Shown here: positions 1-64,000 of the stretch, one piece after another
How the letters are laid out: each line of letters starts with the position of its first letter
How positions within the stretch are numbered: position 1 is the first letter of the stretch
Source: Zeus faber
Taxonomy: Eukaryota; Chordata; Actinopteri; Zeiformes; Zeidae
Direction: 5' to 3'
DNA: 64,000 nucleotides
NCBI GenBank assembly: GCA_960531495.1
Contig: OY482859.1
Span: forward strand, 10,869,661-10,933,660
Translations under genes and position numbers: made by a program
Notes under the pieces: model-generated
Told to the model about the DNA's origin: nothing
The model's input: the letters and a program-made list of their open reading frames with translations, nothing else
Databases searched by the model: none

Positions 1-2001
1 CGTCTTTACCCTCTGGCTGCACGTCGGCGTGTGCAGAGGCTCTCCATCGGATGCTCCCAAGTCTCTGTGCAGCTGTCGAACCAAGGACGTCACCCAGGGG
101 TTCGGGCGGGGCTCCCGGCCGAGGCACCGCAGCAGGCGGAGCGCTCCGGTCCGAGGCAGGGCCGCGTTGACCAGGTGGAGGAAGGACAGCAGGTTGTGTT
201 GGAATGCCGCTGGAAGCAGGCACACCAGCGGCTTGCTGCGGGGAGGACAGGGTCCGCGACTCGTAATGCAGAAAAGACAATTTTAAAAAGTTCAACAAAG
301 CGCTATATTCCAACGTTATTGCCATCAGAATGGTCTTATATTGTAACGAATCCCTCTTAAGACACATCTAAGACAGATTTTTGCTCCACTCTCATCAAAT
401 AAAGTATCTTTAAATATCTTTTAAATAAGTACATTTGGTATAGGACAGGAGGAAGGGCGGCGAAAAAGCTGAGAACGCAAGGAGCGGAGGTGGAGGAGGC
501 GAATGAGTTCAAGTGCTTGAGGGTGGACCATCCAAAGCAGCGGAGGGAGTGCGGGAGAGAGGTGAAGGAGGGAGTTACAGGCAGGGTGGGGCGGGTGGAG
601 GAGAGTGTCCGGAGCGACCTGCGACAGCAGGCTTCCAGCCAGAGTGAAGGGGGAAGGTCTACAGGACGGTGGTGAGACCAGCCGTGTTGTAGGGTTCAGA
701 GGCGGTGGCACTGACAAAGAAACGGGGGCGGGTGGCTGAACCCGGAGGCGGCAGAGTTGAGGATGTTGAGACTTTCTTCGGGGGGCGACACGGACGGACG
801 GGATTGAGGACGAGTACATTAGAGGGACGGCTCAGGTCGGACCGTTTGGCGGACAAGCGAGAGAGGCCAGATCGAGAGGGTTTGGACAGGCGCGTAGGGA
901 GAGACGAGAGTGACACGGGGAGAAGGAGGCCGAGGATGGAGCTGCCAGGCGAGAGGAAAAGAGGAAGGTCCGAACGGGAAGGTTTATGGATGCGGTGGTG
1001 AGGGAGGAAGACGCGCGGAGCAGAAGGTGTTGGAGGCGGACGATCCGCTTGCGGCGACCCCCAACGGGAGCGGGCCAAAGAAGGAGGTGGTATAGGACAG
1101 AGGTAAGTATGGGAGGCTGTGAACTAGAAGCTTCTATGAACTGTTGTAAGTTTAGGTCAAGATTTTTCCACAGGCCTCCGGACAGCTGTGCCAGGGATAT
1201 TTCTCCGCAGTATCCGCCCGGTGGCAAGTTTAGGGTTTATAAAATAATTGACTGGTGCGGGAGAACGTGACTCGCTTTGACAAAAACAAATACACGGAGA
1301 TCGGACCAACCTTTTGTCGAGATTTACTTAAAATTGAAAGTCAAGACCGTGCGGTGACTTTAAGGCCCCACTATCTGAAGCTGTAGACACCCTGACAGCC
1401 GTCGCGTTTAAATGACCCCAAGCCGACGTACCGGTGCCACTGTATTCATATGACGTCACCCTTGTTCGCCAACCCAGACGCTGGAGTTTGCGTCAGACTC
1501 GGCGGTGACGGGGAAAGTTAAAAGCAAACGTCACGCTGAAGCGGGCGGCCGACTGCTTTCGTGGTGCGTTCAAGTTCCTCGGAATTTTCCCCATACACGC
1601 TATATCGCGTTTTTAAACTGCATTTGTGATCGTGTGTGAAAACAGGAACTAGGTGGATTTCACAGAATATTCCCCCCCACACAGAGCACTCGGGACCGGG
1701 TATATTCGAAAAACGATTTCTAGTTTGTAGTTAAAGCTGGTCTGGATGAGCGCAGACAGGCTAAATCGACTTACGCTTTCAGTTGTCCGGCATAGTTTTG
1801 GGGTATTTCCTCCTGACAGAGCACTTCCATGAACGAACCCAGAGAGAGTGCTGCGTTGCAGCCTTGCTGTCCTCTCAGCACCCCGGCGGCTCGGCTGGCT
1901 CCGGAGGATCCCGACATGAGAGCCGCCAGCAGCAGCCTGCTGGGCCCGTCGCAGCGGCCCCACACCCCGCTGAGCTCCGTGTTGACAACGGGCGGAGCCA
2001 T
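1..2001 (-). CDS. fance: Fanconi anaemia group E protein, N-terminal part (gene runs off the left edge)
   Basis: FANCE is a subunit of the nuclear Fanconi anaemia core complex and links it to FANCD2 for interstrand-crosslink repair. Two coding exons are visible: 1775-2001 (ATG at 2001; ends in a split Ala codon before GTAAGT) and 1-235 (acceptor CCCCGCAG; phase matches). The first exon encodes a leucine/alanine-rich start (PSRLLLAALMSG, then VLRGQ and FMEVLCQEE). This follows mammalian FANCE closely (ARLLLQAL, GVLRAL, LLEALCREE). The second exon continues with KPLVCLLP, NLLSFLHLV and LHRDLG, the counterpart of the helical repeats after residue 75 in human FANCE. The remaining exons and the FANCD2-binding C-terminus lie left of the window. 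The 1.5 kb intron holds a LINE relic. Identification rests on recalled family similarity plus position next to ppard and def6, as in mammals. Confidence 0.85.
430..1100 (+). mobile_element. Non-LTR retrotransposon relic (RTE-like reverse transcriptase C-terminus) in fance intron 1
   Basis: The plus strand carries a frame-broken copy of the end of a LINE polyprotein. Readable blocks in different frames are EFKCLR then ECGREVK (about 500-570), VALTKK (about 705-722), DEYIRGTAQVGPFGG (about 808-852), ELPGERKRGR (about 935-970) and FMDAVVREED (about 982-1012), finishing in a basic stretch. This order is typical of the C-terminal part of RTE-type elements in fish genomes. At least three frameshifts and internal stops mean it is dead. 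It is antisense to fance. The precise clade is my inference. Confidence 0.7.
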
Positions 2002-2344
2002 TTCCCCCAACCGCGTCAGAAAGCGCCCGACTCCTGCGCTGCGTGTGCGGGCGGATCTGCCGCCAGACGGAGGCCTCGTCTTCTTCGTTTGTGAGGCGTT
2101 TTCACGACTCCCCTAGTGGCGACGCAAGGGTTCCTAAGGCACGGCCCGCGTATACACGTTGTTTCACAATGTATTCCTTCAATTGTCCCAATGAGTTGTC
2201 CCACGTCCAGTTAAAAAAGGTGACGCACAGGGCCGTATATTAGAGGCAGATCAAGTATACAGGTGTACTTTTTGGGAGGGGGCCCCTCAGCCAGAAGCCA
2301 CACCAATGAAAACAGAAGAGCATTTTCAGCTAGACAAAATGTGA
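2002..2344. promoter_or_regulatory. fance upstream region and fance-mkrn4 intergenic gap
   Basis: This short gap separates the fance start codon (2001) from the presumed poly(A) site of the makorin gene (about 2345). The part next to fance (2002-2160) is GC-rich and probably holds the fance 5' UTR and promoter. No TATA box is obvious. No coding signal was found on either strand. Confidence 0.4.
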
Positions 2345-2864
2345 CAATGTTTATTCTTTTCATACAAATCGAGTCATAAAATTATTAAAAGCTAACAATT
2401 CATAACAACTAGGAACAGAATCACACATTTCAAAATAAGTCACAAATCAGGGAGAAAACAAAGCGTAGAAATCAGCAGGACAAGGTATAATAGTTCCTAT
2501 CAAGACTTAAAATGCCATCCAAAGACAGTGAACCTTAAAATATTAAGTGGTGCAAAATGGCAAAACATACTTGCCATACAAAGGATAAGGTAACTAGGTG
2601 AAGCGAGCAGTGTCGCCACTAACATCGAACAGCAGCAAACCACAACGGCCAACAGTACAGACCCCCCCCCTTCAGCTTGTCAAAGCAAAGGCTGAAATAG
2701 CCGTCAGAGGCTGAACAACAACTAGCAAGCTGATGTCCGCTGTGCTCCTTTGGAATACTGACGGCAAAGTCTGTAGGTGTGGCCCCACCCCCAATACCAG
2801 TGGGAAGATACGTTTCGTTCCTGGCCCTAACAGTTCCATGAGGTACAGAAAGTAGAGATTGTGC
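2345..2864 (-). other. Makorin gene 3' UTR (inferred)
   Basis: The interval lies directly downstream of the makorin stop codon (2865-2867). On the minus strand an AATAAA hexamer lies at 2349-2354 (plus-strand TTTATT), about 515 nt after the stop. A single 3' UTR exon is therefore likely. No other coding signal is present. Confidence 0.5.
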
Positions 2865-5831
2865 TCAGAAGTTATAATCCTGCAAGCTGGAAAGGAGTTC
2901 ATAGTCATCAATATCAAAGTCATCATCCATATCCATGTCAGCAATAAAGGCAAATGACAGAAGATATAGTTCCAGCAGCTCCATGGCATCGATACCGTCC
3001 AAGTTCTCAGTTTGATGCTGGAGGGGTTAAAAATAAAGATCAGTAAAGCAGCCATAGAACGGCATCATTCTATGCATGCGAGAAACTCTTAAGCGTATTT
3101 ACAGAACGGGGTGACTGGCGACGTTGAGTTTCATCGTGCCAATAAAGGCACTCTGACTTGAAGGGGCAGCATCCGTGTTGTGCAAAGTAACTGCATTTTC
3201 TTTTACTGGAAACATGTAAGAGGGGAAAAATAAAATACCATGAAATGCAGCCTTATATGCATACACACATCAGGCAAAGCAACATTCATTTAGGACCATA
3301 CAGTGTCAAATTGAGTGTCCGCCCATTTTTCTAATTTAGACGCTTTAACAGTGTCTCGTTACTATAGTGGTCAGTGGGACCAGTAGATAATTTTCAGGCA
3401 AGTTTCCCCCCCCAAATTTGAGGAAAAACAAAACACGAGCCATCAGGAGAATGCTCAGGGGTAGGGCCAATTGCATGTCACCCTTTGAGACCACACTGAT
3501 TAAGAGTTATAGAAATAATCTTGAATTGTGAGTGTGCCAAAACTAAATCTTGCCATAAATTATCTTGAGGCAGTCGTGTTATACGCTGTGGCATCTACCT
3601 CACTGTAGCACAGTTTACAAAGCAATAGACCAACCTGCATTTGTCTTTAAAACTAGTGATGAGTGCGTCTTTATCAGGTCCTTCGACCCAATAATTATGA
3701 GGGACGTAAAAGACAGACTTCACTCTGCATTGAGGGCAAGCCCTATGGAGGGTGGACAAAAGAATTATAGCGTTCAGGTACGTATCAAATTTAAGCTCCA
3801 ATATGAAAAACTACAAAACTTACTTTATTACTTCCTCTTGCAGGTCTTTTGTTTTTCGCCAAGTGACAATGCACTTTAAACAGAATGCGTGATTGCAGCA
3901 AGGCAAAATGCCGAAGCGTCGCTCAACTGCTCGTGTCTTTTCGTAAACCTTGTCCATGCAGATCCCACAGGTCACGTCTTTACTCTGGAGGAAAGCTGCC
4001 GTTTCCTCCTGAGCACCTGAGGTGGCAGCAGCCGTGGCACCGTTACATGGAGACTCTCCTGTACGTTCCTTACCACAGACAGCAATTAAGTCAAGTCCAC
4101 CTTGATTCCATGTAGTTAAGAGTCACCACCACGCAGGGCAGAACACATACCTGCTCATCCACAACACCCATTCCAGGCGCTTGAACAATTTCTGAACTCC
4201 GGGTCGATTCCTGGCAAGCCTCCAGAGCAGATTCGGTGTCTACGCAACAAAAAAATAACCGGATATTTGATCCGGCAGCAGAAGAGGCGAGACGAGAACT
4301 TTAATATGCTGTGTATCCGCAGTACCACGTTGGAGGAGACGTTCATATGACTGCCGTGCCGACATGTTGTGCCGCAGGTTGGACACAGTGTGCGATTCCC
4401 TGTAGCGTCGACTGGATGTCACTCCGGCTTCGTGGAGAACCGGTTCAGACCCTCTTCTGTTGGCTTGTCTGTTGTCGACATGGGAGGAATGGACATGAGG
4501 CACGGAACCTCTCCTCCCCCTGACACCATCAGGCTGAGTTATGTGACGAAATCTGGAGAGCGACAGAAAACCCATGATAAAACTCAGCAAAATTAGTTTA
4601 TTGGCATATCAGCTACTCAAGAGTCAATAGGCATTTTCGCACCCTAAGGGGACCCAGGAAGTTTGGAGAACTAGACACTGTCAAGGGCTTTTCTGGTTGT
4701 ATGCCCACCGGCCATAGGAGCGCTGAAGTGACATCAGCTAGTGGGGTTTCAGCATGAGGTCAGTGTTGGAATTTCCTCTGTAAATTTCACTTTATCAGTC
4801 CACCAAAATCAGTTTCTGAACAAATGAGGTGAGAAGAAATCAATTTGCTGGATAATCACTCATTATCTACAAGGCCTCATTAAGGGAAAAAAAAAAAAGT
4901 TTGTTATGACTTCTGAAAGGCAGGGGCTCAAATCGGGACACGACACAGATCGTGTAATGCAATTGACGTTGGAAAATAAGTACATCTACAATAAAATTAC
5001 TATTTTATTGGTTAAATTTTTATTTTTACTGCTGACAGTTAAAAAAAAAAAATGGGCTTATCCGCACCCAGAGCGATGCGGACTGTCCTCACTGTGCCGG
5101 GGGCAAGGGACCTTGGACTTGTCTGACCAATTGCCGTGCACTGAAGGTTCCTCTTGTGCTGTTAGTCCCTGCCCTGAAGTGGCAGCTTAAAAATAAAAAT
5201 CCCTTTAAGAGAAAAAGAAAAGGCGTTCTAAGAACTACGAGCATTCCTACCTCCTGCAGTGCACACACAAAAGGGGACGGTTCCTCCAAAAGTTCTTAGA
5301 AATCTGAAGACGTTCCTGAGGTGCGAAAACACCTAATGAGAGATGACAGGCCGAGCCCTCACCTGCAGCGTTCGCCGTACCAGCAGCAGCCTTTCTGATA
5401 GTACCTGCATATTTGTTCTGCCGGCCATTCATGGACATAATGACATCTGGTACCATATCTACACGAGCCATTGATGAAGTGTCTGCAAAGCACAGCAATG
5501 ATATGTGAAACATGGCTCATGCTTATCAAACTGTTTAAAGTGGTAACTTATAGACATTCCCATATATTTGAGATTGCATTAATTCGGCTGGCACTTTATA
5601 AGAAATAACCATCCCACGCATTCGCGTTATGAACGTGATCCTCTATATGCAGTTTCAAATGCTGGCGGCAGGGTCCACCTTGCGCAGCTAGAATGTAAAG
5701 GTCGGGCACTTTTAATAAGCGGTGAAGTGAATAAAGCGGCGTAGCTAGCTGTGGTCAGTATCTGTAGACTGCAGCTATGGACGCTCACAAAAAGTAAAAA
5801 CAACAGCACCCTCCGATGAAAAAAAAAAAAA

Positions 5832-5868
<37 letters not shown>

Positions 5869-6438
5869 CATTTTCAGGGGAGGTGGTGCAGTTTGAAACT
5901 ATATTCTGTGATTGACCCCTCCAGACAGGATCACCGCTTTAGAAATACACCACACGGCCAAGCAGCAGGAATCAAAAGTAAGGAAAGTGAACTTGGCAAA
6001 AAAAAAAACCCCAAACGAAAACGTCGCATTAGTAGTGTATCGCTTAACATCTTGCAAACAGTTATGCTCTTCTCCGCCCGTCATACAACTAACTGCACGT
6101 CATGGTTTTGTCTTCGACAACCACATGTCTTGTCACGCTCCTGGACAACACTGACGCTACCGGCTTAGCGACGTTAAATGCTAGTAACTCTCCAATCCCT
6201 CCCGGTGTAAAAGAAAGGAAAATAAAACAATAAAATTAAAATCGGACTTGTTAATGAAACACGTTGGCGAACGTTGCCCCACCCCACATTATGCACTCGG
6301 TGGGGGCACACCTCGGGACTCTAAACACCCAAATCCACCGCCAGCCAACCACCTCAATGCCGACGGTGACCGCGCCAAAACCGAAGCTCACCGACAGACC
6401 ATGCCCACGGAGGGCCGCTGCTCGTCCGCCTGCTCCAT
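2865..6438 (-). CDS. mkrn4: Makorin-family RING E3 ubiquitin ligase, probably makorin-4
   Basis: Makorins are RNA-binding E3 ubiquitin ligases with C3H fingers around a C3HC4 RING. Nine exons join in phase to 394 codons: 6392-6438, 5363-5482, 5093-5185, 4326-4552, 4151-4239, 3824-4068, 3635-3742, 3103-3205, 2865-3017. Finger 1 is C15-x7-C23-x5-C29-x3-H33. Finger 2 (C41, C49, C55, H58) has an irregular last spacing. The RING spans C226 (CGICMDKVYEKT) through CCNHAFCLKC to CPQC at 276-279. The family signature YWVEGPDK follows, then a last finger C314-x8-C323-x5-C329-x3-H333 and an acidic tail (DMDMDDDFDIDDYELL). Residues 60-192 are low in similarity, and I see no makorin-type Cys-His motif there. 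The exon 4 donor is the least certain splice site. The family call is firm. The paralogue (mkrn4 versus mkrn1/2-like) is inferred from divergence and from synteny I recall for fish. Confidence 0.85.
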
Positions 6439-7270
6439 GCTGCCGTCCTGCTCGCCCCCCGAGGAAGCTCGCCGAGTCACATTAATAGCGAACAGCCCCG
6501 GCGCCGCCAATTAACGTCCGCAGCGAAGCCAATTAGCAGCGTCACAATCAGACACCGTTCAACGGCCAGGTCGACGCGGCGTTCCGTCGGAGCTCGGAAC
6601 CTTGAGTCGGTACTTCCCTCTTCTTCGTTCTTTTGGCTCTGCTTAGGAAAAACAAAACAACAACAACAACAACAACAACAACAAAAAAAATCTGTTCGTT
6701 TGGCGTTCGCAATTAAATAAGGCTGTTGTTTTGCACTTTTCCAAGAGGGAGGACGGAGTTTTACGAGTTACGACTTCGAAGGAACGCAGCATTAGATGTA
6801 GGGTTCCGGGCTGGAGTTCGGAATTGAAGTAAAAAAATTATAATTGTAAACATAGTTACACATCTTTTTTATTTTAAATATACATTTTCATTTATATGTT
6901 AATGTATCTTGGATATTCATGTAAAATGATGCAATTTGTTTGCGTTATTTAGTCCCAGAGCTTTTGTGTCACAAAGCAATGTTCAGCTTTTACGCCTTTG
7001 TAATATCTGCCAGTGGAGGTCACCACAGAGACCATCGTTTATAACCTGCCGGCCCCCAGAGAACACTCTCTTTTTCTCTCTCCTCCCCCTTCCTCTCGCT
7101 TTCCCCCTTTCTTCCTTTCTCTCTTTTCGGGAACGGGCCCCTGGTGCACGCTCTTAAAACGTTGTAGCAGCACTTCATAAATACTCAAGCTTCTAATGAC
7201 TGTTTTTGTCTCCTCCTCAGCCCGTCCAGTCCACATTAAAGTAAACATTTAATATACTGTACATCTTTAA
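6439..7270. other. Makorin promoter side and gap to the ppard 3' end
   Basis: The stretch 6439-6620, just upstream of the makorin ATG, is GC-rich and probably contains its 5' UTR and promoter. It is followed by a (CAA)n tract (about 6656-6682) and AT-rich DNA. A pyrimidine-rich patch lies at about 7070-7130. I see no gene here. The ppard poly(A) site probably lies close to 7270. Confidence 0.4.
6656..6682. repeat. (CAA)n microsatellite
   Basis: About nine perfect CAA units lie upstream of the makorin gene, flanked by a poly(A) run. Confidence 0.85.
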
Positions 7271-9265
7271 AGTGTTTTATTTATTTTCTTGTATTTTCTC
7301 TTGCTAAAAAGAATTATAAAATTTACCTCGATATCCGAATCTAAATATATTTTGATATAATGAAAAAATATAAATCTTAAACGTAATACATATGTATATT
7401 TTAATTATGGCAATCAATAACTGAACATTGCGTCAGAAGTGTCGCTGGTCCAGGATTTACCGTCCTTTTTGTTTTATTCACACAATTTTCTTGGCACATT
7501 GCACATCCACTAACAATATAAAATTTGCAATGTGTACTCATGGTAATTAAGGCGAAATGTCAGAGATTAGATCAAACGTAAGTACAATGTGAGAGAGTGA
7601 AGAAACACAACATGTAGAGGTAGTTAGGGTTTAAGAGAGAATAGAACATAAGATATTTTTTTTCATTTGACCTTTCAAAGAGGACTTGGTTTGTGGAGAT
7701 AGACATGCCAATTCTCTTTAGTGATATAATCAAAATATAGTTTTACAAAACTAAAATATTGTTTGGCTGCAGAAGGATTCTTTTAACAACAGCCTAATAG
7801 TGCACTGATAATGATGAGTCACTCTTTGTTAAAACATACTTTTCTTTCAGTAAAATGGTGCTTTGGGATCGCAGCCATATGCAGACTCTGCATGAAGCTC
7901 CAGAATATATATAGACACATAGATTTCATTTCCATCAGCTTTCTTAGAATTACATAACACTGCACTGCTTTAAGTCCACCACCCGGCAATGCATGTAATT
8001 AAAATTAAAATTTTCAGATAAAAATTGGAAGTTATACTTGTTACATTTGGTGCAAATCTACACTTAATACAGACATGCAATACAAAACCTAAACTCAATA
8101 CAGTATAAATCTAAATTGATTATTCAAAGCCCATTCAAAATTTTCAATGTTCATGGAGATTTGGGGAACTAATAATCAAGGGGGAAAACAAAAAAAAAAA
8201 AGACTCCCAATGATACCTTCAGGATTATATGTTTTGCTGACAAAACTTCCCCCAATTAGTGACACATCTGGCCAGACCTTTTGAAACAGTATCTGTGCAG
8301 CATAGTTGTTTAGCTCGAGCGCTGATCTTCGTGGATGTTTTTATGACCTCTTTGAACCAAGTCCAGAAGCTATTCTCCCAAATATTTACACAGTAAAAAT
8401 GGTATTGCACAGAATCAGCCACAGTGCGAGAGCTTTACACTGCTGGAGCCTGCCCATTAATTTCTTAACCCACCAACAAAATTACAACATTAGTTAGCGA
8501 TTCTAAAGAGGTGTGTGATGTAAACAGCAATCCATCGTGCGAGTGAACACAATTCTGCAATAGAGACCCTGGTATCACTTTCTAATACAGTACAAACTGT
8601 CAACACTTCTTAGGGCTAGAAACCAAACTGTTTCCAATTTGCTGGACTGTTCGGAAATGACCTGATGCTAATGTACTGAATGCTTGTCTTAACAGTTTAT
8701 AAAATGACGACAGAAGTCGTAACTACAGCCAATGTATTTCGTAAGTAAACAAGGTTTACTGAATGAATGAAGTAAGTAGTAAGTAGCAGCTGTAAGTAGT
8801 CCCATTACTGCTGACAATTTATAAAGTCTGAACCAAAATGAGGTCAAATCAGGTTGATAAAATCTTCTTCCCTTATACAGATTAATTGTGGAAAATTCCA
8901 AATTCTGATCTGGGGTCAGTTTAGAGGTCACCAATGGGATCCATGCCTGAGCAGCAAGACAAACTCAACAACAGCACCTCCATCCATCAAACAGTCCAGG
9001 AACCATTTTGTGTAACAGAGACTTGCAAAACATGATTCCACACAGTAATGGCTTACATTATTGTGCTGGAAATTATGATGGTATCAAAAAATTGATGTTA
9101 GCCCTACCATGTAACTACAGTATTAAAACGTTTTGCCTCAGCCACACACATAACATAATCCATATCTGTGTCTGGAGCAGTGCTTGTACAGAAAGCAGCT
9201 TATGAATATAAACATAATTTCAGTCTGTAACCGTATTGCTCAAGAACAACCTGTGCTTTCAAACG
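7270..9265 (-). other. ppard 3' UTR (inferred)
   Basis: This AT-rich stretch has no convincing ORF and lies directly after the ppard stop codon. The minus strand has overlapping AATAAA-type hexamers near 7275-7285 (plus-strand TTTATTTATTTT). A 3' UTR of about 2 kb would fit the long UTR known for mammalian PPARD. The true end cannot be fixed from sequence alone. Confidence 0.4.
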
Positions 9266-12200
9266 CTAATACATGTCTTTGTAGATCTCCTGCAGTAAAG
9301 GGTGGAGTGAGGTCTCAGACTCCGTCTTCTTGATCTTCTGCACCAGCTGGACGTTCTCCGTGACCAGCTGCCGAAGGTCAGCCATCTTCTGCAGCAGTTT
9401 AGGGAAAAGATAGAGCGAGTCCGAGTGGTTGGTGTGGAGGTGCTGATTGAGGGCCTGGAGGATGCTGTCCTGACTCTCCTCCACCTGCTTCACGTTCATC
9501 AGCCCTGGACGATCTGCGGGAGGACAGCAGAGAACAGGGGGGACCCCAACGGCGTTAGCTGTGACTGAAACTGAAGACCAGAAGAAGCTTTTTGTATTCG
9601 TCACAAACTGTCTTTCCTCACCTCCGCAGAGAATAATGGCAGCAACAAACAGGGCCAGATCACTGTCATCCAGCTCCAGGGCGTTGAACTTGATGGCAAA
9701 CTCAAACTTGGGCTCCATGATCTCATTGAAAGGGTTTCTTAAGCTACGGAGAAACTCCCGAGTCACAAAGCCTTTGCCATTGGCCACTAACAGTCCGTCT
9801 TTGTTCATGAGAGAAGGAAGCATGGCAAAAATAGCCTCATGCACACCATATTTCAGCAAAGTAACCTGCATAAAGCAAATGTACATTTAATTAAAGAAGA
9901 GAAAATATTCCAAATAATAATAATTTAAAAAAAAAAGGACAAAATTCTGCAATCCCCCCCCCCCCAGATAGTCTCATCGAGATCAAGATCTTTTTTTCAA
10001 AGCAGACCTAAGAGCAAATTACATAGAAAAACCCCCCAATACAATTCAATCACATTTAGGTAACTGTAACCAAACCACAGTTCACACAACAACATTACCA
10101 ATTTGCATTAAGTGTCGCCAAAAATATCAGCTAGACTCTTTGCTCTCTTTAAAACAGCACTATATAGTATATAAAAAAAATTAAAAAAGATACCGCCATA
10201 CCTGGTCGTTTAGGAAGAGGTCCACGAAGCCTGGAATGCTCTTGGCAAACTCTGTGAGCTCCCTCACAGTCTCCACCGTAGTGCACTGACAGCGGTAGAA
10301 AACATGGACGCCGATCTCCTTGGTCAGCGGTGCCCCTTGTACCAATTGGCTCCACACCAAACCGCTTTCTGCCTTCCAAAGGGTATCCATGTCATAGATC
10401 ACGAACGGCTGAAAAGGAGGAGAACGATTAGTGTTCGTTAATGGAAGCTGATGATTTTCCCCGAATTTCCCCAGTGTTATCTTATTGTTCCTGACGCACT
10501 TGCACGTCCAAATTATATATATAAGTAATTCTAATCCCAAAATTACAACCATGTCTGATTTAAATGGAAATGACAAGTTAACAGCCCCCTGACCAGCACT
10601 GGGTATAAATATTTCTGTACCGGTACCAATGCAGATACCTTGAATTTAATACTCGTTCTGAAACAATACCCTTTCATGAAATATATATTTTTTTTTTTAC
10701 CCTGGAAATACTGATTTAAAGGGTCAAATATTGCTTTTATATACTAATGTCTGCATTTAGCTTTGAAGACAAATGAAATCCTTTAAACAGAGAATTTAAC
10801 AAATAATCCAACCTTTTAACAAAGAGAATTACAAAAAACATTTACTTTACCTGTATAAATGCCTCGTTTTAATTTTTTTGCCTCACTCATACTTAAGAGA
10901 TGAAGAACTCAGATATTGAAATTTAGTAAGGAACACACTCAATTGTTTTTATTGGTGAAATTGAGTTTGATTCCAAAGAGATTAAAATCTCTTTGGATTA
11001 GACTGAGTGAATGTGCTGGATTTACTCATTTTCTTGTGTTTGTTTTCAACTTTGTACAACATTGGCACGACTATATTTGCCCAGTTTCAAAAGTAAATAG
11101 ATACATTTGCATTGCGTGTTTTGCTTTGCCCATTACTGGGTTGAAGTTTACTCAAGGCTAAGATAATTTATCCTCATTACTGATTGTGCTTTTCCCACTA
11201 GTTTGTTAACATATTAAAATCTTAAGTTTGGCTTCCGCAAACTTTTTCCAACCACTCACGTTTTTGTTTTTTTTAGACTTTGTTCCAAAGTGGAAGGATT
11301 GAAAATAACAGGGATGGAAATCTTGCTGTCATTCTGAGCAAGGGACGTACCGAAGTGCTGTTGGTCTTCCCAGTCAGGATGCTGCGGGCCCTTTTCTTGG
11401 TCATGCTGAGGTTTTTCAAGTAGGCAGTGTTGACTTGTTTGGCCAAAGTCTTCAGGTCTGAACCGCCATGATGGCAAGGATTCAGTTCCTCTGCCTGAAG
11501 GCCGGCCACAAGCTTCTTCTTCTCTGCCTCAGGCATACGTCCATATCTGATTGCTGGGAAAACATATACTCGTCGTTAAAAGTCATCCGTTAAAATGACT
11601 TTATCTTTCGTGACACACTCATGCATGAGGGGATACAATAAGCACGCATCTGGAATGAACCAATTTAACACTCGAGCTGTTTAAGCATTTTAATGATTCC
11701 TCCTACCATCGTGAGACATCCCCAAAGACAGGCACTTCTGGAAGCGACAATATTGGCATTTATTGCGATTTTTCTTCTGAATCTTGCAGGTGCGCTCACA
11801 GCGCTCGTATTCCAGTTTCATTCGGATGGTCCGCCGGAAAAAGCCCTGGGTCAGAAACAGCAACAGGTTCAGCGCAGCTCAAACGGCACAAAGCAGCTAT
11901 TGTAAAGCCTTCTTATAGGAAAGTCAGCAAACGTATTGTAATCCAATAATACCCTTTACCTTGCAGCCCTCGCAGGCATGTACACCATAGTGGAAGCCAG
12001 ATGCCTTGTCCCCACAGATCTTACACTCCACATTTATTCCAGCGCCTGCGGCGTCTTCTCGGCCGAGGCGCAGTTGTTCCGACAGTGACGGAGATGAGGT
12101 ACTGGACAGATCTGCAGAAATACATTTGGAGCTTTCAGGATCAGAACCCCATTATTGGTGCAGGGACTAGGACCGTTACAATTATTACATAATTGCCAAA

Positions 12201-12948
12201 TCGAATTTGAGCCGACCACAATCAATTTGGGAAACGGTTACCGATATCACAATCATACTTTTCCATACAAATGTCATGGGAATTTTACACTTATTTTAGA
12301 AATGTCGTAATAGAGGGGCATTTCCGTCAGTTGGGTTGAGGCAAAGTAATTCGAATAGTATATTAGAATTTTTAATATTCCAATTTTCAACGTCAATAGA
12401 TAGCTCTTCTGGCTAGGTAGACATGTATTATTATACTAGGATGAGCTAACACCTTCATAGTGGCATAAAATGAACATAAAAAGACAATTTGTTAATTGCA
12501 ATAACTTGCAAGTGACAAATTGGCAACTAATCATCAAGTAAATGTCTTGACCATGACAACCCTGGCCAAGACGTTGACAACCAGACAACGACTGGTTTTC
12601 TGCTTGCGCTGTCTCACCTGTATATTTGGTGGATGCTGCGTTGTTGTCATGATTGCTGTGATTGTTTCCATCCTGCCCTGTGATCTCTTTATCGTCTTTC
12701 TCCTGGTCCCCGTTAAGACTTTTAAATACCGGGGAGCACTTTGAGTCCTCCTCAACGCCTCCTCCTTCTCTTAGCGCCTGTAGGTCTGGTACATCCGGTG
12801 CATTATTCCCCTCTAAACAGGGGGAGACCCTTGACTCGGCCTCTTGTAGGTCAATGGCAGCGGCAGCTGTGTCCAGGGGGGAACTTGGCTCAGTACGTCC
12901 ATTAACACCTTCGTGCTTCTCTGTGGCAGTGCGCTGAAACCCATCCAT
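9266..12948 (-). CDS. ppard: Peroxisome proliferator-activated receptor delta
   Basis: PPAR delta is a nuclear receptor (NR1C2) that heterodimerises with RXR and activates fatty-acid oxidation genes. Seven coding exons join in phase to 507 codons: 12618-12948, 11960-12111, 11707-11845, 11351-11553, 10202-10408, 9622-9865, 9266-9513. Residues 1-110 form a poorly conserved acidic A/B domain. Finger 1 of the DNA-binding domain starts at C140 ([20 protein letters not shown]), with the P-box CEGCKG across an exon junction. Finger 2 is [18 protein letters not shown]. The hinge has [14 protein letters not shown]. The ligand-binding domain shows [34 protein letters not shown] and [20 protein letters not shown]. 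The AF-2 helix is [13 protein letters not shown], and the activation tyrosine is fourth from... the QEIY position. [12 protein letters not shown] and the YKDMY ending favour delta over alpha or gamma. Untranslated 5' exons probably lie in 12949-14200 but were not located. Whether this is the a or b co-orthologue cannot be told. Confidence 0.96.
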
Positions 12949-14260
12949 GGTTTTTGTTCAGGCTGGTACAGCAGCTCCCCTCCTGTCACGTTGCTAACAT
13001 AACTCCCCTATCTAGAGGGTGGGAAAAATAGCAAAATTAAAATTATGACGCAAAGAAATGTGCGTGTAGGTCTCGATAAATCCCCCCAAAATCACTGATA
13101 ACGCACAGGGGCTATAGGAATGTCACGACGGCCTGGTTCACAAGTAACACCAGCGAGAATCGACATTCAGTTTGAGAGACTTTTTACTTTCACTCCACTA
13201 GATTTCAAAGCAAATACATATACTTTTTACGACACGACATTTCTAATACAGTTACATAACTTTAGCTTTACGAAAAAGAAGAAAGGAAAACAAGGATTCA
13301 TATAAATATCATATATATTGATATAAAACAATGATTTTTCTTGTTTTTTTAGGCATGGCAAAAAATAAACAAATCGGGGAATGGATCGACTATGATCCCA
13401 CCTGTTCAGTAAATTGCTCGGTTTTAGGTCAAATCTATACGTGGAAAACAGTCGGATCTCTGAACCCAGGAGAGCATCGTCTTGCTTCAATGCACTTGTT
13501 TAGTTAAAAGTTTGGAATAGGGGATGTGACTTTTGTCCTTGATGGCAGCCTGACAAGCCACCGCACGACATGTCACTGTGTCAACACAAACATGGACGCG
13601 ACCGGTGTCAACGTACTCCAACCCGGATGAGTGGCACAGAGGGAAAACGCCGCTGCGGCGAATGGGAACGACTCTGAACTGGACGGCGTCCACGGCGTGT
13701 GACCGGAGAGGCGCTTCCCGGCTGTGGCGGGGCCCGCCATGCAGCAACCTGTCACACTGGTTCTCAAAACACCCACCTCTGCGGTTCGCCGTTTTTTTTG
13801 TTACGGGTCGTTATAACAGGGCTTGGCACGCTGACGCTGCTTACACGCCGAGGCGGAGGTTGAAAGGACGTTCGGGTTCCGTTTCAACCCCGTGTAACTT
13901 TACAGTCCGGTTCCCGGAGGCGTGGGAGTGACTCGGCGGGGCACGTAGGGATCAGCGGAGCTAGCGTTAGCCCAGCTAGCCGCTCTGTTTACTGGGGACT
14001 AGCTCTATTTTACTGTTAACGTGGCTGACCCACATTCCGCCGTTTGCCTTTTAAAAGGCCGAGTTACCTTACCTTTCGCCGTTACGCCGCCGCTTCAAGC
14101 GAATGCACAGCATATGTACGAACGACTCCCCAGCGCGAAATGAGCAGCGGACGCTAGAACCGTCCCGGGGCGTCTGTTGACAAGTTGTTTGTAGTCACTA
14201 GCTGGGGTTAGCATGGGCTGCTAACGTCCAGGCTGCTCACAAACACTTGAAGTTGAGGTT
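12949..14260 (-). promoter_or_regulatory. ppard 5' UTR and promoter region (inferred)
   Basis: No coding exon was found here. The stretch 13550-14250 is GC-rich with several CpGs and is the best candidate for the ppard promoter and non-coding first exon. It lies upstream of the start codon at 12948. The exact transcription start is unknown. Confidence 0.4.
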
Positions 14261-14399
14261 GCGGGATCAAATGCGCTCTGCACACAAGCCAGTCCGGCGG
14301 ACAAAGGGGATGGTTTGTACTTCTACTGCTCGGATACTATCAGGAGATAAGCGGAGGCAAAGTGAACTGATAGCCTCCTGCACCCACCTCCCCCCCCCC

Positions 14400-14400
<1 letters not shown>

Positions 14401-14438
<38 letters not shown>
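14401..14438. repeat. (CA)n microsatellite
   Basis: About 18 perfect dinucleotide units. ORFs read through it on both strands are artefacts of the repeat. Confidence 0.95.
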
Positions 14439-15181
14439 CTCCCAGCCGCACCACTCGCACCACCCAAGCACCACCACGCAAGTGATGCGACACTTGTGAA
14501 ACGACCCGTTCGTAGCGAACTAAACCGTTTGAGCCACTCGTTCCGCGGATATCATTTTGACAAAAGTTAATCTTTTTTTTCTGCCCAAATAAGTGTTTTT
14601 TTTTTTTTTTACGACAGTAAAGCGCAATGGGTCCCCCCCCCCCGTGATCCACGGTTTGCGTTCTTCCGCCTCAGTAAACGCAGCTTAACAGAACCAACGA
14701 TTCTCCGTCCGGGACTTTCCGTTCAGGGCTCAGCGCCGAAGCGACTCTTCCGACCCTCGTTCATCGCTCGTCGTCGATCGGAGGCTCCCCCTCGCTCACC
14801 GTGCGCTGCGCCGGCCGCATCAAAACGAACGAAGAGGTGGAAGGGTTGAACGAAGCCTTTCACCGAGTGACTCGTCGGGGACCGAATCCCCAGAAACAAT
14901 CGAGCCGTTCATCCGAAGTGAAAACAGAACAGCGCCCAATCGCTCCGTCCACCGGCGCTTTATTTACGAAAAACAATCACAAAAAATCACAGACACGCGT
15001 TGGAACGGATTCATATAATCATCGTTCTTGATAAATCCAGGTTAATATATCCACACTATCTCCCCCCAAATGAAAATCACAAAAAACCCCACTGTTGACA
15101 TGCAGTCTGTTCCCTCTGCCAGAGGAGGGCTCTGTTGACTTACTTAATTATATACAGTATACTTTCTTACTTACTTAAATA

Positions 15182-15186
<5 letters not shown>

Positions 15187-15225
<39 letters not shown>

Positions 15226-15840
15226 TATATGTATGTATGTATATGTATATGTGTATATATAATGATATAATGATTGCCTGCCTGATTGACTGGTCATCAG
15301 CATCAAGTGGTTGAGTGGTGAACTTTACTTTTATTCACAAGAATCAGGAAGGTGTCAAATCAGCATAATTTCCCTTAAACAGTTCGTTTAATTGATAATG
15401 ATAAAAATGTCACGTTTTAATCATATTTGTTGAGTTATATATATATAGATATATATATATATCTATATCCATATAGATATAGATATCTATATATATAACT
15501 ATCTATAACTATCTATATATATATAGATATATATATATAATATATATAACTCCACCGTTATGATTAAAACATACGTATATATTCAAGGTATATATATATG
15601 TGTGTATGTGTATATATATATATATATATATATACGTATATATATAATGATGTAATGATTGCCTGGGTGACTGGTCATCGGCATCAAGTGGTTGAGTGAC
15701 ACAGTGGTTGGGTGGTAAACTTTACTTTTATTCACAAGAAGCAGGAAGGCAGTGTCAAATCAGCATAATTTCCCTTAAACAGTTCCAGTTTAATCGATAA
15801 TGATAAAAGTGTCACGTTTTAATCATATCCGTGGAGTGAT
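15187..15840. repeat. AT-rich block with duplicated unit and inverted copy
   Basis: Two direct copies of a unit of about 170-185 bp (15270-15435 and 15655-15838) share TGATTGCCTG, CTGGTCAT and AATTTCCCTTAAACAGTTC, and end in ACGTTTTAATCATAT. Between them lie long (TA)n/(GATA)-type palindromic tracts and an inverted copy of the unit's end (ATGATTAAAACAT, about 15559-15571). The whole block is likely to fold into a large hairpin. Confidence 0.75.
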
Positions 15841-16232
15841 ATACCATTAGAAATTTATTACAAAATAGGTTATATTGTTGATGATGAAGGATGATGAACA
15901 TTTAATATTTTCCACAGCTAGGGAAGACAAAGAAATGCACTCTATTTACAAGCACGTTAACTGACGATGGAAACAGGAAGTATTGTGACTTTTCACTGTT
16001 TCTTTCTCTCGTGTTGCCGTCTATGTGATGAGATATTCATGAGATATCCACAAAAACACGCAATAGATTCATCTTCTGAAATAATCCTAAATTTCTTCAC
16101 ACTGAAGTATTGTTTATGACCGGACCCGGACAAATATTAGTTTAGCAATGAATGTTACAACGTATAAATAATATGACACAGTTTAAAACCAATGCTGACT
16201 GTGAGGTTGTGAGTGACACAAAGGTTTTGAAA

Positions 16233-16629
16233 CAGTGGTTCTCAACTGTTCTAGTCTTAGGATCAAGATTTGTCCCCTTTGTCCTCTGTCATAAAACTAT
16301 GACGCATAACATAATTAAGGATTTAAACCATTGTTATTTATTTCACACACTAAATAGTGCAGTAATGTGTAATAAGGCACAATGCTTTTCCGTGCATTAT
16401 TAAACGCAGACATAAAATAATCAAATTAAATAAAAAGCCAAAAACGACACCATTTATTTTTTTAATCTTTACAGCAATAAAATACAAAGGGGACTAATGA
16501 AAAGGCATGGCTTTTGCTTTTGCTTTGCCATAGCTTTGCTTTTCCAAAGTAAACATATACACCCGCCGACCACTTGAAGTGGACCTGCAACCCAGTTTTG
16601 GATCGGGAGCCAATCGTTGAGAACCACTG
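16233..16629. mobile_element. hAT-like non-autonomous DNA transposon (MITE)
   Basis: The left end CAGTGGTTCTCAAC (16233-16246) and right end GTTGAGAACCACTG (16616-16629) are perfect 14-bp terminal inverted repeats of the hAT-Charlie type. The flanking octamers TTTTGAAA and GTTTAAAA match at 6 of 8 positions, consistent with a decayed 8-bp target duplication. The 397-bp interior has no transposase ORF. It lies just downstream of the def6 stop codon and may be part of the def6 3' UTR. Confidence 0.8.
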
Positions 16630-16797
16630 GTTTAAAACGAATATCAGTTAACTCTTTTTTTAAAATGTATATTATCTGCAGGGACATCACAATGGAAAGG
16701 TCTTCTCGTTGCATGACCTTGTCTCTGACACATTTCCCATCAGAATACCTCCCAAGTGTGATCAAAAAGATCTGTTCGCGGCCTCTGATCAATCACT

Positions 16798-19700
16798 TTA
16801 CGGGATATCCATGTTTCCATTGGACACCTGCGAGAGGCGTTTGTCCCCTTCGAGCTCGGTGCTGTTGTCGACATTCTCCTTGCTCTCCTCGTCTTTCTCC
16901 TCAGATCGCATCCTGATACGCAGCCCGGGGTCCCGTTGCATGGGAATTTGGAAAGCAGAGAACGAGCTTCCTAGAGACGGTCGTTTCTCTGTCAAGAACA
17001 GAAAGAAAACCCGACAGAAAGCAAAGCAGTCAGCCACGCTATGAAGGAGGTAGAAAGGGCATATTTTAAAATAGGCCAATGTGGTTTAAGTCTCTGAGAT
17101 GACACGACAATGAAATTATGAAGAAAAAACATGCTTCAAAAAAAATGGAGCAAAGCTAAAACAAAGAAACGCCAGTGTATTTTAGAAACCATCATTTAGT
17201 AAATTACATATTGTTATTCTTGTTATAATTCAAACAAACGTTTTCTTGATGCACAATGAAATTGCGACAAAGCCACAAAACCAAATGAAACATTTACTGA
17301 CTTGCATATATTTAAGAGAGAAGTTGCATAAAAAAATATTCCCGGAACTACTTGGCAAAAGTTCTGAATTATTTTCGGTAAAATAATTTTTGAAGGTATT
17401 TGAAATATTTAAGGGGGACCTATTATCAAAAACTCACTTTTCAGTGGTTGTGCAATACATTTTGGTCTCTGATGGGCCGACTAACACACTAACTGTGAAA
17501 TAAGACAACCCAGTCAGTTTATTGTGAGCTGTCGAATTTCAGAAAACATGTGGTGAAATAAGCCATTCAGATTTTCAGCCCTTATCTACATCATTTAGGA
17601 TTAGAGTAGAATTAGAACCGGCCTCCATCTGAGAGTAACTCCACCCTTGGCTGGAGAATAACAAGCGCCGCTGGGAAGACCAGCACAAATCTTTTAAAAG
17701 AAAGAGGAATTAATACCAGCTGTCTGTGAAGAAACTGCAGACGATGGAAATCAAAGAACTTAAAAAATAATTCTGTATGCAGTAGATACACTGTAGGCTG
17801 CGGCACACGCTCCACTGTGCGTTTCACCAAACAAAACCAATAGAAATGGTGTGTTTTTATTTTGGATGTATTTATTTTATTTTATTTTACAACGTTTACA
17901 TGAAACAAAAAACCTTTGTGTGCGGCGTCCCGGTGCGGCCTCCCCCACAATCTTGGAGGGCGGCAACGAAAGTGGCAACAAACTTTTTAAATTAGGCCTT
18001 GTAGATTTGATATGAGCGAGGATTCAGATTCTCAACTCAACTCAAATTTGTTCAGAAGCACATTTTTGTGGACTGACAAGGTATAACAAGTGAAAGTTTA
18101 CTGACTAAATACAACTGAACCCCGAAGTAAAGCTCAAATCCCAGTGGCTCACAGAACCCTGAACTTGCGCTCAAACCCCATTAGCTCACAGAACTCGGGG
18201 CCAGGCAGCTAATTGACATTCAAAGCGACGCACACTGACACAGCCCTTCGGGAACAGGTGGGTTATAGAGGCATGTTAGAATGGTTAGAATGCATACTCT
18301 GAGCTGTATTTTCAGCAGAAAAAAAATCAAAAACATGTTTTGGGGACCTCAGAGACTTATATTAATTTGTTGAAAAGGAGCAGAATAGGTCCCCTTTAAC
18401 AAAACAGAGATAAATTGAATCTTCACCTGTCATCACTGAGATACAGTTTAATAGCGCCACCAGATAATGTTGGCATCAATAAGGTCCTGTACTGAACTGA
18501 GGGGACCAACTGAACACGTTTTTTTACACAATGCACATTCTTGTCGTACAAATGGGACTCACCTCCTGGACCGATGGGACGCATCAGTCTGTTCATCTGA
18601 ACATTCCAGTGTTTCACGTTGGTGCTGGCTTGGCGGAGCTTCCTTTGGGCAGCCTATCAGAGGGCCAATAAAATATTCGGTCACAGCGACTGTGTGCAAT
18701 GATACTAATAAATGGCACAACGTAAAATAATTGTGATATAATATTTGTGGTGCTACGATTAGATAGTTTCACAAGTTCACTCCAAGTTTCTTTAAGGAAG
18801 AAAACTACCAGCAACACTCAACATAACAACATTACAATGAGATTCATCAATTCTCCCAGAATTCACACAAAATTCCAGACATATTTTTGGTATTTCCATG
18901 AAAGATCATACACAAAGGACTGCTTCTTCAGGCAGAATGTCCCTCTCAAAAGACGGATGCATTTGTTATTTGGATGCATTGCTTCTTTAAAACTCTAAAA
19001 CAAGAAAATAGACCTATATTGGTCTTAAAAAAATATATATATATACTATGAATATTATATTTATTCCAATTCATGCCACTGTATACATTATTAATCTATT
19101 CCCTGATCAAATCTGAAAGTTATCCAAGAGAATTTTTTTTTTGTTTTCCATTCTCAGATATGAACCGTGGGAGTCTTACCACCACGTCTTGGTCCACTCT
19201 GTATCGGTTGGCCCGAACCTCCTCCAGCTGCCGCTGCGCCTCGTCCAGGGCTCGGGACTTGTTCTCCATCTCCTGCTTCAGCTCCTGCTTCTCCCTCTGG
19301 GTCTTCAATATGTATTCTTCTTGCTCTTCCTGCAGCCTCATCAGAGCCTTCATCTTATCCTCTTCCTCGGCCAGCAACCTGGACACAAGAGTGACTTCAC
19401 AGGGTCTAGATGGGCCCCTCGCTTTCCTGCTGTGTTTTTGCCGTCTGACATTTGAAGGACAAGGGCGACAGGAACGACAGGGAGGTGCTGCGGGGGAGGC
19501 TGTCTCCTGTTTTGCTTGTTGTTGTTGTTGTTGTTGTTGTTCACTTCACTTTTAAAGCGGACATTTTGAGCTTTTGACCGCTTTTTAGTGCTTCAACTGT
19601 CACTTATGGACTCATTAAAGAATTTATTTTACACCTGGATCCCAAATTGGGATAACTGCCGCCAGCCCATAAACACCCAATCGTGTATACACATAGTTCT

Positions 19701-22700
19701 GACTGCACACGACTCGACAACTTCCTTTGTTAACTCTACTTCCTCAGGAAAGCAGCATTACCTCCCTCAGATAGATAGAAAGCAGATCATGAGCTTCACA
19801 GAAAGAAATCTATTCATATCAGCGGCAGTGTGTGCAGAAAAGCCCCTTCCGAAGCGCCACACTCAAAACAATGTTTACAAACCATTTCCCCGAACGTATT
19901 GCGTTTGATCACGTATGCAAGTGTGCATTCGCGCTCAGGAGTGCTAAAATCCACAGATATTGCCCTACCCGGTTTGAGCGTAGCGGAAAGCCTCCTCGTC
20001 CAGCCGGGCTTTGATCTCCAGCTGCAAAGCCTCCTCCAGACGCTTCTGCATCTCCTCCAGCTCCTGGATCCGCTTTTTCTGCCTCTCCGCCTCTTCCTCC
20101 TTCAGCGCCATCTCCACCTGCATGCTGGCTCGGGCCTTCAGGCAAGCGACAAGGAAGGAAGCAAATATTTACCCGACTCATCGGCTCTCAACGTGGACTC
20201 ATGTTAAACTTCCATTATTTCATTTGCAAGACGTTAGCACCCGTTAGAGAATGTACAGTAGTGATTGTTTTGATCATAGTTTCACCGTTATCTCTTGCTT
20301 ATGGTCTAAGCGGCTGGAAAATTTTGCACTAAATCATAACGTGGACAAAATCTTATCGAATGGGGTCCTGATGAGTAGCAACTTCAGGGTTCTCAATGTG
20401 AAAAAAGTTGAGAATCACTACTCTAATGCATAACATGATGGACAATGTCCATTTACATATTAAGCCAATTGGTCAATATGGCAAATGCGCTTCTGCTACA
20501 GCTACCTCACCCGTCATCCACTTTCTCCCTCAAATGACGTGACATCATTCCATTTTGATCGACTTCTGCCATCGCAAGGGATGGATCAATAGCATGTTTT
20601 TAAAACTAATACCCATTCGGAACACTATAGACTTAAGACCATTAGTTTGGGGTCATCAGAGCTGCTGATTGGCATATAATCATCTTTGTCCATGAGAGAG
20701 ATTGAAAAAGCTTCAATGGGTCAGAAAGGTCGAAATCAAGTTACTTTCAATATCTTACTGGTTTGCTATGGCCCTTGGTGTAAGATTTTTATATTAGGGA
20801 TATCCTCCGATAGCAATACCCTATTTTAGCTTGATATTGGACCGATATCCAATACCACTTTATTATTATTATTATTATTATACTATATTATCACCATATC
20901 ATCTTTGCATAGTACTATTTTATATAATATTATACTTTATACTCCTATATTATATTATAATAAAAGTCCCTGTAAAGTGAATTCAGTGATTTGCTTCACA
21001 TTATACTTGTTAGAATAAGTGGTGTGGGGGTGGTGGGATTTAAGCAGCCACACCTATGTTGGATCTACTTCATTGAGCCCAGGATCTGAGGTGGCTGTGC
21101 ACCTGTTGCTCATCAGAACAATCAATGTGCACGGGTTAAATCACCCATCGGAGGGGGCGTGTTTGTCATGACACGATTCCATCTGCTCTTGGCATATTAC
21201 GGCCTTGCCAATAAACCGGTTTGTCCTCCATATCCTCGCCTGTGTCTCTGTGTGGGGGAGCCAGGGAAAAGCCACTTGGATGGCTTGTGGCAGGGGATCT
21301 GCCACAGAAAGTACTTGCTGAAAATATGTGAAAGGACTGAACGACGTAGTAGTGAATTGTGCAGTTAGACCGTTAAAACAGTTTCTCACCATTTTCGTGG
21401 TCCGGATTATTTGGGCAGGCCTAAATCATGACTCATTGAGCCATCACACTTGGCATGGCCCCTCCCCTAACACTATATGAACACCAAGTCGGAATTGGAG
21501 CATCAGTGGTGAAATAAGCTCAGCTAAGCTAAGCTGGGATAAAACGTTTTTGGGGCAATAAACACCTAGAGTAAAAGGTGTCTTCAGGGAGACCGTGAAC
21601 TCATGACACGGACGCCCAGAAAAAAAAAAAAAAAGAACCGTCCCGTTGGTTTGACCGCGCAGGGTGTGGTTACGTTTGCATTGGCTGCATGCTAGCAGGC
21701 CGCTAATGGTCAGACAGCAGCGCATCATTCAAATTTGACTGGATGGTTAATAACACATTTTTCTGTGGTGTTACCAACTCAGAATACATATTTATTATTG
21801 CTTTACAGGGGCTTAAGGTTTGGACATCGTAATACCACCCTGCATTATAAATCATTATAAATAGTATATAATTCACTACTTTACTTCTAACTATTGCTAC
21901 TGCTGCTATCACTGGAATTAAACTTTCTGTATTGCTGTTGTGATGTCACTGCACATCATTGATGTCACTACCAGAACTTACTTGCACTATTTGTTTTGCT
22001 GCTGTGACACCTGGATTACAATATCTTATCTCGCCTTATCTTATCTGTATATCCATACCCCTCTCACAGGGCTCCTAATTTCCATGCTACATCCGCCCTC
22101 ACCTCCTCCGCCTCACGCAGCTGGATCTCCAGGGCCTGCTGGAGCTGCTCGTGCTGCTGCCGCCGTCTCAGCTCGTCCTGCTCCAGGAGTTCCTTAGCCT
22201 GCTTCTGCGCCTCCTTCAGGAGCTCCAGCTCTGCCAGCTTGCGCTCCCGTTCCTCCTGCAGGGCTCGCAGCCTCTGCAGCTCCTCCTCCTTGGCCTGATG
22301 CCGCTTCTCTCGCTGCTCCCGCTGCTCCCGCCGTTTCAGCTTCAAATCCTTGTGGAGAGAGGTCTTCCCCTCCACGTGCAGCCTGATGGCTGTTTGAATG
22401 GCTGAAGGAAGGAAGGATGTTATGCAATAATGCTGCAGAGATGTAGAAAGACTTGAGGTCAATTATTCATCTTGCAGTGCAAGCATTACTGTTAATAAAG
22501 CCACCATCAAATCAAACCAAAACTAACTTTACTTATAGAGCGACTTTCAGGAAAGCAGATGCAATTCAAAGTGCTTTACATAAAAAAGAGTGATTGTAAT
22601 ATGTCACTCAAGAAAATAAGAAACGCAAGGAAAGAAATAAGGAATAAAATAATTAGAAATCAAATTATAATATAAAATAAATATTTTAAAAGCAATATGA

Positions 22701-24975
22701 ATGTAAATATATAAAATTATATTAAAACACAGGGAATATTGATTCAGATAAAATAGAAATAAAACATACCCAGATGATAAAACCCCTCCTTATGTAAAAG
22801 CCAGGCTAAGAAGGCGTGTTTTCAGATTATTTTTAAAGATGTCTACTGATGGTGCGTTTCTCAGGCCCTCTGGGAGGCTGTTCCAGAGACCGGGACCTTA
22901 AACACTAAAAGCTGCCTCTACTATTAATGTTTCCAAGTTGACTGAGAGAATCCCACCAACCTGTTGTCCATTCCTGCCTCTGCTTAGTGTCTGAGGCACT
23001 CATCTCATACGTCTTAGAGAGTGTTTTCAGACAGAACATACACCTCTTTCCATCTCGGTCTGGCAGCACCTGTTAAATCAAGGAAAAACTAATTGTAAGT
23101 TATATATATACACTGTATAGGAGTTAGTATGGCTTTAATATAGGTAAATAGGTTAATGATCATTAAAAGTGTGGATAGTTTTAAGTCTATGTGAAATATT
23201 TTTTTATATGCAAAACGTCTGGTGGTTTTTATCCTACTATATGTTGAAAATGCACAGTATTTTTGTATCGTAGGCCTAAAGGATAATTTTAAGGGACAAT
23301 CGCGGTTATTCAAGTCAAGTCAAGTTTATTTATATAGCCCTTAATCACAATACAGTCTCAAAGGGCTTCACAAACCTACATTTCACAGAGAAATCAACGG
23401 CATCCCCTAGTCTGAACCCTCATCCGGGCAGGGAAAAACTCCCAGAAAACCCCTTTGGGGAAAAAAGGTTGCTGGTTCGATCCCAGGCTCCTCCTGCTAG
23501 CATGCTGTAGTGTCCTTGAGCAAGACACTTAACCCCTAATTGCTCCTGATGGCTGCGTCCGTCAGTGTTTGAACAATTGTAAGTCGCTTTGGATAAAAGC
23601 GTCTGCTAAATGACTGAATGTAAATGTAAAAAAAAGGGGTGAAACCTTGAGAAGGGGCCGTAGAAGAGGGATCCCCCTTACAGGATAACCAGGCTGCAAC
23701 GGATGCCGGTTAAAGACAGTTGTTCTGAAGCTATTCTCTCAATACTGAATCAATTTAGAGATTCTGATGCCAATCAATCAGGTTGACTGCAATTGATGGA
23801 AAAAAACGGTGTATACTGGATATCAAGAGTTTTCCTTTAACAAGGTAAACAATTAAACAAAAACACATTCCTAGAAGCAGAACAGAAATGACTAAAGAAA
23901 TCCCTGAAATTTAAAACGGTAGCAAAGAAATCCTGCGTGTCACCCAAATTACCTCCACACAGCAGTTCCCATCGAGAACTATGTTGCCCTGGCAGTCCTT
24001 GCGGTCCTCCCCGGTGTAGTAGGCCAGGTTACTGGGCCTCAGAGTAAACCAGCGTTCCTTCCAGCTTCTCCTGAGCTGGCCCTTCTTCCACAGGTAGCCC
24101 TGGACACAGCCCAACCACCACACGTGATCACCCGTACCAAAATGGGACCCAAAGGACTCAAGAACTGAATTCTGGTTTCTAGAGGCGGACACAAAGGACT
24201 CATACCTCCTTCAGGACATCGCCGACTATCTCTCTGTAAACCTCCTCGATAGCCATGCCTATTATGCTTTTGTCAATCCCTCTTGTTATTTTCCCAGAGT
24301 TCATCATATCCAGAAAAACCCAAACATTGAAGCCCTTCTGCTGCACTGCATCCTGGGAGATGAAGTCCTCTAATTCGACACAGTTCAACTCAATGCTCAT
24401 TGCCATGCATATTTTCTTCAGTAGGTACTCCACCTGAGCAGAGGAGGGGAAACAAACATCTTAGTCACAGTGGTTTTGGAGGTGGAGAAGCGAGGTGCGA
24501 GGTAGGGAGGATTTTGTTTTAATTTTGAATAGAGGTCGTATCTATATCCGTAAAACCATATTCCAATGAATGGTTAATCACACTGCGGTATCATCACAGC
24601 TATGGAGCCTTGTAGAGTGGCATACCATCTGCCCCCTTAAGTAGCGGTTCGCAGAGAAAAAAAAACAAAACCTTGACAGGAAACCGAGATGTATGCTGCA
24701 AGTGAGACACAAAGTTTACACTACTTCTGCATAATAAAGGCACAGGGTTCCATAACATCAGAACACAATGCTTTAGGCCCACACAAAAAAGCTAACATTG
24801 ACCCATATTTCTACCCCATAAATTCCATGAGGTCAAATGTATGCACATACAGTTACTGTATTCCAGTTTACAAATAAGTGTCATAAAGTACCATTAATAA
24901 TAAAAATAATAGTTGTTATAATAATAATTATTATTATTGTTAATGTTATTATCATCATCATCATCATCATCATCA

Positions 24976-25022
<47 letters not shown>

Positions 25023-27637
25023 GTAAAAGATCATCTCTTTACTTTTTCAATTACACTCCTATAACTATATAACAATCCTTGAAACATTCTGGATAGACCT
25101 ACCTCATCAGGGACCATTACCAAAGGGTATTTATCCTCAGAAAGGAAGTTGAAGAGACACCAGAGACGAAAAGTATCTTTGTCTGGCAGCACGGCGATGC
25201 TGCTTTTATCAGGCCGATAGTTTTTCTTTGCTGTGAGGGTCCAACAGAGCTCGTCAACATTTTCCTTGTTGAAGCAGCCCTCTTCAACCTTGGAACACAA
25301 GGCATAAGAGACAGCATTAAGGGCGGCAAAGATCATACTGTGTTGCAATCGGGGTTGGGAATTTAAATTTGATGCTTTTATGGCATCAACCGTAATACTA
25401 TTGAGTATCAAAGCATCCTGAGGATTTCTACAGAAATTTTATATGCCAAAGTATTGCATTAATCAGCGTCAGTGAGCTTAATATGTTTTGTTAGTTAAAG
25501 CCAGGGAGAGATGTTTTGAACACAGATATGCCATTTACTGTGTATTTCAGTCATAAAAAAGGTATCAAATCACTTAGGAACTTCAACAAAGTGAAGGTAT
25601 CGACATGGTTATTGGTGCTACTCCCCAAGATTTTACAACAATCCCCAGCTCCAAATATAATTTGGGAACACTAGTCATCTTTGTGCTGGTCACCTTATCC
25701 AGGATGTATTTGGTGAGGTAGGGCATGTAGCCCTGGCTGGAGACCGGCCCGTCGTCATCGTCCCTGAAGTGCTCCTCCAAAGCGACGGGGTCATGGGGAA
25801 TGCACAGCACCGTGCACAGGTTGTGGGACAGCACCTGGAATATGTAACACACATGTACAAAACGCAGATGGACTAGAGGAAACTTTTCCATCGGCAAGCA
25901 GACTGTCAGTTTGGCTCTTTAGGATGTAATGATTGACATATAATCAATCACTCAGTGGACACACCTAAGCTTGTACCAAAAATATGTATCAAAAAGCTTT
26001 CCCTTAATATCATCATTATTTTATTCTGGTATCCGGCAGATATCCAGTGCAAGTATAAATGTACAGTATAGGAGGTGAATAATAACCAATGACAACTCAT
26101 AATGTGGTTGTGGAGCAAAGTGAATGTGAAATAACATGATGACAAGGCAGAAGCTGTATCATACTTTCTGGGACTCAATCTGTTTTGCATTCTTTGCTCA
26201 GTAATTAACACATACTCTAAACCTACTACTTTAGGGAACTGAAACGAATATTCTGACAGATCTGTCACTTCATAAAGAAAGAGGCAGCGCAACGTATGTC
26301 TTGTGGCTCACTATGCCTCAATTCGCCAATTTGTTGGGTTAGCAGGTTTGCCAAATGAGAGTGTTTCCGATGAAACCATATGTTTAAATATTAATCTGTA
26401 AGAAAATGATGCTCCGTAAGGAATCAAGCTGTATGATAATCTTTACACATAGAATAATAATCCGGTGTGCGTGTCCCAAAACCTCATATTTTCTGGAAGA
26501 TAAGCGCAGGGAAATCTATCCATTTCCAAAGACCCAAGAACTTGCAACCTGCCGACTTATCTGACGCATTTTATCAGACGTGCAGCCTGTTCTGAACCGC
26601 GACCACATCCTGCCTCCTTTGCTCTGACAGAACTCTGACTTGAGTTAAAGGTTGCTTCACGTCCCCAAAACTAGTGGGTGGACTGGCCTCTCAGCCGGCG
26701 CATCGAAGCTATCCCGCGGCCTCCGCGCGTGACGGAGACGGGCCCGGTCACCGGGCTGTGTTGTGAGCCAGGAGCCGGGTGAAGGGGCTGACGAGTGGCT
26801 GAAAATCATCAACAACAACAACAACAACAACAACAACAACGACACAACTCTAGTGTTTTTACTGAAGCGTGTGGGGGAGGAGGGGGGGGGGGGGGCCGGG
26901 GCCAGGAACGGAGACGCACAGCCAACCAGCACGCATTTCCGATGCCTGAGCCGTGCTCTCGCAGTCTGCCGCCCCGTCGGGCCGGGTGGCACGACCCCGC
27001 GTTGTGAAGCGGGCCCGGGCAGCTCCAGTGCCAGTCCCGGTCCCAGCTCGGGTCCCAGTGCCAGTGCACCGATTGCTCGAGCGGCGGTTACATCACGGCC
27101 GAGCCCTCGCCCCGGGATGAGGGCTGCCATTCATATACAGGCTGGGGAGAAAAAAACAAAACCTGCCGCTCTCCCACCCTGAGTGTGGAGCACACAGAGC
27201 TGGATATTGTGCGCCCCTTTTCACTGCACACAGCATTTTACACTGAATAGGGAGCAACTTGTCTCCAGGAATCCTGGTGAAAGGGACGAATATGAAGGGG
27301 ACAGTGCCTCGCCGCGGGTTCCTATGGAAGTGGGATGTTTCCCGAGAGGAACCAGGTTTAAAACAATATCAACCCTCCTTCCTTATTTCCTTTTTTTGTA
27401 AGTTCTTCTTCACAACAGGAACACGTGTCGCGTCTGAAGTAGGAAGTGGAGCAACCCGACTCCCACCACCGAGAAAACCTCTATTCAAACCCCCCCCGTC
27501 CCGCCGGGGATGGAGAACCCCGCGCGTCCCGCCGCCCTCACCTTGAGCTGGGACTTGGACACCTTCCCGCTCTTCTCCAGGTCCAGCGCCGTGAAACCAT
27601 ACCAGATGGACTTGAGGAGCTCCGCTCGAAGCTCCAT
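16798..27637 (-). CDS. def6: DEF6 / SWAP-70-like guanine nucleotide exchange factor
   Basis: DEF6 (IBP/SLAT) is a PIP3-responsive Rho-family GEF and actin regulator, best known in lymphocytes. Eleven exons join in phase to 617 codons (human about 631): 27542-27637, 25694-25834, 25103-25288, 24206-24433, 23953-24099, 22961-23069, 22103-22401, 19969-20135, 19180-19378, 18563-18653, 16798-16988. The N-terminus ([20 protein letters not shown]) and the block [20 protein letters not shown] are nearly identical to the mammalian protein as I recall it. The PH domain runs from about residue 218 ([20 protein letters not shown]) to about 312 (SDTKQRQEW). A long E/K/R/Q-rich coiled coil fills about 315-545, followed by [15 protein letters not shown] and a polar tail ([10 protein letters not shown]). 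The start at 27637 is supported by homology. An A-rich leader lies just upstream. The last intron holds a TTAA-flanked element, and the intron at 22.4-22.96 kb and its neighbour hold dispersed repeats. Confidence 0.96.
17409..18399. mobile_element. TTAA-flanked, piggyBac-like non-autonomous element in the last def6 intron
   Basis: The left end is TTAA followed by GGGGGACCTATTAT (17409-17426). The right end, read on the minus strand, is TTAA then AGGGGACCTATTCTG (ending 18399). The termini are inverted and both are flanked by TTAA, the piggyBac target. The interior of about 960 bp shows no transposase coding. Calling it piggyBac-like rests on the TTAA flanks alone. Confidence 0.6.
22520..22930. 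repeat. Dispersed fish repeat fragment in a def6 intron
   Basis: The segment opens with TTTACTTATAGAGCGACTTT and TTCAAAGTGCTTTACA, a motif pair I associate with a common teleost dispersed repeat, and continues AT-rich to GGCTGTTCCAGAG. Boundaries are approximate and no ORF is present. Confidence 0.45.
23308..23720. repeat. Dispersed fish repeat interrupted by a SINE
   Basis: The left part (23308-23468: AAGTTTATTTATATAGCC, CTCAAAGGGCTTCACAA, GGGAAAAACTCCC) and right part (about 23636-23720: GAAACCTTGAGAAGGGG, GGATAACCAGGCTGC) belong to one repeat family. They are split by a SINE. A diverged second copy of the left part lies at about 31620-31760 in a troap intron. Confidence 0.6.
23467..23634 (+). 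mobile_element. tRNA-derived SINE with L2-type tail (5'-truncated)
   Basis: It contains a B-box-like GGTTCGATCCC (from about 23475), the body CTGTAGTGTCCTTGAGCAAG, and the tail CGCTTTGGATAAAAGCGTCT followed by GCTAAATGA and a (TGTAAA) end, the 3' tail shared with UnaL2-type LINEs. It matches the two copies in pfkm intron 3 but lacks their A-box region. Confidence 0.8.
24950..25022. repeat. (ATC)n/(ATT)n microsatellite
   Basis: A compound trinucleotide tract of about 70 bp in a def6 intron, roughly 80 bp from the exon at 25103-25288. Confidence 0.9.
26811..26842. repeat. (AAC)n microsatellite in def6 intron 1
   Basis: About ten AAC units, followed 40 bp later by a G-rich run (about 26873-26896). 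The surrounding 26.65-27.15 kb is GC-rich. Its ORFs on both strands are compositional. Confidence 0.9.
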
Positions 27638-30001
27638 CGCTGCACCGACTGGTGGTTTTTTTTTTTTTGGTGGTGGTGTTTTCTTTTTTTTTTTTTTTTT
27701 GTTGAACTTTCTGCTCGTCGCTTTCCCACTCCCTCTCTTCGCTTTATACGCTGTTCGACGCACACGTGGTGAGACGCGGTCGGAGACGCGGCCGAGTTTT
27801 GACAGTTTGTCTGCGGCGCCGTCTGCCGGACAAACACTGTCACCGCGCAGGCGAAGGTGAACGGCGGACTGCGCCTCTGGCCTTGGGGATTTGCACTTTT
27901 CAAGCGTGGATCTGTTAATAATAGTTTGTATTCGGTAGCATCCCATTATTTACAGACAAAAAAAAAGTTTCTGTTTCTATAAGGATCCCATATATTGATA
28001 TATATGAACGTTTAAGCCCGAGGTGTAACTTTATTCCAACCGTCTGATACAATATACCTCTGCAATATTGACCTATATCCGTCTCAGTAGAGTTGCCAGC
28101 TTTAATCATTCTGGGAATCACGCTGTCAGTAATGCTTCGACTGCAGGTTTATGTAAGTTCCCCGCCTGTCCTTGAGCCCGATTCTAACATGGCCTGCTAA
28201 AAGTCAAAATAGCAAATGTGCAATGGCTCCTCTATTATGTTACAACACAGAATGAGGTCTAACACGGTTGTGAATGTAATGCGAACCCAAAACCATAACT
28301 GGTCTGAAAAGAAAAGGAAGCTGCAGCTGAGATTATTAGTGACTGCAGCTGAAGTGGAAAGTTTGTTATTTTGAACGGAAAAAGGTAATTAATACAATTA
28401 CCACACATTGTTTACATTTTCACAACTACGTGAGAATGGAATATAACTATGGATATGAGTTAACTGTTTGATAATAATAATACAATAATAATAATAATAA
28501 TAACAATAATAATCATAGTAATCATAATAATCATAATAAATTATATAATTCAGTGTTGTTGACCTCTCCACTGTGATTATGCATTATTACACAATGGATG
28601 GAAGAGTTAATGCCGTCATTTGAAAACAACAATAGTACTATTGAATTCCCACTCGTCATCCTGGAGGAGGGGCGGGGGGGGGGTTCTCCTTCTGTGGCTT
28701 CTTCACTTTTCCCCCACAGTCTGGCAGTTTTCGCCCCTCCCCACTCCATTTGAGAATGGGTTTACGGTCTAATGAAATCAACGTGACTTTGATGACGGAT
28801 AAAAGAGTATTAAAGAGTATTAATTTCCTCTTGTTTCCACTCAGGGTCTGAACATCCCGGGCCCAGTGCATAACAGATGGAATATTGTTGCTGTATGGGT
28901 TTCGGTTTCACCGCCCCCATATTTTGTGAGGTTGGGGAACAGCCTCCAGGGTGGTGTTCGTCAACGACTTCGCTCGCTTCTGCTGCGATTCCAAATAAAT
29001 GAATCCGGAACGAACCCACGAACGACGTACGCCGGGATTTCAAATGCCGCTAGCCAATCCGCGGTCGCCTACGACAAACAACCTGACCAATCGAAGCCGA
29101 CCCCCGCGGCCCCCCTCGGGTCCCGCCCACCCCCCCCCGCGGACGACCCCCCCCACCCGGAAACGGCGGCGGGGTCACGTGACGGGACCGTTTGCGCGTC
29201 GTTGTCATGGAACTGGTTGGTGGGGGCAAGAGAGCGGCGCGCTGATTGGTCGGCGCGTCGTCAGCCAATAGGGGAGGCGAGCTTTGTACAAACGGATGGT
29301 GGCGTCGAGGACGCGGCGCTGCGGAACGAGGAGGGGACGTTAAGGACCAAAACACCAGACAAAGTTGCAAAACTAACGAAAGCACAAATTACTCTTCGGA
29401 TACGCGACACCAACGTACGCACCGCCGCGTACGTAACATGTATGTACATAACTCTTGTTTTCTTCGGAGCTCTATCGGACGCACTGGGAGTCTGGTGATG
29501 GAGCTTGGCGTTAACGGGCATTAAGTTCGCGTTTACCAACACGGAGCCTTAACTAGCAGTAAACATGAAGTACTGAGAAAGTATGAGAGATAGTCACTAG
29601 GGCCAAGTCTAAGCTAAGCGACTTGTACTTGTCAATACTGCTCATTGGCCGCTTGTTATCTTTTGTACATCTTCAAACTAGCTTTGACCCAAATGACTAT
29701 ATACTATAAGTATACAGGATACAATACTATATGTTGATCATGTAATTTGATTGTTTTCTTTAAAGCAAGTGGCAAAGCAGAACTATTTTTCTAAAATTGC
29801 TGGTAGACTTCTGTTCTTTCCCTCTCCTAGTTTATGATAGGTGTGGGTATGGTAGTGCGTGCCAGTTTCACCCAATCTACCTTTCTATTTTTTGTTTTTT
29901 GTTTGTTAATTCAATTATTATTATTATTATTTTTATTTATTTTTTATCGCTTGTGTTGTGGCAGCCTCTCCACTGTGCAGACCTCCCTCGTCCTAGTCAT
30001 C
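27638..30001. promoter_or_regulatory. Head-to-head def6 / troap intergenic region with CCAAT-rich core
   Basis: def6 starts leftward at 27637 and the first troap coding exon starts rightward at 30002. The stretch 28980-29420 is GC- and CpG-rich. It contains CCAAT boxes at 29054-29058 and 29087-29091 (33 bp apart), an inverted one (ATTGG) at 29245-29249 and another CCAAT at 29265-29269. This is the likely troap promoter. The transcription start is probably near 29300-29550, with the remaining leader spliced or read into exon 1. A (TAA)n microsatellite lies at about 28468-28545. The 632-nt ORF over the GC-rich core is compositional. Confidence 0.55.
28468..28545. repeat. (TAA)n-type imperfect microsatellite
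   Basis: Runs of AAT/TAA units interrupted by CAT variants, in the def6-troap gap. Confidence 0.85.
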
Positions 30002-33000
30002 ATGGACTCATCTCCAGTTCTTTGTCAGCAAAGTCAAAACAAAATTCACGGCGCTCACATGAGGTAAAGTGCTTTGGCGATATAGCATACACCTTCTTTC
30101 TTCCGTTATGTTTCCGAATGTGTACTTGATGAGAACAGCATCGTCTGCAACAACCCTTTGGTCGATGTTGATGCTTTACTCTATTTAATTCTCTCTATGC
30201 AGGATGAAGAACGAACAAAATAAGATGCCTGGAAACCCTTCTAAACACCTGTCTGTCCCTAACATTTCCAAACAAGATCTTGAGAACCGAGACCCAGGAA
30301 ACATAGAAAAAATCCCAAAGTCACCTGCAAGACCAGGTGTAAGTAGGCTTCCAGTGCTTGCAAAGTCCCTCAAGCTTCAGACTCCCAATGACTTCACTCA
30401 GTCCCACAAGAGGTGGGAAGCAAAACCGCTGGCTGTAAGTGCATCTTTTTTTTTCCTTTGGTGCATAAAAACAAGCCAGGCTATTAGAGTAATTCATTTG
30501 TCCATTTAACCACGTTGTGTCTTTCAGGGCAAAGCCAAGACAAAGAAGCCATGCACCAAGCCTGTGCCTTTTAACTTCTCTCAGCCCAAGAATACAAGAA
30601 GGGCACCAGAATATCAAAGGCCTTTGAATGTTGTGACATCAAGGACTGGCAATCGAACGAACCAAGCTGTAAATATTTTGCACATTGCCCATTTAAAAGG
30701 AAATGGCACAAAAGCGCAGGTTTTGGCACCAAAACCCCTCAGTACAAAGCTTGCTGTAGATTTAATGTCACCTGTCTCTGCCGTACAACACCTGGCAAGA
30801 GCCAGCCATTCTGCTGTTCCAGAGCCCAATGGGGAATTAAGCCAAGCAGGCGCAGACGCCTGTTCGAATAACCTGGAGCGTCTCAGTCTCAAAGACCCAT
30901 CCACAAACCTTAACACTAGCCAGAACATGCTGGATCATGACTGTATTAGTTTATCAGCAGGTTTAGGAGGTAAGTAGATGTGTCTGTTGTCTTCATATTC
31001 AATAATTTAATATTGAAATTATAATTTCCTTTCTTGGAACATTTCTTAATTCACACAAACTTAATTAGCCTCTATTTGTACTGTTTGGAGAGAGGTTATC
31101 ACTGTTGCTAAGGGTGAGCTCTCACTTTTCCCCTTTTAGGCAAAGAGAAGGTCTTCCAGATTGACCATGCAGCTTTTCTTAGTATTCTTAGAAATGAAGG
31201 AGTTGGTGCCGTGGGTCTGGGATCTGCAACTCCGCCGACAAAGCCGTACAAGTACCTCGTAAGTTGATTTGAGCCTGATCTCCAGCTGCTCATGAGGCAG
31301 ATCTGACATCTTTTATTTACTGTGAACTGGGTTACATAAAAATAGGTGGTGTTCTTTATGTGTTATTCTTTCAATTGAAAACCGTTCCTCAGTGTTTGTA
31401 CTGAGGCTAGTTTTAACAAATTGCTGGGATTTCTATAAAATAAAATGTAAATCCCACCAGCTTTTCAGGATGTTTATGTTTATGGTCTTCCACTTAAGAT
31501 TAAAAAATTCTGGAACTGCAAGTCTTTCTAGGTTTCCAACAATGTGTAAGAGCAGAGTAGGCCTGTTAGCAGAATGTCTGCGGGTCCTTAACATATCTTA
31601 AGTTTAGTCTTACAAGTCGAAGTGTATTTGTATAGCTGTATTTACGAAGTCCTTTATCGCAGTTACAGTCTCAAAGGGCTTTCTTGGTACACTGTCGCAG
31701 CACCTCCTTACACAGAACCCTTCCACTGGGAAAGGAAAAACTCCTCAAAACCCTAATGGGATATGAAAGATACGTTGAACGTATACAGAAAATGCTTTGT
31801 TGTAAGAGCTCTTTGAGTCAAAATTGTATCCAATTGTATTTTATTCAGTGTTGATTGTGTTGATTGGCTTCCTCTTTCCTTGTAGCCCCAGCGGGTGTCC
31901 CTCATGAAGAAGGTACAGAAGGCTGCACCCATTTCAGGTTGGCATAAGATTGCGCGCAAATAACTTTTGCCATAACCTTTATTAACCTTAACAACAAAGT
32001 AAGAGTCCTTATAGAAACATTTCTGTTGCCCCTCTTATACCTCATCAAAATGAACAAAGTGTTAAATGTACGGACTGGCCAATAATGGCAATTATGAAAA
32101 TAAAATATGACTTGTATCCTTCATTTTCCAAACTCTTTGGTCAAATTAAAATACAAAAGTTGAAACTAATACAAGGCAACCAAAAAAATATAGAATTAAT
32201 AATATACAATGCTCGTTCATACCATGGTTTGTATTTCAGTCAATATTGAGGGCTCTCAGCCTGTGAATGAAGGAGTCACTACCATGGGACAGGAATGTGC
32301 AACTCCACAGTCCACAAACTACAATTACCTAGTGAGTTGGTTTGATCAGACTGTTTTTTTTGTTGTTGTTTTGGGGGGGGGGTTGTTGTTTTAAAATATT
32401 CATCTATTCTGTCGCTGCATAGCCATCCTGATGGTGTAGGTCCAGAGTTTGTTTAGAAAAGTATTTTCAGTATGGGCCATTCTTTTCTTCCAAGCCGCAG
32501 CGAGCATCCCTCATGAAGAGCCGACAAAAGGCTGGACCCACTTCAGGTTGGAATATTATTGTGTGATAATAAGGAATATCATAACTATCACTAAATGTAT
32601 GTTTGTATAACAACATTTTGGTTCATACAAAATGTATCCAAGCTTGATGGGCAATCATTATTTTAAATATAATTTCGTTTTTAACTCAGAAATATGTGAA
32701 ACTACAAAATAACGTAAACAAAAACAATATAACATGGTAATGTAACTGGTATGCCTTGATGTTGCAGTCATAGTGAGTATTATTTCATTGCACTGTATAT
32801 TGTTGGCTGTGTTTTTCGTGTAGGAGCAACAAACATGGTGCAGTTCTCCCCGGACCCCACAGCAATGCGATGCATCCTTGAGGATCAGGGGGTGAAGGTC
32901 CAAGGCAGGGGCACCTCAATTTACTCTGTAAGTGAAAACAAGTGTTCATTGCCTTAAAGGCCTCTCCGAGTACCCCTTTCCCCCCTGTTTTTATTGTATT

Positions 33001-36000
33001 TATTCATTTTATTAAACCAGAGTACTGCTATGAAATTAACAATTTATGGCCAGAGTAGCCTTGTAACGTGTTTAGAGAGATGGTCTCTGGTTCGGTCCCT
33101 GTAATTGCCAGTGTGTTCAAAACGAGCACAGGTTTGTTTTCAAATTGCCCTCATGCAAGATGTTGAGCCCCAGCTTACTCACAACCAAGGGGGTGTTGCG
33201 GAGGCGGGAAGTTGTGAATGCCACATTAACACTGGTGAACGCTTGGCAGTGGTTGAATGTTTCCAGGTTATAAATCTACATATCAATTATATTGCCCTTT
33301 ACTCCTACCCTCCTTCATAACAGCTACTAAAAGCTGAGGATAAGAATCGCACACCTCAAACCGTTTGGCATGGTGGAACTACATTTTAGTCTTGTTTGCA
33401 CCCTCTCCTGGTGCTTCATTTTTTGGTTCAGCCTGACTAAAAGGACATTTCTGAACCTTCCACTCGCCCTGCCCCACTTGTCATTGTGTGTTGCTGCACC
33501 ACCCTCAGTGACGATGCGATTGCCTCAAATCTGAATGTAAATACATAGTGATGCTTTACCTCCCAGGCTCAGAGAGTTCCTGTTAAGAAAAGTCTGATAG
33601 AGATGACCGGAGGACCAGCTGGTGAGACACTTATTTTTATGCCCATTACATTCTCAATGCCAATGTTTAAATCCCGGACGTGAACTATATGGCTTATTTC
33701 ATCATCCCTAATGGCACACAAAGGGACTCCAGTGATGAAGTGGACACCTCAGAGGGTCCCAGACACCCAGCACCGGCACATGTCATCCATGGCCAGTGCA
33801 CATGTGAGTCCAAGTCCTAGTTGTGTTTCCACCCCTGGTTTCCCTGCAGTCGCAGTCACTCCTGCATCTCATGTTTTCTACAGAAGAGGCTTCTGTCTGC
33901 GCACCGGACGCCCTATGCCAGCTCTTCCAGGCTCGGGGGCCATCTGGTCTGCAACATGGGTCTGGAGCCACATAAGGAGGTGGGGAACTGGAGTGGAAGA
34001 GCTATTGCTAGGACTGATGCCAGATGTCTAGTCAGACTTCTTCAACGTACAAAAACCTCCAGCAAGAGAAGATGTCAGATGCTGAGAAGCAGTACAAATA
34101 TACTCCTATCAACGTCATGAGTTGAATAGATAGCTGTAAATTATAGAGGTTGCTTGTGAAGATTTAGAGAATCTCCATTTCAGCACTGCGCATCATGTAC
34201 ATTACACAATTTCTTTGGACACCAAACATTTGTGCACAAGTTCTCGGCCTGATTTTACCCAGGACAAGGCATCAACAAATCTACACAAAATTTAAAAAAC
34301 ATGATTAAATGTTTTTTTTTTTTCTGTCAGGATGTTGTCCAGAAGTTATTTGGTGAAGTCGAAGAGCAGAGTGCGAATGTGTCGGACAAAGACCACTGTA
34401 CACGAGAAGAAAAGTGCTTTGTCCAAACTTCAACGGTAAGATATGCTGGTCTGTACAGGGTGGCTGAATTTGGAAGACTTGTGTTGTATTTTCATGTCTC
34501 AATATTCACGAATAAAGTTATTTTCTACATCCAAACCAAACATTTTTATCGGTAGAGATTACACATGTTGTGTCACTTCACCCGATTTAAATTCAAATGA
34601 AACGCTGACTTGACTTCTCCCCTTCTCCTCTCAAAACAACAGGGAGTGATTGGTCGTGGCAAGAAGCAAGAAGAGAGGGAGGAGGAGGAGGAGGAGGAGG
34701 AGGAGCAGGAGGAGCAGGAGAAGCAGGAGCAGTCGCAGCGAGGGAAGAAGAGTGATGACGTACAGCCCTTCATTCAGGAACAGCACAGAGAATCTGTCAT
34801 TTTCTTCTCCACGGGCAAAAAGCTGCTCAGGGCTCCGTGTGTTGAGAAACTGTCTCGGCTGGAACAACATGGCGTTGCCCCTGCGACACGGGGGTTAGTG
34901 GTGCCGGAGCGTGAAGGGAACCCCCCTGCCACACGACCCACAGGGCAGGGAAACGCCGTTCAGAGTGTCCAGCCAGGTATCACTACGCTCGCGTCTTCCT
35001 CCCACTCCTTGATCTGACTCTTATGTTACCTCTTACCTCTCTTATAATATGTTGCATCCGCAAAGGCCCGAAACCGAATGCATGCTTCTTATTCACTCCT
35101 CTCGGAGGGGCTGAATTGCGATGGATGCCATCCGAACACCCTCGGTAATAAATCAATTAGAAAGATGTTAAAGGGGTTCCCTTGCCGACAACGCCATATT
35201 TCTCTCCATGGGAATCCTGAAGGGATCAAATTCACTGATAACTTTGAGGACACCCATGAAAAACCCATCGTCAGAGCGGCCAAAGTTCTGCTGTACTCCG
35301 GTCAATTGAGCCGTAGTTTGCCAAACCTTGTTCCATCAACCACCGTTGTTGTTGTTGTTGTTGTTGTTTTTTTGGTTTTTTTTTTATTGTGCAACTATTG
35401 AGGCAATTAGGAAACTATAGATATCACTTGTTCGAGAGTGAGGGTCTTGCAGGTCCTGTGAAAAGATAGCTAGATGGATTAATCGGTACACTAATCATTA
35501 AACTCAATTCCCCAAGGCCAAAATGCATCATCACACATGGATTTTTCCAGATTATTAAACTTTCATTAAGAAAAACAACTTTTAAGTATACAAACATTTT
35601 TTTTTAATGTTTTCTTTATTGGCGTCCACCCACCTCCCACATCACAGTTAAACCCCTGATCCCACTATTGATGTACAGTATTACTCATGGAGTGTTTTGG
35701 AATTTTTTTCATACAATGCAAACGTCCTTTGGTTCGTTCGCTAATTTGAGTTGGATTGCAGCTACAACTCATGCGATAACTCACAAACTTATCTCTTCCA
35801 AGACTTCTTGGCCCACAGGACCTGTGCTCTGAGCCCGGCGGTGGTGTTGCTCCGCAGGCGGCTACCCCCGCTGGAGGAGCTGCGGCTGGACGAGGAGGTT
35901 GCCACCTACACCTCTCTCCCTGCTGTCGCCCGCCAAGCCTTCGAACCCCACGTCCCGCGCTTCGGAAACCCTCTGGTCTCCATTCTGCATTTCCAGGAGT

Positions 36001-38848
36001 CCACGGTGAGTTTGTTGACAACTTGACCGCATAAAGTGTTACTATAGTTAAATATATTGTTTTGGTTCTTTTTTTAATGATAATTTTATTTTTATTTTTA
36101 TTTTTTTCTAGTTTTTACTTATTTTCAATTATACCCAACATCCATTTGTTTGCAACATATACTGTTTATGAAAGTGTGTACAACGCATAGCACAGCCGCA
36201 TTATTTAAATGATTACAATTTCAAAGAAACAAAACACCCCACCCATCCCTCCCACTTCTCCCTCTCAACCACCCCCCGATTGTCCCCTTAGGTCCAGATC
36301 TTCACAAGGATTGATTGTCCGTTGAGGTGTTTGTCCATCCTAGAATTGCAGGAGTGCATCTAATATAGTCCCTAAAGTTTTGCAAAGAGCCTTTTAGGGT
36401 ATATCTGATTTTCTCCACTTTCAGAAACTGCATAGTGTCTCTAATCCCTCTCATAAAGTTGCAGTAGGAGGTGCTTCATCTGGATGAGATGTATAGCGAC
36501 CTAGGAGGTAAATGCTATGATTACATAAGTTTTGCCTTTAAGGGAACGACTTTCAGGAGTAAATCCAAATAGGGCACATTTGGGGTTGGGGGTGATGTCT
36601 TTTTGAAACATCTCACTGTGTGCCTTAAAAATGCCGGCCCAAAATGTGCTAAGGTTGGGGCAGGACCAGAACATCTTTATGCAGTCTGCTGCTTGGCCTT
36701 TGCAGCGAGGGCATGAAAGGACTACATTTCGAAAAAGTTTTGTCAGCCTTGCCTTGGTCAAGTGTGCTCCAAAACAATTTTGAGTTGTATTAAAATGTGC
36801 CTGGTACAAGGGGAGGTTTTCTATATTAAGTCGAGCACTTCCTCCCATTGATCATCCGTCATTTCATCTTCAAGATCATCCTCCCAATGTTTCTTAACAT
36901 CTTGCAGTGAGTGAGGGAGGATATATTGTTATAAAGAATAGAAATGAGACCTTTGTGATATGGGGATAATGGCAGAATATGATCAGCAGTGTTGTTTTTT
37001 TGGAAGATCTGGAAAGGAAGCCAAATGTCTAATTTGGAGATATCTAAAAAAAGTGAGACTTTGGTAAATCGAATAATTGAGATACTTGTTGAAAGAATCC
37101 AAAATTGTCTTCAACATATAGATTATAAAATAATGGGTGGAAAGTTATGATTATTCTTGATGGGGGAGTGCACCGCTGTTGCGTGCAAAATGAAATGAAA
37201 TGCCTTCTGAATTGTGATGAGATTCTGACTGAGTGATAGACCACTGGATTAGAGCAAGATTGATCCATGTGCCTTTTTTTTTTAATTTATTTTTAATTTT
37301 TTTAATTTTTAAACACCGTCCCTAAAAGTCTCTGTACGAGAATGTAGAGGTAAAGTGAGACCCGATCAGCAGTGGCTACTGGACATCTCTGAGCGGAGAA
37401 GGGGAGAGCCTTCGCCCTCTCCCTCTCACTCTCCGCTCCAGTTTGAGAACACGGTAAACTGCATTTACACCGTTTAAATTCTCAGATTTTTCCTGGCGGA
37501 ATAAAAAAAACCCCAATAAAAACCTCTGTGATCAACGTCAATCATGATCGATGGACTCGATTGCCGATGACTAATTTGGTAGAGGATTTAATCTTAAATC
37601 GGCCCTGGACTACTGCACGTAGTGGTACTTTGTGTATAAAGCGCCTCATTCTACACCGAGGAAGTCCTCAGATTGTCTAAGAGCAATGGTAAGAGGTTCG
37701 ATGGCGAAGACTAGTGGTGATAAATTGCAGCCGTGGCTTGTGTCTCTGCCAAGAGGAAAGTACTCAGATTTCTGTCCATTAGTAATTACTGCGGCCAGGG
37801 GGTGAGAATAGAGGATTTTTATCCAAGAAATAAAAGTCCTCAAATCCAAACTGTTTTGGGGCTGAAAACAAATATTGCCATTCTATGACCCTGTCAAACG
37901 CTTATACAGCGTCAAGTGATATCGCCATTTCGAGGGAAGGGAGAAGGGGAATAAACAATGTCTGAAAGTTTCTGAAGTTTGAGCTCGAGTGCCTGTTTAA
38001 TATAAAGTCTGTTTGGTCCGGCAAAATTATTTGTGGTATAATCTTCTCCAGTCTTGTTGCCAGAACCTCGGACAAAATGTTATAGTCCACACTTAGAAGA
38101 CAGATTGGGCGATAGGAGGAGCACCGGAGTGGGTCTTTACGAACTTTTGGTAGGAGTGTTATTGCAGCTCGCTGTAAGGTTTTGGGGAAAGACGTCCAGA
38201 TGACAGAGATTCATTAAACATAGAAACCAGCAGAGGGCACAGCTCAAGTGCAATTTTATTTTTTTATTATTATTATTATTATATATATATATTTTTTTTT
38301 GCATTTTAAGGATTTGATGGCTTCTAGAATCTCTGCATTGGGGATCTCACCTCCCGATAGAGTTTTGTTCTGCTGGAACAGAAGGGAAAGTTAGGTTATC
38401 AAAGAAGAGATTGGGTCGTGAGATAGGATCCCATTCAGAGCTGTATAAGTTGCTGTAGTACTGCCTGAAGGTGCTGTCGATGTCACCTGTTGCACCGCAA
38501 ATCTTGGGAAGAAGACGAGGACTGAGCTTGACCAGCTTGCTGGTCTTATCACCTGAATGGTGAACATTATATCAAGCTTTTGTAATTAACTATGTGGCTT
38601 TGTCTGTGAAAAGTAAGTTATAGTCTGTCTGTAGTCTAAAAAGGGGTTGGGGAAGGGGAGGAGCAGTAGTGGCGGCGATCAATCTTATGACTTAGTGACG
38701 ACTGAGATATGTAATTACGTTTGAAATCTCTTGCTTTCTTTGCCCCGTTTTTACTCCATTTAATTTTTTTCAGAGCTTTGTGCCTGTGCGTGTGGATCCC
38801 TCCTCGGGCCCCAGCTCGCCCTGCTCCTCTCCGCTGCGGGAGCGATGA
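30002..38848 (+). CDS. troap: Tastin (trophinin-associated protein)
   Basis: Tastin is a spindle- and centrosome-associated phosphoprotein needed for mitosis, largely disordered. Fifteen exons join in phase to 700 codons: 30002-30063, 30203-30434, 30528-30969, 31140-31258, 31886-31937, 32240-32331, 32495-32546, 32824-32927, 33567-33621, 33724-33803, 33884-33979, 34331-34435, 34643-34976, 35803-36005, 38774-38848. The signature of human tastin (a D-P-x-A-x-x-x-I-L-x-x-x-G-V block followed by an AQRV motif) appears as FSPDPTAMRCILEDQGV then AQRVPVKK, and in two further diverged copies upstream. The C-terminus has LDEEVATYTS, NPLVSILHFQE and SFVPV, matching the LDDECAFYTS, NPVATLLEWQD and FIPV blocks of human tastin. 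An acidic run near residues 508-530 is encoded by a GAG microsatellite. The exon 33724-33803 acceptor and the 33979 donor (GTGGGG) are the weakest calls. The 2.8 kb last intron holds a fossil L1. Confidence 0.9.
34675..34738. repeat. Coding (GAG)n repeat inside troap
   Basis: Imperfect GAG/CAG triplets in exon 34643-34976 encode a run of glutamates broken by glutamines. Being in frame, length changes would alter protein length without frameshift. Confidence 0.85.
36230..38560 (-). mobile_element. Fossil L1-type LINE ORF2 fragment in the last troap intron
   Basis: On the minus strand, going from high to low coordinates, an L1-like ORF2 can be followed through several frames. At about 38540-38340 is the pre-RT linker (PKICGATGDIDSTFRQYYSN). 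At about 38090-37900 is the RT start (LSEVLATRLEKIIPQIILPD then QTDFI). At about 37900-37660 is the RT core (FISWIKILYSHPLAAVITNG, then LSPLVFAIEPL). At about 36900-36500 is the C-terminal part (DDQWEEVL, CPRCKG, FWSCPNLSTFW). Frameshifts and in-frame stops show it is inactive. It is antisense to troap. Outer limits are approximate. Confidence 0.8.
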
Positions 38849-39018
38849 CTTTGCACTATGGAGGTTCCTCCGCCGCACTTGCTGAGGAGGAAGGAATTGA
38901 GTCTGTGGAACTTTTCAAACCCTATAGTATTGATAAGTAAAATAATGTATACATTTTGAATGATGCATTGAAATTTTTTTTGTTTTTTTGTTTTTGGACG
39001 TGCTCAATTTGAAAAAAA

Positions 39019-39060
<42 letters not shown>

Positions 39061-39205
39061 CACAACTGTGGCAACTCTGTTCATCTTTGTGTCAACACTA
39101 CATTTTTGTATCAGGATCTATATTTCATCGTATCAGAATCTTGAGTAGATATGAAAATGTACATATTCTTAATGTACAGTGTCAATAAAAGAAGTTCAAC
39201 TTGAG
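38849..39205 (+). other. troap 3' UTR with poly(A) signal
   Basis: AATAAA lies at 39184-39189, about 336 nt after the stop. The UTR includes a (GT)n microsatellite at about 39021-39059. Confidence 0.65.
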
Positions 39206-41185
39206 CACGATTCTGATGAGTACATTACACTTAAAAAAACAACAACAACAACAAATAAATAAATAAACCAATAATGGAAACGAGCTCGTTGGTGCACGTT
39301 CAGAACTGCAAAGCTGCACTAATTCATCCAAGTCACCAGTTCCACACATGACATCAACACGTTTCACACGGAGACCAGAGCTCCTCGTCGCGACGCGAGG
39401 TTCGTCTCTCTCTCTCTCTCTCTCAATCACTCTTTTTTTTTTTTGAGATTCGGTTCTTGAGTGACTGAAGATACGTTGGATTCTCCCGATTCCAACCCGT
39501 GGTCGGTGCAGCGCGCGGCGGTGGGCGAGGGAAGGTGCATCCCGAACGGGGGAACGGAGTTGATCGCATGGACCGGGGACGTGTACGTCAGGCGCACTCT
39601 GTTTTAGAACGACACCCGAGTCCTCGACCCCTCTTCTTTGTGCCGCTGCCCTCGACGTTGCCCCTCGGCCATTACGTTCAGTTCGCCAAATCGAACGATC
39701 GCTCGCGTTGACTCACGAGTCGTTTCAAAGTATTCGTCTGTGACGTTGGGTGACGTTTCGGCGGTGAGCGGGATGAGGAGGAGGAGGATGATGTTGTTCA
39801 CAGGCTGCCGTGTGGAGTGAGGTTGTTTCAGTGTAAGAAGTGTGTCATGGCTGAGTTAAGGTTGGTGAAATGTACCTGCGGTGTCTGTAAGGGAGGATAG
39901 CGCCCGAACACTAGTCCGACACCAAGCCCCTTGGGTTTTTTTTTTGGGGATTTCTTTATTTATTTTATCTTTTTACAAATATGTCAGGGATCATGTGCAG
40001 CATCACGAGGGGGCTCTGTCCGTGGTAATGCTCTTTGCTGCTGATCGCCGCGTCAGAACCGAGCCGCGTGGTGACAGTGATGCCTGGAGAGTTCAGCTGG
40101 TGGTGGGAATTCCGGCTCTTTTTCGGGAGTCGGATCATTTGGTTCGGCTCAGCAGCCAGAGCCGGCTCTTCCGGCTCCCAAGCGGAGTACCGCTCCTGGG
40201 CTTTTAGAATGCAGCGAAACGCAGCAATGTTTTGACCTGTGATTGGTATGTCTGCACATGTATCACTTAAAAATGTTCTATTTAATTATACTGAGCCTTA
40301 CAATTTCCCGAACGCCATAATCTGACATTACGTTGGGTCTAAAAACCTTAAATAACGTTAAAACAACATTCATATCGATGGTTAAAGAATAAGCCCTAGT
40401 TGTAGAACAAAATAATACACTACGAATGAAATACGGTTGAAGTACGGTTGATAAATGACAACACAACTCTATACAGATAAGTGTGTTTCATTTTAATCTG
40501 TTAGATAGAATATGGAACAAAAAAATAAAAATAAAAACAAAATACCGCCACGTTCAAAAATGCGTTTTTCTTTGCGATTTAAATTGTATATTGATTTAAA
40601 TTGCGTACGTACAAAAAAAACATACAAAAGTCACACCATGATTGGCTCTTAAATGTTAGAACCGAAGTGAGACGTTTCTGGATCGTGTTTAACAAATGCG
40701 TCACGGGATCATCTTGTTATTCTGTCCTGTATTCATTTACAAAAGAGAGAGAAAGACAAATAAAACAAAAAATAAATGAATGGGCGCTCAGACGGGAGCC
40801 GACTACCATCGTTTGACTTTTAGCGACACTTTAAATCTGCGTAGGCAGCGAAATAGTAAAATCAGTGTGTAGACTTGGGGACACGTGGCACACCGTTCAT
40901 TGAGATTTAAGCTACGTTTGCATGTTTACCGAGGAACAAGCAAACTAGCCTGACCCCGAAAAAATGTGACTGTTCAAAAAAATATATTCTCAAAACATTC
41001 TTTGCGTGATGGAGGAAAAAAATAAAATAAATCAGCATACTACATTTACACAGTGTATCGTGTTTGCGTCTCAAACTATCTGATACAGGTGGCTCCACGG
41101 CCTCGTGTTGTATATTTAGCTCGGACGTGCGACTGCGTGGGGGCATGGAGGTGGGGGCTTGGGGCAGGATGGGGAAGAGGTTCAC
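39206..41185. other. troap-pfkm intergenic region, no gene seen
   Basis: The stretch holds simple repeats ((CAA)n about 39239-39253, (TC)n about 39405-39423, poly(T) about 39937-39948) and otherwise unannotatable DNA. The longest ORFs are in GC-rich patches and look like no known family. I found no splice-bounded exon. Confidence 0.5.
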
Positions 41186-41192
41186 TATAAAG
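41186..41192 (+). promoter_or_regulatory. Candidate pfkm TATA box
   Basis: TATAAAG lies 139 bp upstream of the pfkm start codon in a GC-rich setting. It would place a transcription start near 41215. A TATA-driven start fits a strongly expressed muscle gene, but this is inference. Confidence 0.45.
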
Positions 41193-41324
41193 CCCGCGCT
41201 CTGGCCCGTCCCTCCCCCGAGGAGCAGAGGCCAGTGTGGACGGGACGGCGAGCGCGCCAACGCTCTTGTCTCTTCTCCCTTCTTTTCCGCCAGGCAGGCC
41301 GTCCCCTTCGGGCCCTCTGGAAAC

Positions 41325-49351
<8,027 letters not shown>

Positions 49352-49530
49352 ACGCAGCGAGCGGAGTGTTGCTCGCAGGGAGTAAAAAAGAAGACGAGGA
49401 CGAGATCATCACAGCTTCATAAGATCACTTAAGATGCTTGTCCTACCCGACTTCATGTCTGTGATCCTCGTGGGTCGGCTGTCTCACCCTTGAGGGGGAC
49501 GTTCCAATAAAAGTACAGGACGTCTTCTTG
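49352..49530 (+). other. pfkm 3' UTR with poly(A) signal
   Basis: AATAAA at 49506-49511, about 155 nt after the stop codon. Confidence 0.7.
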
Positions 49531-51640
49531 CACTTTCACCTTTTCCTCTCGCACTTTGTGATCACTTCAAGAAGATTAAATGTCTATCACGACGCTTTTG
49601 TCAGGTTTTTTTTCGTGTCCTCATTTATGTTTATTGACACACGATTGATTGATGGCAATTTGGTTAGAGAAGAATTCACTACTCAGACAAGCTGCCCTCG
49701 CTTTTAATATTGGAACCCTGAAACAAGGTATAAAACTGTTCAGTCCAGACAGAAGGATACTATACATATCCTCTTGTGAGCTTTTTCTTTCAAAGTCCCA
49801 GTGTTTACCCTGCAACTAAAGTAAGATATGATGACACTTTATTAATCCCCAGGGGGAAATTCCGAAATTCAGTGTACCACATAATGGACTGAGGAAGTTG
49901 CGTTTACAAGGGTGTGAAAACAGACAAACAAAAGCAGAAATTTGGGCGTTCTGCACAGCCTGGCCCCCAGAGTGCACGTTGTCATGAGCGAATATTTTCT
50001 TATCACTGAAAATCTCACATTTGTCCAGGAACATATGAAGACTGACTCAACGTAATCATTGTAAAACGTCAAAGCGTGCAATAAAGCCTGCCAAGCGTAT
50101 GACTTGCTGCTTTGATTCTTCTTTCACCATAGTATACACACTCTTGAATAAGAGGAACCTGTGATTTCTGAGGGCTACTTGCACAAGCTTCACAGATGGG
50201 TGCAGGAGTTAACATGAGCCACTAGGAAGTAGTGTCGTCACAGGCTTTCTCAATGGAACCGGTGCCAAATTACTCTGGTGGCTTTATCAAGTGAGCTCCT
50301 GGGTTTTACCCTTGAGTCATAAGCGTGGAGCTTTATCTGCGCTTGTGTTATGAGCAGGTGTTTTGACATTTAAGTTCACATTTTAAGTGATAGATTAGGC
50401 TGATAAATAAGTTATGCAACGTGTTTATTTGAAGAGAGAGCGTAAAACTGACTTCAGTTTGTCAAAGAGTTTGCATTGAGGACATTTCTCTTTAAATTTC
50501 TATTTACCTTTCTTAGAGGTCAAATAAGCCCATTCCTTATCAATGAATGCATATCGCTTTACTTTAAATATTCCATGTGTGCAGTCGTGGTTTTATTTCA
50601 TTCCATTCAAATAAAGATGTTGAAGTCGCATTAAATCAAAACAAGGATGTGTTGATACTGTATAATAAAGTTATAATTCACTCACGAATGAACAGTTCTG
50701 CTCTTGGAAAATAAGAATACAATCCAGGAAATAATTTAAAATAAATTAATTTAATCCAATACATAAATGTAGTAAGAGATTAAAAAAAGGCTTAATGTTA
50801 TTTTTTCAAGTGAATAAAAACCAATCTGAGATAATAATAATAATAATAAAAATAATAGGGTAAGGTAAGACGTACATAAACACACACATTCACACCTAGT
50901 TTGTAATCTCTAACCACTACAGAGCGATGGAGTCACCACGCAAATGGACGTTGAGAACCGCAACCTGCACATCGGATGATGATGTCACAAAGCGCCTTAC
51001 TCTAAAACTCCTCTCGTTCCATTACCTGGTTAAAGTTTTTGAACATTGGTGTGTTGGTGAAGCCTTGAGGTTCCTTCACTTTTGGTCAAAATTCACTGTT
51101 TTTCCCCCACAAATTTCTTCTCCGAATGTAAATCGATTTGGGTGAAAGTTGAACCGCGATATGTCTGTGACGTCCCGGTTCTAACGACACCTCGACCGTG
51201 TCCGCGGCTGCAGCGGTCGCTCTGTTCCGGACACTTTAAGGCCGAAAGATTCAGAGGAAAATTATAAAAATCAGAACAATAACGATATGGGGACTATCCC
51301 TATGAGACGGACCCCTAACAACAACAACAACAACAATAATGAGAATAACAAATATAAAAAAGTAGTAATATGTAATAAACCAAATAATTAACTAAATAAT
51401 TGTGTAATGTTATATAATAAACCGTTTTCCCCTGGACAAGTATGTTCTGGAAATTATATTTAAAATTAAATAAAATGTAATTATATCTCAATAAATGTAT
51501 TAAACATTTAAAAATGTATTTTTTTTTTAATAACATATATGTTTATTTAATACAAATAACTTGACTGTTCGTGTCAGCGACAGAAAAGCGAACGTGTCAA
51601 ACTTTTACTTATTTCCGTTGAATAAATGAGAGATAAAGTT
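49531..51640. other. pfkm-larp4 intergenic region, no gene seen
   Basis: Mostly AT-rich unique-looking DNA. A dispersed-repeat fragment (CACTTTATTAATCCCCAGGG, about 49834) and imperfect (TAA)n and (AAC)n tracts (about 50833, 51318) are present. No exon-like ORF was found. Confidence 0.5.
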
Positions 51641-52136
51641 CAACCGGAAGCGGAAGCGCCGCGGCGAAGGGTCACGCAGAGCCGCAAAGGCCTTCGGGAC
51701 GGTGGAGGACCGTGCTGCGCCGAGGCGAGGTGCGTGTCCCCAGTGTCCGCTTGGGTCTCCCGGCTCGGAATGCGCGTCACGAAGTCGCTCCGTCGGGAAT
51801 GAGCAGAGGAAGCTGCGGCTACAGCGCGGGTCCGAGAAGCACCATGTTCCGCGGGGGCTTCCGCACCTGATATCTCGGCGTCAAAGTTGAGTTTCGCACC
51901 GCTAGCCGCCGTTAGCCAGCGTCGTTGATTCATACATACGCGTTAGCTTCCGAGCTAGCTAGCCAGCTAGCTAGCTAGCTACCCCTGGTTTCGTACGTTC
52001 CCGGGCCGCCCTGTAGGAGCCGCACAGCCGCGGGACGGACCGCCGATCCCGGGGTGTTTTGGCGCGCACGCTTCGGTCGTGAGCCGGAGGGGGTCGGGGA
52101 GAACGCCACGGGGGAGACGCGAGCCAGGGGCGGCCG
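51641..52136 (+). promoter_or_regulatory. larp4 CpG-rich promoter and 5' UTR
   Basis: This is a GC- and CpG-rich stretch directly upstream of the larp4 ATG. It contains a short palindromic AGCT/GCTA run (about 51953-51980). The transcription start is not determinable. No TATA box was seen. Confidence 0.5.
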
Positions 52137-55100
52137 ATGAGTTCGGACCAGGGCGGAGAGCCGCCGCTGCTGCAGGAGGAGGAGGCCGAGCCGGGACCGA
52201 AGAGCGGAGCGAAGGACGAGGCTCCGCCCGGGACCGAGGAAGGGTCGGGCGGCATGGTGAGTGGCGGCCTTCAGGGATAACCCTCACCATCCACACACAC
52301 CGAACCCCAGATCCCGTCTGTGTTTCCCCGCCGCAGACCCCCCATATGTGTTCCATTCAGTTTAAATGTGCAAGATGCTTCCACTTCACGGTGTCCTCAC
52401 TTTTTTTTTTTAATTTTTTTTTTATTATTATTTTTTTTAATCGAGTTTAGTGGTGTTGCGTGAAACGCGACGTTAACCCCCGTGGAGGCGGTTCACGTCC
52501 AGGTGCCATTGAACCAGGAAACCGCCACACGTGTGTAAATTTAATCAGCTGCGTTTCCACCATTACCCACCAGACAGGCTAGCGATAGCAAGGTCTCGGG
52601 CTAATATTAGCCTATTAGCTTAGCTCTCCGCAGGAGCGAGCAGGCTCATTAAGTAGTTTGCTGAGTAATGATTAGCGGAGCTCAAGTTACGGCGCTGGGC
52701 GTCGAATCATAATGGTGCTCGCTAGGCCTGCGGGAAGCTCCGAGTTATTTTTGCTCACAAAAAAAGGGTCGATCGATGCGGGGATGGGGTCGACGAGCGG
52801 TCTGCGGACAAACTATCATTCATTCGGCCAGCCTTGCCGCTAATCGGCTAGCAGCCAAAGCTAACGGGCTAGCGGCAACACGCTGCCTGGCCTGCGCTGC
52901 GCAGCGGAGTCAGCTGACTGCACTCCGCTCCACACCGCCTAACATGCACTTTAGCCGTGCGCCTCCGCACTTAGCGACCGTGAATGATTTTGGGGGAGTA
53001 TCTTGCGAACTAGACGTGAACCGAGGGTTTAAAAATCGGTAGATGGTGGGTTATAGTGCGCTATGGTACTTGTTATTGGGCAGTTTCCCATGGCAGCTGT
53101 TCTTGTCAGGCCGAAGGGGTGGGTCCTGGATCTACTTTATCCGAGCGTCACTGTTTTGGGAAGACTGAGCTCGTTCTCCCATTAAAGCGGATTCCACGCT
53201 TTAAACATGAACATAATGTTAAATTCCTCACTTTAAACATGAACATAATGTTAAATTCCTCGCTTTATACATGAACATAATGTTAAATTCTCAGCGGCCC
53301 TGCGTGTGTGCAGTGTCAGTCTAACATTTGTTGTGTTTGGGCAAATTGATCCTGTTGAAAGTAGAACACATCCAAGCTCAGACCAACTTGTACTTAGAAC
53401 AAGTATAAATAACTAAAACTGTATGTATTATTTACTGTAACAGTATGTATAAATAAGTCCTGAAAGTTTTGGTACTTTATGGTTCTTCATGCATCTCCGG
53501 GGGAGTTGGTGGCGTGAGAGCCGCACACATAAAAACAGGCAAAAATAATACACGAAAAGAAAAAAAATATGCACCCATCCCAAAAAATGAACACACTTCA
53601 CTGTCAACTCACTGTAAACAAAGTGGGACACTGTCTGTCCATGTAGGGGTAGCATACACATGTAAGTAACAGTTATAACAATTTATCAACAGTTTTGCAA
53701 AAGATGACCTTTAACAAGTTTTAACAGTTTGTACAATAGCTTAAGACCCATTGGAGCAAATGCAGAGAGAACATTTTACTCATGTGTTCCATGACAGTGT
53801 CTTGATGTGTTTGTCACAAATATGGGAAGAAGGCTGTGTCCATAAGGAAGTCGAGATTTTTATTGTTTTTATTTTTTACTTAAGTAAAATTGTTTGACAA
53901 GCTTTGTAATATGCAGAGATACCCAAATAACTAATTTGGTCTATTACACCAGTTATCTCACGATGATATTCAATGGTTCGTTAGTGAAGCTGGACACAAT
54001 CAACTCATCTCTTCACACGCCAGAATTTGGGGAGTTAAATGCATAATGCAAATGCACTGTCAAGTTCGAATAAATTCTTTCACATTGAAGTCTAAAATGC
54101 CAATCCCATGTCCTCTGCATCTTTTGAAGATTCAAGAGATTTATTTGTCATATACATACGTATATGCAGTGAAATATCATTGCAACGCACCCGGACATTA
54201 TGCACAATAAGCTCTAAAGATACTAAAATGTGGGCCATTGACACGGAGGCGCTCTTTCAGAGCGAGACCACAAAGACCAGATCGTTTTTTTGGCTGGGAG
54301 GAACTACACAATGTTGCCTGTGGCTTGAGTGTTCTCTTGGGAGGGAGACGTGGTGGACTAAAGCGTCAGTCTTCATATGTGATTTGTTAATGAGACATTT
54401 AAAATGTTAATCTGTGACTCAGAAGAACCCACTTGGCCTGGGTATTGTTCTTAAAGGGTCCATGTTAACGTGAACGCATAACATCCATGCGTGGACGCAA
54501 CTGCCTTGTCCCTTTTCTCCAGTTGCTGCTCCTAATACACAGAGCTCATGGGGAATTTGTTAATATGGCGACCGTATAGTTTGACTTTGGGATTGCTTAG
54601 TCGTTGATTTGCTCAAGGCCGATCTAGACGCCTGCTTGGTTGAGCCAACAAGTAGCGACACTCGTTTTAATTCGGAACATTTCTACACTTGTGATATGTA
54701 GCATGAATGTCTGACCAGTCTCCCAAAAATATTTATGGTTGCCTTTGTGCTCAAGGCTTGATTTGACGGAGTGTAAACACATTTTCTTCTGTTAATCCAA
54801 TATATTTAACCTATAAATCTGCACTTAAAAAATAAATAAAATTTATTTGAAGGTCACCTCTAAGGGAGCCGGTCTGAACCCAAATGCCGAGGTGTGGCAG
54901 GAGATCCCCGTGGTCCCGAGTGAGGCTGTTGCCGATGGCTCTCATTGGTTGCCTTCCAATGTTGAAGGTGAGATAATGTCATACCCCCGTGTTTTTTAGA
55001 AAATGTGACTGTTTCAGAGTTAGGCAGTGCAAGTTTACTCTGTGCGCATGTATTGTACCTCACCTGCCAGCGGGACTCTAAAAGCAGTGTGTTGCTTGAC

Positions 55101-58100
55101 CAACTCCAACCCAAAACTACAATGTTAGGCAGATAGTTTGTTCTTTTCTCTGCTTTTTAATTTCATGAGTAAATTAAGTTTTGCCTTGATTTATCAGCTT
55201 TTTGTGGTGTGGATGAATGTACAAGTAAGGTCAAAACGTTTTTTTTTAGTTTTTTTTTTAATTTTTTTTTTGTTTTTTTTTTCATACAAACAAATATACC
55301 AGGGTTTATATTCATACTTGTGATATTTTGATCAACCCCATTTATTGCTCCCCTAGACAGTTACTATTTTTAGACCTGCAGGAATTAAAATGCTAATAAG
55401 TGTTTACAAAATGACAATTACTTTCACAGTCTTGGGTCGCCGACAATTCTGAGTGGAACTGCTTACCTTCTTCTCAGGTTATTGTGAGCCTTCACCCACT
55501 GGGTGCAAGCTGTACACTGTGGGATTTACAGCCCTGGAGGATAGTACCTCTACAGCAACAGCTGAGATAGCAGTGAACGGAATGGACCCACCGGAGCTGG
55601 GATTCTCTCCCGCTGAGTCCACCTCGGGAACCTCGGGTCAGTCTCGCCACTTGCCCTACATGGGTGTAAACAAACCGGTGCTGTAACTAGGACTGCCCCC
55701 CGAAATCGGACGAGCCAATTCTTCCGTTTGTTGTCTGAGCTTCAAGTTGAGCAGTCGGTTTTTATTTTTATTTCTTCATGGTTCCAAGATAACGACACAA
55801 TCCGCAATTGAGTAACTACTGGACTCGTTCTCTGATATGATGTTAGAAGACGAACACAATGCCCTCTGGTTGAAAGCTGGAAGCAATGTGGCGTTCAAGG
55901 GAACTCGGAAAACTAATGGTCGAATATTCGCATTTAACAGCCAAATTCGAGTTGGTACAGCCCTACCTTTGACAAACTGTTATGTTTGTTACTCATGCAT
56001 GTAGACCTTTTTGCAGTGAGTAAAAAAAAATTCTAGACACATTTTATATTTCCATATTTAAACTTTTAAGTGGAGATGATTAAAAATTGATTGGTTGCAG
56101 AAGATAAGGAAACTGAAATGCTCAGTGTTTATATGAAAATATTTTTATTTAAAGGTGGAATTTTTACCATGTTGATAAAATCATGGATTGGGACTATGTT
56201 CCAAGTAGCCAGTTTGCTTAAGGTGTTTTTTTTTCCGGTTTAATTGTTAATTTAGACTCGTTTATACTTTTCCCAAAAGTGTTCCTATCAGCAATGCAAG
56301 CTTACTAAGTTTCTAACAAAGTTTAGTTTGTTTTGGAAGTTGTGTGCACATTCAGTGTTGACCTTGTTGCAATGACATTTACTATACAAATATTAATTTG
56401 TGTTGCTTTTCAGTTAAATTCACACCATGTTGGACAGGATCCGTCTCCATTAATATATTTTTGATTTTGGTCCTCAGCGGACTCAAAGACAGAGGAGCAG
56501 CCCATCTCGTCTGAGAACCTGCGCGAGTCTCTGAAAAAAGAGCTGGAGTTTTACTTCTCAAGGTGAGATTCAGCCTGTACGGCTTTGTAGTAGTGGGGTT
56601 TTCTGGAATGTGGAGCCATTGTTTTCTTTGAAAATGGCACAGTGTTGAAATGCTTGTCTTGCTTTTATTGTGCTTCAGGGAAAATCTGTCGAAGGATTTG
56701 TACCTGATGTCCCAGATGGACAGTGACCAGTTTGTGCCGATCTGGACAATCGCCAGCATGGAGGGCATCAAGGTCCTTACTACTGACATTGACCTCATCC
56801 TGGATGTGTTGAGATGTAAGCAAAATTCAAACAATTCATTAATACAGAATCCTACATATGACTACGTCTACGCTAGGGATGGGCCGATACAGGTATACAT
56901 TTTGATCCAATTAGCAGCAAGAATAAATGTTGTGTCTAAGATAATAGGGTTATACAAAACATCCGCTTTAAAGAGCCATATTGATCATGTTAGGTGTCAT
57001 CAGAACATACCGATTAACATATAATAAACCATTAGACACCGAAGACTAATGATCCACTAAAAACTGCTTTCTCTCCTGCAGCCTCTCCGATGGTGCAAGT
57101 GGATGAAAAGGGGGAGAAAGTGCGTCCTAATCACAAGCGGTGTATCATCATCCTGAGGGAAATTCCCGAAACGACCCCTGTTGAGGTGAGGCCAGCTGCT
57201 GCTGTTTGACGCGAGAAAGAGACACATTTTGATTGGTTAACAGAATTGTTATGTAAAACCATGGTTTCCTTAAGTGAAACCAACCATTCCTTAATTCTTT
57301 TTGTGGGCCTCTCAGGAAGTGGAATCACTATTCAAAAACGATAACTGTCCGAAGGTGATAAGCGTTGAGTTCGCACATAACAACAACTGGTACATCACAT
57401 TCCAATCTGATACGGATGCTCAACAGGTTGGTGATTTACTCCCGTTCCCCCAAATTGTGTCTTATAACTTGTAACTGAAGCGTCTAATGACTTATTTTCT
57501 GTTTAGGCGTACAAATACTTGAGAGAGGAAGTGAAAACATTTCAGGGAAAACCAATCATGGTGAGTTATTTGTTGATTTTATTGTGGTTTTTTTTGACTA
57601 GGCCTGACGGTCAATCTATTTATTTCACTTGATTCTCATTCACGCCTTCTCAAATCGTTTTTTTTTTTTAAATCTTTCCTTTGCCTGCTGATAGGCGAGG
57701 ATAAAGGCCATCAACACGTTCTTTGCAAAGAATGGCTACCGTAGCATGGACAGCAGCATGTACGCCCAGCAGTCTCAGAGCCAGTCCCAGTACAACTCTC
57801 CACTCTACATGCAGCACGTCTACCCACAGCAGCAGTACCCGGTCTACGGCATCGTACCGCCCACCTGGACGCCCTCGCCCACCCCGTACTTTGAAACACC
57901 TCTGGTGAGAGCCTTTCTATGGAATTGTGAATATGATGTAGGCAGCTATGGATGTCTTTTCACCCCAGAAAATTTAGTTTTCAATGGGGCTGTTAAATAA
58001 AAAAAAATGAACATGAAAGTTGCATCCATTTTCTGATTCAATTGAATACCCTCAGTCACAAATTAATTAAAATGTAATAATGTCTGCGTCAGACTGAATT

Positions 58101-61100
58101 TATCCCGTGACCATTATTGTAATGTACGCGAGATTATACATGGAAGGGTTTGTAGCAATTTTCATTATGTATGAGATGTCAATATATTGATTAAAGAATT
58201 TTGTCGCAAGCCATCTCTTGAATATCAGATTTAATCAAATCGTGCCCCTTGGTATCAAATTGTGATTTCCTGTCCAACACGCAGCCCTAGTGCCTGCCAA
58301 AGTTTGTCGCTATTGTCGTGATATCACAGTCATCATAAAGTACAACATATTTATTGCACCTTGCATGTGTTTCTTCCATTTTGAGCGTCCCTGCAATGAC
58401 ACCAATTCATTGTGTAAATCACATTTTGTTCCAATGTAGTTGACCAAACAGTTACATGTGATGAACCTCAGTTGGATTCTAAAAAACAGGATGTTGGATG
58501 TATACGTATATCACAGTGGATATATTGTCTTACAAGCGCTAGTTTTTGTGATTCCTTCTGCAGACTGGTTAATATTGATATTAAACAGGTTGTATTGTGT
58601 GCTAAAACTTCAATTGACGTAGAAATATTGTCTTCCGTTTCATTTGCAGGCACCGTTTCCCAACAGTAGCTTTGTGAATGGATTTAGCTCTGCCGGACAC
58701 TACAAAACTGGCTCCAACTCGCTTAATATCAGTCGACCCTTCAACAGGAACCGGTAAGAACTTGTTTCCTTGATGCGCTGTCAGACCGAGTTCCTGTGCT
58801 TTGACTTAACACTGAACCGTGTGCAGCTTTCAGCATCTTCTAATTGGCATATTTCATCACTTGCACGTTGCTATACATCACACATAACCTATAATCAAAT
58901 CTGTTGCAAAGAATATTGTATCCCCATCTGCAAATTAAAATTCTTTACCCCCTGTCTTTTACTGTCCCACAGTGTCCCCCTCTATTCAAGAAAGAATGTA
59001 ATAAATGCCTTCAGGTACAGCTGTTATTATACAATAAGCTTCATCACTCCCCATCTCTTACCATACTACAGTGACCAAATGACTAAATCCATTACTAGGG
59101 CCATTGGCTCGTGCCAGACGTTTATGGCTATCATAAAAAGAGCTCTCAATAATGAGTGTTTGTTGCTCGGTCAAGGAACTTCTGGGTTTGTCATGTCATT
59201 TTGATATGTGGAGATTATTCAGGGTGAAACTATTGCAATCTGAGCAATTGGCCGTTTTATTTGAGTTTCAACCTTGCCTTTCAAACATGATCATTTTCAC
59301 AACAGCATGTTACAGTTTCACCTCATTTGAACTAATCCATTTTGTTTTTCTTTTTTAACTATTTACTTTCTCACTATTTTTCAGTAAAGTGGTAAAATAT
59401 CAAAGAAACAAGGGAATGCAATGTATGAGATTGCGACACAGGTCTACAGGTTACATAGACTGGAATTGGGTTTAGGTCTTTAGAGCTGTGGAACATTATT
59501 CTGTGCAATTTGCTGTTGACTTATTGGGCATTGACTGGAACCATTGCAAGTTGGTTTCCATGGGCTGGTGGTTTACAGACAGTGTAAATGTGAAAGATGC
59601 TTTCCTATCTCTCACTGCATTCTTTCAAAGTCAGACCTGATGATGAGATCATGATGCGCATAGAGGGAAAGTAGGCTGTTGAATAACTGACTTTGTTGCT
59701 CTCTCCTTGTTCCCTCTTTCCTTTCTTTCCCATATTTCTCTCTTTGCTCTCTCTTCCCTTTTCCAACAAAGTCATGAACCTTCACTCCTATCCCAATGAG
59801 CGTTGAGATTATGAGATCTGAGGGTTTGATGGAAATAATGACAAATAAATCTGCAGTTACTTGTAGCGGAATAATATTTTAAACCTGGGCACTGTTGGAT
59901 TCTACGCCAGGGAACATCGAGTGACATTGGAGTTATGCTCCTAGATGGGAATTTCTTAGGCAGGCCCAACAAAGAAATTGATTTGGGAGAGGTTTCACAT
60001 GTCGTTATCGCCAGCACACCCATGAGCACAAAGACAGAAAATTCCTTTCTTGCCCACATAATCTCCCTTTGGGACACAGTATGATTTCTTACCTCTTTAC
60101 TTGTCAGATCACATTTCCTGAATGATAGTCGTGACTGAGTGTCTCGTCTTACTCCACCTCAAACAGGAACCACGTTAAGCCTCAGGTGAGGACGGGCGAT
60201 GCGGCCCCTGCGTCTGTCATTCCCGTCCCCCTGGACGGCTTGAGTGGCCTACGCAGTCCGCAGAACCCCACATCTGCCGCCACCACCACTACTGCAATCC
60301 CTGCTCAGACTGCTGCCGACCTCGCCTCCGCCTTCCCACATTTTTCTTCTACTACGTCCCTGGAAGCGGGTGATGACTGCAGCGCGGCTGGACGTGGGAG
60401 GTACGAACCGGGCGAGCGCTCTTTAACTTTTGTTTTGTGCGTGCCCTAATTTTGTCAGTAGTGCAGAGGACATAACTGATGTCTATATTTGGCCTTACTG
60501 GATTAGGGATCTGGATGGACTTTGGGGTAAATAAGGTCTTCATGATCTTGAATTGTGTGTTAAAGCGTGCAACCCTTTTCTACCGTAGACGGAGTACTAC
60601 CTACAGAGGAACGCGGAGGAGGCGAGAGGACGACCGCATCACGGTGCGCTGCGATTTAGTCTTTGGAAATTGTATCATGTTTGAAGCATAGTTGTTTTTT
60701 TAGTTTTTTTTTATGTTGACACAATTTGTCTTTCAATCTCCCCTTTCAGAGACCTGTACCACTTGCAGAGGTCAAGGTGCCTCCACCCAAGTTTGACCTC
60801 GCTGCCACCAATTTCCCGCCACTCCCCGGCTGTGTGGTCAGCACACAGGGAGAGCCGGTCCTGGAAAACCGCATGTCGGATGTTGTGCGTGGTTTGAACC
60901 GAGAAAAGGTTGGGAGAAAAATTAAACTTCATTATTAAGACCTTGTTGGCATTTTCATGGTGCAGGAAGAGGGGTAAATAAGTTGCGTGCCTCCATTTGT
61001 TTTTCATAGACTGAAGTCCCCAGTAAGGAAACCACTGTGAGTGCAGGTTTGATGACGGAGGAGGCGGTGAGCGTCTCCACCGTTTCCCAGGCTGCTGGAA

Positions 61101-62138
61101 AATCTGCTGCACAGCCACTCTCATCCCCCGCCCCCAGGTAAAGGCGGATCTCAAAGATGAGATTTAAAATTGGAACTAATTTGGGGCCTAGGGGAATCGC
61201 CATAACATTGAATGGTAACCTCTAAAGTCCAAAATTGTTTTGCTTGGTAGTGTCGCACGTCCTGAGAAAAAGATTGAGAGGCCAGATCCTCCGGCCCCAA
61301 AGGTGACTCCGCCGACTCCGGCTGCGGCCACCCCGCCCTCCTTCACGCAGCCAGTGCCCAGCCCCAGGCCTCAGCCCAGCGCTGCCTCCACACCAGCCAC
61401 CCCCAGCACGCCGGTCCCAGCGACTGCCACCATCGCTGCCCCTGCACAGGTGAGGTCGTTGAAACCAGATGATCAGTAGGGGTAGGACAGGCCCGGTGAT
61501 GAGATCTTTAGCGCATAGAGGGGGAAAAAGTGGCTGTGGAACGACTGGCTTTGGTTCTTTCTTTGTCTCACTCACTCGCTCTTTCTGTCCTTTACCTCCA
61601 AAGCCACGAACCTTCACTGCCATCCCGATGAGCGTTCAGATTATGAGATCTGAGGGTTTTAAAAAGTGTTCAGGTGATGGTCAGATCTGGTTGGGGTGGT
61701 CATGTCTTTGTGAAATATCTCTCCCCTTTCCCTCGCTCCACTCAGGAACCCCGTAAGCTCAGCTACGCCGAGGTCTGCCAGCGACCACCTAAGGACCCCC
61801 CTCCCGCGGCCCCCGTCCCTGCCCCCTCCGGCAATGCGTCCGGCCAACCGCTCCGTGAGCTGCGAGTCAACAAGGCGGACGAGCACGGCTCCGGCGTCGG
61901 CCCCGGGGACAAGCAGGAGAAGGCCCATGACAGGGAGGGGGGCTGGGAATGTAAAGAAAGCCGGCCGCCACGTGAACGTGACAACCAAGGCCACTACCGC
62001 AGCAACGGCCCCAGAGGCACCGGGGGCCTCAAGTTCCGCGACCAGAGGCGTCCGCCTCCCGCCCGACGCAGCTCCCCCCAGGGAGGATACAGGCACACTG
62101 GCAAAGAGCAGAATATCCCACCAGTATCGCCAAAGTAA
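52137..62138 (+). CDS. larp4: La-related protein 4
   Basis: LARP4 binds poly(A) RNA and poly(A)-binding protein in the cytoplasm and stabilises mRNAs. Sixteen coding exons join in phase to 788 codons: 52137-52256, 54853-54967, 55478-55636, 56478-56562, 56679-56815, 57082-57185, 57316-57426, 57507-57560, 57695-57904, 58650-58753, 60167-60400, 60589-60643, 60750-60908, 61010-61137, 61251-61449, 61746-62138. A variant PAM2 motif ([11 protein letters not shown], residues 48-58, Trp in place of Phe) should contact PABP. The La motif runs from about 140 to 215 ([33 protein letters not shown]) and the RRM from about 225 to 300 ([37 protein letters not shown]). Conserved tails include [25 protein letters not shown] and [15 protein letters not shown], with an end at VSPK. 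A Pro/Ala-rich insert fills exon 61251-61449. Exon 1 adds 39 acidic/Gly-rich residues before the usual MVTSKG start. Two larp4 introns carry the RNA-like elements described separately. Confidence 0.96.
53197..53292. repeat. 32-bp minisatellite, three copies, in larp4 intron 1
   Basis: Three tandem copies of a 32-bp unit containing CATGAACATAATGTTAAATT, differing at only a few positions. Confidence 0.9.
54116..54215. repeat. Dispersed fish repeat fragment in larp4 intron 1
   Basis: TTCAAGAGATTTATTTGTCA, ATGCAGTGAAAT and CAACGCACCCGG are in the order of a repeat common in teleost introns. No ORF. Confidence 0.5.
59633..59827 (+). ncRNA. Candidate intronic C/D-box-like structured RNA, copy 1
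   Basis: It lies in the larp4 intron 58754-60166, on the host strand. A terminal stem AGACC (59633-59637) pairs with GGTTT (59823-59827). Inside it are a C box ATGATGA (59640-59646) and a D box CTGA (59818-59821), with a possible D' box CTGA at 59687-59690. An internal 11-bp helix pairs TGACTTTGTTG (about 59688-59698) with CAACAAAGTCA (about 59764-59774) across a pyrimidine-rich loop. A similar element lies in another larp4 intron. At about 195 nt it would be long for a C/D snoRNA. RNA function is inference, but the compensatory differences between copies are strong support. Confidence 0.5.
61489..61659 (+). ncRNA. Candidate intronic C/D-box-like structured RNA, copy 2
   Basis: It lies in the larp4 intron 61450-61745. 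The D box is 92 nt upstream of the 3' splice site, within the usual range for intronic C/D snoRNAs. Terminal stem AGGCC (61489-61493) pairs with GGTTT (61655-61659). The C box is GTGATGA (61496-61502) and the D box CTGA (61650-61653). The internal helix is TGGCTTTGG pairing with CCAAAGCCA. Shared blocks with copy 1 are GCGCATAGAGGG, GAACCTTCACT, ATGAGCGTT and AGATTATGAGATCTGAGGG. The pyrimidine-rich loop between the helix arms is poorly conserved. Confidence 0.5.
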
Positions 62139-63593
62139 AAACTTGATATGAATGAAGAAAAAAAGATGTTTGAATATATATAAATATATAAAAAAAAAAT
62201 AACAAAAGCAACAACCTTATGGTAGCCACCTCCCCCACCCTGGAACTTGTCAAAAAAAAAAAGCTTTTAAATGACAAAGACTGGGACATCCAGGACTAAT
62301 GGGCAAAAAGAAACGTCAGCGGAAGTGTGAACTTTCACGAGTCATTGTAAAAAGGAAACAAAAAAGCTCACGCTTAAAGAATTTTAAGTGTTTCTGTGGA
62401 GATCATTTCCATTCAGCTCTGCTGGGGCGAGGTGGAATGCTGGGCCATGTAACTGGCACGCTACCTGTATGATTTTAAAGAATAGGTGTTGGTCTGCAAT
62501 GAACATATGCACTAAGAAAACATGCATATATATGTCATGTACATATACAAAGATATCACTAACACGCAATGAGACCGTTGTCTTTCCCCCCCTGTGTGCT
62601 TACAATTGCAAGAATGAAGGGTTTACTGATGTCTCTGTATTGATTGTTAAGCAAATGGGTTGGAGTGCTACAGTTTGCTGTTGCACTGACTGAAACAAAC
62701 TAGATGATTTTTCTGCAGAGACTCTGAATCGTCCCAAAACTGGACAGTGTGGTCCTCTAATGTATGTTCATAAAAATGTGTGCTTTAGTGGTATTTTCAT
62801 CCTGGTAATGGTAGGCACCAATGCATCAAGAAAATGTAATGCGAGCCGCAGCTAAGCCTGTGGCTGGCAGGAGGGTGATTAATTTGCGGAAATCCACTGT
62901 GGAATGCCCACAGGCCTGTAAGCCTAGCTCAACCGACTAGCTTGGTCTAAAGTTAATTGTTTTAAGTAGTTTCATCTCAGTTATTGATTCTGAAATGTTT
63001 TGGATTTACCCTCAGAATACACCCACATTGCTATCAGACTCTTAGTTTACATGTTTCTTTGCATAGTAGGGCAATATAATTTTAGCATAAGGAATATGCT
63101 AATTGAAGGTGTAAGTGTAATGTGCTCGGTGGTCTAGGCAGGACTTGGCTTATCTACATCACAAGATATCCAGGTTATGCTATTTGTATATCAATAAGGG
63201 GTTAGCGTCAAAGGTAGGCTGTTAAGGACGACAACGAACCTTTAGCAGCCAAGTCAAGGGTAGACCGATCAGACAATTTTCATGTGCTATGTGCCAGCTG
63301 CCTATGATCCTAGTTGACTTACAGAGGTTAAGGTTTTTGGTCGTGTTGACGAGTCTAAGTCATGTAGTCTTTGGGGAATCTTTGGGGCCTAGTTAAACTG
63401 GACCTGGGGGGCGGGGGGGGCGGGGGGGAGACTGTAGAGGTGTAGCTGCCTATGCTATATTGTGGTAACCCTTCACTAGAGACTTGTGTGGGAGAATGTA
63501 ATTGTGCTAGCGCTGAACCTGCAGAAGGCTTTTGTCAACAGGTGTTCACCAGATTGTTTTGTGCTTTTAGGTTGAGTTTGCAGGTTATATTTT

Positions 63594-63640
<47 letters not shown>

Positions 63641-63970
63641 GGATTGATTTAGATTTTGCAGTTTGACTCTGTATGTATTGCTTTTTAATTTTTATTTATT
63701 TTAGTCCCACAGTGCAACGCTTTTTCCCCCAATCTTGGTAGGCTGGTTTCCCCAAAGTTGTGTGAAATTGCATTGATTAACTCAATCGCACATAAGATTT
63801 GTATATTGTTTGCGATTTCAGATGAGAAAATAATTGATGCGTTGACTTTGGGTTTAGTTATGCAGTAAACGAGTAACCAATCACTGGGGTGGTTATTTCT
63901 TTGTCATTAATGAGTTTGAGCAGCTAGTGATTTTAGTGTAATGAAATAAATGCACTAACTTTATAAAAGA
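62139..63970 (+). other. larp4 3' UTR with poly(A) signal
   Basis: A long non-coding stretch follows the larp4 stop. An AATAAA at 63945-63950, about 1.8 kb after the stop, is the best terminal signal. The UTR contains a T-run of about 38 nt (63598-63636) and a G-rich patch (about 63405-63430). Confidence 0.55.
63598..63636. repeat. Poly(T) tract
   Basis: An uninterrupted T-run of about 38 nt in the presumed larp4 3' UTR. It is likely to be length-unstable and prone to sequencing error. Confidence 0.9.
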
Positions 63971-64000
63971 GAATCTTACTCAAGTAATGTGAAATCACTT

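Follow-up and report, generated by a model that had tools for sequence, protein, structure and literature searches.

Two introns of a larp4 gene of Zeus faber harbor segments that had been proposed, in an original prediction made from the letters alone, to be duplicated structured RNAs. What are these segments, and what would they act on? The stretch of DNA analyzed (64,000 nt, hereafter the window) carries the host gene on the + strand, and its protein matches La-related protein 4 (PDB 6i9b, E 2.3e-87). The first segment, copy 1 (59633..59827, +, 195 nt), follows exon 58644-58754 and is located in intron 58754-60166. Copy 2 (61489..61659, +, 171 nt) precedes the SYAEVCQ exon and is located in intron 61450-61745. 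The borders of both introns were set by GT/AG and the exon map. The coordinates, boxes and helix arms predicted for both segments proved to be correct. When the two introns were compared by BLAST, a single strong alignment was obtained (59632-59827 to 61488-61659, 71% over 200 columns, E 2.7e-24); the next-best match covered 25 nt (E 0.049) and the remainder were short scraps. Thus, the similarity between copies 1 and 2 ends at most one base from the RNA ends that had been predicted.

Both copies have a 5' RTGATGA and a 3' CTGA adjoining a closing stem of 6 pairs, G-U pairs counted. Box C reads ATGATGA in copy 1 (59640..59646, +) and GTGATGA in copy 2 (61496..61502, +), and box D reads CTGA in both (59818..59821 and 61650..61653, +). 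The closing stem does pair in both copies, as the original prediction had it, but each of its changes (A-U to G-U, U-G to C-G) affects a single side, and hence it supplies no compensatory evidence. The internal helix was formed by the arms TGACTTTGTTG (59688..59698, +) and CAACAAAGTCA (59764..59774, +) in copy 1 and by TGGCTTTGG (61546..61554, +) and CCAAAGCCA (61598..61606, +) in copy 2. Here, the claim that pairing is kept despite sequence change was confirmed, with 9/9 aligned pairs formed in both copies and two double changes between them (A-U to G-C, U-A to G-C). Among 1000 column-shuffled alignments, only one contained an unbroken stack of at least 8 pairs with two double changes. A second helix drawn by eye (GUAGG/CCUAU in copy 1, GUGGC/GCCAU in copy 2) requires an alignment indel and was left uncounted. 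These results support a duplicated, structured box C/D RNA with signs of selection, encoded on the host strand within larp4 introns.

Directly upstream of box D, copy 1 contains the antisense guide AGATTATGAGAT (59806..59817, +), which pairs with positions 30-41 of tRNA-Met(CAT), and copy 2 contains TTCAGATTATGAGAT (61635..61649, +), which pairs with positions 30-44 over 15 nt. The rRNAs and snRNAs originally listed as possible targets therefore missed the actual one. As described by Vitali and Kiss (PMC6601510), two RNAs, SNORD97 (EIF4G2 intron 13) and SCARNA97, formerly SNORD133 (LARP4 intron 10), direct 2'-O-methylation of the wobble C34 of elongator tRNA-Met(CAT), and homologues of both are reported from every vertebrate genome investigated there. 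In human cells, reproducible hybrids of SNORD97 and SCARNA97 with tRNA-Met-CAT have been described (PMC12645875). The original prediction did not recognize the RNA as one hosted by LARP4, but it is not foreign to this gene, since human LARP4 intron 10 hosts SCARNA97 and the copies share its guide and D box (PMC6601510). The SCARNA97 guide plus D box, AGATTATGAGATCTGA, is found exactly at 59806-59821 and 61638-61653, and the published human SCARNA97 FISH probe, reverse-complemented, has AGATTATGAGATCTGA as its end, 16 bases identical to copies 1 and 2. When up to 3 mismatches were allowed, 13/100 shuffled windows contained the 16-mer at least twice, whereas the two matches in the real sequence are exact.

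The 803-Mb genome contains the 16-mer at three exact places, namely copies 1 and 2 and a third site (C5:32449559-32449574, minus strand). The latter, copy 3, lies inside a second larp4 gene (6i9b, E 1e-90; exon map), between the GKPIM exon and another exon of this paralogue. According to the exon map, the three copies occupy three different introns. By exon order, the intron of copy 1 probably corresponds to human intron 10. The combined guide, box D and stem, GATTATGAGATNTGAGGG, occurs without mismatch four times in the genome, three times in larp4 genes and once beside an eif4g2 exon. This fourth place is a SNORD97 gene on C6 (L004:1501-1673), which scores 60.5 bits with the Rfam SNORD97 model RF01291, above its threshold, and lies about 2.3 kb before a same-strand exon matching eIF4G2 (3l6a, E 8.1e-47). 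Allowing one mismatch in GATTATGAGATNTGAGGG gave five places, against three for a reversed-pattern control. None of the five combined a box C with a pyrimidine tract in the 260 bases upstream that were examined; a box-C-like word was present in one, 114 bases upstream, and the best 60-base pyrimidine windows ranged from 0.58 to 0.72. A sequence model of the 3' end, run on the window together with 30 kb from other loci, recovered only its four source sequences.

The predicted target is present in the same genome. A search pattern for the anticodon arm of elongator tRNA-Met(CAT) had 42 places with up to 2 mismatches, 37 of them exact, and its reversed control one. ARAGORN, run on three of six retrieved loci, identified six tRNA-Met(CAT) genes. 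Exact anticodon-arm matches form two dense clusters, 15 at C2:44673753-44690702 and 20 at C19:7160811-7176755; L011-L016 lie in the former, as do the three loci with the six ARAGORN genes. Measured against one of these genes (L011), the unbroken pairing from tRNA position 30 is longest in copy 2 (15 nt), followed by copies 1 and 3 (12 nt each) and SNORD97 (11 nt), and C34 is placed opposite the fifth base before box D in 4/4 family genes.

Akin to human SCARNA97 as described in PMC6601510, the Zeus faber copies share the host gene, the sense orientation relative to it, the box C/D ends, the 16 bases of guide and box D, an internal pyrimidine-rich region and a large size, with 216 nt in human against 195 and 171 nt in copies 1 and 2. 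Unlike in human, two copies reside in one gene and a third in a paralogous gene. The link to human SCARNA97 rests on the probe, the host gene and the pyrimidine tract. Anatomy, host gene, copy number, guide-target pairing within one genome and the covariation of two copies are established here, and we are highly confident that copies 1 and 2 are box C/D guide RNAs encoded in introns and represent orthologues or co-orthologues of vertebrate SCARNA97 (SNORD133).

The region between the arms of the internal helix had been described as a loop that drifted freely. This description did not hold, as a pyrimidine-rich make-up characteristic of the family is kept. The loop measures 65 nt in copy 1 (59699..59763, +), where by analogy with human SCARNA97 (PMC6601510) it is a putative Cajal-body signal, and 43 nt in copy 2 (61555..61597, +). 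Scored pyrimidine segments were found in 4/4 family genes: 74 nt (0.92) in copy 1, 45 nt (0.87) in copy 2, 116 nt (0.88) in copy 3 and 71 nt (0.89) in SNORD97. Against these values, which are from our own score, stands a published pyrimidine-rich region of 93 nt in human SCARNA97, described as essential for Cajal-body location (PMC6601510). Segment scores as high were reached by 5, 43, 0 and 9 of 1277 window tiles for copies 1, 2, 3 and SNORD97, respectively; the segment is thus weak in copy 2, where it is much shortened. The best flank-to-flank stack is located at or near the base of the tract in all four RNAs. Shuffles reached its score in 1/500 cases for copy 1, 23/500 for copy 2, 130/500 for copy 3 and 104/500 for SNORD97, so that the helix is not significant on its own in the last two, in which 9 and 6 pairs, respectively, can be drawn at the matching place. 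The helix drawable in SNORD97 (GCCAGT/ACTGGC, at the base of its tract, likewise not significant alone) differs from the hairpin annotated in Rfam. Compared with single-base shuffles, the folding energy of the region from box C to the guide was not lowered in copy 1 (z -0.75) or copy 2 (z -0.77), and was equally unremarkable in copy 3 (z +0.33) and SNORD97 (z +1.40), as is the expectation for a pyrimidine loop.

How the RNAs would act can be proposed from this anatomy and the human work. The larp4 pre-mRNA would be spliced, the intron debranched and the product trimmed to the closing stem, giving the RNA ends predicted here, and the C/D proteins fibrillarin, Nop56, Nop58 and 15.5K would then bind the trimmed RNA. 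At least 12 bases before box D would hybridize to the anticodon arm of elongator tRNA-Met(CAT), setting C34 opposite the fifth base, where fibrillarin would 2'-O-methylate it. Carried by the internal helix, the pyrimidine-rich loop would direct the RNP to the Cajal body. By analogy with the human RNAs, the larp4 copies, presumably expressed from their introns, may thus confer methylation, share this localization and protect the tRNA from angiogenin.

The short tract of copy 2 allows two other readings of this copy. Surplus snoRNA copies often decay, and copy 2 could be a duplicate heading to a pseudogene, with copy 1 and the C5 copy as the only working SCARNA97 genes; a pyrimidine segment of just 45 nt and the lack of a SNORD97 match (see below) would fit. 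However, its boxes and guide are intact, its guide duplex is the longer one, changes in the two arms of its helix are matched and its end is 86 nt before the 3' splice site, near the distance at which box C/D processing works best. We therefore regard decay of copy 2 as unlikely. Alternatively, the larp4 copies may have divided roles, copy 1 and the C5 copy acting in the Cajal body and copy 2, with its short tract and longer duplex, in the nucleolus, like the human tract-deletion mutant. The SNORD97 of Zeus faber is about as pyrimidine-rich as copy 1, so that richness alone may not separate members of the Cajal body from those of the nucleolus. Neither a simple reading of the tract nor a relocation of copy 2 is favored by this finding, and a division of roles appears similarly doubtful.

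Could copies 1 and 2 instead derive from SNORD97, the nucleolar sister? Among snoRNA families, SNORD97 alone fits copy 1 over its full length: RF01291 spans exactly 59633-59827, at 28.5 bits and thus under the gathering threshold of 45 bits. The guide, the tRNA target and the pyrimidine-rich interior, present also in the SNORD97 of Zeus faber, are common to both as well. Copy 2 had no RF01291 match up to E 10 and copy 3 none up to E 5, and in the whole-genome search copy 1 was found at E 2.9. The same search gave matches in 8 of 14 control genomes, although above the cut-off in 0/14, and scored 47 of 158066 candidates; hence, the model alone proves little. The second and third genome matches (L005, L006) lack the guide, matched mainly through pyrimidine content and were rejected. 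Against a SNORD97 origin, the genome has its own, separate SNORD97 adjoining an exon of eif4g2, the human host gene. Moreover, its D box is ATGA, as in the Rfam consensus, whereas the larp4 copies have CTGA and reside in the SCARNA97 host. It is therefore very improbable that the pair are copies of SNORD97, and we retain SCARNA97 as their identity.

At curated thresholds, Rfam gave nothing at copies 1 and 2. Its three matches in the 64-kb window were all UnaL2. Weak matches to mir-4429, SNORD56, MS2 and KCNQ1OT1 were far under the thresholds and were dismissed. Elsewhere in the window, 43983-44380 comprises a tRNA-Thr-like head at 43983-44060 and, behind it, an UnaL2 tail (RF00436) that is found at 44128-44181 and a second time at 44323-44376. 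The two units are arranged head to tail with a spacing of about 194 nt and are 94-97% alike. The arrangement resembles a SINE derived from a tRNA, in tandem or dimeric form, whose 3' end is of the LINE type. A further UnaL2 LINE 3' element is located at 23566-23619 (71.2 bits). Two similar intronic segments would also fit an ordinary dispersed repeat in which C and D boxes occur by chance. This reading has next to no probability, as a search with the guide end placed the exact matches of the 16-mer 3/3 in larp4 genes rather than at many unrelated loci, and as the similarity of copies 1 and 2 stops at the RNA ends.

In the alignment, judged by eye, copies 1 and 2 are closer to each other than either is to copy 3. 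This closer likeness suggests that the pair arose by duplication inside larp4, later than the split of the larp4 paralogues. The spread of snoRNAs to further introns of one host gene by cis-duplication has been described for chicken (PMC2653536), and the paralogous snoRNAs described there in different introns of one host resemble copies 1 and 2; unlike the chicken cases described, Zeus faber has a third copy in yet another intron, in a paralogous host gene. With regard to copy number, placental mammals tend to have fewer C/D snoRNA gene copies, as for SNORD87, with four in zebrafish and one in human (PMC3349704).

As SCARNA97 resides in the same gene in human, the kind of RNA is already known, and what deserves note is its extra copies alone. 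The novelty is modest: SCARNA97 is encoded three times, in three introns that belong to two larp4 paralogues, and the tract of copy 2 is much shortened. Within the literature covered, no report of extra SCARNA97 copies in fish was found. The analysis settles the identity of the larp4 intron pair and shows that the Rfam SNORD97 model, at its threshold, misses the larp4 copies. These copies provide an example from fish of copy number in a snoRNA family acting on a tRNA. Their tracts are natural variants, in length, of the pyrimidine region on which human SCARNA97 depends for its Cajal-body location. If copy 2 were nucleolar, it would represent a natural relocation of a tRNA guide through loop shortening.
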